Assembly: GCA_951799425.1 (NCBI GenBank) | Contig: OX637402.1 | Location: forward strand, 19,233,844 to 19,297,843 | DNA: 64,000 nucleotides | Direction: 5' to 3' | Source: Ilex aquifolium | Taxonomy: Eukaryota; Streptophyta; Magnoliopsida; Aquifoliales; Aquifoliaceae | Shown: in pieces, positions 1 to 64,000 of the stretch | How positions within the stretch are numbered: the stretch's first letter is position 1 | Layout: the number at the start of each line of letters is the position of its first letter | Notes under the pieces: generated by a model | What the model was told of the DNA's origin: nothing | What the model saw: the letters and a program-made list of their open reading frames with translations, nothing else | Databases searched by the model: none | Program-made: the position numbers and the translations under genes

Positions 1-590
1 TCTGCGAGTTCGAGAGACGTGTGATCATGGTCCTAAAATAGCTGAGCCTCCCCACGTGAGAGTACTGACGGACACCAGCGACTCCAAGATCCAACCCAGA
101 CGTTCACAATAGCACCTTCTCAATGGTCACGTCCACTAGAAGGTTGAAGTAAACCTGACTCGAATCGAGTTGCTCAAAAACAAAATAATAGATGATGATT
201 GAAAAGTAGACAAAGTATAAAAGAATTGAAGCAAGTAATTGGAATAAGCTGGAGTGTTGATTTCGTTGCTGCTTGCCAAAAGATATCTCCAAGCCATTTA
301 TGTAGTCACTGTGTTAAGTGTTAACGTACACATGATGGCTTTTAATGTCTTTCAATATTTTTTATTTTTTTGTCTTTTTGACCGTTTGGCCTTATACATG
401 TGTAACCTGACTTTTCATTCTTTTTTACTGTTTGCCTTGAATAGCCATAAAACTAATTTTAAGATCAATAACTATTATTCTTGAATATACACACTAAATA
501 GGACCAAAAAATTTGCAACTGAAATTTATAATTTAAACATAATTAAAATAGAAATTCAATAAAAAATTTAAAAACTTAATTTTATTCTTA
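1..590 (-). repeat. LTR-like dispersed repeat, left copy (cut by window edge)
   Basis: This segment is closely related, in the same orientation, to 63285-63843 at the other end of the window. Shared blocks include the stretch around 60-100 (ACTGACGGACACCAGCGACT) and the AT-rich tail ending CTTACA at about 590. Read on the minus strand the repeat begins TGTAAGAATAAAA, and the right copy has a TATA box (CTATATAAAG). A TG start with an internal promoter suggests an LTR, but the 3' end, primer-binding site and internal domains are not visible. In this copy the TATA region is diverged. No coding sequence is supported. Confidence 0.5.
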
Positions 591-668
591 CAATAACCAT
601 TTTTCATTTGAGCTTATCGAGTTTGAATCCCATTACGTGTTTTTTTTTTATGAACACATACAAAAAGA

Positions 669-701
<33 letters not shown>

Positions 702-2640
702 CTTTTGAACATATTTTTTTTATCATATAGTCAATGATGGATCGAAAAAGCGCAAATCGGCCAATCTTTTCATCAAACAGAAAAAAAAAAAAAAAACCAA
801 AAATGGTTGAGCCATCTTTGTCAACTGCAGAACGAACTTAAGCTATACATTAAGCCACGTTCATTCTTTTTTTGGCATTCATTGTGCACCAACCACCCGT
901 TCGATCAATCATTCATTCCCAAACGGTTCTTCTCATTATTTTTGGTAAGGGACAGACTTAAGTATTCAATACTGTACCAAAATTTATAATTTTTTGAGAT
1001 GTAAATTACAACTATAAAATGTATGATCGATACCAAAATACTATGATCAGTCATGAAAATTATAATAAATAATAACTTTCGGTATCATACCAAAATATTC
1101 TTTTGAGTACCGTAGAATTATATATTTGTTAAACATTCTTCTGTCATATATTCTATCAGTGACACTTCAAATTTTTTATTTTTTATTTTGGTAATTTTTG
1201 TGATCTTTCTTATGTCATCAATAACTGTGAGATTCATCATATATCTACACTTTGTCAATTTTTGAGAAATGATTTACTATGGATTTCAATGTTTCTTTGT
1301 TTGTTGGAAGTTTTTTGCTACTTGGTTTACTCATGTTTGGTAGTCTGTCCCTGCCAGCCAGTGCAGCTACCCATTTAAAGGGGGCAAAACTTTTTTTGTT
1401 CGGGTTTTTAATTGGTATTTGACTCGGTATCTTCCGAGACAATATCGTTATACGATATATATAAACCTCGAGTCTCGCATGACTTGGTCGACTTGTCCGA
1501 GTTGTATCTGAGTCAATTTCGAATTGCCGAGTTATCGTCACTAAATTAGTCCATAAGGTTCTCCAACATCGTGACATGACCTAAATCTCTCGTCATATTT
1601 AACGCATGACTTGGTCGACTTGTCCGAATTGTATCCGAGTCAATCTCGAGTTGTCGAGTTATCATCACTAAATTAGTCAATAAAGTTCCGCAACATCGCG
1701 ATATGACCTAAATCTCTCGTCATATTTAACGTTTTCTTTTAGGTCATATTGTCCAATACCACACTGCGATACCACGACTGATATATTTCAGAGCTCTTCA
1801 AGTCAATGACCGATACCATAATCCTAAAGCATTAGTTGGTTGGGGGTGTATGGGGGACCATAACCTTTGAGGTAACACTCCATGACCCCACAATCCACTG
1901 ATTCATGCTAACATGTGAAATGATAGCCCACAACAGTCCCTCACTTAGGAAAATCAGAAGACAAACTAGTACTAAAGAAACCCAAAGCTTCTTAAAAAGC
2001 AAAATGCTACTAGACAAAACTCCATCATACAAAATTGCATTTTTGGGACCCTTTGTTTTGGTGCTTGTAATCACCTAAAAGATCACAACATGACAAGATC
2101 TATGCTTGGAAAAAAAAAACAAAAAGAAATTAAGTCATTGGAAGGATGAGATGAATTTGAGTTTTGGATTTGCTGCATCTAGTTTTTTGGACTCCATAAA
2201 GTGACCAGAAGCAGCTAACATTGTATTGCACTATGAGACAAGAAAACCCACACATCATATCATCCACAGAATAAAAGACATAAAAATAACATAAAGAAAT
2301 ATAACCAACGTTTATTGAAAAAAAGCAACCCCAAAGATTTGGAACCAAAAGCGGTTTTGATTATTGAATAAATTTCTTCGACTTGAGTTGGGTTAAAAGC
2401 ACGGAATGTATTTGCACCATCACCATCTTCAAATAAAGTATTTTCTACGGTACACCATGAATAGCGCATGTTGCCATTTTCTTTATAAAGAGTGATAACA
2501 AAAGAAGCATAATGTACAGTAATTTACATCACTGGAAAAAATCAAAGGAAAATTATAAAGAAAGAAATAACAAGGGAGTGATCAAATTTAATGAATGAAG
2601 TATACGAGGCAAAAGGAAATTTATCTTCATGAGCTTGAGT
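591..2640. other. Intergenic, AT-rich; no gene seen
   Basis: AT-rich sequence with a (TA)n run at about 668-702 and the 127-bp tandem repeat at 1477-1730. The right end, about 2100-2643, probably includes the 3' UTR of the ATL46-like gene transcribed leftwards. None of the short open frames here resembles a protein family I know. Confidence 0.6.
1477..1730. repeat. 127-bp tandem duplication
   Basis: Two head-to-tail copies of about 127 bp (1477-1603 and 1604-1730). Both begin GCATGACTTGGTCGACTTGT and end in CTCTCGTCATATTTAAC. They differ by scattered substitutions. The unit is rich in GAGTT/CGAGT words like those inside the Mutator-like insertion at 18490-19795, so it may be a degraded transposon piece. 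Confidence 0.7.
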
Positions 2641-2643
2641 TCC

Positions 2644-3726
2644 CTATGTTCTCGGCAAACTTACATTGACTGAAGAGTTGATCACTTGGGTGTGTGAAGA
2701 ACTTGGGAATTTACCTTTCTTAGACCACTGCCATATCTTGGAAACAGAAAAGCTTTCATTTTTACTTCCAATCTTAATCTTCTTCCTCTCAGCATCCCCA
2801 TCAATTGAAGAATTCTCATTCTGTCCACTTCTCCCTTTCACAGGCCTCACATCTACACCACCATTTTCCCTAGCTGTAATATTGGACCACATGGCCACTT
2901 GTAGATCTGAATTAGCAACCACATATTGGAATGACCCCATTGAGTAACACCTTCTAGCATCCAGGTTACAGTTGCTAGTCTCTCCCATTTCTCTCTCTCC
3001 TTCACCATCATTTGTGTTTCTTAATTTGCCAAGTCTCACAGAAAACACTCTCTTTTCAATACCAGTTTCATCCTCAGTTGGCCTCCGACCAGAAGAAACA
3101 GAAATGCTTACGTTTTCTGAAGACCCATCTTCCCTTGAATCATCAAAATCAAAAATTGGGTTTTCAATGGACCTTCTACAAAGTGGGCAAGTTGCATTTG
3201 ACAGTAACCATGTGTCTATACAATCAATGTGGAAAGCATGACTACACAAGGGAAGCAATCTCAATTTGTCTTCTTCTGAGAATACACAAAGACAAACAGC
3301 ACAATCAAATGGCTCTTTCAAACCCATTAAATCTTTGTAGAAGAACACAGGTAGAGAATCAATGAAAACTTGATCTAGGCCTAAGTCATGTAGATGGAAG
3401 AGTTGTTGCAGCTGTCTTTGGAAAGCACCAGAGCCAGACATTTCTGGGTATCTATTAGAATGGGGTATTGGTGAGGAAGATCTTTGCTTCATGAGAAGTC
3501 TAATAAGCAAGTGTAGGAGACAACAGACAATAAATATGACACAGAATATTACAATAATGAAAAGAACTGGTGTGCTTAATACATTACCTGAAGGTGGAGA
3601 TTGTGTTAATTCTCTATGGTAAGATGGATGTGGAAGAGGAGAAGAAGAGGAGGGAGACGAGGAGAGGGAAGAACGGATCGAAAGACCACCATCTCTTTGC
3701 TCGTTTTGAGACTGAACCCAAGGCAT
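2644..3726 (-). CDS. ATL46: RING-H2 finger E3 ubiquitin ligase, ATL46-like
   Basis: A single uninterrupted 360-aa frame, normal for intronless ATL genes. After a Ser/Pro-rich N-terminus there is one transmembrane helix (about residues 54-77). The ATL GLD motif is at 116-118. The RING-H2 finger is complete: C142, C145, C161, H163, H166, C169, C180 and C183, with the Pro/Trp features of E2-binding ATLs (W173). The QRQLQQLFHL block before GLD and the NLDARRCxSMGS and SFSVSKIW blocks in the tail identify the ATL46/ATL47 subgroup. The family consists of membrane-anchored E3 ligases that pass ubiquitin from an E2 to target proteins; the substrate cannot be told from sequence. The start is the first ATG in frame and gives the family's usual M-x-W-V N-terminus. 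The upstream leader is unusual (mini-uORFs and tandem copies of the start region). Confidence 0.95.
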   Translation of the reverse strand: MPWVQSQNEQRDGGLSIRSSLSSSPSSSSPLPHPSYHRELTQSPPSGNVLSTPVLFIIVIFCVIFIVCCLLHLLIRLLMKQRSSSPIPHSNRYPEMSGSGAFQRQLQQLFHLHDLGLDQVFIDSLPVFFYKDLMGLKEPFDCAVCLCVFSEEDKLRLLPLCSHAFHIDCIDTWLLSNATCPLCRRSIENPIFDFDDSREDGSSENVSISVSSGRRPTEDETGIEKRVFSVRLGKLRNTNDGEGEREMGETSNCNLDARRCYSMGSFQYVVANSDLQVAMWSNITARENGGVDVRPVKGRSGQNENSSIDGDAERKKIKIGSKNESFSVSKIWQWSKKGKFPSSSHTQVINSSVNVSLPRT

Positions 3727-3727
3727 C

Positions 3728-3742
3728 TTAGCAAATGGTCAT
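3728..3742 (-). promoter_or_regulatory. Mini-uORF 2 (M-T-I-C-stop) one nt before the ATL46 start
   Basis: On the coding strand ATG ACC ATT TGC TAA ends one nucleotide before the ATL46 start codon. If transcribed, it would occupy scanning ribosomes directly before the main AUG. The same short frame recurs in the upstream tandem copies. Whether the transcript starts upstream of it is not known from sequence. Confidence 0.5.
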
Positions 3743-3743
3743 G

Positions 3744-3755
3744 TTAAAACACCAT
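3744..3755 (-). promoter_or_regulatory. Mini-uORF 1 (M-V-F-stop)
   Basis: ATG GTG TTT TAA on the coding strand, separated from mini-uORF 2 by one nucleotide. The leader therefore reads start-stop, start-stop, main start, each step one nucleotide apart. Translation is inferred only. Confidence 0.45.
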
Positions 3756-4000
3756 GGAGAAGAAGAGGAGAGAGAAGAGGAGAGCAGAGGACAGAGAGAA
3801 GAGAGGATCAAAAGATTATCTTTTTGCTTGATTTGAGATTGAACCCAATCCCTCTTTAGCAAATGGTCATGTTAAAACACCATGCACAAGAAGAAGAGAG
3901 AGAGAGAGAGAAGAAGGATTAAAAGACCATCTTTTGAATTGATTTCAGATTGTTTCCAAGGCATCTAGCAAATGGTCATGCTAAAAACACATCACTTTGC

Positions 4001-4994
4001 TCAACTTTTAGATATCAATAACACAATAACTAGTGTAATATTGGGGCAAGCTCAACAAACCATATTCTTATGCTTGCTTTGAGATCAATCCAGCTTATAT
4101 CTTTGAGGTATACACGCAATACGCCCATCTTTTGCTTCAATTTAACAGAACCCAGTTTAGATTAGCAAATAAATAAGATTTGTTAAGGAGTAAATCGCTT
4201 TACTAGGAGATTTGTTGGCATATAATATCACCTTCAACTCTCTGTGACGACATTAAACCCAAGTTGGTAGTGTGTGGAACTGAAAGGGAAGAGAAAGAGT
4301 ATGGAGATGCCAAGATTGCGTAGCTTTACCTATCTCACTCCTCCAATATCTTCTGTTTCTGGAACTCTTTTTTCACTTGTTTGATAGTTTGGTATTTGGA
4401 TAGATAGTGGTGGTTGCTGCAGAAACCCCATACAGGGTAAATTATCTTCTGAAGAGTTTTAACAGCTTTTGGATGGGACAGAGGAGAGAGCACCCGCAGA
4501 GGGTTGGTACCTAGTAGCTTCCAAAGAGCACTGGCCGTCACAAGACCCAAGAAAGCCAAAAAGAACACCCAAGGGCGTTTTCGTCATTTCAGAAACGAGG
4601 CATTGGGCAAAATTAGCAAGGCACCTACTTTTGCAGCTATTCAGAATGAATAATGTTATTTAGATTTAAAAAATTATCATAATTTTTTGATATAATGATA
4701 TTATTTTATTAAAATTATTAGAGGTAGCTCGTATTTAAAAACACGGTCCAATATAAATGAGAAGTGATGAATTGAGAGGGAGAAATTCAGCGTGAATGAT
4801 TTTGAAAAGAATGTTAACAGCAGTTGGATGAAGTTATTTAAGTTTGCTCTGTTATATATTATAGATTATAGATTGAATCAATACAAAATTCTAATATTTA
4901 GTGGGACCTACAATTAATCTAAACACCATAATAAATTAGATCTCAATTCAGAATAGAACATGGTAAACCTTAAAATGCCACTTGTCTGAATTTT
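4001..4994. other. Intergenic, possible ATL46 promoter
   Basis: Upstream of ATL46, with no recognised gene. A minus-strand open frame at 4335-4568 has a short hydrophobic start but no family I recognise and no ATG at its first codon, so it is not called. A (TTATTTAAA)-rich AT stretch lies near 4660-4730. Confidence 0.4.
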
Positions 4995-5212
4995 TTATTT
5001 GAACGGTCAAAGGTCTCTGAACTAAATTATGCGTACTTCAATTAATCTCCTTTTCGGACCGGTCAAAAATAAGTCATCCACGTCGGGGTTAGGGTATTCA
5101 AGAGGGATAAATCCCTCATGACCTAGCCTTAAAGATTGTCAAGATTCGAACTCAAGATGTTTAAATTTATAGCTCGTTTCTATTACTACTTTACTTACCC
5201 ATTGAGGTTAAA
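4995..5212 (-). mobile_element. tRNA-derived SINE, family A, copy 1
   Basis: Minus-strand copy of a SINE found five times in this window. From its 5' end at about 5212 it reads an A-box-like segment (GGGTAAGTAAAGTAGTAATAG), a B-box-like GAGTTCGAATCTT, then a shared body (CGTGGATGAC, GACCGGTC) and an A-rich tail near 5000. The body matches 36170-36392, 36460-36659, 44090-44293 and 58842-59069. No coding capacity. Confidence 0.7.
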
Positions 5213-6290
5213 TTTTTTGTTACAATATAACATGTTGGTTGGTTTATGGCGACCTAAGGATCAAACGTTTGAATCGTAGAAATATCTCGGCTTACGGAGA
5301 TAAGTTTGGTTACATTTAATTTTTTTCAGACCTTATAATAATTACAGTCACATACACTTAACCGACTTTTACAAATTAGTTTTATAAAATAGTATAAATG
5401 TGTTTGGACAGCATACATGGAGACCTTGCTAAGTTCCCCACATATTTAATTGAGCCATGTGTACCATTTGTTAGTGGGAAAACCTCTTATTTTATTACCT
5501 TCAGTTGGGTTTTATTCTCATTAGCTTGCGCTGCAATTTCTTATTCAAGACCAACTCATTGGGTATTGGAGTCTTCACATACACTTCTCTTCTAATCTTT
5601 AAGCAACTCAATTTAAGACAAACGTGTAGACTCTGCTTATCCAACTTTGCCCCCATGAACTTATGGCCTAGAATGAGGTGTCATATTAACATTAGCATAA
5701 AAAATAAAAAAAAAGTCTGATATACAAGATTTTCGTTATTGTGAGATTTGAGTAGAATCAGATATATACAGTCATATCGCGATACAAAAAGATTATTGTT
5801 GCGACATGAAGAGTTATAATAAAACAATCTTACCCCGTGCGAATGATGGCAAAAAACAAATAAGCAAACTAACAACTTTTAATTAGGTTGGTTGTTAGCA
5901 AAAGTCGGTAGCAAATTCAACTATTGAACTCGGAAATTCGTCCACCTTTAAACATGTAGGAAAACACAATATGATCTTTCGTTTATTATCGACAAGGGAC
6001 CCTTTCAAGACATGTCACTTTGGACCTATCCTCTTGATCACTAGATAAATTTCGAATACTTACAATCACTCATTAATCACAAATGTCCGATTAACCTGAG
6101 AAATACTAGCTAAAATTAAACATTGGTCGCCCGAACTTATAGTTCGTGCCATGCGGATTCCACACTACTGGACTACCCATGCATGATAACAACACTATAT
6201 GATGATACTGTCAATTCAAAGATTAACATTTTGATTTTACTTATTTTGGAACTGTTTTCACCTCTAAAATCTTCTTGAATTGTGGACTAA
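5213..6290. other. Intergenic; nothing recognised
   Basis: AT-rich, with no convincing open frame or RNA gene. Confidence 0.5.
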
Positions 6291-6676
6291 GAACATCTCC
6301 AACAGATGCTCTAAATGCCCAAAATAGCTAAAATTTAGCTAATCCAAGCCAAAATTCATCTCCAACAGATGTTGTTCAGATCATGTAAAATGCATTTTTG
6401 CTACAGTGACACTCTAAATATAGTGTCACTGTAGCAATATGTAAACATTTTATATATTAATTTCTCTCTCTTCTTCTATTTTTCTCTCATTCTCTCTCTT
6501 TCTCCCTTTCACTATTCCCAAAAAATATAATACAAAAAGGATGATAAATAATATTTAAAAGGAGTAGTTAAAAATATAGAGAATATGTTGGAGTGTGTAT
6601 TGAAAAAGTGAGTAGTTAAAATAGAAAAAAGTTATTTTTTGGGTAGCTAAAATAGCTACTATTGTTGGAGATGCTC
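6291..6676. mobile_element. Harbinger/Tourist-like MITE
   Basis: Terminal inverted repeats GAACATCTCCAACA at the left and TGTTGGAGATGCTC at the right, flanked on both sides by TAA (6288-6290 and 6677-6679). A 3-bp TAA duplication is typical of PIF/Harbinger elements. The interior is non-coding and holds a small inverted repeat around 6405-6440 (AGTGACACTCTA / TAGTGTCACT). A degraded, opposite-orientation relative lies near 41390-41825. Confidence 0.8.
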
Positions 6677-8136
6677 TAAGAGGCTATTTGGTAAGGGGGT
6701 GTGGGGGCTTGGCAAGATGAGTTTGGGAAAAATAGTCCAAAGTACCCTTCAAATCTCATGTTTGTATGAAAAATTTAGTCTTGGGTTTCCAAACTTGGCC
6801 CGAAGATTAAACTCATGATCATGAGTTTCATCAAACCTAGGGTGGTGGTGGGTTTGGAAAGATGGGTAAGGGATTAAGGATCCAAAAGACAATTGTGCCC
6901 CTTAACATGAGTATGAATTTGATTGATCAAGGGTGAAAGAGTCATTTATATGACAAATAGTTGTTAATAATTATGATATATTCGTAAGTCCTATATATGT
7001 ATTTATTGTATACCAAATATAGGTATGAACCGAATTGAATGTGTAAAATCCATTTTTATAAAGATAAATTTAAGTTTGAAAAAATTTGAAGAAATCAATC
7101 CAAACCCCTCCGCAAAAATCATTCAAACAACCCTAAACGACATTAAACAGAAAAAGACTACTTGAATGCTGGTAGGCCTCACCTCCAGCACATGGACAGT
7201 GGACATTAAATCCAAAGGAGGACACTGGACTAAAACTGAAAAGAGACTACTTGAATGTTTGGGGTCCTCAAGTTCAGTGAATAACATTTGGAACAAATAT
7301 CTACTTTTTCCATTTGAATATCCTTTGGTGTGTTTTTTTTTCGTTATACAGGAAAATCTCATGACATGTTCTCAGCGAGTAAAAATACACTTATATCGCT
7401 CAAGCTCGTGACTCTGAGTAACCTGTGGCGTGTTTGGGTTGAACTAAGACCAACAATTCACTCCTCAACACAACACAAAATTATATGCATCCAGGTCAGA
7501 ATCGAATTTGATAATGTACAAAATATGTTTATGTATCACCTGTCAAATATTTAATGTAATAATTAAGAAGAAGACTGAACGCAAGCAAACATGAATTAAG
7601 TGGTTCAGTTAGAGAAACCTATTTTACTATGAAGGGTTACGGTGACCTGAGTGTTTTATTATTTAAGGAATGTAAAGTGTTCAGATGTGAGAGATACCAC
7701 TCCTTATGTAGATGAAACTTACAATTTATAAACGCTTCATAACATATTGAGACGCCATTCATATAACAGGTAAGATAATTCGGTGGAGGTGGTATCATTC
7801 TCGTAACATGCGAGACAGTTCCGTAAAAATGATGATGTGCACGTCCCACATAAATCTCATCGTGTAATAGTTATGGACCGAGCCACTCAAGATGGCGCGA
7901 CTGACCTGACTCTCTCAAGATGACGCGACTGACTTGACTTCACTTCTTTCATTTTGTGGTGGATTTGACCTATATGCTTGAGGTGGGCTTGGTCCGTAAT
8001 TCTGAACCTGATTCGTATTTTTTAGTTAAACTTGATCTGTAATTCTAAACTAAGTCTCTAAACTGGATCTAATCTTAATCGGGCCTGTCAGAATTCACCC
8101 GTCTTATCCACATAAATAGATGATCTGATAGGATGC
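6677..8136. other. Intergenic; possible old retroelement scraps
   Basis: No gene is supported. Around 7555-7870 the text (GAACGCAAGCAAACATGAAT, GTGGTTCAG) resembles worn LTR-retrotransposon flank of the kind also seen at 33294-33540, but there is no clear boundary. Confidence 0.35.
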
Positions 8137-8750
8137 TTTTTTTTTATCCAAACAAACAGTGTGTATCATTTCATTAAGTAGGAAAGTTTGAGTGACAATC
8201 AATAACAATGAAAGCCTTAAGCTCGGGAGGTGGATACCCAACCCACCCACACTGGAGTGAGTTGTTCATCATAGCAGCAGCCACCCAATGAGCAGCCTTT
8301 TATCTTGGCTCTAGGCTTGTGTAAAAAATAAATTATGTGGATTCTAGAAATACTCCTAATATCTTCCAAAATTGTGCTGACTTCCCATGGTGGGACATTC
8401 TCTGTGGCACTCAGCTTGATAGCATTTAAACAATCACTTACAATTGTAGCATTCATCAGAGCGTTGGCTTCAACCATAAGGCATGCCTGACGGATTGCCT
8501 CTGCTTCAGCATACAGACTTGATGTCGCGAAGAAGGATTTTGCAGCTCCATCCATCAGACCTCCCTTTGAGTTTAAAAAGAGGACAGCACAAGATGCTTC
8601 ATTGGTTTTAAATTTAAATGCTCCGTCACAGCAAATAAAGAGTTCAGGTATCGACTGTTGCATTTCTTCCTTTCTCTCCAGTGGGTTAGGCGAGCTCCTT
8701 TCACTTTGCAAAACCTCCATGCTAATATTACATTTTTGTGTTGCATACAA
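8137..8750 (-). mobile_element. 5'-truncated LINE fragment with RNase H domain
   Basis: The minus strand encodes a decayed RNase H-like domain of plant LINEs: ICCDGAFK (first catalytic Asp), a central YAEAEAIRQ block (the catalytic Glu region) and a later VSDCLNAI block (second Asp). A frameshift near 8290 moves the final AHWVAAAMMN segment to another frame. A poly-A tail appears as the T run at 8137-8144. The rest of the element (endonuclease, reverse transcriptase) is missing, as expected from 5' truncation. No target duplication was found. Confidence 0.75.
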
Positions 8751-9877
8751 AAAGGTCTATACATAAAAATGTAATACTTGGGTAAAAATTCCAGGGTATA
8801 GGTAGAGTTGTACAAACAAATTTTAACACATTTAAGTTTTGGGCAATACTCGGGTCAGGGTCTGTAGTTATTGTGTCTCCACTTGAATGAAACCCAAATC
8901 CGTGAATTTTGGTATCAACCCGAGTTGAACACGAGTTGCATTCAGGAAGAGAAATCAATTTCAACCTGAATTAGTTTGAGTTCAATGCGAATTTAAGAAT
9001 ATAAATGTGGATATTACGTGGGTTCAAAGGTTGGAATTAAATGTGGTAGTTTGAGTTTAGATTGACTCATGCATCACTTGTGTTGAGTCGGAACCAATCA
9101 CTCATCTCACTCGTCTCGTATAAGTTACACTTCTAAAAGAAAACAATGTTGTGTTATTGACGGCAAACAATGTGCACATGTGACAAAAAAATATGCACGA
9201 ACAAAGAGACCTCCTAGTGCTTAACATATCCAAAAATGCCATATTAGAGGCCCAATATGATAAAATTAGCTTGATATAGATCTCATTAAGACCAATTAGC
9301 ATGTAATTGGTACCAATCCTAACCCAAATCTCTTTCTTCTATTTCCACGTTATAGGAGCTCCGAATGCCCATGTCACCTTTTACTAGTGGTTTTACTCTA
9401 CCCTACGGGTAGGAAATATGATTTTCTGTCTTCTTACCTGATACTTTGCGGAAGAATTTTTTTCTTAGCCTACCTTACCCGATCAAGTATGGTATTCTTA
9501 CCCGACTTTCCGGCCAAATTAATCGGGTAGGAAGTCGGATAAGAAATCAGGTGAAATACTTTTGTAGTTATTAATTTTTGAATTATTTTAACAATTCAAT
9601 TAAATAACATTCACTAATTTAACAATACAATAAACCAATAACACTAAAATCTAAAACAATTATAATAAAACACAAGAAAGTATAAACATCAATCCATCAT
9701 AATTGTTACACAAATACAATAACAATTATTTTAAATTTAAATCATATGGTTAGAGAATTAGAGTTTTTAATTTTTATATATATATAAATTAATACGGGTA
9801 GGGTAGGGTAGGAATACGAAAATTAATGGCTATTCCGCATTTCTACCCGATTTAATCGAAAGACTAAAAACTTTTTG
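8751..9877. other. Intergenic; TE-like GGGTAGG-rich segment
   Basis: No gene. Around 9395-9860 the sequence carries opposed TACCC / GGGTA words (CTACCCTACGGGTAGGAAAT at the left, GGGTAGGGTAGGGTAGGAAT at the right), consistent with a worn DNA-transposon derivative. Clear target duplications were not found. Confidence 0.35.
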
Positions 9878-10047
9878 AGCAATGCTATGTATCCCAAATG
9901 TCTAACCCAAATTTTCATCCCAAATCAAGAAAGATCATTGGATCAGTGGGTCCCAGTTAAAAAAGTTGATGGGACCCACTCATCCAATGGTCTCCCTTCA
10001 TTTGTGATGAAAATTTGGGTTAGAGATTTGTGATACATAATATTTTC
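9878..10047. mobile_element. Hairpin MITE (Mutator-like family M), copy 1
   Basis: A roughly 170-bp palindrome: the left arm GCTATGTATCCCAAATGTCT pairs with ATTTGTGATACATAAT at the right, and the middle holds opposed CCCACT / AGTGGG words. It is the same family as 10213-10380 and 43760-43931; the last copy has a 9-bp target duplication. Confidence 0.75.
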
Positions 10048-10212
10048 CTTTGGTATATCCTAGTGGGGCAAAAATAGTGGGTGTAACTGAACACCACGTC
10101 AGCAATGTTAAATGTAAGGGTGTTCAAATTTTTTATTAGCCGTAATTTTCTACACTATCCAACTTTATTGAATGGCTGGTCAAAAAAATCGGATAGGAAT
10201 ACAAAAAAGTTT

Positions 10213-10380
10213 GGAAAATACTATGTATCTTAAATCTCTAACTCAAATTTTCATCCCAAATGAAAGGGAGACCATTGGATGAGTGGGTCCCATCAAATTT
10301 TTTAACTGGCACCCACTGATCCAATGATCTTCCTTGATTTGGGATGAAAATTTGGGTTAGACATTTGTGATACATAGATA
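10213..10380. mobile_element. Hairpin MITE (family M), copy 2
   Basis: Second copy, 165 bp downstream of copy 1, with arms GGAAAATACTATGTATC and GATACATAGATACC. The internal order of the opposed CCCACT words is swapped relative to copy 1, as expected if the nearly symmetrical element sits in the other orientation. Confidence 0.75.
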
Positions 10381-11356
10381 CCAAAAGAGAGATCAGGGGG
10401 AACTAATACATTCCAATCAAAAGAAAGCCCATTGGGTAAAAGCTACACCAAGACTTTTAAAGTTTCCGGAACCAGCGATGGCAGCCCAAGTAGAACAGTC
10501 CATTCTGACCACGAAATGGCCATATAAGGTGGTCTAAACAGGGGTGGGCCGATGCGGCCTCTGTCCCCAAAGTATGAAACTTAGTTCGTGCACTGCTCAA
10601 CCCAACATCCAAGCCCACTATATTCAAAATTCCCATGCTAAGCATTTGACATTTGAGAAAGTCGAGTTGAATTTATAATTCCACCCTTGTGCACTCTATT
10701 TTCCTTGAAGGTATCACATAGCTTGACCGGCAGCAATGGATCTAAGCCATCGGCGAAGGCGATGATTGCCTCGAAGTAAAAGTTTAAGTAAAAATTTTGG
10801 GTGAGATTGTATAGTGAATTACAATCATACATACTTCACACCCCTCTCTCGTGCAACCCATTTTTTTTCGATATCAAAATTGTCCCTTTTAAAACTCATC
10901 CAAAGATTAACCTTCCCTAGATTTAATTTCCGGATTTTTTTTGTCCAAAAAAAAATAAAAAGAGGAAAAAAGCTTAGTGGGTTCTGTATGAATTGTCATT
11001 ATAATAGGGAAACCCATATTATTTAGCTCAATTGGGCTTCTGGGATACTTAAATGGGCTCAATTGGAAAAGATTTCTTAAAGTTGAGTCCAAGATCAAAA
11101 GCAAGAGGCCCAAAGAAACAAACTCAGACAACGTGCAAGGCCCATCTCGTGATCCCTACGCCAAGTCAGCGCGCTTCAACCCTCCAATCTGTAAGTTAAT
11201 CTAAGTTAACCCGTTACAACGGTGTTCTTTTAATACAGACTAATCAGAACATAACACGTACACCAAAGTGAGAAATTCATATTTAAATAATTAAAAAATT
11301 GGAAGTAAATATAAAACCCTATAAACCTGCTTGTCCGTGAAGACCTCAACTGACGC
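10381..11356. other. Intergenic and threonyl-tRNA synthetase promoter
   Basis: No gene is seen. A TATA-like TATAAAA at 11310-11316 lies about 40 bp before the first ATG of the synthetase gene. If used, it gives a very short leader before that ATG. Confidence 0.4.
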
Positions 11357-11485
11357 ATGCTATGTTCCCAAGCCTGGTGGCGATATTCGTTTCATCTCCG
11401 CCGTCTTCCGCCATATAAAGCCTCCCTCCGCCACTTCTCTTCTCCGCCACCGCCACCACCACCACCACCACCACCAACAGCCATG
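11357..11485 (+). promoter_or_regulatory. Alternative start codons predicting mitochondrial and cytosolic forms
   Basis: The ATG at 11357 has a weak context (ACGCATGC). It opens a 42-residue extension that is Arg-rich, has no acidic residue and looks amphipathic, followed by 11 prolines. This is a plausible mitochondrial presequence. The ATG at 11483 has a strong context (CAGCCATGGG) and opens the normal cytosolic protein. Leaky scanning would make both. Two in-frame starts are the described mechanism for dual targeting of plant threonyl-tRNA synthetase. The poly-Pro tract is encoded by a CCN microsatellite. Confidence 0.75.
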
Positions 11486-14400
11486 GGCAAGGCCGCCAAT
11501 TCGGTGTCCAAGGCCAGTCCGGTCCACTCCAAGGACGAAGCCTATCTCCAAATCGTCATCCCCAAACGCATTGTTCTCTTTGAATCCATCAAATCCCAAC
11601 AACTCTCCAGTCTTCAATCCTTCTCCCACGATCCCATCAAGTATAACCCTAACTTTTTACTGATACTTACAGATACGTTGATTTATTTTTTATTTAATTT
11701 TTTTGAGTGTTATAGGATAACTTTGCCGGATGGGACGGTGAAGGAAGGCAAGAAGTGGATATCGACTCCATTTGATATTGCAAAGGAGATATCGAAGAGT
11801 TTGGCGTCGAATGCGTTGATTTCTTCGGTGAATGGATCGCTTTGGGACATGTCCAGGCCTTTGGAAGGCGATTGTGAGCTCAAATTGTTCACTTTTGATA
11901 GTGATGAGGGCCGTGACACCTTTTGGCACTCCAGTGCCCACATTCTCGGGCAGGTATACTCTTTCATACTACTTTTCGGGCACAGTATAGTGATGAACGT
12001 CTGAATTTTGATGGAAGTACCACTTGCACTTTGTTTGTGTTGTGAATTGTGTAGTCGGTTGAGGTGACCTACGGATGCAAATTGTGTATTGGGCCGTGCA
12101 CTACTAGAGGCGAGGTACATTTTGTTCTGCAACTAATTTCATCTACCTCTTTGTCAATTAATAATTTGTACGCGGGGACTGAAAATTGATATTTAATGGG
12201 GAGTTTGATGTGTGATTGGGCATTGTTGATATATATAGTTTTGATAGAGGAGTTGTGGTCTTTGTTGACATAATCTGTTATTGCTTACCCTTTGGTATTT
12301 AGTGTTTGATTTTTACATAATAGCAACTTTCTGGGCTCTACTGGTAAATACTGGAAAGAAAAGAGTAGATAAGGAGTGAAACGTCCCTCTTGGTCTATGA
12401 TATCTAAATGGGATTAAAATTGGATCAAACTCTTATTTAAAATTAACCCTCTTTTTATTGCTTTACATAGTTTGATTATGTTATCTGTTGTAAAATGCAA
12501 CTTATTTTAGGTTTCCATGAACTGGATAAATGCTTGTGCAGGGTTTCTATTATGATGCATTTTATGGTGACCTGGGCTTAAATGAGGATCACTTTGAACA
12601 GATTGAGTCGGCAGCGAAGAAAGCTGCGGCGGTATAACAACATTTCTATCAAGTTATTTCGATGTCATTGTCATGTTTTGCTACTATGACATAGGGTATC
12701 TTATTAATATTTATTGATTATGGCCATTGAAAGAAAGCCAGCACTTGATAGTGTTTTAATAGTGTTTCTATCACATTATCTTCCTTTAGGTATTTCTTTT
12801 TGACAAAATTGTCATGTAACTTTCGGAGAATCCAAGCTACCAGGAATTTAGGTGTTTGGAAGGCCCAAGGCTTTCAAACCAAGTAATTTCTATTGAGCTT
12901 CATGCTTTCAGGAACATTGGTGGGATTAAAGTGGTTTTTTAGAAGTGCATTTGTGGGATTAGAATTTTTTTTAATAGTGCATTGGTGGGATCATTTGGGA
13001 CAGGTTAATTTGTAGTAGATTTGTTTTTTATACTCGCGAAATATTCAATGTAAGAATGCTTGACCATGTGTCACTTGATTTCCTTTGTATTTCAGGAAAA
13101 ACAGCCTTTTGAGCGTATTGAAGTTTCAAGGGAGCAGGCTCTTGAGTTATTTTCTGAAAATAAATTCAAGGTTCATATTACATCACTTGAATTCTTTGAT
13201 CTATTAGATGGTTGTGGGTTTTCAATGTTTCGATCCCCTCCTTTTCTCTCTGCGTTTTTTATTTGACACTATAAACTTAATGAAAGGTTTTGTATATATG
13301 AAAAAATTAACCTTTATGTTTGGATTTGTTGCTATCTTAATCAGATTGAGATCATTAATGATTTACCTGAAGACAAAACTATCACGGTGTATAGATGTGG
13401 CCCTTTGGTTGATTTATGTCGTGGACCGCATATACCAAATACATCTTTTGTGAAAGCATTTGCTTGTTTAAAGGTGAGATATTAGTATGTAGCCAAATTT
13501 GGAAATATACATGTTTACTTGCAGTTATATTACAAGGGTGCCAATTATAATTTGTCAGGCTTCATCAGCCTATTGGAGGGGAAATAAAGACCGTGAGAGC
13601 TTACAAAGAGTTTATGGGATATCTTATCCAGATCAAAAACGCTTGAAGGTAATCTTCGCCTTTGTCCTTTCTCTGCTAGATGTTGTTTATTGTCCTCATA
13701 TATACTTGATTTTTTATTGTTTGGCTTTTGCTTTGCACTTCTTTTATAGCTTCTTACCTTTTAAGTTGTATTTCATGACGAACAGAAGCATCGTTGGTGA
13801 GGTTTATGTATAATGGACCATTTTTTTCAAGGACATAATATATAATCAATATGATGCAATATGGTGCATCTGTGGTTCCAAATGGCCATATTTAATTGAT
13901 GATTTTTTTTTTTGCAGGAATATATTTCTATGCTAGAAGAAGCCAAAAAATATGATCACAGAGAATTGGGTAAGAAGCAGGAGCTTTTCTTTTTTCACCC
14001 GCTTAGGTAAGTTTACTAGTTATGTACGGTTGCTTTGTGTGGTGTTTTTTAATTCTCTTTTTGTTTCTTTTGTTATTTTTTTTGGGGTGATTTTTATTTG
14101 TCATGTCTTGTATGAATTTCAGCCCTGGAAGTTGTTTTTTCCTTCCGCATGGTACTAGAGTTTGCAATAAGTTGAGAGACTTTATACGAAGGCAATACCG
14201 GGAGAGAGGATATGAAGAGGTGAACAGTTTATATCCCGAGTTGTTTTTGTACCGCACAGGTATAAGATAAGTGCCTATCAGTGCAGGTTGAGACTCCAAA
14301 TATGTACAACATGAAACTTTGGGAAACCTCTGGTCATGCTGCTAATTACAAGGAGAATATGTTTGTATTTGAGGTGAGATTTGTTGTTAGTCTTTATCAT

Positions 14401-17400
14401 TATCGTCCGCAAGTAATCCAATTGAATGGTCCACTAATGCTTATCACATATCTTGTTATAAGGAATTTAGATGATGTTGGAAAATATAAGTAAAAGAGTA
14501 GCGCTGATGGATAGATCTTTATATATCCTCACTTTTTGCTCGTCTTGCTTTTGGGTTTTGAAAGAAAACTTGTCTTTGCTGTGAGTCGAACTGGCTTGTT
14601 AACAAACAATTTAGTCATCTAGTTATTCTGATTCGTGGCTACTAGAATTGGATGCAGTTAAGGAAGATGTTATGTGACCTCATATATCTTGGACAGATGA
14701 TGAATCTGAATTGATTTGCGTTTTTACTGTTTATAATTCGCCTTTTTCCTTTTTTTTTTTTCTTTCGGGAAGGGTTTTGGTTGGTAGGTATATTGCCATT
14801 ATGTTTCTTATGATACACTGGTGTGTCTGGTTTCTGGTGTAGATTGAAAAGCAGGAGTTTGGACTCAAGCCAATGAACTGCCCAGGGCACTGTTTAATGT
14901 TTGATCATAAAGTTCGTTCATACAGGGGTGAGTTGTTTTGATCATTACTTGCATCTTTTTAATAGCCTTCAATGGGGCCCTTGTCATCTCATCTGAATTG
15001 TTTATGAGCAAATTTATGTTCTATCTAAATTTATGTTGGACTACTTAGTGGATGCTCCAAGCAACATGGTATCATGAACGTCTGAAATGGTTGATGTGAA
15101 CTGGTCAAAATCCAAATTCATCCTTGGTGTGCAACGGGCAAAAGCTAAATTAATCATCTTTTGACATTTGATATATGACTATGGAAATTGCGTCATTAAA
15201 AATTATTTTATGTTATCGAGTTGTTACCTTGAGTTCTATCTGATTCCCCATTTCATTTTTTTTGGGCAAGGACGGATGCCCTATAGAGATCTTTGGTGGT
15301 CTTTGCTTTGTAACATTAGGTGGAATTTCATTGTTCTCTGTATATTTTGACCCATCTATGAGCTGTTTACTATAAATATCACATTTCTTAGTTTCATTCA
15401 CTTGTTTGTTCCTTCGGCTTTTTGTGCCAGTTGCTTTTAAAACATTGATCTACAATTTCTTGTTACACTATGTAGAACTTCCACTTCGCCTGGCTGATTT
15501 TGGAGTCTTGCATCGGAATGAGGCCAGTGGTGCACTTACTGGATTAACTCGTGTCAGGAGATTTCAGCAGGTACCATTTCAGCTGCAATGGCTCACAAAA
15601 ATTATAATTTGTGGATAGATTTTGGGATAGGTCATCACAATTTTACATTATGGACCTATCTGTCTTGTCAAAACTTATGCCCTTGCGATACCGTGCTGTA
15701 AATTTTGGTGCTTACACCAGCAATTGTGATCGTATTAGCTGCAGCAATGTGATTGTTTTCGTTGAACCTCAAGAGTTAATATTAAAGTTCCTTATTGTTA
15801 GTGTTGACTGAACACCTCAGTAGAACTTCGTTTCAATCATTAACTAGATGAATTCTGTTTTGTGGCTGGTTGAGGCTGTTCTCTTTCTGACACTACAGTG
15901 TTGATACAGGATGATGCTCATATTTTCTGCAGGGAGTCCCAGGTCAGATGAATTTTATGGACGTGTATCTAACTCAAACGTGTACAATTTTCCTTCTTTT
16001 GAATGCTTGTTTGACTACTTCTCTTAATATTCCAGGTAAAAGATGAAGTCAAGAGTGTGTTGGAATTCATCAAGTACGTGTATGATATATTTGGGTTCAC
16101 GTTTGACCTGAAGCTATCGACGGTATGGGAATTTGGTCCCTATTTGTCCTTTTATGTTATATGTAGTAATGTTGATTTCCCATGGATAAGTGGCTTGATC
16201 TTCTATTGATATGCTCTGCACAAGAGTGCTTTGTGTTATCTGTTCTATATGCATAATTGGTTGCTTGGTAGTTGGTACATATTTTCTCTTATATCTGTTA
16301 TTGTAAGGCCTCATAAGCAGTGCAGATGCTTCCCCCAATTGACTTTGTTTCTATTTGCCCGGGGACAAGCCAAGTTTTCTTATTTGTTTGGCTAGTTGTT
16401 AACATATTTAATGTACACCAAAATGATGTTGGGCTTTCTCTGCTCTTATTTATCATGCAAAAACCCTCATACAGATTGCAGGATTGTATTATTGGTTGTC
16501 ATGCTATGGTTGGATGGCCCTAAAGTATAACATTGATTAAGTACGCTCTAGTGTTTATCTTGTTCCATCCTCTTGTCATGTTTCAGTATACAATTCAGCG
16601 AAAGCTATAGACCCTTTCCCTTTTTGGCATGCGCAGTTTGTTTTGCCTGAGTTATACTTCCTTTTGTTTGAGTCCTGTTTCTTTGTTATATGCAACATCT
16701 TTGATGTAGAAAACTGAAGGAGAATATTTTAAATGTTTTGTCCTATTATGTGTTTTGTATTACAGAGGCCAGAGAAATATCTTGGAGACTTGGCAACATG
16801 GGAAAAGGCTGAAGCTGCTCTTACAGAAGCATTGAATGAGTCTGGCAATCCATGGCAGGTTAAAGACTTGTGTTTTATCCCTTTATATACGAAACTGTTT
16901 CTTCCCTTCTTGTTTCAAGAATTCAAGTTTGTGGATAGGACTTGTGATATAAGGATATAATTCGTATGTAGGAGTACCCTGTTGACTTTTCAGCAGTGTT
17001 TTTTTGGCTGTAGAGCTTTGGTGTATTGTTTGTTCTTTTCTAACTGAAGTGGTGGATTTCTGAGCTTCTCCCTTTTGATTAAGTAAAAGGTGTATCTTTT
17101 CTGAAGCATAGGTGCTGATTTTTTCTTGTTAGTTAATTAACTGATAAGCTATTCTTTCATTTGGGTGGTGCTCCTGATTAGAAATGCTACTCGATTATTT
17201 TTTGGTACCATAACATATTCTTGTCTCACGTGCTGAGCAATTTTTCAGATAAATGAAGGTGATGGGGCATTTTATGGGCCAAAGATTGATATCAGTGTTT
17301 CTGATGCAATGAAAAGGAAATTCCAGTGTGCCACACTACAGGTTAACTGGTTACCTTTTTTTTTTCCTTCTTTTTCCCTTTGTAATAGACTGATTTGTAT

Positions 17401-20400
17401 CACAGTATTATCACCTAATGATTAATATTTGTTATTACAGCTGGACTTCCAACTTCCTGCTCGTTTTGACTTAACATATTCAGCGGAAGATGAAAGTAAG
17501 AGGGAGAGACCTGTTATGATACACAGAGCCATACTAGGCTCTGTTGAACGTATGTTTGCTATACTTTTGGAGCACTACAAGGGGAAATGGCCTTTCTGGC
17601 TTAGTCCACGTCAAGCCATTGTTTGCCCAGTGTCTGACAAATCACAAAAATATGCAGAAAAGGTTGTTTATCTTTATATGCTTCTGTTTGTATTTTTTTA
17701 CTGTTCTGTGACTTGATTATTTATTGTTTACTTCGTTCTAATTTGAGTGATATGCATGTTGTAGGGGTACTGCTGATATGTTACTTTGTCCTTTTTGATT
17801 TTTTGTTTTTGATTGTTTTTCCTTTTTTTTTTTTTGGGGGGGGGGATTGAATATTGATATTTTATTGGTGATGTTCATTTACTTCTTGTCTAACCTCATT
17901 TGAAATGGATATCATGCCTCTATGCCCAGTAAGTTTGAACTGCTGCATTGTTAATCACCATGTTGGGTTATTTTATTGGATATGCAGTATTGCCTCTTTG
18001 AGGATCAGGTGTGTCTATATTTGGAAGTAAACGGAGACCAGCTTATTTTACTGAATTTGGATTAAGAATGCTTTATTCTTTTTTCACTTGCAGAATCAGA
18101 GGTCTAGGGACATCATTTTTCTCGTGTTTAACTTTTGCAGGTACAAGAAAAAATTTATAGTGCTGGTTATCATGTCGATATTGATGCATCTGACAGAACA
18201 ATCCAGAAAAAGGTATTCAATACTCTCTTCAGAACCTAGTTTTAAGAAGCATTTTTCTTATAATTTTAGCCAGATATGCTTGCCTTTGTTTACTGTGCCA
18301 TTCATTTGTGTTTTTTTAATATGAAACAGAACTATTATTAAAAATTTAAAAAGTGAGTTACAAAAGGCATGTCTGAGGTGGACAAGATCCCAACCAAAGA
18401 CACATTGAAACAGAAAACCATGAACATAAAAAACATGGGCAGTAGGCTCAGCAAAACAGAACAGCTATCCGCAAGAGGCTGTCCAACTCATGGTTCAAGG
18501 TCGCGGTATCGGCCCTTGACTCGGGGGCCACTGAGACACATAGGTCGCGGCGTTGCGGTGCGGTATCAACCGATATGTCCAAAACACTGTATAGAAGGCT
18601 CAAAAAAATTTGAAAAAATTGTAATAAATGTAAACATCATCATCAATTCATCATATCCTTAAAAGACATTATTTACCACATTAATCATTGCAAAAAAGAA
18701 TAATAAGGATGCTACCGAAAAATATTTATTATCATCTATATTCAAGGTTAATATAATTTAATTTGTAATTTTTAAAAATTAAAAAAAAAATAAGTGTATA
18801 TATATGGTTAACTTAACAACTTTAAAAATGAAAATCTATTTATAAAAAAATTCTTCATTTAATTATTTATTATGTATCTAATTAGATCAATTATATGTAT
18901 ATGTAGGATGATTATATGTATTTTTTTCATTATGTACATTTAATTATTAAATCATCAATACATATACAAAAACAAACTTTAGAAGTTAAGTTCTAATTAG
19001 ATTATATGATAAATACTAAAAATTATATAATTAAAAAAATTGGACCAAAACCGCAAAAACAAAAAGAAGGGGGGGGGGGGGGGGAATAAAATTTTGGGTC
19101 TCATAAGGCCAAAGCCTCATGTATTTTGACCCAAAGCCTCATGTATTTTGACCCAAAGCCTATCTCTTCAACTCTCAGACTTTGACCATAAAACATGCGA
19201 GAGAGAGAGAGAGCACATAGGCGATGGGTCCTTGCTCCTCGAGACTCATCGTGAAGGCTGGGTCTTCTGCTACTCGAGTAGTCCGATCGTCGAGCAGCCT
19301 AGGGTTTCTACAATTGATCTGAAATGTTGATCGATGATGTTGGGTGACTTGGGTCCTCTGCTACTGCGAAGAAGAAGAAGGAAAGTAAGAACAAATAGTA
19401 GGAAAGGGTCTCTGATTAGGAAGATTTATCACAATTTTTCAGATTTGTGTTCAATTTTATTCTAACTTCCTTGTTTTGTTTTTATGATAAAAATGGTCTG
19501 ATTTAGAGTTCAATTTCTTATTTTTTTTGCCTTTTTTTTTTTTGGCGTTTTCTTTGTTGCTTGAAAGTTGGTAAACGATTCTGTGCGTATTAGTTCGATT
19601 CGAAAGTGAATCGGCCGAGTTGGACCGAGTTGAATTCGAGTTTGTACAAGTTGGACCGAGTTGACTCGAGTCAGAACCGATTCATGGTAGACTCATGATA
19701 GTCTTGTATCGTGTATCGTTATCGGATCGATGCCTGCCGAGGCGAATACGACTCGGCCGAGTTTTATCCCGACTCGGCCGATACTTTGAACCTTGGTCCA
19801 ACTCGATGTAATACAAAAGAGAGAGACATTGTCAAACTCCTTAGTCATAGAAGACCAAAAAAAGCTAGAAAGTGTATTCTTTCCCAAAGACCTTCAATCT
19901 CCTCTGACTTATCCTCAAAATAGCACAATACCACAAAATTCTCCACCTCCTATTCATTCCTTCCCCCATAACATCCAAATCAATTATAGATAAAATAGAT
20001 CTCGGTGGCACCCAAGTGATACCCACATTAAAAAAACAACTTATTCCAAAGCGATAGCACAACAGGGCAATGTAAGAAAGATAATCCACGCTTTCACTAT
20101 CATTGTTGCACATAACACACCATATCTATCATTCTTGCATATAACACACCATAGCGGTAAAAAACAAAAGTTAGGTCTTTTTCTTTGAAGTATCATTAGT
20201 GTTAATCTTACCGTGAACAATAATTCATACACAAATTTGCACATTTAAAGGCACTTTAGCTTCCCAAATAACTCTCGATGGATGAAATAAAGGAATAGAA
20301 GGATCATCAATAAGAGACTCAAAGTAAGATTTACATGACAAAGCACCAGAAGAATCAACAGTCCAAACGTCCACCCTATCATGAGTGACAAAAACACTAT

Positions 20401-23400
20401 CAAGTAAAGAAAGAACACTATCATTCATTTGTGTTTTATACAATATTTTGGGTGTCTTATTATGCTATTCTGTTTGGATTGTGAATCAATTTTATTTCAG
20501 ATGCTGACTGCATCTCTATTGGTTATCTGATAACATTATTTCATTTATCTTATGCATCTTTTGCTTTCATTATTAAATTTTAAGTACAGCTTTAGCAAGA
20601 ATGGTTTTTGCAGTTATGTATTCTTTGATTTGAGATAGCCATTTGTTAAATTTTTAAGTTTTGTTAATTACATTTCAACACATACTCATATTTTAGCAAT
20701 AGATACGGTCTAAAGATGTGTCGGACATGTTAGCAAAGGAGTGTCGGACACGTTACCAAAGGAGTGTCGGACACGTTACCAAAAGAGTGTCGGGCACGTG
20801 CCCAAAAGTAAAACTTCATCTTTTAATGATGGACACAGATAGGGATGGCAGCGGACCGAAGCGGGGGCGGGGGGTGTAGTCTCCATCTTCGTACCCGCTT
20901 AAAAAAATTGTGTCCATCCCCAGTCTACCCCGGTTAACGGGTATAGTTTTCATCCCCATCCCCGTCCATAGGTAAATTTGTAATCCCCGCGTCCTGCCTT
21001 CACCCCCCGTCCACCTTACCCACCCAAGTCCAAGCCCAAGCCCAAGTCAACATAATCCATAATTTTAAATAAATCTAACATTTTAAATAATCCAACATAA
21101 TTATAGAATATCATAACATAATTAAAAGATTGTCATCTACAACATAATCCAATATAATATAATTAAAACTTTATCTATAACATAATCCAACATAATATAA
21201 TTAAAAGCTTGTCTCTCATGTAAATCCAACACAAAACCATGCAACACAATATAATGTAATATAACATAATCCAACATAAAAAAATATAAAAACACAAAGA
21301 TCTACACTTTTACAAGTCAAAAACATGAAAAAAAAAATCAAAAAACAAAAAAAAATTCAAAAAAAAATATATTCAACAATATGTAGATTTGTATTCACAA
21401 TAACATGTGTATATATATTAAAATAATAATAATAATAATAACGGGTAAAGTGGGGTGGGGTGGGGTGGGGTGGGGTGGGGTGGGGCGGGGCGGGGAGGGG
21501 TGGGGTGGAGGCGGGGCCATGGTAAGTGTCAGTTCATCCCCGCCTTCATTCCAGCACGGGTTTATAGCGGATTTCCGTATACGTCCACCGTCCAATACGT
21601 ATAGTCCATCCCTGGTCCAAATTGGACGAATATCCATTTTTTACCCAGTCCAATGCCATCCCTAGACACAGATAAAAGAGTATCTGACATTTGTGTGAGA
21701 AATGGCAGTGTCGTCTCTGACATGGATACGTCATCTTCATTCGTGAGGGTGTCGTGCTTCTTAGGCAGACTAGTTCCCCCACCGACCATCTGTATATATC
21801 TAAATACTTCTACTCCTTACTACTTACCAAACTTGGTAAGAAAATCCTGAAATTCTATCCTAATGAATACCTAAGTGCAGGTCAATGTACCAAAAAAAGC
21901 CCAGCTTGATGTAAAGCACCAACCGCAGTCAACCTCTAATTTCATTACATTAAATTTTCAAAAGTTGTTTGACACATCTGATGTATGATATACTGATGCA
22001 TGACCAGCTGCAATCTAATCCCAACTCTTGGACTTCATTGTGTCTACAAATAAAATCTCCTATGCACTGATTGATGTTTGAACTCATTCCCCCAACCCCA
22101 ACCCCAACCCCAACCATGTCCCTGATATTAAGTTAGCTAACCTTTGTTTTCCATTTCTTCTGTCGAGTTCTCATTCACTATTCATCTTGATGTTAATGTA
22201 TAGTTGATACATAAGCATTGCCTTGATACTGATTATTCCTTTCCCTGCAGGTACGAGAAGCTCAATTGGCACAGTACAACTACATTTTGGTAGTTGGTGA
22301 GCAAGAAGCCAACACTGGACAGGTTTTAGTTCTTCCTGTATACTTTTTTTTTAACAGTCCCGTATACTTGAATATTGAGAGTGTGCACTATTGCTTTTAT
22401 ATGCTCTTTGGCATTCAAAAATATGAGGTTTTGTGTGTTCATGGTCCATGCATACAAAGCATCCAACCCAGCAGAACAAGAGTCTTGTGGTAGATAATTC
22501 ATGTTTTTTTTTTGGGAGGGAGAGGGGGGAAGGGGGCTTGAACCCTTAACCTCAAGAAGTTAAAGCCTTCACAAGGTAAGGAGTACCATTAGACCAAAGG
22601 CCCATCAAATTTTTTAAATTCATGTCAAAGAGCTAGTTGACCTTATAAGGTGTTTGGCCTTCTAAAAAAGGGAAAAAAGTGCCAATGACAAAGATGTGGG
22701 AGCATGTAATATGTTGAGGAATTTAAAAAATTTGATGGGAAAAACGAACGAAATAAAAAAGCAAAGAAACTAATATTTGTGGACATGGACATGAATATTT
22801 AGGCATAGTTGCCAAAATCAAGTTGGACATGATCTGATTCACGATTCAAGCAAACCTTGAAGGAATTTTATGGGCATTGATTTTGGGCAAAAATTGTTGT
22901 CTAATTGAGGCTGAATTTCATTAATTGACCCGTTTCTGATTTCTTTTTTACCACATTCTTTCTTGTTTTTCTGAGAAAACTAGAACACAGCTTCTAAGAG
23001 TGTTTAGAGGGGAAGTAATCAATACACTTGCATGATTTGTTATTCTTTTGGGTTGTTCTAGTCTTGACTAGTCCCAGAACATAGTTTTTATGTCTTAATT
23101 AAGGGTTTTGGCCGGATGAAAGGAGTAAATATGGAGTTGTGTTATTGTCCCAACTTTTGGGACCTTGACTTTGGTTTTTGGTATAATGGATGTATATTTT
23201 TGCATTCCATTGATCAATTTACTATATGTTGTCATTTGTTGTAAGTAAATAGATTTGAATAGATAATTTACGGGTAAAGAAAATCAGTGGGATTTAGACC
23301 CAAATCCTCTTGCCATGAAAACAAGAATGGCAAGAGCGTGATCGTGCTATTTATTTCATGTTGGAAAAGATTATATGTTCTTATTTTCTTCAGAAACCCA

Positions 23401-23777
23401 GCTATAATCTTTTAAGGTGTTAAACGTAATATGATTGTGATTGGAGCTCAATATATTTATTCTAGTCATGGCAACTATGTTGTATCTATCTTTTACAATT
23501 TGTAGATTTACTTTGGATGGGCCATTAATCTCTCTTAGTGACAATGCTCACTTTCTTGTTTCATAACCTAATCATGTCTTGATCCTTTTAATGATATTCT
23601 CATTGGTTTAGTCTAATTTTTTATATGGATCTAATTCCTGAAAGATTTGCCTTTCCTATCTAACAAATTTAATGTTTCCAGGTAAGTGTGCGTGTAAGAG
23701 ACAAGGAAAACCATTCAGTTATGAGTGTTGATGATCTGATTACACACTTCGACAAGGAAATTGCAGCTTTTCATTAG
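11357..23777 (+). CDS. THRRS: Threonyl-tRNA synthetase, dual-targeted, 20 exons
   Basis: Exons: 11357-11640, 11716-11953, 12055-12114, 12542-12631, 13096-13170, 13345-13473, 13559-13648, 13918-14006, 14123-14219, 14287-14373, 14843-14927, 15476-15570, 15910-15942, 16036-16122, 16766-16858, 17249-17341, 17441-17662, 18141-18212, 22251-22322 and 23682-23777. All junctions are GT-AG and keep frame. The product is 728 aa from the first ATG or 686 aa from the second (11483). Numbering from the second: TGS domain about 53-115; editing domain with H124, H128, C232 and H236; class II catalytic core with zinc ligands C384, H435 and H561; motif-2 R413; motif-3 R570; then an anticodon-binding domain. 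It attaches threonine to tRNA-Thr and clears mischarged serine. No key residue is missing. Confidence 0.97.
11362..11418 (+). promoter_or_regulatory. 18-codon overlapping uORF between the two starts
   Basis: An out-of-frame ATG at 11362 (TCTATG-like weak context) runs 18 codons to TAA at 11416-11418, before the second synthetase start. Ribosomes skipping the first ATG could translate it and re-initiate at 11483. Seen directly; function is inferred. Confidence 0.4.
18315..20421 (-). mobile_element. 5'-truncated LINE in synthetase intron 18, with 16-bp target duplication
   Basis: Flanked by a perfect 16-bp duplication CATTCATTTGTGTTTT (18299-18314 and 20422-20437). A poly-A tail follows on the minus strand next to the left copy (T-run at 18311-18317). 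The minus strand at about 19805-20421 encodes the C-terminal zinc-binding domain of plant LINE reverse transcriptase in broken frames, including [19 protein letters not shown] and an RRWRILWY block. Its 3' UTR continues at 18318-18480, beyond a nested insertion. The element has lost everything upstream of the RT C-terminus. Confidence 0.88.
18490..19795. mobile_element. Non-autonomous Mutator-like element nested in the LINE
   Basis: An exact 9-bp duplication GTCCAACTC (18481-18489 and 19796-19804) brackets the element and joins the two LINE halves seamlessly. The ends are imperfect inverted repeats (ATGGTTCAAGG...GTATCGGCC at the left; GGCCGATACTTTGAACCTTG at the right). The right end is full of ACTCGGCCGAGT-type subterminal words. 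The 9-bp duplication indicates a Mutator-like element. The interior has a 16-G run (19069-19084), a GA repeat and a 5'-leader-like segment around 19200-19400 that may be captured gene sequence. No transposase is present. Confidence 0.8.
20700..20800 (+). repeat. Short tandem repeat, about 24-bp unit
   Basis: Three to four diverged copies of AAAGGAGTGTCGGACACGTT with ACC spacers, beside the hAT MITE. The surrounding GTGTCGG/GACAC words continue on the other side of that insertion (21673-21760), so the repeat region predates it. Confidence 0.6.
20840..21664. mobile_element. hAT MITE with 8-bp target duplication
   Basis: Terminal inverted repeats TAGGGATGGCA and TGCCATCCCTA, flanked by the exact 8-bp duplication GACACAGA (20832-20839 and 21665-21672). 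An 8-bp duplication and this terminus define a hAT element. It is 825 bp and non-coding, with GGGCGGGG/CCCCGCC-rich subterminal regions and a (TGGGG)n array at about 21450-21515. It lies inside intron 18 of the synthetase gene. Confidence 0.9.
22505..22616 (-). mobile_element. tRNA-derived SINE, family B, in synthetase intron 19
   Basis: A 112-bp element between 9-bp duplications AATTCATGT (22496-22504 and 22617-22625). On the minus strand it has a pol III A box (TGGTCTAATGG), a B box (GGTTCAAGCCC) and a 3' A tail next to the left duplication. Its sequence differs from the five family-A copies. Confidence 0.85.
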
Positions 23778-25307
23778 TGGTTTCTTTAAGAGTTTGAGAT
23801 GGTAAATTTTAGAGTTAACTTGTTGAGCTAGATGGGGATCCCAATTGAGTAACATTACATACATGTATTTTAATTTATAGCTTCTCAATTTAATAATTAG
23901 TATAAATTGTTTTATTGTTCTTGTGAATCTTGATGCTGACAAAACTTGTCTGTGTTCTTGTTCGGATAGTATAATGTTTGCCCATTAGGTTTATACTATG
24001 GGGTTCATCTGTACCTTCTGTTCACTAAACTTTGTGGTGAAGTTTTCATGGTGTTTAATTTTGCAGAATTCTTGTTGGAATGTGAACTACAATTTGGATT
24101 GTAGGATGTCTATGTATTTGCTCCTTACCTTCCTTCAGCTTATCACCGGCAGTTTGTTGAGGGTTCTAAACTCAAGGATGACAACTAAACACGAGGGTTG
24201 GGCTCATTGCGGGACTTAACCCAACACATTATGACACGAGCTGATGACAGTCATGCACTGCCTGTGATATTTAGTTGTCAAACAGAATGATTTATCGATA
24301 GGGACCTCATTTTCTATGACTCTTTACAGATGGTATCTTTAAACTTGTGAGAACACAGACACTAGAACATCATATGGAACTTGGTGGGGGCTTGAACTCC
24401 CCACGTAAGGTTAATGAGATAGAAGGCTCGACCAGGCTATGACTGGACCAGGAAGCCAGTAGTAAAGATTGACATAATGGTTTGAAGTGTTTTAGAATGA
24501 CGTCTAGTCTGAAGCTGACTGGAAAGCTTGCAAGTAGAAGGGTGTATTTGGTGTGCATGTCAGTGAGAGATTGGTCTTGGTGTTATGGTGTCTTCATTAA
24601 TCACAGCACCCCTTGTTTTGCAGAAATGACAGGTACAACCACGATACATTGACAGTTTGTTTTTGAACATAAACACCATTCCTGAGCTTAAATTAGATGT
24701 AAAAGCTGAAAAACAGGGGAAAAGGATGGTATTCCCATTTTTGAGCGTATCTTAATCATCTGTTTCTCACGATCCACGACTAGCCGGATTCAAGTCCACA
24801 AAACAGGTTGTTTCGGTCATTCAGGAGGTCCACCAGCACAGTGTATCTCTGGATATGTTCCAATATTTCACTGCAGGGTCGAACCAAGTTATAACTCTAG
24901 TGGTACAACAGATGTTGATCTGTTGTTACTCGGAGGGATGATCTTATGGTGGTCTTGATATTCGACCTACCAGCCCTTGTTCTTATACGGCGGCGGCTTT
25001 GTTAGAATCTTTGCCATTAAATTAGTAGCAATAAACTTGATAAATTTAGTCTAAATAGTATTATTGAAAATCAAAAGGGGATAATAATTATTATTATTAT
25101 CATCATCATCATCATCATAATCACTGCTCTCTCCTATTGCTCTCTCTTGATTAGATATAACAAACATGATTTTAAGCATAATAGTGGGGGATTATTCCAT
25201 CATTACACTGCAAGGATTTGAGGAGGAAACACCCACCAAGTCTTCCAACTAAAAGCTACAATGTTAGAAATCAATCCATGATCTCTATGTCATCTAACAA
25301 GAATCAC
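23778..25307. other. Convergent intergenic region
   Basis: Lies between the 3' ends of the synthetase (plus) and RSS3-like (minus) genes and must hold both 3' UTRs and termination sites. Contains an ATT/ATC microsatellite at about 25085-25120. No other gene is seen. Confidence 0.5.
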
Positions 25308-26731
25308 TTAATATGAGTTGTTAGGCCCACTGCTAGTTACATTCAGATCATGGTGATAAGTAAAAGGCTGATGATGATGTTGATAAGATGGAATTGAACT
25401 ACTGCTCTCACCTAGTATATCTCTACCATGCCTATCCTCCTCATCAGCCTCTTCCTTGGCCACTTTCTCCATCCCCACCATCAGTTCCATGGGCTTCATG
25501 GATGAGATATATGGTGGCTGAGCCTCACAGTATGCTGATGCAGGGGCTGAAGACGCCGGTACGACTGAAGGGAGTTTTGAGAGGAGGGCTTCAAGGCTGC
25601 TCATGGAGGGAGTTATCCTCATGGGCTGATTGAATTGATCATAGAACTCTGTTGGTGGTGCTACTGCTAGGTTGTCTTGGAAGTGCCATGATTCTGGTGC
25701 AGTGTACCCATCTGTCCTGAAGGGATATGCCGATGATGATGGGTGTGGCAATAGCACTCCAGGGATGTTTTCAATATAGCCGAACTTCTTTCTTAGTAGA
25801 ACAACATAACTCAGGTCCTCAACAACCTTGAACGCCATGAATTAATAAGGGAAAGTTGTAAATTAGTATTACTGATTGAAAATTGAGCCATCAAAGTTGT
25901 TTCTTTAGACACGGAATGTAAATATGCACACATTTGACCATCTCTAGACTTCACATTGGTTGGAATTCTCGTGCACTGGACTGAAGTCAAGATTGAGCAC
26001 CGTGTGCGTGCGTGTGTGTCCGAGAGAGAGAGAGAAAGAGAGAGAGGAACCTTGTGAACTGCTCCCAACTGAATGACACCTTCTCTAACTGCAATCAAAG
26101 CTATAGTCTGCAAGCAAGATATGTGAGCCAGCCTGGTGAACTGGATCTATCTAAAATCATGAGAGTTTGATAGCTATACGTGTTGTCCATACCTTTATAC
26201 CTGACTGGAATTGGGCCTCCCAGGTCCTAGGATGCTGTTGAAGAAAACATTCCGTGAGGATCAGACAGTAGGTTCTTTTTTTCTTTATGTAAAGATGAAA
26301 CTTAACATGAAATCATGAAATTGAGTTAGCATGGCTAAGAGATTTGCTTACAGATTCAGCTGAGGTGTGCCATGCAGACAAGAAGTTGATTTCTTGATCA
26401 TTTGGTTCTTTATAGATCCACTTATGACTATGATCTGCAGCTACTTTTCCAATTAAACTGCCAATAAAACCAATCCAGCTTGGACCTTGGAGACCTATCT
26501 GAATCATTAAACAAAGTAAGAAATGGTTATCCCCACTTACCCTTCACCATAATTGTAGATTTCATGTGACATCTTGAAGAACAGCTCTGGTTGCAATCCT
26601 TGATAGTGTTGGTATTCACAGTTTCCATAAACCGACGAGCCCGGACAATCTCCATTGTTGATCTCAGCAGTTGAGGCTGCAAAGTTGCAGAAACCATCTT
26701 CCCAAACCAATATCCTGTAATACCCACATAT

Positions 26732-26772
<41 letters not shown>

Positions 26773-27132
26773 ATTAACTTCTAGATACAAATGCATGGAA
26801 GTTTTCCATCTGATCATTGGATCAAAAGCAATACCAGTTCCTCCTGTTTCCTCTTGACCTGTCAAATGCTCCTCCTTGGCTATCCCATCTAAAAGAAAGA
26901 CAAGAATTACATTAGGAAACATCAAATCTATAGGTTTAATCCCAAATTTGTAGCACACAAATTTTCTCTCCTAAAATTTAGGTTATTCACTTTACTTGGG
27001 TGGTGGGTAGTTCCTAGGCAAGATCCTCCAAAAGACTGCATACACCCATTGGGAGTTTTCATGAATGCACAAGCTTCTGAGTGTGTGCTGAAGGAGATGA
27101 GTAACTGCTAAAGGATTGAGTTGTTCCTCCAT
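25308..27132 (-). CDS. RICE SALT SENSITIVE 3-like protein (bHLH-MYC_N domain)
   Basis: Seven exons on the minus strand: 27132-26996, 26888-26835, 26714-26541, 26457-26352, 26234-26193, 26107-26051 and 25826-25308. All introns are GT-AG and the joined frame is open for 362 aa. The N-terminal half is the bHLH-MYC_N fold: WVYAVFWRILPRNYPPPKW, ELFFKMSHEIYNYGEG, GKVAADHSHKWIYK, TWEAQFQSGIKTIALIAV and VVLLRKKFGYIENIPGVLLP. The C-terminal 120 residues are low-complexity. There is no bHLH domain, as in rice RSS3. RSS3 acts in the nucleus with JAZ repressors and class-C bHLH factors to tune jasmonate-responsive genes; the same role here is inferred. The start is the first ATG before the family's conserved N-terminus. 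Intron 3 carries a (GA)n repeat (about 26735-26768). Confidence 0.93.
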
Positions 27133-27215
27133 TAGTCCTTTCACTGAGAGGCTCTCTCTCTCTCTCTCACTCTTCTATCCTTGAAAGAAGTAAAAACCCA
27201 ACATCCTTTTCCCCC

Positions 27216-27223
27216 TTTATATA
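27216..27223 (-). promoter_or_regulatory. TATA box of the RSS3-like gene
   Basis: TATATAAA on the coding strand, about 85-90 bp upstream of the start codon. This spacing allows transcription to begin near 27190 with a leader of about 60 nt. CT repeats (27151-27168) fall in that leader. Confidence 0.6.
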
Positions 27224-27253
27224 AGGCTACCAACAACGAAATCTCACATTTAT

Positions 27254-27254
<1 letters not shown>

Positions 27255-27284
<30 letters not shown>
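27255..27284. repeat. 30-nt C (G on coding strand) homopolymer
   Basis: Thirty consecutive C residues on the plus strand, followed by (CT)n. On the coding strand of the RSS3-like gene this is G30, about 30 bp upstream of the TATA box. Such a run can form a G-quadruplex and is also a typical place for sequencing length error. Confidence 0.9.
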
Positions 27285-27286
<2 letters not shown>

Positions 27287-27299
27287 TCTCTCTCGTTTA

Positions 27300-28918
27300 G
27301 TCATGCTTTGAGGCCTCTCCATTCAAAACTACCACTACTTTAATCCTCCTCCAACCAAGTCATAAGTTATCAGTAGGACCAAACCTTATTATTCTACATA
27401 CATCATGAGTAGATACTCTGAGTCTCCATTTCATTAAAGACCCATAACTTTTTTCTCTCTAGGACTCCAACCCCAAGGCCTTACTTTCTTACCATTCTGA
27501 TCCTGACACATTACCACTCATATCAATCCCAGGAAATTTTTACCCTCCCCCACCTCCTTCCAAATTCATGAATTCAATTATTAATATAGAAAACAAAACT
27601 TGCAGTCCAATTTATTTTTCTTCATAGACTTGTTTAATTGTTTCCAGTTAAAATCCATACTCCCTTAGGGCCACTTACACAAGGAGCCAAGGTTGCACAC
27701 AGGGGAGCTTTTGACACTTTGCTCTCCAAAAACAATGGCACTGCGTTATGAAAATACTGCAATTTGTAAAGAATTTTTTCTATTTACAATTGTAGGGTAC
27801 ATCTACAATTTTTATGATTTAAACTTGCAAGGAATCAACAATTCTAGTACTTGTATCTGTCACAATCTATCTCTGTCTACTTGTGCCAAGTAGTACCCAA
27901 TTGCAGGCCAAATGTCCAAGAATTGTCTTGGTGACAAGTTCTAGTCACTACTTTAGATCAAATTAATACAAGTATACACTTATATCTAATATACTTTAAA
28001 ACAAGGAATAATTGTACGTTTACCCCATTCGCCGTCCACGTTCTCATCATGCAAATAAGAGGAGAGTTTGTATCCTATATCAAAAGTTTAGGGTCGTCTA
28101 ATGCTAGTTTATATTGTTGAGGGGAGTCTTCCCTCATTACCAACTGATTTTTGAGTTGGATGCTTTAACATGAGAAAACAAAAAACGACATGATTGTCGT
28201 TTGTTTTGTTGACCAATTCAAGTTGTTAGCCTATTTTATCGACAGATGAAGACAGTTTGGAGCCGCATTGGTATCATGTAGACTCAATGTAGGATCTTCT
28301 GCTCAAACCAGTTTAAGTGCAACTGTTCAAGTTTTCAGGACTACTGGTCCTTTAATATGCCAGCAGGTAGATTATGCAATTTCAATCAGAAAAAAGCTGT
28401 GGGCCAAGTGGGTTTGGTGCATTATAGGGCAAATGCAAATTATGTAAAGTATAATTGCACAATGTCCTACAAAAGTTTTGTACATTTACAAGTTTACACA
28501 TCATTTTAAGATACTGATATATCAGAGGTACACAAATAGGACACAATTGGCAGTGTAGTCGCCTAGAGTAGTCCGATTATCCCAGTGTACTTTTCTCTTT
28601 TAAATAACTTCTACCATGTAAATTCCACAGTTCTACACGCTAGAAAAAAAATGTGTTGAAGATTGGGTCGGGTCTTCGTGTTGTGTCGTATTACTTTATT
28701 TCCTTGCATTTTAGTTATACTTAATCTTTTTGGGTTGTGATAGATGTATATGGTCTTTTATTTTCAGAGTAGGTTGAGCTTGAGTAATTCTCTTTGGGGA
28801 TTGCTTTTTTCTGTGTGTCCTTCGGGGTGTCTTTGAACACGGTAATTTCTTTGTTTATAAAAATACATCAAGTATTTCTCATCAGTTCATTCAGAAATGA
28901 AAAAGGGATTATAATCTT

Positions 28919-28957
<39 letters not shown>

Positions 28958-29888
28958 ATGTAAGTATGTAGGTGTGTGTGTGTGTGATCGCACCATGCAA
29001 GTGTGTTAATTACATGATGACTAAAAGAAGCTAGGTCTGAGTCTCAGTGCTTTTTTCATTTCGACCATCCTGACACCAAGGAGTTTGGCAGGCCATAATG
29101 GTCTTCTCTCTTTGACCGTTCATCAACAAGAAACTGTACTCTCATTTAAAAGTGAAAAATTATCAAAAAAAGTTTACACTATAACCCAGCATTTGTGTCC
29201 TCCATTTCTTGACAGTGACAGATATTGCTATCTCCATTATTTTCTCTCTGGCTTCTTCTAAGAAAAGCAACACCATTTCAGAGAGAGAGAGAGAGGATAA
29301 ATTAATGGGGTTCCGTTATTGGAGTAATAAATTTTGTTGTGATGGTTGTGCAAGAATGTACGACCCCTAAGGGAAGAGTAAAAGGGTGGAGTTTGGAGGA
29401 TAGTCTGAGTCTGAGGCAGTGATGTAAGCAAATGGAGTGTGTGGTGTTTGGTATGAAATTGAATGAGGCCTGTATTTATTGAAAGATAGTGATGGTGGTG
29501 GTGATGGTTGTACTGGAATTTATTATCTTGGGATTTTGTTGTTGCTAATGAGACTTGTTTGAGAATTTTTATTGTATGGAATGACATGTGATCAGTGATA
29601 AGGAATGGAAGAAGTTGGTATGGTGGAGAGAGAGAGAGAGAGAGAGTGGTCTTTGGTCAAGATAACGAAGTGTAATATGCCCCATCCCTTTCCTCCATTA
29701 AGGAAGTGGAATCTCTGACCTTCCCATCCTTCCCAATCCCCCATGTCTCATATTTTTCATTTCATTTTTTTTTTCTGGTAAGTCTCATATTTTTCATTTC
29801 TTTCATCCAATAACTGAATAAAAAAAAAACTGAATAAAGTAGCCAAATAATTATTTGTAAAACAGTAGAATTGGTGCTGCTGCTGCTC

Positions 29889-29920
<32 letters not shown>

Positions 29921-32900
29921 ACTTTGTTTGTGGAAAAAAGGGTGGGGAGTAAAGAAGAGCGTTCGAGACCACCCAATAAATCCTTACTGGTAGAATCCTG
30001 AGGCCTTTGACCGTATCCGTTACTTATCTCGGGAACGAACTTAACTAGGCTAACATAACGGTTAACCACGGAACTCTCTCTCTCATTTATACATATGTAT
30101 TTCATTTACCAACATAAGAATCTAGATATGATAGGTTGTACAAGAGACCCACAAAAAAAATACTAAAATGAAACACGAAAATATAGAACATGAATTTACT
30201 GAACAAAGATGAAAAATATTACAAGAGACCAAATTTACCAAACTATCTTAAATTGATATTTTTATAGTTATCAAATACCGTTTTCAAATATAATTGAATT
30301 TTCGAAATCATGAAGATAGTAGACTTTCAAAACACCACCAGCCTTATATTTGGTGGAAATATGAGAAAGGGTCCCAAAACATTTGCCTAATGACCCAACC
30401 TTTTGCTCTATGAACCAAGACTCATGAATTTTTTAACTAAAATTTATCTGGTTTTATGTCAGAATGAAGGATCAACACTTTATTTCGGAACGGTCGAAAC
30501 ATTTCCATTTTTAAGGAGACCGAAAACAATCAGTGATTGAATCGAAATTCTGATGTTTCGAGATGTTTTATAATATTTCGAGACGTTTCAAGATGTTTCG
30601 ACACATTTCCACCAATATTTAAAAAAATTTCGAGATTTTTTCAAGATATTTTGACCAATATCTCGAAATATTTTGTAAATAAACACTTAATTTTTTTTTT
30701 TTTCAGTTTCCATTCTGTATTCAAAGTATTTTCGAAATATTTTCGAAACGTTTCTATTTCTTAGATGATTGAAAAAATAGATGGAAATGAAATTTTGATC
30801 TTTGATTGAAATGGATGCGCAATCCCAAAAAAAGAAAGAAAAAAAGAAAGATATACATAACATGATAATTATTGATTCGGACAATGAAACATAACATCCA
30901 ATAATGCATGCCACGAGGGAGGCAAATCTCACTTTCCTGCCCATCAATTCCAACATAATCTTCTCACGACAAAGCATCAAGTTTTTTTTATTTGTTTTTC
31001 TATTATATAAATGATTTGGAATGTTTGACATCGATTCATACTATATAATCTATATATGGACATGAATAAAATAAATGCCTTTTTGTTTTAAATAAAAGAA
31101 AAAGACAGGCTAGACCTCAATTAATTAGTTTGAGCTGAAAAAGGTTGGTAATTAGGGTATTGGGTCATGATCATGTCCAAAGGTATGAATTTCAGTGTTT
31201 CTTGGGGGTGATAAAGTTGGCAACTCCTATGAACAAAATGATACGTTTCTAACCTCAAGTTGCAATGGATATTTAAAAATGAACTCTTCAATTCCCAATA
31301 CCATTCCGATTCCTTTAGAAACTGAGATTTAACATTCAAACCATGCACGCATGAATGGGGATGCATGTTTATTGATGTATTATTATCTTTGTCTAGGGTT
31401 GGATTTGGAGTGATCGCAAATACTTAATCATTCAGCCGAAGATCGACGAGATCGTGGTTCAGATGCATAAAATCAAAGAAATCTCGGATCCCTTCTCTCA
31501 AACCAACAAAAAGATATTGAAGAAGATTATGCGCGATCAGACATGAAAAAATGTAAAATGAAAAAATAATATAAGAGCAACACGGAAGCAGAACTAAATT
31601 TGTATTTATTTTTTTTCAATTAAGATGGGACGATGCTTTGAATCAAAGAATGAACAATAATATTAAGGTATATTGTCTCCTGCTTAGAGTGAGAAACCCA
31701 AGAAAAATTACTATATCCTCTATTAAAAGAAGAAAAATGAGTCTGCATATAATGCTTATTCTTTTTGAATTTACCTCTTACTGAATTCATCTTATTGTTT
31801 AAAATTGGGTTTCAAAATAAAGGTAAAATTGCATACGACTACGACCATTAAATAGTTAAGTTGATCACGAGACGATGGCAAAATCTCACCCATGGCTACT
31901 GTTCAAAACTGAGTAGTACTTGGTGTGGATTTGTGGATGTGTTTTGAATCGGGTAGTATATCTTTTTTTTTTGAATTAATAGAAATATTTGTGCGACGAA
32001 CAATAAAACTAACGAGGCTTATTTAAAAGTTTACTTCTTTCTTATCTTCTTCCTCTCCTTTCTCACTACCTCCACCACCTTGTTTTTGTAAATTTGTCTT
32101 AAGAGTAAAGAAGTACTGATATAGCGTAAGGATGTAACACTAGGAGAGCATATGCCATGCATTTCTACAGTATCGATACTGACAATAATTCACAGTGTGT
32201 GCTTAGGTCAATAATGCATGATAATGACGATAATGGCCTATTGTGGTCCATGCTATTATGACCTAATTACGTTCAATGACGTTTCAAATAGATTATATTA
32301 TATTACCGGAATTGATTACGGTGTGGAAGAATTTTTTTTTAGTCCGTTACCTTCAAATTTTACTTAGTTTAAGGGTGTTTTTATAATTTTTGTGGGTATT
32401 TTTATAACAAAAAGATTTATGGTTTTTTTGGGTGTTTTTATCATTATTTTGGTATCGAAGAAAAAGTGGTAAAAGTAATTACCACAATACTGATAAAAAC
32501 ACTCACAATATTGATAAAAAAAAACTTACAAAAATGATAAATGTCGATACGGTTCCGATTTTTTTTCCCCAATATTGTAGTCAAGTCCTTATATTACCAC
32601 TTAGATGGTGTCAAGGTAGAAGGGCTTCAAAATTTTTGAATCTCATTTAGTCGTTTGGGTCTTAAATTTTCTTAAGTACTTTGGTAAATTATGGTCGAGA
32701 TAGTATCGTAGACTTTTCGTAGAGAGAACTAAATACTTCAAAAGAGAAAAAAGGTAGTACATAGTTGAGGAACACTATTAAAAAGATGAACAATGCTTTG
32801 TAGGGAAGGAATGCCCTCTAGGATAAAGTCAAGCTATTTCCTTTAGATAGCTAGTTTGGCTTAGTGGAAGGTAGGGTTTGTCTAAGAAGAATATTGGAAA

Positions 32901-33293
32901 CCACGTTTCAAAGAGCTGGATACCATTTTGATCATGAATCTAGCTAACCCTCACCAAGTAAAAATAATGTGTTTGAAGTGTGAAAGGAGACAAATGATAT
33001 AGGAGATTTAGAGTACAACTCCAAATGCCCTACAGCACAATACCTTAGCCACAATCCCCATAATAGAAATGGTGTGCGTGTGCACGATCATAAATAGTAA
33101 GTTGTTGAAGAGTGTATAACTTAAATATTTAAATTCAATATGTTCCTTCACGTGCGACTTAAATTTTAGGTTTTGCACACATACGTCTTCTTAATTATTA
33201 GAGCGGTGGTGAAATTCGAATATGTGAGCTTCTATTATGATAGAATGGTGCCAAAACCTTTCAAAATTTTTTTTACCTTCCGAAAAAAGTGTT
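27300..33293. other. Long intergenic region; no gene supported
   Basis: No exon series is recognised. Simple repeats: (CT/TG)n at 28923-28985, (GA)n at 29280-29295 and 29625-29647, (CT)n at 29887-29920. A minus-strand open frame at 29258-29587 (109 codons, His-rich) has no family resemblance and ends in CT-repeat sequence, so it is not called. Around 30500-30780 the words TTTCGAGATGTTTC and GAAACATTTC recur in both orientations, suggesting a worn DNA transposon. Confidence 0.45.
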
Positions 33294-33540
33294 ATGATTT
33301 GTGTGCGATCAACAATAAAACAAACAGAAAAATTAGAAGATGAACACAAGAATTTACGTGGTTCGATAACTTGCCTACATCCACGAGAGAGCAGCCTTGT
33401 TTTTATTCCACACTAAAAATAGGATTACAATTTAATATATATAGGTTACAACCCTAAATAGAGAAAATTTTGAAGGCACGTGCGGCTCTCTTAGTGTACC
33501 TCTCCATATATTGAATACGAGTCACCTATTCTAACAAAAA
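33294..33540. repeat. Worn LTR-retrotransposon-like segment
   Basis: Contains the string TTTACGTGGTTCGATAACTT followed by CTACATCCACGAGAG, a motif common in plant LTR retrotransposon ends and flanks. No paired LTR, PBS or coding domain is visible, so this is a resemblance only. Confidence 0.3.
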
Positions 33541-34541
33541 GCATGGCGTCAAACCACAATTTTAAGTTATTAAAGTAGGTGTAATTAAGTCAATATTTAT
33601 AGAGAAAAAACGCTGCTATTTTTGACATTCCTCTCTGTGAAAAACTCCAAGGCATCACGTGAAGGCATTGCGGGCCAAGAAACAGCTATTGTGTATCAAT
33701 CCAAAAAAACAAAAAGAAAGAAAAGGAAAGGAAAAAGAGAGAAAGATAGTCAGTCACCTTTCTCTAACCCTTTTCCTCTCTGTAAAGGCTTTTCCGAAAG
33801 GTGTAAAACAAGGCTTTTCAATTACAAGTTAATGCTCAGTAAATATTTTCTTATAGAGTTATGGTGATCAAATCATCTTTCAAAATCACCCACTAATCTA
33901 TTGGATCATCTAGTGTACATATCGTGTTATTGAGGTGCCAATATCATAGAACTCGAGTTACAAGCTTATATTACAAAGATTACTCGTCTATGTTGATATA
34001 ATTCTATTAATAAGGTTGTGTAAATCTGACTTTCGTTGGACTCTGTATTGACAACAGTCTCGTAGATTGAATCACCCTTTTTAACTTGTTGGTCATGTAT
34101 CAATGAAAAATTTACAATACCCACTTAGTATCTATCCTTTATGACCTAATGAGAGAACTTTTTTACAATTTAATAGGGTCTAAAAATTAGAATTGATTCC
34201 AAAATTTTTCCTGAATCGATTCTAATTTGATGTCGTTAAATCGTGACTTCGACCGTTTGAGGTATGATTTTCAATATGGTATTGAAGGTTTTTTTGATAT
34301 CCAAACGTATCCCTATAATCAAGTAGGAGATGGTGAGCATTGCGTTTAGGCCAATATGCTAGAATAACATGGTACAAATTCTTGTTAAAATGTGAAACTT
34401 CAAAGGAAAATCCTTCAAATAATTATCACAATTTCTTGTCTGCAGAGGAAGCCAAAGTCAATTGAGATTGGAAGAACAAGATTGAATAAGAGCTTGAGTT
34501 TATAAATAACATGCTTTACTCAATGACACCATGGAAAATGG
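33541..34541. other. Intergenic; nothing recognised
   Basis: AT-rich. A short plus-strand frame at 33622-33867 is lysine-rich low-complexity and is not called. Confidence 0.4.
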
Positions 34542-34752
34542 TAGGGGTGTCGATTCGTGGTGTCCTGTGACCCGCGTGCCGGTATTTTTGTGTCGTATTA
34601 TTGTTATTCATATCGTGTTCGTGTCAAGACTCACGAAAAAAAAATCTATTTAATATGTTCTTAGTGTCAAACATTAGTCAAGATCATTTATTATGTGTAT
34701 TTAATAATCGTTCATGTCAGATTCGTATCAACGAGTCAAACTCGACACCCTA
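34542..34752. mobile_element. hAT MITE, 211 bp
   Basis: Ends TAGGGGTGTCGA and TCGACACCCTA form inverted repeats. The flanks GAAAATGG (34534-34541) and CAAAATGG (34753-34760) match at 7 of 8 positions, fitting an aged 8-bp hAT duplication. The interior is AT-rich and non-coding. Confidence 0.78.
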
Positions 34753-36169
<1,417 letters not shown>

Positions 36170-36392
36170 AATTTTTTTTTTAGTTCAATGGTAAGGGATA
36201 TTCGGGTCCGCGCATCTCGACTAATCCCCTCTCCGGTCTGATCAAAGACAGACCATCCACGCTGGACTAGAGCATTCATGAGGGATAAATCTCTCGTGAC
36301 TTGGCCTCAAAGAGTTGACAAAATTCAAAATTATGACATTTAAATTTACAGTTCATTTCTGCTACAACTTGAGCTACCCATTGAGGTTAGAG
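36170..36392 (-). mobile_element. tRNA-derived SINE, family A, copy 2
   Basis: Minus-strand copy: an A-box-like GGGTAGCTCAAGTTG near its 5' end (about 36385), a body with CAGCGTGGATGG and GACCGGAGAGGGG, and a poly-A tail seen as the T run at 36172-36181. It sits about 70 bp from copy 3 in opposite orientation. Confidence 0.75.
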
Positions 36393-36459
36393 AGAACTAT
36401 TTTCCTCTATCCATCGAAGTGCATAACACCTTTGGGATAAATATAGTTACTCATTAATG

Positions 36460-36659
36460 TCAAGGTAGTTTAAGTAGTAATAGAGATTAATTGTAATTTC
36501 AGACATTTTGAGTTCGAATATTGATAACTCCTTTAGGCTAGTCCATGAAGGAATATCCTTATCCCTGCATAGATGGTCTCCCTTTGACCAAGTCGAAAAA
36601 AGAATTAATCGAAATATGTATAAACTAACTCAGACACTTATTGAACCAAAAAAAAAAAT
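36460..36659 (+). mobile_element. tRNA-derived SINE, family A, copy 3
   Basis: Plus-strand copy: A box GGTAGTTTAAGTAG, B box GAGTTCGAATATT, body GATGGTCTCCCTTTGACCAA and a 3' A run at 36649-36659. Head to head with copy 2. Confidence 0.75.
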
Positions 36660-36868
36660 AAAATGAAAGTTATCCATCACCATAACTGTGATCAATCTAC
36701 ATACATGAAGCAATGAAGTATAGCGTGCCATTGTCTAGGTGATGGCCGACATGACCTAACTGTGATCAATCCAGCGAGTTCGAGAGGGCCCTCTCTTTTT
36801 CTCTTTTCTTTGAGTCAGTAAGGAAAGGAAAGGGTACTTTGTACTAGAGCTAACTAGTTGCACCGAGT

Positions 36869-36907
<39 letters not shown>

Positions 36908-38225
36908 CATGGATTTTCAAAGGGTGGTGGATGTACTTCCATTGGAAACACATACACACACACACATATATATGCATGTTAAGTTATATACATATATATA
37001 TCTGTGTGTGTGTGTATGTACACATGCATAGGTTACAGTAATACAGGAAATAGTTAGGTAAAAAACGTAAGCATATGAACATATAGTAAGAACACATTCA
37101 TGCCTCTGCACACATATGCCTGTTAAGGTAGTTGTAAAATGGCAATTCTTTTGTGTTCATGCAGAAGGAAAATAGTACAAAAAAAACCACGTTTAAGTGA
37201 TGTAAAAACTGACAAATATGCCTTTGTCTCGATCTTTATATGCAATTATTGATTTTGCACTTTTTAACATCTCGAGTTAAGAATTCTCGTCACGTTTTTT
37301 CATTCACAATTTTATGTTATAGATTCCTCGTCGATTCTTCCTCTTCTTCCTTTTCTCTTTGGCATCTCTAGTCTATATATTATGATTTAAATGAGGGCTA
37401 AATATTTGAACTTTCAATAAATGTTATCCCACTATGAACTGAATGGATATCACAAGTTCAAGGCATGAAAAAGAAGGGATATTTGCAAGTATAGTAAGTA
37501 CACGCATATCTAATTATATTAGTAGAAACCCTGCAGTGAAAAAAATCTCATGCACTAGACTACTGCTTTATATTATGGTTAATTAGGGGTAATTCGTGCT
37601 TGAAGCCACGGGAGTGAAGATCCTAGGGAGAGAGAGAGAGAGTGAAGAGTGAGGAGAGGAAGGTAGAATTTAATGTGAATGGTTTTGAGAGAGATGTTGG
37701 TGGCCGTTGAATGAATCTATTTGAAATAGTCGGATGAATTTATTAAAGCATGTCATGTTTTATATTATAAATTTACAGTATAAAATAATTATAGTATAAT
37801 ATTACAGGGGAAAAAAGCAGTTTGATTCAATTTGGTAGGGATAGTGTGCATTAATCTAGATCTTGACCTCTAGAATGGATACAACTCGAAACATGGATTC
37901 ATTTGAAAGATGGTCTATCAGTGTAGGGCAGAGGAACTTTGGCATTTGGAACACAAGGTCAGTAATTCTAGTGAAATCCTTTATATTCATGTGATTAACT
38001 AATGTATTCCATACAATTTCAATACGGAGGAAAGTTAATACCCATAATAAAAATAATGGTATATTTATTTAAAAAAAACCATTAAGTAGTGAATGCGAAA
38101 TTATTAAAGTCTTTGTGATTTATGAGAGTAATTAAAAAAGTTGTTAAAGTCTTTGTGACTTTTGGGAGCAATTGAAAATGTGTGAAGTGAATATGACATG
38201 AAATGTTATTAATTCAAAATTAGTT
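36660..38225. other. Intergenic, microsatellite-rich
   Basis: (CT)n at 36871-36902, (AC)/(TA)/(TG) runs at 36950-37017 and (GA)n at 37628-37643. No gene is recognised. Confidence 0.5.
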
Positions 38226-38460
38226 ACTTTTGATTAAAGACACCAATCCAAATAATTACATCTTTTTATAAAGTCACCATTAACACATTTTGGTTAAAAA
38301 ACACCATTACAAATAGTCACAACTTTTCATAAAGTCATCATTAATATCTCTTGAACTAAAAGACATCATTTCAAATTGTTGTACATTTTTATAAAGTCAC
38401 AATTGATACCCTTTGGATTACAATGTACCATTACATATGGTTACACCTTTTATGAAAAAC
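38226..38460 (+). repeat. 60-bp tandem repeat, about four diverged copies
   Basis: Successive units carry a ...TTTTGATTAAAGACACCA... segment followed by ACATCTTTTTATAAAGTCAC, each about 60 bp. Units have drifted strongly. It lies immediately before the LTR-like promoter segment at 38461-38960. Confidence 0.6.
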
Positions 38461-38960
38461 CACCAGGGAGTCCATAAATAGGTGATTTCTTGCACTCTCA
38501 AAATATACCATTTAACAATTCAAAAATTGTTATCTCATTCTAGTTCTCTCAATTATCCAAAATACTAAATTAAGTATTAAGTCTTTCTTCTTCTCTCTCT
38601 CTTTGCATATTACTGCATTATTATTTCAAATTCGGTTCAAGTATAAACAGAGAATTGTGTTCGTTGGAGTCTTGAAGATTGAAGAATTGCATCTTCAAGA
38701 ACGAAATCCGTTCTATCTTGGGAGACAGTTGCTTATTAACCTTAAGCACCGATAGGGAGCAAATTTGTCTTAAGAAAACTGTGATTACACCGGGCTCGGA
38801 TTATTGTTTTTATTATTGGATTTTTGGTTTCTGATTTTCTGAATTTTACTATTCGTGTTGTTCTGTGTCAATGTAAGTGCACTAGTTTTGATTTCTAGAC
38901 ATTCTGTTTAGATTAGTGCATAAGTTATACTTTATACAATTTAATATAATCTAATTATAT
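38461..38960 (+). repeat. Possible LTR-like segment
   Basis: A TATA-like CATAAATAGG (38474-38483) is followed by a transcribed-leader-like stretch and the string TCTTGGGAGACAGTTGCTTA near 38716. This resembles the R/U5 part of a plant LTR retrotransposon. No second copy is seen in the window, so the call is tentative. Confidence 0.3.
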
Positions 38961-41900
38961 ACACATTTTCTATTACAATTAGGTCATAAAAGAAGAAACA
39001 TAGTTGATTATAATAAAACAAAAGTGACCATGAATCTCCGTTTATAGGTAATACACTTAACGACATAAGTGCCAAGAGTACGTGGTGAGACCTTAACTTC
39101 GGCCCCGACATAAGTGCAATGGGATTTCTTGCAGATTGCTTTGTGGTGCTGAAAAACAATACTCTCTAGCGGATATATATAGAGTGACTTATCTGAATAT
39201 CCATTTTAGCTACAAAAAAAAAAAAAAAAGATAAAGAACCAATGACTTTAGTCAATACCTTTCAACAAGTTGATATCACATTGAAGTTCCAGCCACTAGC
39301 ACTTGGACCAGCAAGGTCTAGCCACTAGCATCTGAGAGGTGCTTCACATACGTACCATTATGGAAATATTTATATGATCACTATGGTCCAACCACCACCC
39401 AAACACATAGCTACATTTTTGGTTACCTTCTACCCTCCTCTGAAAATTTTAATGTAGAATTTTCCGATTTAGTCACCCCAACCAGCATAACTAACTCATA
39501 GTAATTGACGAAATGGCTGGGATGTGTGGTCCACGAGTGATTAGATAAGGGAGAAGGAAAGAGATCTCGAATGACTTGTCGTAATTAGTGATTAATTGTA
39601 AGTTTCATTAGTAGGGACACAGGCCCAGAAGCAAAGGATGAGAACGACTAGAGTTAGTGCCTTTCAATTTTTAGCCTTCTACCGACGCATCTATTTATCT
39701 CTAGTCCTTTTCATCCCAAATGATCAAGTTGTGTGAACTCTGACCTCCTACGATTATGTCTCTCTCCCTAATTAATCCATATGTCGAAACCCGAACCCTA
39801 AATGATCTGGGGTGGTACGGTGGAAGGTTCCCCCATAGGGCTTATTTGGATTAAGTTAGACCAAAGCATCTTTATTTGTGTGTGTGAAAATTTTTGGAAG
39901 CTGTTCACAAGCTTGATATCAATTAAATGTTCTTATTTGTGTATATGTTGAAAGACGGATTTTGTACGTGCCAACCAATTATTCTTGTTGAATGATAAAT
40001 TATCAATACCGTCACAATAAATCGTTTGGAATCGTCAGTCATCGATTCTGATACGAATTTCCATTTTACTTTGCTTGGAATCAATTGTTGGTCCTCTTCC
40101 GCTTGGGCTTGAGTCTAAATGACTCAAAGCCCAGCCTAAGGTCAGCCATAGCAGGCTGCCTGGCCTTCGGGTTAGGTGATGAGTTGTGATAAGAGTTGGG
40201 CCTTTAGTTGGACATGATTATCATGGGAAAATACCATAGCCTGGCCTGGCATGGTACATGATTGTTTGCAAGTTTATTATAGGCAATACAAAATACCCCA
40301 TTACCCAAACCCAACTCTTGACCCGCTCCATTAACTCGTCATTTTCTTCTTCTTCACTAGCCAGTGGAGAGAGGGTTGTTTGTGTATGGAGGTCGATGGG
40401 ATTTTGGGCATGGCTTGTTTAATTGGATTAGTGGAGGTGACTGGTTCGATAGTTAGAACTAAGGTTTTTAGGCCATCACATTATCATAGGTGATACGTGA
40501 TGAATCAATATAGTAAAAAGAAGACATGAGAGATAAAGTAAGACCCGATATTATATATCACTAGCCAGTGGAGAGAGGGTTGTTTTCGATGGTTACTCTA
40601 TCCTCGTGTCCTTCCTCTATTTTCATTGCTAGACAATGCCTGTTGGGATTGTCGTTTCTCCATTTGCACTCTCAAAAATTATATAAGTAAGACCCAAAGT
40701 TGTTGGCACTAAATACTATTTTTCTTGGCTATTATTGGGAATGTCTACAGAAAAAAAAATTGTGTAATTTATCCTCGATTTTTTCTTTTTATGATAAAAT
40801 TATACTTTTAAAAAGAAAAGTTACAACTCATTAAAAAAAATATGATCAATCATAGATAATCATGATCGATTATGGGCTTTTTTTTAAACAATTATAACTT
40901 TTCTCTTATTAGTTGTAATTTAATCTTTAAAAGTTGTAATTTAAACTTTGAAAGTTGTAACTCTGATATCGATACCAATTTTACATGATCAATCATGATC
41001 TTTATAAGTTACACCTCAAAAAAATTGTAAAATTGTAACTTAGTTTTAAAAAATTAAAAATTTTGATATGATATTTTGACTCTTTATATTTGGAGAGTGA
41101 AACTAATATATTGACCTTTTCATTCCAGACATTTAGGATAAACGTTTATCATTTAAAATAATGAAGGAAAAATAGGAGGAAAGTAAAATTTGTTATCAAA
41201 TGATAATAATAGAGAGTCCTATTAGAATGCTGTGTAAAAAATTATTTTATGTTATAACTTTTTACTAAACATGCTAAATATTTTAAAAAAGATGCTCTCT
41301 CAAATAGAGAGCATTATTGGAGATACTGGAATGCGCTTCCCTAGGATACAAGTGCTTCTCTAGCGGTTTTCACTCTTTGGTGCATCGACACAAAATGACT
41401 TTTCAGGAATATTTTTTTTAATTTAGCTATTCACTTTTTCAATACACATTCAAATATGTTTTATATATTTTTAACTATTTTTTAAAAATATTATTTCCCA
41501 TATTTTGTATTTTTGTTGAAAATGTTGAAAGGAGATAGAGAAAGAATGGAGGAAAAGATAAAGAGTGGACAAACGAGGTGAGAAAGGACAAGAGGAAAGA
41601 TAATATATTATAAATTATTTATACATAATGCAACAATGGTATTCTAAATATAGAACATCACTGTAGCAAAATTATATTTTACCTATTCTGGACATCTTTT
41701 GTTGGAATATAGTTTTTATCTTTAAATAGCTAATTTTTTTGTTGGAGCATAATTTTTATCTTTAAATAGCTAAATTTTAGCTATTTTGGAGTTGGTCATT
41801 ATTTTGGAAATGCTCTTAGATATCCATTTTGAAGATGCACTTTTCATGAAGTGCACCTCTTCTTTTTCAACCACGGTTGTAGTTGATCATCTCCCGTCTT

Positions 41901-42490
41901 TTTTAAAATTCGACCACGTGGCGTTCATCAATGCATCTGAAAATACCAACTGTCAATATACTTAATATTCTCAAAATTTTACATTTTAGGTCCAAACAGA
42001 TATAAAAAATTCGGAGAAATTTGAACACATAATCTCCTGTTTCGATAATATACTAGAACATTCAACTCAAAATTAACTAACGGACTATGAGTGGAGTCAA
42101 GATTGGCTCCCCGAGTAAATAATATCAAAATGTTATTTGGATCTTATTTGAGGATCTTATTTAAGGACCTAATGATGTACAACCATTAAATTGGTTGTGA
42201 ACTTCATTTAACATTAGAACTCACAATTAATCTAATGATTACATTAAAGTTACATCATTAAGTCTCTAAATAAGGTCCTCAAATAAGGTCCTTATAACAT
42301 TGCTCTATCTTTTAATACTCCAATCATAAGAAAGTTAGCAGCGCATAACATGAGTTACAAATACATTTCATTGAGAGCTGTGCCCTGAGGCTGAAATGCT
42401 GGACAACATATTAGGATTTTAATTCAAACGTATTGTAAAAGATTTTCAAAAGATTTCTGAATTTATGACGTACCACTTCAGCTACCTTGG
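38961..42490. other. Intergenic; includes a worn Harbinger-like MITE
   Basis: No gene. About 41390-41825 resembles, in reverse orientation, the Tourist-like MITE at 6291-6676: shared words include CACTGTAGCAAAATTATATTTT, TTGTTGGA and TTTAGCTATTTT. It ends GAAATGCTCTTAG without a clean target duplication. Confidence 0.4.
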
Positions 42491-42578
42491 TTTATACCAC
42501 AAATATTCTTGAAAAGCTCTGAAAGTGCATTCCATTTGCAATTAGCAGGAGGAGAAAGAGAGAGGGAGGGTTGCCGGG

Positions 42579-42740
42579 ATGGGGAATTCATGGATAATAG
42601 CAATATTGGTGGCGATAGAGTGTGTGGTGGTGGGCACGAACACGTTAACAAAAGCAGCCACGAGGCAAGGAATGAGCGTGTTCGTTTTCGTTGTGTACTC
42701 AAACGCCATGGCTTTACTCCTTCAAATAATAAAAATATAC
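42579..42740 (+). pseudogene. Truncated duplicate of WAT1 exon 1
   Basis: ATG at 42579 opens a copy of the first exon of the downstream WAT1-like gene: AILVAIECV, NTLTKAATRQGMS and VVYSNAMALL all match 43016-43160. After NAMALL the frame runs into AT-rich sequence and stops, where the real gene continues through a transmembrane helix to a splice site. The upstream leader (GCTCTGAAAGTGCATTCCAT) is also duplicated, so this is a tandem duplication of about 420 bp covering leader plus part of exon 1. No further exons follow. Confidence 0.8.
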
Positions 42741-43759
42741 TAGTGTCAATTTTAAGTGACAATAATTAATCTCATTTTTAATAAGAAGTTTTATTTATTA
42801 TTATTATTTTTGTTCATATTATGCATATTAATTTTTAATATTTTATTCAATCGTGGTAACGTGTCCACTCTAGAACTTTGGAAAGCTCCCCGCCACACTA
42901 TACCACCAATATCTTGGAAAGCTCTGAAAGTGCATTCCATTTGCAAGTAGCAGCAGCCACCAGGGGGGAGAAAAGTTTTAAAAGTGCATTCTATTTGCGA
43001 GAGACAGAGAGAGAGATGTGGAACACAGGGATGATAGCAATATTGGTGGCGATAGAGTGCGTGGAAGTGGGCTTAAACACGTTAACAAAAGCAGCCACGA
43101 GGCAAGGAATGAGCGAGTTCGTCTTCATTGTGTACTCAAACGCCATGGCTTTACTCTTCCTGCTACCTTCTACCTTGCTTTTTCACAGGTCTGTTCATTA
43201 TCTCCATCACAATCTCTATAATTCAGACTCAAACCTTACACCACAATCTATGAATTTTCATCTTTTTTTTCTTATGCATCTGCAGAGTCAGGCCTTGCCC
43301 TCAACTCACCTTCTCCATTGTTTGGAGAATCTTTCTTCTTAGCCTTCTCAGGTACCTCAACATTTGTCAAATGTCGGTTTTCTAAAATTGGCATATCGGG
43401 TTCAGACCGTATAGGCCTGTTAAGTGGTTTGTGTTTTATTAACTACATTCTCTACTAATTCTGTATAGATTTGGTATCACGTTCATAGATCATGCCTACT
43501 ATTGCTAATGCTAGGCTTGACCACTCGGACTTATTGTTATGTTATGGTGCTCTTTTGGGGATAAGTTGTAGTATGCAGGTTTGTACATACATTGGGATTG
43601 GGTATAGCTCTCCAACTCTTGCCTCAGCCATGACAGATCTCACCCCAGCTTTTACCTTCATACTTGCAATTATCACCAGGTATGTATTCCTCCTTTCGAC
43701 TCTATATATTCGAAGTTCGACTGATAGAACTACCCTACTCAATGGTCACTTAAAAAGAA

Positions 43760-43931
43760 GAGCAATGCTATGCATCCCAAATGTGCAACCCAAATTTGTA
43801 TCCCAAATGAAGGGGGATCGTTGGATGAGTGGGTCCTATCAACTTTTTAAAATGGGATCCACTCATCCAACGGTCCCCTTTCATTTGGGATGCAAATTTA
43901 GGTTACAAATTTAAGATACATAATATTTCTC
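43760..43931. mobile_element. Hairpin MITE (family M), copy 3, with 9-bp duplication
   Basis: In WAT1 intron 3. Ends GAGCAATGCTATGCATCCCA and GATACATAATATTTCTC are inverted repeats. The flanks TAAAAAGAA (43751-43759 and 43932-43940) are an exact 9-bp duplication, placing this family with Mutator-like elements. Same family as 9878-10047 and 10213-10380. Confidence 0.85.
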
Positions 43932-44089
43932 TAAAAAGAATAACAAGATTTGATGGGGACATATTTGCTTGCCATTGAATGATTTTAATTATTGATGGTC
44001 TCTAGAAACCACTTCAAATGAGTTGATGACACTTCTCCGGTGCCAGCCTCTTGACTTTGACCTTGTTATTATTATTATTATTTTTCGTT

Positions 44090-44293
44090 TTAGGATTAAG
44101 AATATTTGAGTCTATTTATGTATATCTCAATTAATTTTCTCTTTGTTCTTGTTAAATAAAAATCATCCATGCCAAGATTAGAACATTTATGAGGTATAAA
44201 TTTTTTATAGTCTAATTTCAAAAAAATTGTTAAATTTTAAACTTAAAATGTATGAATTTAATTTACAATTCATCTCTATCTCAACATTGAGAT
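44090..44293 (-). mobile_element. tRNA-derived SINE, family A, copy 4 (diverged)
   Basis: The most worn family-A copy, in WAT1 intron 3. It keeps the 5' context (TCTCAATGTTGAGATAGAG), the ...TGAGGTATAAATTTTTTATAG... body and a CATGGATGAT segment. The B box is degraded. Confidence 0.5.
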
Positions 44294-45377
44294 TCAGTTT
44301 AAGCCTATTCCACCTGTTAGAAGTTAGAACTGTTTGTTCCATGACCAAATTAGCTTTACATACGAAAATGGGCCCCTTAGTAAGATCATACAAGAATTAG
44401 TAATATTAGATAGATATAATTTATGTATCTAATTGGTGACTCAATCTAATGTTACAAATTTCATGTTAAACCCACTATTAATTCGGCGAGAATAATAGAT
44501 TGACTTAGGAAATTATGGGTAAAATAGGGGTGTCTATGGGTCAAGTCGGGCTTGGTTCGTAAAATTTTTTTTGGGTTGAGCCTGGATAGGGGAGGCTCAT
44601 GCCCTTACTCGGGTGAGTTATCCGATTGGTCAGGCCGGACTTCGGGTAAGGGTAGACTACTCGCAATCCAACTCGTCACTCACTGCGTGGGCCTGTTGAG
44701 TGGGCTTGCAGGCGATGCTACTGGACAAACTTTTTATATATAACTTCATTTAGAAATAATGAATATTTTTGTAACTTAATATTTGACAGTGCTAGTGGAC
44801 ATTCTATTGATGAATATGTTCTAGACTTAACAACCATCTTATATTCATATTTTAGAGTAGAAATGCAATTATTTATCTTGATGCATGAAAAAATATGGGA
44901 CACCTTAATGTTTACTAATTCTTAAGTACTGAGAGAGAATTGATTAGTTTTGTTTAGGATGGAAAAGCTAGAGTTGAAAGTTCCAAGTAGTCAAGCCAAA
45001 TCAATTGGCATGACAGTATCAATCACCGGAGCGCTCATTGTGACTCTCTATAAAGGCCCTCGATTATATTTTCCCAATCACCTTCTAAACTAGTATATGA
45101 TCTTTTGTGTCTTCCCAATCAAATTAGATTTTTGGAGGCATTCTCTGTGCAGCCGCCAGCCTCTTTCTCGCACTCTTATTGGTTGTCCAGGTAACACAAC
45201 TCTCTCTACTATTTTCTCTATCCAACAACTACTCTCGTTTGAAGAAATATCAAAAGATTATGGAAAAACAAATCTTTCTCACATCTATGCAGGCATGGAT
45301 TATTAGGGACTATCCTGCAGAGCTTATGGTAACACTCATTAACTCCACATTTGTTACTTTACAATCAGCATTTGTTG

Positions 45378-45698
45378 AGGTTTTCCCCAAACCCATTCCC
45401 CCTCAAAACTTAATTCCTCAACCCAGTCGATTTTCAACTTAATTCCCAAACCCAGCTTATTTTTAAAAACGTCATTTAAAATGACGCCTTCAGGCATAAA
45501 AACGTCATTTTAAATGACGATTTGAAGTTGAATCTTTTTATCCTAAAACGTCATTCGTAATGATGTTTTTAAAATCATCATTTACAATGACGTTTTTAAA
45601 TATGAATTTTAAACGGCAGTTAACAGAGACGTTAAAAAATAAAAGGGGAGGAAAACGTCATTTTGAATGACGTTTTTAAAAACGTCATTCTAAATGAT
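45378..45698 (+). repeat. MULE left terminal inverted repeat
   Basis: Begins AGGTTTTCCCCAAACCC and matches the reverse complement of 58368-58725. It contains about six to seven copies of a palindrome with half-sites AACGTCATT and AATGACGTT separated by 2-3 nt (near 45470, 45500, 45546, 45571, 45652, 45680 and 45710). The CGTCA/TGACG core is that of plant bZIP (TGA/as-1) sites, though transposase binding is just as likely. Confidence 0.9.
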
Positions 45699-46742
45699 AT
45701 TTTCAAAAACGTCATTCTAAATGACGTTTTCAACCCCCCATTTTTTTTTTGTGTAACTTTCGGACTTCTTAATTTTCTTTCTCTAAATTATTATATAGAT
45801 CTCCCATATAATAAATTAGTGGATAAAATATTATAAAATCTTTCGCTTTATATATTATATAATCTTATATATTATATAATCTTTCGCTTTCAACCCAATC
45901 AAAAGGGTATTTGATTCAATTCCCTTTTGAGTCACTATGTGGATAAAATATATCTATGTACATATGTTATATATATAATATATAAGAATTAACATAAGGA
46001 CATGCAGTAAACTCGTAGTAGTTAGTGGCTTATTCTTGAATAATAAAATGGATTTATCTAGCAAGTCTAGGGAACAATGACGTTTTCCACCCCTTAGCCT
46101 TTTACAATGACATTTTCTTAGCCAAAAGTCTCCAACCACCAACTTGTAAAAAATTTCATAAAAGCTAACTCCCCGACTATTCTCTTACATCATGATTCAA
46201 CATATAAAAAAAAATTAAAAAAATTATAGAATTTAATTCCCTTTTCATAATAATTTTGAACTTATTTTATAATCGAAAATAAAATTCATAAAAGCATAAT
46301 TTAATTTCATATTTTTCAATATAAAAACATATTTGTAAAACATATATTTAATAAAAAAAACTTAAAAGCGGGTTTTGAAAGCACACTTTTATATCTCATT
46401 AAAAAAAATCTCAATATTATAATCTCATTTCCCACGTTATAAAAGCATCCCAATCTGGAGGAACTTTTCCCCAAACCCAGTCAGCCCTAAAACTTTATTT
46501 CTCAAACTCAGTATTTTTTAAAAAATGTCACCTTAAATGTTGTTTTTAAAAACGTTTTTTTTTTAGAAATTTGTTTTATATATGTTAATTAATTAATTTA
46601 TTCCAATTTTATGTTATAAGTTCATCGAACATTTATAGCTGACCTACAAAAGTGTTCAAAACTTCAAAATATGCACGACTAAAATACTTATACATTAAAA
46701 CAAAACAAATTTATTACATGATACTGTAAGAAATACAGTCTG
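45699..46742. other. MULE left subterminal spacer
   Basis: AT-rich and non-coding. A rearranged partial TIR copy lies at about 46460-46560 (CTTTTCCCCAAACCCAGTCA followed by worn AACGTTT words). Confidence 0.6.
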
Positions 46743-47438
46743 TCAATATTTTGGTTGATGTAGAAAACAACAAAGTGGGTTGCCCAGTACACATAAACTC
46801 GATGGAATAAAAGTGTCAGACGCATCATCACTTAAATCGGAATAATTAGAGAGTTCTGTATCTGAAACAAGTAATGGATCCTGCAAAATTTGAATCTCAG
46901 CATAATCAGGATCGAAATGCTCAATTTTTGCATGGTCGATTGCATGCATACGATCAAGTCTACGCTGCATTTGATCATTTTCACGTTCAAGCCTTACTAT
47001 GATCTCGTTATAGTTGGTAGAGTTTTGTGGATCATATATATCAGCCGAACGTGCTTTTGGTACCATTGATCCATGCCAACAATAGTATACTTCAAGCTCA
47101 CAACATTTGTCATATAATTGACGCCATCTTGGTGTGGGTTCGATACGAACACTCGGAAGCGGAGAGTCGATCGCTGGCCCCACAAATACGTGTCCAACTT
47201 GACCGAATGAATGATAAGGGTCGCTGGGCTCATTACGGAACTCACGCTTTTGTCTATACCAAGTTACACCGGTAGAATCTGTGTACGATTCAATTGAACG
47301 AACTATGTCCATAGCACATGCTGCTCGCCCAGTCGACCGTTGATGTTCGTAGGGTGAAGATGAACTTTGTTGTTCATTGCGTGATGAAGAACCTTGGGTG
47401 GTTTGACTGAATTGCCTCTTAGATGTGCGCCTAGACAT
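46743..47438 (-). CDS. MULE accessory ORF A, function unknown
   Basis: Intact 231-aa frame starting at ATG 47438. I do not recognise it. The N-terminus is Ser/Gln/Arg-rich and the middle has WRQLYDKCCELEVYYCWHG. A predicted coiled coil at about 144-166 contains E153-N154-x-x-M157-x-x-R160-x-x-R163, followed by an acidic tail (about 172-210). The VPKARS...YNEIIVRLEREN segment aligns with ORF B (VPRRRS...YESAVKQVRREN) and ORF C, so the three look like one family. A role in transposition, or a defence against host silencing as in some MULE-encoded proteins, is speculation. Unlike the neighbouring transposase and PMD genes it has no premature stop. Confidence 0.65.
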   Translation of the reverse strand: MSRRTSKRQFSQTTQGSSSRNEQQSSSSPYEHQRSTGRAACAMDIVRSIESYTDSTGVTWYRQKREFRNEPSDPYHSFGQVGHVFVGPAIDSPLPSVRIEPTPRWRQLYDKCCELEVYYCWHGSMVPKARSADIYDPQNSTNYNEIIVRLERENDQMQRRLDRMHAIDHAKIEHFDPDYAEIQILQDPLLVSDTELSNYSDLSDDASDTFIPSSLCVLGNPLCCFLHQPKY

Positions 47439-47928
47439 ATTTTGGGTTCTGATGTACACAATTAATAAGGATGGTTTATATAGACACGAAATAGAAATAT
47501 ATTAAATTTGACAAGATAATTACTGGGTACGAGTAACATGACTTGACACATGTAAAGTAATGATATGACTCTACACTGATAAAGTAATGATATGACTCCA
47601 GAATGACAATAGGACTGACATGACGTGTCTGTAGACTGACGACACACTGATAAAGTAATGATATGACTCCACACTGATAAAGTAATGACATGACTTGTCA
47701 CTAGATTGATAACACTGATAAAGCAGGACTGACATGACTTGTCAGTAGATTGATTACACTAACAAAACAATGAAATGTGTTTACAATGAAAAAGTAAAAA
47801 CATAACAATTGAAATACAAAGGACTGACATGACTTGACACTACACTGGTTAGAAAGTATTGCTATCTCAGTAATGAACAAATGTAGATTTTGTTATGCTT
47901 CATCAGACATATAATCATCTGACATGTA
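47439..47928. other. MULE spacer with degenerate short repeats
   Basis: Recurring words ACTGATAAAGTAATGATATG and GACTGACATGACTTG in a loose tandem arrangement between about 47530 and 47840. It lies upstream of ORF A on its coding strand, so it may serve as promoter. No gene. Confidence 0.6.
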
Positions 47929-48336
47929 TTATGCATTAGACAATATATTGTTTTGCTCAACTGGTGTCAACTCTCGTCCATGTGCAGTTCCCATCATCTC
48001 TTTTTCTTGTTGGAGCATATAATAGCGAGACCTACGAACCAACATGCTATTATTCTCTCTTCGAACTTGTTTTACTGCCGATTCGTAATCCTCTCTATTC
48101 CGGCGTTGCATTGTTAGTGATCGTCTACGAGGCACTGATATGCTAAGTTCTCTTAGTTGTGTAAATAGTTCGTCTGATTCTTTAGCACGAAAAACCCACT
48201 CTCGTCGCACTCCTGCATAATACTCTTTTGGATCGAAGAATCTCTCATTCTTGTAATCATCGTTTCGCTCTTGTAACAACCAAACTCGTTCACGTCTGCG
48301 ATTGTTAAACCTCGTAGATAAATTTGATGTAGACAT
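47929..48336 (-). CDS. MULE accessory ORF B, function unknown
   Basis: Intact 135-aa frame from ATG 48336, very basic (many Arg). Not recognised by family. It has FFDP at 33-36 (ORF C has FFYP at 22-25), SVPRRRS at 67-73 and the shared coiled-coil motif E94-N95-x-x-M98-x-x-R101-x-x-R104. It is transcribed away from ORF C, the two starts being about 500 bp apart. A DNA- or RNA-binding or structural role would fit the charge, but this is inference. Confidence 0.62.
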   Translation of the reverse strand: MSTSNLSTRFNNRRRERVWLLQERNDDYKNERFFDPKEYYAGVRREWVFRAKESDELFTQLRELSISVPRRRSLTMQRRNREDYESAVKQVRRENNSMLVRRSRYYMLQQEKEMMGTAHGRELTPVEQNNILSNA

Positions 48337-48834
48337 AATGTTGTGTTTGCTATATCAACGGCAAAATGATGTTTAAATAGTAGTGTCTCAAGCTTATTGT
48401 GGTAGACATGTCATATCAGTCAATAGTGAAACAGTGTAGTGAGCAGAGGTCATATATGGTATAATCATTCAGCAGATTAGTGTATGGTCATTTCAGTCTT
48501 TCCCATTATCAAATGTGTGTTGTAACTTCAACACATGGTATGCATAAACTCATTCAGGGGTAAGTTAGTTCAGCACATGGTATGATGAAACCCATTCAGG
48601 GTTTTGTCACTTCACCACATGGTCTGCTGAAACCCATTCAGGGTGTAGTCACTTCAACACATGACATTAAGTAGTCACGAGTACTCAATTTTTCTTCTTT
48701 AGCATTATGACATAGCAGTTACTTGTCACTTCAAGACAATGTTTGTATTGATATGGTCAGTTGTTGGGAGATTTGTGTATTCACTATATATTCACCGTCT
48801 TTAAGCAAGTAAGTGAAGAAAACTTATTTTCAAC
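48337..48834. other. Divergent spacer between ORF B and ORF C
   Basis: About three copies of a roughly 54-bp unit (CACATGGTCTGCTGAAACCC, then CATTCAGGG, then TCACTTCA) between about 48520 and 48665, and a TATA-like CACTATATATTCACC (48781-48795) some 45 bp before the ORF C start. A likely two-way promoter. Confidence 0.55.
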
Positions 48835-49272
48835 ATGAATTATAGTGTTAGAACTCTATATGAAAATATGGGTTATCATTGGGCCTTAGAGGATGAGTTC
48901 TTCTATCCAATGAATCCGCGTTTACGTTATTCTACCAGGGTCATAAGAACCATGAGGGCCAAATTGTACTATCGTATGACGGAGCGAGAAAATTTTATTG
49001 GAGATATGCAAACTTGCAATTTACGAAAGCCTCGACAAATCGCCATCCATATGCCAGTTGAGACACCTGAACAACTGGAGCGAGTATTGTATCGTTTTCG
49101 AGCTGAGAACAATCGGATGACAATCCGTCTTAATCGTTACAACCTTCGTCGCATCGCACGAGAACTTGTTGAAGAAGAGTTAATGGAAGAAGCACGTATA
49201 AGTTTCCTTCTAAATGGAGAAGTTGGATGTATTTTTGATGTCGAGATGTCCGACGAAGATGTTGACCCATGA
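48835..49272 (+). CDS. MULE accessory ORF C, function unknown
   Basis: Intact 145-aa frame and the only plus-strand gene of the element. It has FFYP at 22-25 and a basic centre. A long helix at about 76-122 contains E91-N92-x-x-M95-x-x-R98-x-x-R101, then Glu-rich turns (LVEEELMEEA). The tail is acidic (SDEDVDP). It shares the E-N-x-x-M-x-x-R-x-x-R core with ORFs A and B. No known domain is visible. The ATG follows a TATA-like box by about 45 bp. Confidence 0.65.
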   Translation: MNYSVRTLYENMGYHWALEDEFFYPMNPRLRYSTRVIRTMRAKLYYRMTERENFIGDMQTCNLRKPRQIAIHMPVETPEQLERVLYRFRAENNRMTIRLNRYNLRRIARELVEEELMEEARISFLLNGEVGCIFDVEMSDEDVDP

Positions 49273-49722
49273 AACATGTTGTGTAGAGAACTGTGATATT
49301 AGTGTTGTGTGGTGAACTGTGATGTTAGTGTTGTGTAATAAATTGTCTAGTCGGTTTTATTCGGACAAGTGTTAAGTTAGTGTTGTGTTGTGTGGACAAG
49401 TGTTATGGTAGTGATGTGGGAACAAGTGTTATATTAGCGTTTGTGGGTAGAAATATTATTTTGCTGTTGTGTGAATAAATTGTATGTTAGTGTTGTTTTC
49501 TCCAGATCAAGTTATTGTTGTGTTGTTTTTTACATGTAAAATGTAATATACGTGTAATGTTGAAGTGAGTTAAATTTGTTGTGTACAAGAATGATTATGT
49601 ATGTGGCTAATTGATTGAAGAATACTATAACAAAACATGATTGTGTAAGTGATAATCTATGTACAAAAGAAAAAAAGTTTACAGTGTAGCAAAAAAAAAA
49701 AAAGACAACAAATACATGAACA
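49273..49722. other. MULE spacer
   Basis: Degenerate TTAGTGTTGTG words repeated between about 49290 and 49500, downstream of ORF C. No gene. The 3' ends of ORF C (plus) and the PMD gene (minus) converge here. Confidence 0.5.
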
Positions 49723-52662
49723 TCATGTCCCACACGCAGGTGGTCGCCTACGTCGTTTCGGCTGTCTGCGAACCTCCTGCTCAGCATCCTGTGGTACAAC
49801 CTGTGTCACCTATGACACACCGACATCATCGTGATGATGTGCATGCTGTGCACGCCCTATCTCTTGCCCCCGTCCTCGACCTTGTCGTCCACCTCTAACA
49901 CGCGGTCCAGCTCGCACAAGGCCTACACCTACAACTGTAGGATCCTGTGTCACTCCCTCCTCATCTAACAATGTGTCTAATATAGGAGGCTGTCCAGATG
50001 AGGTGGGTATCGAAGCAACTACAGTCGGTTCCGGTATCGGGGTAGATGATGTGGTCAGTATGGGTGTCGATGCCGGGGGCGATATGGGTGTCGATGAGGG
50101 GGGCGATATGGGTGTCGATGTCGGGGGGCGATATGAGTGCATGTGACGCTGCCGGTGTATGATCAAGTGCAGATGCCGGTGCCGGTACTGACGGCGGGGT
50201 AGATGTCGGGGTTGGTGTAGGTGTCGATGAAGATGCTGGTGCCGATGTCGGTGGCAGTGTCGATGTAGGCGCATGTGTGGGAGTCGGTGAGTGAGCCAGT
50301 GCCGGTACTGACGGTGATGTCGGTGCTGATGTTGGTGGCAGTGTCGATGTAAGCGCATGTGTGGGAGTCGGTGCTGATGGTGATGCAGTTGCCACTGTCG
50401 GTGTCAGTGTCGGCTCATGTGTAGGCGACTCTGTCGGTGTCGGGGCTGTGGTCGACGATGTATACGGTACATCATCTGCCGACACTGAAGCTGCGTGTAG
50501 TCGTCGGTGCTCCCGGATAGATGTCAAACATGATGAGCTCATATCTGTAATACGACCAATGGTGTCCATGCAACGTGTCAAGTTTGGACTGCCCTCATAT
50601 GTACCACGTGCAGTGTGATATATCCATGTAAGTGTCTTTTCCTACAAAAATTATTTCAACACATTAGTAATTGTATTAAACAATCAGTAACATTTGTCAT
50701 TCGAATGGAATAGTAAAGCATTTAACATATTACCAGAAGCTCTATGATGCTCCCAACTGGCTGAAAATCGACAGTAGGCCTTGCGATTGGTGGACCAACA
50801 AGACGCCGTGTGATGCGACGATACCATTGCATGTATGCGTCGGTCGGCTCCATCGGTGCAACACTCAGATCCCCGGTAATAATAGTATCTCTACGATGTG
50901 CCCACATCTCCGTGTATATCTGATGAACTACAGACCAGTCCCGACCTGATCTACCTCGACGGTTGACAGAATGCAAGGCCCGGCTCGTATCGCATGGCTG
51001 TGGTATGCGCTGGATCAGGCCAAACTGTCGAGTAACTCGATCTGAAAAATGCCACTCCACGACATCGAAGTAAATCAATGGGGCTCGTGTACGCCAAATC
51101 TCTTGCCCAATAAGGCAATAATCTAGCAGGCCACCCATGACATCAGCTGTATATGGTTCCCATATCATCTACAATACAAATTGTGACTAATCATTAATAA
51201 ATGTAAAGGTAATTTTAAAAAATTTCGGCAGAGTTTCCTTTGAAAATTGGACATTTCCAAATTTTTTCAACCTGTATACAACACACTCAACACAATGACA
51301 GACATAAACAAATAAAAATAAACATCCCACCATCTCAACATTCACTTACTTCACATGTAAATTCAATTCGATCAACCCAACACATTAACAAACTTTAACA
51401 ACTAATAGTTCGAGTTCGTCAGATAGGGTCAAGTTGATATACCTGATCCTCGCGCATCTGGTCTAGCTGGTCCCGATAGTAACGTAATACATGGGTAGAA
51501 GTGTGCTTCTCCGATAATGTGACATCTCATCTATACATTTCAACAAATTTTTAAATACTTAATAATACGTAAAACATTTAATTACGTGCATTGTATGTTT
51601 AGTACAAACCTACAACCAAGGGGCCCATCATGTGCGCCGTGCGCATCAACTGCGTTATGTGCTGGACCCACAACAACTGCATCTACACCGACTCCATGTA
51701 ACGCTGTACCAGCCCCATCGGGCGCCGCTCCATCATGGGCGACCCGCTGTCGTGGTAACACACGTTGTGGAACAATATGTACCAGACGCCCCCATGCCCA
51801 CAACTACATACACAATACATTGATTACACATACGTATGTTACAAAAAGGAAAAAGTAAGCAACTAAGTGAAAAATGAAAGCATTTACTTGAAGCAGGATA
51901 AGTGGACCGCTAATATCCTTCGCGTCTGGCTTTGTAGCGAGACACATCTCCCGATATAACCATGATAGGGCCGCACTGCCTCAACTAAAAGTGTCTGCCT
52001 CATGTAAGTCTCTAATCAATGGTAGGAACATAAGCTTCACCCTACTCGACGACTTGTCGCCGAAAAAAAATCCCCCAATCAACAAAAGGATGTACGATCG
52101 GGCGTAACATGATATAAACTGCTCGGTCGCATCAGCTGGAATCCCATGGGGCCAAATGCTCGGCAAGTGCACTAAGTCGGAGAGTGGACTTATCTATCAC
52201 TCCGTCTGCTGGTGTGAATCCGAACAACTCAGTGCACATGACACTCCACTGCTGTACGTCGCGGACGGTGTCTACACCACATACAGGCATCCCATCAACC
52301 GGAAGGCCAAGTAGTAAAGCTGTATCCTGAAGAGTGATGGTGGCCTCATCGACTGGCAAATGAAATGTGTGTGTCTCGACGCGCCACCGCTCTACAAGTG
52401 TAGTAATAAGATGCCAGTCCAGCTGAATGTATCTAAGGCGATATGCCCCATAAAATCCAGATGTGCGTAGATGCTGAATGACCAGATCGTCTGTGATGGT
52501 AACTCGACGAAGAGGAGCCTCTGATCGTCTACAATGTAACGGGGGTAGCTCGATGCCCTCCCAAATAGCAGTCGTGTGATGGTCACCCTGTAATGATAGA
52601 ACAGACGCATCATCGGGACCTGGATGTAGTAACGAACGGGGATCACGATCTATGTCTATAAC
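49723..52662 (-). pseudogene. Plant mobile domain (PMD, aminotransferase-like) gene of the MULE, broken
   Basis: Minus-strand exons: 52662-51888, 51803-51610, 51530-51443, 51168-50734 and 50641-49723. PMD blocks are plain: RLRYIQLDWHLITTLVERWR, TFHLPVDEATITLQDTALLL, YARSYILLLIGG, LWAWGRL, MIWEPYT and CDTSRALH. The last exon encodes a Thr/Pro/Ser repeat region (PTHAPTSTLPPTSAP type) and ends with an Arg/Lys-rich tail (RRQPKRRRR) that looks like a nuclear signal. PMD proteins occur in plant MULEs and Ty3 elements and as host proteins (MAIN/MAIL family). Breaks: a frame change near 52150, TGG-to-TGA inside TFS-x-GSA (51981-51983), a one-base shift near 50125 and a TAG near 49810. No start codon is seen before the first exon. 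Confidence 0.85.
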
Positions 52663-52689
52663 CTACATCAACATAAAATATACAAACAT

Positions 52690-52890
52690 GAGTTAACATA
52701 TATAAATAACAACGTTAATATGTATATAAACGAACAAATACAACATTTTAATATAAATATCATAACAAGAATAATGGGCTACAACAATAAATAATGCAAT
52801 ATCATATCTAGAATAATGGGCTAGAACAATAAATAATGCAATATCATATCTAGAATAATGACCTAGAACAATAAATAATGCAATACAAGT
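52690..52890. repeat. 51-bp tandem repeat between transposase and PMD genes
   Basis: Three copies of about 51 bp (AACAATAAATAATGCAATA, TCATATCTAGAATAATG, GGCTAG) immediately upstream of the PMD gene and downstream of the transposase gene. Possible promoter or terminator role; inferred from position. Confidence 0.7.
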
Positions 52891-52921
52891 TACATACAAC
52901 ATTAGAGTGCATAACTAACAT

Positions 52922-55630
52922 TTATAGTGGATGACCCATTGAAGAAGCTGATTGGTTGTTTGCCGCACATGTTCGGCGATCGTGCCCTGATTGCAAACAA
53001 ATACTACAGTGGTTCTTCTTGCGCCCTTCTCTCGGAAAATCCATTTCATTCCGCATGTGCGATGTCTGTGGACGTCCTTTAACGCCTCGACGCAACGACC
53101 TATCATGGCATAATATAGGGCCACCGGTATCATCCCAATAATCTTGGTGGTGCAGAAGATGAATATCAGGTGCATAAGTGGATTCAAGTGCATGGATGCT
53201 ATATACTTGATCGATTAAATTTCAAGAACTAATATGGAAATGCAAGCATGCGGCCATAACATGAGAATAAAGCATTTTATAAATTGTAAATTTCCCACAA
53301 CTGCATGTCAGGTCATCAATACAAACAACATGTGTATTACCGTTAGTACTGACCACCTTCGCAAATTCACGTTGCATGTGAAATGGTGTAACAGTACACA
53401 TTCCTGCTTTGACCTGGTTGTGTCGCATAAATTCGATTGCTTCAAGTGAGTACTCCATACCATCCTCTATGCAGCGTTTTGCATGCTCACGGCGCTCACA
53501 AAAGTATATTGTGAGCCGATAAAATATGAATTTCACACATGCAGTGATGGGAAGCATCCTAGCACCTTTCAATGCACCATTGAACACCTCAGAAACATTG
53601 GTTATGGTTGTTCCATATCGCCGACCACCATCATGGGCAATTGTCCACTGTTGTGCTGGAATATCATCTAACCTCTTCCATGCCAATGGTTCTATACTTT
53701 TAATTTCTTCCATGATCAAATTAAACTTGCGAATCTGATGAGCTGCCCCAGCCTTCCAAACTTGATCTTTCAAATACGTGTTCTTGTAATGTGTGTTGAA
53801 ATTGCTTTGTACATGCCTAAGACAGAAACGATGATAGGCGTATGGTTCATTCCACCCAGAATCAGGTTTCTTAACCGCTGATATTATACATTTACGTCGA
53901 TATGAGATTAAGCATATACCAGCTCTATTCGACACAACAGAGTGGCGTAGATGATATAAGAACCAACCCCATCTTTCACTAGTCTCCTCATGAACAAAGG
54001 CAAATGCTAGAGGAAAAATCTTCTTCTGAGCGTCAATCCCAGTAGCAATAAGCAGCTTATGCTTATACTTGCCATTTACAAATGTGCCATCAATGCTGAT
54101 TACAGGCCGACAATGAACAAACCCATCAATAGACGCTTTGAATGCCTAGAACACCTTTCCAAATATGTCGAATTCAGGAGCACGAGCCTCATATTTTCAC
54201 TTTACAATCGTCCCAGGGTTGTATTTAACAAGAGCACCCATAAACTTCAGCAAGATGTTGTAAGAAGAATCTCAGTCACCGAAAACCTTGGCTATAGCCT
54301 TATTCTTCGCATTCCACGTCTTCTTATACGTTATCAAATAATGATACTTTTTTTTGACCATTTCAATGATGACAGGCATTGTTACATCAGGTGTACCCCG
54401 AACCACACCCTCAATCCATTGAGAAATAAAACCTGCGTCAAGCTGACAGTAGTCCTGGTTCAACCTTGGGTAAAAACAAGTGTAAGGTGCCTGATATTTT
54501 GTGATCTCAAACATTCCATACTTCGCCTTCAAAACCGCTCGTAGCCTCCATTTGCATCCACATTGTACATACATCTTACACCTCAAAACCCATCGCGTTT
54601 TGTTTGTATCAACAACAACATATTGTTGTTGCATCTTAATTGAATACAATTTAACTGCCATCTCCAGCTCCTTTTTACTCTTGAACACCATACCCTTCGC
54701 CAGTTCTGGTCTTGTAGGATCCCATGCTTTAATTCCATGCGAAATGCACAAGCTGTCAACTTCATTCTGGGTCCCCGATTCAACGTTTGAGAAAAATGTT
54801 GACTCGGGCTCATGCATAGGAACCTCACCATCATCCTTAACAGAATTACATTCGGCATCGTAATCATCATCATCAGAGTCATCACTCAATAAATCTTCTG
54901 TCAATTCTTCTTGTTCGTAGTAATCATTTCGGTCATTAGCACACATTCTTTCATATGTATTATTATCAATCTGATGCACTACAAGTGCTTGGACAGGGTC
55001 CACTGGCGTCGTTGTCGGAGTAACTACAATCATTTCCATTCGCTAGTTACCCAATGTAGCACTGTAGTTTTGCTGGGATGAGCATTCTGGAAAAGATCTA
55101 TGCCTTGTTTCAGATTGAGCATGTGTATATCGATTGTATTCTTCCATACACTGCATTGTTAATGGGGTGTAATAATTACACACCATGGCTGAAGGGTCAA
55201 GCACTGAGACATATGGTTGTTGGCTGAGCATAGAAGAGTATGAACCACCCTCAGGCCAACATTCATGACTTCCTCCAATGTCATCTTCTCTAACCTCTTC
55301 ACTCACATACAAATCCACTTTGTTAACCCCTTGATTATCAAATACAACATCAACCATTGCCTCCACACCATCGTTGTCAACAACTTCTACTGGAATACAT
55401 GTAAAAAGGTTAGTTCCCAATGCAGTAGGAAACCTACAGATAAGTTTCAGGATGTATTTATTCCTATCTAACCCCATCACATCATGCAACCGATCCACCA
55501 AAGTCGAGTGAGTTGTGTCATGAGCAACCTTGATCACACGCTTATAACCATTATCGTATCGTAAAACATCATGGTTGTTGAATATGGTACCACCCCAATA
55601 AACCATCACAGAAGCACGTCTTCCAGCCAT
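52922..55630 (-). pseudogene. MULE transposase, full length, five in-frame stops
   Basis: From ATG 55630 to TAA 52922-52924 one frame runs 902 codons with no frameshift, interrupted at 55043-55045 (TAG), 54272-54274 (TGA), 54197-54199 (TGA), 54146-54148 (TAG) and 53222-53224 (TGA). Domains in order: MuDR-type N-terminus (YWGGTIFNN region), acidic linker, MuDR DNA-binding region (GMVFKSKKELEMAVKLYSI), MULE core, SWIM zinc finger (CSCGKF...SHVMAAC) and a CCHC knuckle (CSICLQSGHDRRTC). At least three stops fall where the family has Trp (before the YN-LLPKFMGALVKYNP block, before KYEA, and before AFKASIDG). The catalytic core keeps ISIDGT (Asp 1) and SEVFN (Glu), but the second Asp (normally LISDRH) is Tyr. 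The first Cys of the SWIM C-x-H step is also Tyr. It cannot be active. Confidence 0.92.
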
Positions 55631-58367
55631 TCTTAACAATTCTACAATAAAGACATCAAAAATTAGTGTGTATACACAACCAAAACATTAAAATCAATGG
55701 GGCTTGTTCATGCTTTCATCGAAACTTTTGTTTGTTCATGCTTTCAAATGCATATACACCGGGTATCCCGTTCTATATTTCAATCACCCATCAACAAATC
55801 AGTGCTACACAAATACATATAAACATGCATTTCACAAGGATCCAAGTTTAAGTCCAACTCTTCGACAATGTATCAATCTAAGCATAATCCATTTCCATTT
55901 TCACTTTTCAATTACACAAGCTCACACCAATAATCAACCCACAACTTTCCACAACTTTTCAGAAAAATTTCACAAGCTCTATAAGTTCTAACGAAAGGCA
56001 CCAATATATAACATTTCTCATATATTATAACATTTCACAAGCTCTAAACGTTATAAAAATTGCACCCAAATATTGTTCTACATGTCAGCACTCATCATCA
56101 TCCATAGCAACCACTCTCAAAGGCCCATCATAACCCAAAATTGAAAAAACATCCAAACTAGCATTAAAACTAAAATTTAATTCCTAAATTTCTAAGAATA
56201 CACCTAAATTGCAAACTATCCACCGAAAATTGAAAAAAAAAAACACTTGTGCTTGTTAATGTGTATTCTTGGACCAGAAATGCTATAAATTAAGGTTCCT
56301 TTTCATGTATAGGTAAAATATACATACTTTAAGCCCATGCAATGCTTCTTCTGTATGGCCTTCCACGTTAATTTTTCGTAGAACAATACATATCATCATT
56401 GCAAATCTTCCGGATGTACGAGGAACCAAATTGGGATTAAATCATTTGACTTGTTATTTACAGCAACCCTATTTCATTCCATTTTCTGCTTATTCTTTTG
56501 GAAAAAAGAAAATTTTATACCATGAATCAATGAATTACAAGAAGCAAAGGAATTGAAAAAAAATCTAAGTACCAACAGTTGGCTTTAATCCTTCAAAAGG
56601 ACTAAAACCCAATATCTATCTAACACAGTCCAGCTGCCTAGCCATCAATGCAGAGAAACAACCCATGGTCTCAGACAAACCACATACTGCCTGCAATCTA
56701 TTATGCCTTGGTTTTGTACTCAGAAATCTATTGTGAGATTACTTGATTTTGGGGGGGGGGGGGGGGGGGGGTTGACAAAATTACTCATTGTTTTTTGAGT
56801 AATAAAAAGAACATACAATTCCATTGAACGAACTTGGTTTTTTTCCCTTTCTAATGATTTGCTCAATCTACATGATAATATATATATATATATATTATGA
56901 TAGCTTATCTGAAACTATTTTCATGTGTCTTGGGTTAGGATGTTGGATAAACTAGTTTTATGTATTTATTAGATTCTTATTGAAGACTATTATTGACACA
57001 GTGATACTGAATACAAAGAAAATTTGAATGATTTTATACCTTTCTTTCTTTTTTTTAAATGTTTTTATACTCCTTGTACTGTATCGTTCCAAAAAGAGTA
57101 GGGATTCTCTAAAATTAGTAAAAATATTGAAGTTGGAGCAAAAGTTATATATCTAACCGAGCGATGTTATTTGAATCTAATATGCGGATATGAAAATTAT
57201 TTTTTTAAACGAATCTAAAAAATTGTTCAATCTCGATTCGTTTAGAACACGAGCTCGAGTTCGAACCGAGTCCTACCCGAATCGAGCCTCACTAACTTGG
57301 CTCGATTAACAACCCTACATATACCGTAAGAGTATAGGGGGAAGCCATAAGCATCAACACCTTAAAATCAATTTTTGACGGAATGAAAAATACATATATA
57401 ATAAAATTATAATCACAGAACACGACCCTAATCATAAAATTGTAATCACCCATATGTAATTTTCTATGTAATAAAATAGAGCAGTCTTACTTGCATAAAA
57501 ACTCCACCTCGTTTAGATTCAATGTTTTGTAATCTCATGCATAATAAACCTTAGCAAATCACTAGGTATAATTCCTACAATGTTTGTGAAACAGTCCATC
57601 AGAAAAAATAGAGAAGCTCTCGTGAGGACAGAATTTGAATTGAATTGGCAAAAACTATTTTTGCCAAGAGAAATGAAATTATTTTATTGGTGATTTAATA
57701 AGGTGGGTGTGCAGGTATTGAATTTAATTGTCACGTATGTATTGTAGACTTGGCAATTATTGAACTGTCACTATGAAACTAGCTAGAGCCATGAACATGG
57801 AGAGTTGCCAACAAAAACATTACTCAATTCCCACCCACTGGACATATCTCATGAATGAATCATCAATGCTAAATTCAGAGGATCGATTTTGCCCTAAATT
57901 CGATTTTGGGCAAAATTCGATTGAGTGATTGGGCTGGAATGGAGAATGGATTTAGGCAAAATTCGATTGAGGTCAAAATTCGATTTAGGCTGGAATGGAG
58001 AATGGACATACTCACTGGTGGAGCTATGGATTACGCGGAGTCGCTGGTATGCTCAGTCAGTGCTCATTCGCTGCTCAGTCGCTGGTCTGCTCAGTCGCTG
58101 GTGGAGTAGTTGTGGATCTATTGAATATTCGGTTGGAGGTCGTTGGAGTAATACCTGGCTGAGAGTGGTTGAAGAGGAGGAGGAGAGCTTAGAGAGTCAT
58201 TGGAGGAGGAGGAGGAGAGCTCAGAGAGTTATTGGAGGAGGAGGAGGAGAGCTCAGAGAGTCGTTGGAGGAGGAGGAGGAGGAGGAGGAGAGCTGAGTGG
58301 TTGAATGAAATGTTTGAAAATTTTTGACCTAACGAGTGATTTGGGAAATTTTAAGTGAGGTGAAACG
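55631..58367. other. MULE right spacer, repeat-rich, no gene
   Basis: Contains a 21-G run (56751-56771), a (TA)n run (56878-56895), repeated AAAATTCGATT words (57885-58000), GCTCAGTCGCTGGT repeats (58040-58100) and a 30-bp tandem unit GGAGGAGGAGGAGAGCTCAG (58195-58290). Open frames across these repeats are low-complexity and are not called. It includes the transposase promoter region (left end). Confidence 0.6.
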
Positions 58368-58725
58368 TTTAAATCGTCATTCTAAATGACGTTTTTAAAA
58401 ACGTTATTCAAAATGACGTTTTCCTCCCCTTTTATTTTTTAACGTCTCTGTTAACTGCCGTTTAAAATTCATGTTTAAAAACCTCATTGTAAATGACGAT
58501 TTTAAAAACGTCATTACGAATGACGATTTTAAAAACGTCATTACGAATGACGTTTTAGGATAAAAAGATTCAACTTCAAATTGTCATTTAAAATGACGTT
58601 TTTATGCCTGAAGGCGTCATTTTGAATGACGTTTTTAAAAATAGCTGGGTTTGAGAATTAAGTTGAAAATCGACTGGGTTGAGGAATTAAGTTTTGAGGG
58701 GGAATGGGTTTGGGGAAAACCTCAA
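58368..58725 (-). repeat. MULE right terminal inverted repeat
   Basis: Reverse-complement partner of 45378-45698, slightly longer because one extra palindrome unit is present (58507-58556 holds two near-identical copies). About seven AACGTCATT/AATGACGTT palindromes in all. Outer end reads ...GGTTTGGGGAAAACCTCAA. Confidence 0.9.
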
Positions 58726-58841
58726 CATTTGTTGCTCAAGTTGCTGAAAGGGATCCAAATACTTGGAAACTCAGACCCGATATCGAGTTGGGGACGATTT
58801 GTTATTCGGTATATGCATTTGAAATGACCCATAATTTAATC

Positions 58842-59069
58842 TCAAGTGATAGCTTAAGTGGTAATAGGGACAAACTGTAATTTCAGACATCCTGAGTTTA
58901 AATCTTGACAATGTCTTAGGGCCAAAACATGAGTGATTTATCTTTCATGAATATTTTAGTCCCAGCGTGGATGACCTGTCTTTGACCAGATCGAAAAAGG
59001 GGATTAGTTGAGGTGCACGCGCGTAAGCTGACCCAAATATCCTGACCATTAAACCATAAAAAAGAAAAA
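58842..59069 (+). mobile_element. tRNA-derived SINE, family A, copy 5
   Basis: In the WAT1 intron after 58808. A clean A box (TAGCTTAAGTGG, 58850-58861) is followed by GAGTTTAAATCTT in the B-box place, CAGCGTGGATGACC, TTTGACCAGATCG and an A-rich tail (about 59058-59073). Confidence 0.8.
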
Positions 59070-59585
59070 AGAACAAAGAAAGGACCCATAATTTTCTACC
59101 TCATCATGTTGGGATTTGTGGTTTCTATTTTTTGGAACTCAGGTCTTGTAACAGTATCTCTAGGCAATTCTTGTGGTTTCACTTCGAAGTGTTGTTATCG
59201 CTTGGGCTCTGCACAAGAAGGGGCCTGTGTTTGTTACAATGTTTAAGCCACTTGACACGGTCATTGCAGTTGTCATGGCAATTACTTTTCTTGGGGATGC
59301 TTTGTACATTGGAAGGTGAGGTATTCTCATTTTAATTCTTAAAAAGGGCCAAAGATTCAAGGTCCATGGCCCTAACTTGTTGGGTATCAGGTAGTCAATG
59401 GGCTGGCCCATGACGGGTTCGGGCCTGGATAACGCGTTAGCTAATTGGTTCGGGCTCTTGGATTCTATTCTGTAATGGGGGCAAAAGCCGAAGGAGAGAA
59501 GGACTTCAAAGACCATTCAATATGTAGTTTTGATGCATCTTCTGATAGAGTCCCTCTTTTGCGAAACAAAAGTATTCATGTATAG

Positions 59586-62500
59586 AAGAATGGCAAATGA
59601 TGAAAGAAGGAAAACATAAATACGGAGTAGTACATTGTTATAATGAGGAGTGACAGTTTAGTTGTGTCGTGTTGTCTTTATGTTATTTAGGCTGAAATAA
59701 AGTATCTCAAAAATTGGATTAATCCAAGCACAGAATGATTCATCAATCATGTTAAAATCTCTTACCATAGTGATGTAACATATTCCATGTAGCCCATTTA
59801 ACAAAACCGTTTGTGTTGAACTAGATATATTTATGAGTAAAACAATCGGGAAAAATGGAGGCCGGTTCCATTTTTAGGACTTATTTGAGAGAAAGTCCTT
59901 TTTAATTTATTTATTTTTTTGTGTGGATAAAAGCTCACTTTGATGGAAAATGTTGATAGTGCCCTCTAAGCACAAGTATTGATCGCTCAACATCGGTTGA
60001 GGAAACCGAAACATCATTCCCTAAATCAACGCCAACCGGTGACCACTCTCCCTTAAACACGGACGCCGGATCGAGCGAGAAATGGAAATCACGTTGATTT
60101 CGTTTCCTTGAAATTCGAAAAAACAATCCCCTTCCTTTTGATACGCCACATTTTTTCGGATTCATGTAATTTAGTCTCAAAAAAAAATTTGGCAACATAG
60201 AGGAGATCGCATCTCAGTTCAAAAACTTCCGGTTTGAAGCTTTGATCGCTGAAATAATTCCTTCATCACCATTATCGATGAGTAAAGGTAAGAAACAATA
60301 CTGTTTTTAAATTTTCTTTTTGTCACTAAACTCAATAAAATATTGATACAAAACCCTAGTTTGTATTCACCATTGTTGATGATGTATTTTTTTTGATATT
60401 CCAAATTGTTCCTAAATTTTGAACTTTGAGTACCTAATTTGCATTGAAAAAAAATTAAGTTTATATATTTCACATTATTTAGTTATTCTATTGCGTTTCT
60501 AAGAATATTGTTGTTTATAAATTGATATTATTTGGGGAATTCTATATTGAGAGTTAATTTTTTTGTTGAAATAGTGAATTCACTCTTTGTTGTCACATTA
60601 TTAGAATATATTCTTGTGTTTTATATAATCACTCTCTTTCTTTCAAATCTAAGAAACTCCTTGTGCATAAGTTGTTTACTTTTGGAAAAATCGATATTGT
60701 ATGTTGCTTTTAAAAAAAAAATGAATTTACTCTTTGTTGTCACATTATTATAAAAAAGGTTATTTAGGTGACGAATAAACAAAGCATTTTTTTTTGGTTG
60801 AAAGAGTGAGTTAAATCTTTGTAGTCAGAATATCATGCTAGTTTCAAAAATTTATTGAAACTTTTTTTTTGGGGGGAGTTTTTGTGTGATTCACTCTTTG
60901 ACACATCATTTCGATAGTTTTAGAGAGTTTGTCGCACTCTATCCCGAGAGATCTATTTGATATCTCAAAGATGGAAATATAACTCGACACGTAGTAATAC
61001 CTGTGCCTATAATGTAAGGAAGCATTTAAAACCAATAATACTAACCAATGATTTCCTAAAAAAAAAAAAACCATACAACTTTATGACAGAGTGCACAACT
61101 CTGTAACTCAATAAAACACAAAGACTTAAGAAATTCATCGCTTACGTCAACGAGGAAACGAACACTCATGTACAATATGTATACAACCAGTTTCCTTAAC
61201 CTCCCATATCGACTTTGCTAATGTTGTAGTGGACCTAACTCTAAACTTCAACTTCCTGAAAATAAATATTTTCTTGAGTATACTGCGCATCATAATAAAT
61301 GAAAATATTAAAAATATGGATCAAATATCATTTCATCAAAATATGTTCACAATTTGAAGAGAACATCAAAATTAAAGTGTTTTCAACTCACTTTGAAATC
61401 TCATAATCACTGACAATATAACAACGTAATAAATAGTCCACATGTACTAAGAGTCAACAACAACATTTAAGTAATGTTAAGCTATTAACAACATTTAAGC
61501 AATATCAAGCTATTTACAACATTTAAGCAATGTCAAGCTGTCTCACGACAATTGCGTAGTGTCCAAATCAACAACATGTAAGCCATGTCAAGCTATCAAT
61601 AACTCTAGCACAGTGGATACTACTTAAATCACAAACTTTTCAACAATTCACAAGCTTTTCAATAAATAACAAGCTTTTCAACAAAACATATTTGATCCAT
61701 TATTTGCTCAACTCAACATAAATCAAGTCATCAAAACTTCATTTCACATAGTGAAATAACTCATACTAGTCATATACTTTTATTTCCAATTATTATGAAG
61801 CAGTACACTTCACTTGTCACCGCCAACCAACACACCACTCAGCTTTATGCTCGATCCCTAAGTGAAATTGGTATAGTATCTTCTGGACCTAGCAAAAATC
61901 ATATAACCATACACAATGAGTTTCAACTCCAAATAACTCAAAGGATGCAAAGATATGCATATGAGCATATTTCATTTTAAGTTTTGATCATTCCGATTCA
62001 ACTCGACTTAGATCAAGACAGCTCAAATCCCATGGTTTATTTTCATAATAACTCAATATAAAATCAAATGAGTTAGAAAGTAAGCTTCTTAAGGTTTTTA
62101 ACAATAGGTTATAAGCTCAAAACAACCTCCCATAGACCATGTTCCAATTATTTTTCAACAAGTTATCGAATTCGATAACAATATGATGTTCTACCACATA
62201 CCATTAGAAAAGTCTCTGAATCAGTTTCCAAGAAAATTGACGGTGCGCCAATCCGAGTTTTCTATAAAAAGTTATGCTCCTCTTGCCAATGGGTATCAAA
62301 GCTGTCCAATAACTCTCATATTCGAATTTTTCAATATTTTGTTTGTTTGATCCAATCCAACCCTATTTATTCCATACCACATTCAACTCAAATAAGGTCA
62401 ACTAACTTAAGCGCCATTTTCGCTCATTTCCTTCACTCAAACATTTCCTCGAACATTTTACATGCATTAAAATAACATGAGGACCTATCGCGCGAGTTTA

Positions 62501-63284
62501 ATTAAAACAAGTTTCTATCCTTGCTAAAATAACAAAAAATTCAAATTAATCATAAAGTACACTTCCTAAGCATTCTAACCATAGATCATGAGCTAAAATT
62601 GAGATTCTATGCGAAAAGTTATGTTCACTTGTTTATAAAAGTACTAGGCTGTTTTTTTCCATTAGTCATAATATTTTAGTCAACTTCAAACAGGTGTCAG
62701 TTTTCACACAAATAAAATTAAGTTCTGTATCATATATGGTTAGAAAGGTCTGAGTCGGTGTTCTAAAAAAAATGGTGCATCGATCGGAGTTACCTAGAGA
62801 GAGAATATGCGATTCTCCAACAGGGACAAGCTGGACTGTCATAGTGATGAAAAATCTGCAACCCACTGTTTTTCTCAATTTCATATATCATTTGGTTCTA
62901 ACCATTTCCACCAACAATCTGTAATTTCAAAATTTATATATTGTGTATATTTTTTTACAAAATGTCAACACAAAATACGACCGTTAAACAATAGAGTGTC
63001 AACTTAAATAAGATATTTTAACACATAAACAATAGATGAGATAAGAACAATAGTACAAACTAAGATTATTAGCACTTTTAATAACGGTATGTGGTCAATA
63101 ACTATAGAATGCTCATGAATAGAAAGAACAATAGCTAAATTTGTAAAAACCTAGCTTGTGGTTATAACTAAATAAATTAGAATACGAGTATATCTATATA
63201 AATAGGAAAATCAACAAGTAATTTAAATCTTGATAAAACAGAATGTATAATATATAATATATAAGATAAAAGGAAAGAGCTGAC
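59586..63284. other. Intergenic; no gene supported
   Basis: AT-rich. A minus-strand open frame at 59935-60198 (87 codons, basic, with FFRISRKRNQRDFHF) resembles no family I can name and could be retroelement debris. At 61452-61545 a roughly 30-bp unit (ACAACATTTAAGCAATGTCA, AGCTATT) is repeated three to four times. The right part may belong to the same retroelement as the LTR-like repeat that follows. Confidence 0.4.
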
Positions 63285-63843
63285 TTGCAAGTCCGAGAGG
63301 CGTTTGATCACTGTCCTAAAGCAGCTGAGCCTTTCCACGTGAGGGTACTGACGGACACCAGCGACTCCAAGATCCAACCCAGACGCTCGCAGCAGCAGTT
63401 TCTCAATGGTCACGTCCACCGGAAGGTTGGAATGAACCTGACTCAAATCGAGCTGTCCAAAAATAAAATAATAGATGATAATTGAAAAGGTAGGCCAAGT
63501 GTAAGAACTGAAATGAGTAATTGGAACGTATCCCGGGTGTTGATTTCGTTGCTCATCAATAGATTTCTCAAAGCCACTTTATATAGCCACTATGTGTAAC
63601 CTACACATGATGACTTTCAATGTTTTTGAATGTTGGCCTACACATGCCTACAAATGATATATTTTCAATGGATTTGACTGTTTGGCCTTGAATAGCTTTA
63701 AAACCAAATTGAAAGTCAATAATTATTATTCTTGAATATAAACACTAAATAAGACCAACAAATTTACAATTGAAATTCACAATTTAAACATAATTAAAAT
63801 GAAAATTCAATAAAAATTTTAAAAACTTAATTTTATTCTTACA
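63285..63843 (-). repeat. LTR-like dispersed repeat, right copy
   Basis: Direct-orientation relative of 1-590, better preserved. On the minus strand it starts TGTAAGAATAA at 63843 and has a TATA box CTATATAAAG (rc of 63577-63586), then the ...CCAGCGACTCC... block. Likely an LTR or solo LTR; the distal end is not defined. Confidence 0.5.
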
Positions 63844-64000
63844 CAATCCTCTCGTACCCAGCATCTCCCCAACATCTAACAAGCAATCACCACCATTTTA
63901 ATACATGAAAATTCCTAACTAGAATCCTAGCAAATATTTTTGACTCGGAATTAATATTAAACCCATGATAGAAATTCACAACTAAACCCTTCCAAATCAA
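63844..64000. other. Intergenic; nothing seen
   Basis: Short flank after the LTR-like repeat with no recognised feature. Confidence 0.4.

Follow-up and report, generated by a model that had tools for sequence, protein, structure and literature searches.

Three small genes lying side by side in a MULE of Ilex encode proteins that we take to be diverged members of one small helical family, without a known name. From its recurrence in the genome the trio appears to be standard cargo of a large MULE lineage with a MuDR-type transposase and a plant-mobile-domain (PMD) protein. Its members have been under purifying selection, and they adjoin repeats that change between subfamilies. We suggest that A, B and C may be element-specific DNA-binding regulators or anti-silencing factors, a reading to which we assign a probability of roughly 0.4.

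The window analyzed is a stretch of 64 kb, of which the host element of ORFs A to C, a long-TIR MULE, occupies 13.3 kb (positions 45377-58723; Table 1). Its TIRs are the inverted pairs I1-I3, gapless and 92-95% complementary, and their outer ends were set by the alignment and the target duplication. Once joined across that duplication, the flanks continue in one reading frame. The long TIRs and a 10-bp duplication with one mismatch place the element in the TIR type of MULE, defined by long TIRs and a target duplication of 8-11 bp. The transposase matches PF03108 (E = 1.1e-11) and PF10551 (MULE, E = 4.1e-16) above the Pfam cut-offs and has a CCHC-like knuckle at its C-terminal end. The PMD gene matches PF10536 at 50722-51168 (E = 1.6e-21) and at 52132-52662 (E = 2.3e-24). 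Classification as a Pack-MULE was rejected, given the presence of a transposase and of ORFs A to C without a named Pfam domain.

Table 1. Features of the element and its target site, in window coordinates.
Feature	Position	Strand	Remarks
Target site duplication	45367..45376 and 58724-58733		AGCATTTGTT and AACATTTGTT; 10 bp, 9/10 identical
Left TIR	45377..45745	+	AAAACGTCATT..AATGACGTTTT units; inner end approximate
ORF A	46743..47438	-	231 aa; acidic, pI 5.6; helix ENDQM; acidic SD-rich tail
A-B spacer, upstream of A	47439..47928		tandem repeats with 27-, 71- and 44-nt periods
ORF B	47929..48336	-	135 aa in window; basic, pI 10.2
B-C spacer, divergent upstream region of B and C	48337..48834		42-nt tandem repeat, GTCACTTCAACACATGG core
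ORF C	48835..49272	+	145 aa
Downstream of C	49273..49530		26-nt repeat, TGTTATGTTAGTG core in window's subfamily
PMD gene	49810..52662	-	ends approximate; introns, at least 1 stop, at least 1 frameshift; 3' part proline-rich
Tandem repeat in transposase/PMD gap	52756..52885		42 nt
MuDR-type transposase	52922..55630	-	902-codon single frame, 5 in-frame stops, no frameshift
Right TIR	58357..58723	-	inner end approximate

All three ORFs were found exactly where the earlier note had placed them and on the strands it gave, each reading from ATG through stop. When 46500-49550 was shuffled 1000 times with dinucleotides preserved, no shuffle yielded three ATG ORFs of 135 aa or longer, and none yielded one of 231 aa or longer; a single ORF of at least 135 aa turned up in 17 of 1000. 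The common features that had been read from the translations are present. The helix motif EN[DN]xM is located at residue 153 in A, 94 in B and 91 in C, its E lies 26, 25 and 25 residues on from a Pro-basic pair, respectively, and B and C contain FFDP and FFYP. The proposal that no named domain covers the trio was borne out for the window copies. With E up to 1, Pfam returned nothing for A or B and only ARD for C (E = 0.13, far under the cut-off), and PF10536 was matched by none of the three. Among 11 B members searched with E up to 0.1 there were only weak matches to DUF413 (two members) and nSTAND3 (one). Searches of the PDB with A and C by sequence and with C and B by profile gave three weak matches, all to designed proteins, the best with E = 0.0039 over residues 100-121 of C. 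Queries with C and B against IMG/VR viral contigs gave 4 and 42 pattern-matching stretches, none of which was confirmed. For C, AlphaFold2 given B as the sole other row produced a poor model (pLDDT = 54.7, pTM = 0.40) with three helices.

The trio is abundant in the genome and its members travel together. The best 150 matches were scored for each ORF, from 697 first-look candidates for C, 796 for B and 784 for A, so that the counts and the linkage are lower bounds; 55 of the 150 scored C matches are stop-free, as counted by eye. At least 83 of the 150 listed B matches have a listed C match no more than 9 kb away, and in all 83 cases the two are on opposite strands. When matches were placed at random on these contigs, with a length of 40 Mb assumed for each, near pairs averaged 0.41 and never exceeded 3. 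Linkage was computed for B against C. We also took 20 ten-kb loci by hand from the 150 C matches, spanning the range of identities; because stop-free C was favored in the choice, the share of intact copies among them cannot serve as an estimate. The 3.4-kb loci L001-L008 (L001 being the window) were left out. At least some transposase is present in 14 of these 20 loci. A was undetected in five, among them L020, L021 and L023. It may therefore not be essential, at least in trans. The view of A, B and C as accessory proteins of the MULE is supported.

The functional evidence for the trio is purifying selection between subfamilies. For pairs at dS 1-2 the median dN/dS was 0.29 for A, 0.24 for B and 0.22 for C. 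For each gene the calculation took the best tblastn piece in each of the 20 loci and in the window, left out stop codons and required at least 60 codons; the pairs are non-independent. The comparison of copies proposed in the earlier note came out in favor of selection, but its picture of an intact trio beside decaying genes did not survive. B itself is truncated in the window. Its frame is 147 aa in 16 of the 23 copies examined, the window included, with an acidic tail like QYxSDxYMSDEx, and six of those 16 have other internal stops; measured as open frame, the window has 141 and most of its near relatives have 153. In the window copy the stop comes after 135 aa with the tail sequence beyond it, and thus the last 12 residues are missing. 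For C, 25 of the 26 copies examined share a frame of 145 aa. To call the transposase and PMD genes riddled with stops was an overstatement, since the former has 5 stops in 902 codons and the latter at least one stop and at least one frameshift, read off the frames by eye. In the window's subfamily, stops per codons were 17/1718 for A, 18/1347 for B, 10/1595 for C and 23/4155 for the transposase, and adding the window's five transposase stops, which fall outside the counted pieces, brings the transposase close to the rate of C. The absence of a stop from 511 codons has a probability of 0.059 at the transposase rate. In trio copies stops build up at about the rate of the transposase or above it, and on this ground and that of the truncated B we rejected the contrast.

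There is also a difference in divergence between the trio and the other genes. Between the window and L020-L022, identity is 60-62% for B and 62-63% for C versus 31-32% for the N-part of the transposase, a result that we count toward the main case. A weak lead, kept apart from it, comes from four-fold sites, at which the distance from the window's subfamily to the distant group g2a is 0.36 for A, 0.39 for B, 0.46 for C, 0.63 for the transposase and 0.69 for PMD, with per-pair intervals that partly overlap; inside the subfamily the values are 0.15, 0.11, 0.14, 0.16 and 0.27 in the same order. To L026 and L028, A is as distant as the transposase (0.58 and 0.62). The lower trio distances may reflect exchange between lineages after the transposases had split, or constrained silent sites.

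In the window and in 17 of 25 relatives, tandem arrays occur between A and C, their units specific to each subfamily. The other eight, L020, L021 and L023 included, gave no array at the score used, yet those three still contain four to five copies of the motif TGACWACACACTG. In the g2a loci this motif was found in 7/7 A-B spacers (18 forward, 0 reverse, 0.03 expected), 10/10 B-C spacers (48 forward, 3 reverse, 0.27 expected) and 2/2 A-C gaps (9 forward, 2 reverse), counted with up to one mismatch and derived from the same spacers as those counted. It is thus in all 19 upstream gaps examined across 12 distant loci, with one orientation dominant. It was absent downstream of C in 25 loci, and likewise from the distal 5 kb in 21 ten-kb stretches, one of them from the window; in some loci this control runs beyond the end of the element. 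The first pass used 5 shuffles and the per-locus recount 40; L030 has neither spacer and so is outside all of these counts. In the window's own subfamily the motif is sparse, occurring in the A-B spacers of 3/8 loci (7 forward) and, in opposite orientation, in the B-C spacers of 8/11 (11 reverse), and other repeat units outnumber it. A single exact word common to the window's three arrays was sought and rejected: simple-sequence words aside, the top rows held none of 8-10 bases, and the shared core is visible only across subfamilies.

Long-term selection together with adjoining fast-changing repeats makes it likely that the trio are helpers, either for jumping or against silencing. In the model that we favor, the three proteins would enter the nucleus and bind DNA, either each by itself or joined in mixed coiled-coil complexes by way of the conserved E-N-N-x-M-x-x-R-x-x-R-Y helix. 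Their targets would be the repeated motifs adjoining their own genes, and the bound proteins would maintain transcription, or a demethylated state, in that part of the element, by which means the element would escape silencing. The repeats would then evolve in step with the proteins, as has been suggested for VANC and the sequences it targets. A caution on binding is that the upstream repeats may simply be promoter sequence of the ordinary kind, recognized by factors of the host.

The trio could instead have a role like that of MURB, as partners of the transposase in excision or integration with no part in anti-silencing. MURB is described as needed for integration (PMC6446971, PMC9168764), and the presence of transposase in most of the loci picked by C, the selection on the trio, the strongly basic character of B and the helices predicted with low confidence for C are all consistent with such a function. 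Yet it leaves unexplained why the motif should be confined to the upstream regions of the trio. Moreover the trio is conserved where the N-part of the transposase has fallen to about 32% identity, and it may have had a different history, which would be odd for tight physical partners. This is the main rival explanation, and we consider it somewhat less likely than the favored model. Alternatively the spacer repeats might be ordinary promoter or replication-slippage repeats containing host-factor sites, with the trio acting elsewhere and not binding them. The lack of a common word among the window's arrays would fit, as would the arrays downstream of C, which share none of the tested motifs with those upstream. 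Against it, the same core is present, mostly in one orientation, in every upstream gap examined of the distant loci and in 0/25 regions downstream of C, and we judge this account unlikely.

The proposed common ancestry is decisive for B and C, and fair for A. Using the window sequences alone, B and C aligned with a local score of 81 that was reached in 0 of 4000 shuffles. The A-B score was reached by 7/4000 full and 4/4000 local shuffles, and A-C was weaker, at 51/4000 and 82/4000. For A against a B/C profile built from the window alone, the score was reached in 0/300 shuffles. Family profiles were then made from other copies in this 800-Mb genome, and in the profile comparison that had been proposed as a check B matched C with a probability of 97.8% (E = 1.1e-12) over 103 columns, acidic tail included, a score reached in 0/120 column shuffles. 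A significant profile match, whose lack among the three would have counted as refutation in the earlier note, is therefore present. The A-B match has a probability of 46% (P = 2e-4), with a score of 32.3 against a maximum of 19.0 in 120 column shuffles, and is collinear across 106 columns, reaching the tail. A-C has 5% (P = 0.007), scoring 23.2 against a maximum of 20.0, and A with B and C together has 34% (P = 4e-4). By these alignments B and C are paralogues and A is probably the third. The low profile probabilities for A, its greater length and its non-detection in five loci would also be expected if its helix were alike by chance or coiled-coil convergence; we find this improbable, as no column or window-profile shuffle equalled its scores and it has the same spacing from Pro-basic pair to helix and an acidic tail. 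That the ORFs are functionless fragments of captured host genes is very improbable: MULEs often capture host sequence (PMC6446971), but such capture without function is contradicted by the purifying selection, and further by the constant frame lengths, the linkage in many copies and the lack of a Pfam domain in the window copies. A host parent gene may exist all the same, and would bear on origin only.

Among the closest known systems are the VANDAL MULEs of Arabidopsis (Hiun/VANDAL21, with VANB and VANC), which also carry genes beyond the transposase and non-coding tandem repeats quick to change between related elements; such repeats are the described targets of VANC (PMC5735166, PMC10398659). 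The Ilex element differs in its long TIRs, its PMD gene and its three small proteins in place of one VANC. The likeness to VANC drawn in the earlier note gains anatomical support from the motif arrays upstream of the trio and fails for domain and motif. DUF1985 and DUF287 gave no Pfam match in the window A to C (E up to 1) or in 11 B members (E up to 0.1). The VANC21 motif YAGTATTAY was considered and rejected, being at chance level, with four copies in the 64-kb window (2.9 expected), none in the element, none in the A-B and B-C spacers of the loci tested and three downstream of C. Maize MuDR with mudrB (MURB) is likewise a TIR MULE with an accessory gene adjoining the transposase, though one rather than three; the comparison with MURB is by description. 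Abermu MULEs of barley and other plants are also large TIR elements, described with two extra ORFs (ORF2 and ORFR) without assigned function, one of them reversed, with Ka/Ks below 1 (PMC9168764). For ORFR, conservation below that of the transposase is reported, whereas here B and C exceed the N-part of the transposase; this too is a comparison by description, with a text that lacks the terms PMD, plant mobile and tandem repeat. The PMD gene of the element resembles TE-encoded PMD proteins, relatives of MAIN/MAIL, which have been suggested as a counter-silencing strategy (PMC8616336); A to C are distinct from these, PMD being a separate gene.

The trio would be a new protein family, although accessory cargo is of a known kind in MULEs, and plant-MULE accessory proteins described with a known role are few, namely MURB and VANC. 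A bolder proposal, which we hold to be quite unlikely, is that the trio forms a second, independently evolved system of sequence-specific anti-silencing or self-activation in plant MULEs. Three paralogues, non-VANC by domain, would read a motif in their own upstream regions, and would travel with PMD, the four genes making up a counter-defence cassette that passes between MULE lineages more quickly than the transposase does. Conserved related proteins, each with at least 150 matches in one genome and adjoining candidate target repeats, would make self-regulation and silencing escape by DNA transposons testable in a second system, and open frames of A, B, C and transposase are present at L009 and L022 in the same genome.

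The MULE (terminal inverted repeats and internal genes in the table) is flanked by a 10 bp duplication, the copies of which differ at one base. Joining the host flanks by script gave a continuous single frame. The element interrupts an exon of a host gene that resembles a WAT1/EamA-type transporter; the ORF adjoining it has only a below-threshold match to EamA (E = 0.0013). A, B and C, the three small ORFs, occupy the end of the element opposite the transposase and the plant mobile domain (PMD) gene. PMD is reported from angiosperms only (PMC8616336), in keeping with the window being nuclear DNA of a plant.

Features of the MULE and of the rest of the window
Feature	Position	Strand	Description
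Direct repeat	3-592 / 63286-63843		~590 bp, 79% identical; close to both window ends
Hairpin relatives	9871-10048; 10210-10380		~80% related to the hairpin at 43759-43932
rRNA fragment	24119-24244	−	bacterial-type small subunit (Rfam RF00177, 67.9 bits); probably an organelle DNA insert
ORF beside host gene	43492-43914		
Hairpin	43759-43932		81-nt arms; perhaps a MITE
Host flanks	45179-45376; 58724-58800		
MULE	45377-58723		13,347 bp; long inverted repeats at ends
A	46743-47438	−	
B	47929-48336	−	
C	48835-49272	+	
MuDR-type transposase		−	5 stops in frame over 902 codons; no frameshift
PMD gene		−	introns; one stop and one frameshift, by reading of frames
Tandem repeat	58174-58281		32-nt unit, GGA-rich; immediately inside right TIR

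The coordinates and motifs attributed to A, B and C in the earlier note are correct, and three ORFs of such size arose by chance in 0 of 1000 shuffles. The note also held all three to be free of stops, in contrast to a broken transposase. This does not hold for B, which is incomplete in the window, its acidic tail lost behind an earlier stop. In 16 of 23 copies (window counted) the B frame is 147 aa with the conserved acidic tail, and six of these 16 have other internal stops. The contrast with the transposase is not significant (P = 0.059). Stops per codon in the window's subfamily of 11 loci are 17/1718 for A (present in nine loci), 18/1347 for B, 10/1595 for C and 23/4155 for the transposase (six loci). 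The last count leaves out five stops of the window's transposase that lie between the pieces analysed; adding them would bring the transposase rate to about that of C.

Alignments were built from copies in the same genome (A, n = 7; B, n = 10 full-length; C, n = 21) and compared using hhalign. Shared ancestry, previously read from short motifs, is upheld for B and C by a profile match of 97.8% (E = 1.1e-12) over 103 columns including the tail. For A the matches are weaker, at 46% to B (P = 2e-4, collinear across 106 columns), 5% to C (P = 0.007) and 34% to B and C jointly without B tails (P = 4e-4), yet the A-B and A-C scores, like that of B-C, exceed all 120 column shuffles run for each pair (B-C 77.0 against a maximum of 20.8, A-B 32.3 against 19.0, A-C 23.2 against 20.0). 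On these alignments B and C are paralogues, and A is probably a paralogue too. The three share a tryptophan in the N-terminal region, the proline-basic pair, a helix of the form ENNxM(x)2R(x)2RY (ENDQMxRRLxR in A) and an acidic SD-rich tail; B and many C have a basic RREW-like segment. In line with the note, the copies in the window match no named domain in Pfam, and a scan of 11 B members returned weak stray matches only. Structure-database searches by sequence (A, C) and by profile (B, C) found no solved natural relative.

The 800-Mb assembly, in which the window lies within contig C12, contains many relatives: the best 150 of 784 (A), 796 (B) and 697 (C) candidates all scored as matches. 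Among the 150 B matches listed, at least 83 have a listed C match no more than 9 kb away, all 83 on the opposite strand, with 72 upstream and 11 downstream of C. Placing matches at random on these contigs, each assumed to be 40 Mb long, yielded 0.41 such pairs on average and at most 3. Of 20 ten-kb loci around C (tblastn, E ≤ 0.01), 19 contain B and 15 contain A, while at least part of the transposase was detected in 14 and of PMD in 13. Wherever genes were found, their order and strands match those of the window, except in L026 and L028, where B is placed between PMD and transposase. Stop-free A, B and C occur together in four elements (contigs C9, C12, C14 and C20), and their equal or near-equal scores (A 460.8 and C 287.6 bits in each; B 252.7 in one element, 248.8 in the others) are a sign of recent spread. 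In loci L020, L021 and L023, ~95-98% alike across their longer common parts, A was not detected and B and C are whole, which may be chance since B and C adjoin one end of the element. These loci apparently carry three different internal deletions, and have repeats ~255 bp apart near the left end.

The proposed dN/dS comparison (Nei-Gojobori) gave medians at dS 1-2 of 0.29 for A (23 pairs), 0.24 for B (25) and 0.22 for C (37), the pairs not being independent. Young pairs (dS < 0.2) gave 0.54-0.68, as expected under drift of young copies. Between the window and related locus L022, identities are 70, 60 and 63% for A, B and C, 31, 47 and 51% along the transposase (N to C) and 62 and 57% for PMD. 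In this comparison B and C are therefore no less conserved than the transposase, and much more so than its N-terminal part. Between subfamilies (window against L019-L028), transposase and PMD show larger silent-site distances than the trio; there is a hint that the trio may have been exchanged between lineages as a module.

In the window, the A-B gap, the B-C gap and the region downstream of C each contain tandem repeats with a unit of their own. Arrays of varying units were read between A and C in 17 of 25 relatives; the other eight have none at the score used. A core, TGACWACACACTG, emerges from comparing subfamilies; being derived from the same data, its counts (≤1 mismatch; expectation from 40 shuffles) describe rather than test. 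In g2a, a group of 12 distant relatives, it occurs in 7/7 A-B spacers (18 forward, 0 reverse; 0.03 expected), 10/10 B-C spacers (48 forward, 3 reverse; 0.27 expected) and 2/2 A-C gaps without B (9 forward, 2 reverse). None was found downstream of C in the 25 loci counted, nor in the far 5 kb (PMD/transposase side, partly past the element) of 21 ten-kb stretches. It is sparse in the window's subfamily, with seven forward copies in A-B spacers of 3/8 loci and 11 copies, all reverse, in B-C spacers of 8/11. The dominant units of this subfamily are GTCACTTCAACACATGG (28 in B-C), AAAGTAATGAYATGACT (23 in A-B) and TGTTATGTTAGTG (47 downstream of C). A single copy of TGACWACACACTG occurs in L026 and none in L028. 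By position, the spacers bearing TGACWACACACTG lie upstream of the three ORFs.

Additional ORFs are an established kind of MULE cargo in the accessible parts of the sources: mudrB and vanB/vanC (PMC6446971), ULP sequences (PMC2528002) and Abermu ORF2/ORFR (PMC9168764). Such a trio was not found described in the literature available to us on PMD with Mutator/MULE or on MULE accessory ORFs, which included few subscription papers. The protein family and arrangement are therefore apparently new, and the kind of cargo known. A helper resembling MURB, the maize MuDR accessory protein, ranks second among the possible roles and is somewhat less probable than the anti-silencing reading given below.

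The accessible text on the Arabidopsis anti-silencing protein VANC21 describes a protein that binds a 9-base motif, arrayed as tandem repeats in the non-coding DNA of the element encoding it, and that induces loss of methylation; its targets change quickly between relatives (PMC5735166; PMC10398659). The present element has a similar anatomy, but the protein family and motif are different. TE-borne forms of PMD have been proposed as counter-silencing factors, in the part of that study available (PMC8616336). Conserved proteins adjoining motif-bearing repeats are observed here, and beyond that we infer. Given the VANC-like anatomy and the PMD carried by the same element, the most economical reading, with a probability of roughly 0.4, is that the trio would serve sequence-specific self-activation or anti-silencing of its own element.
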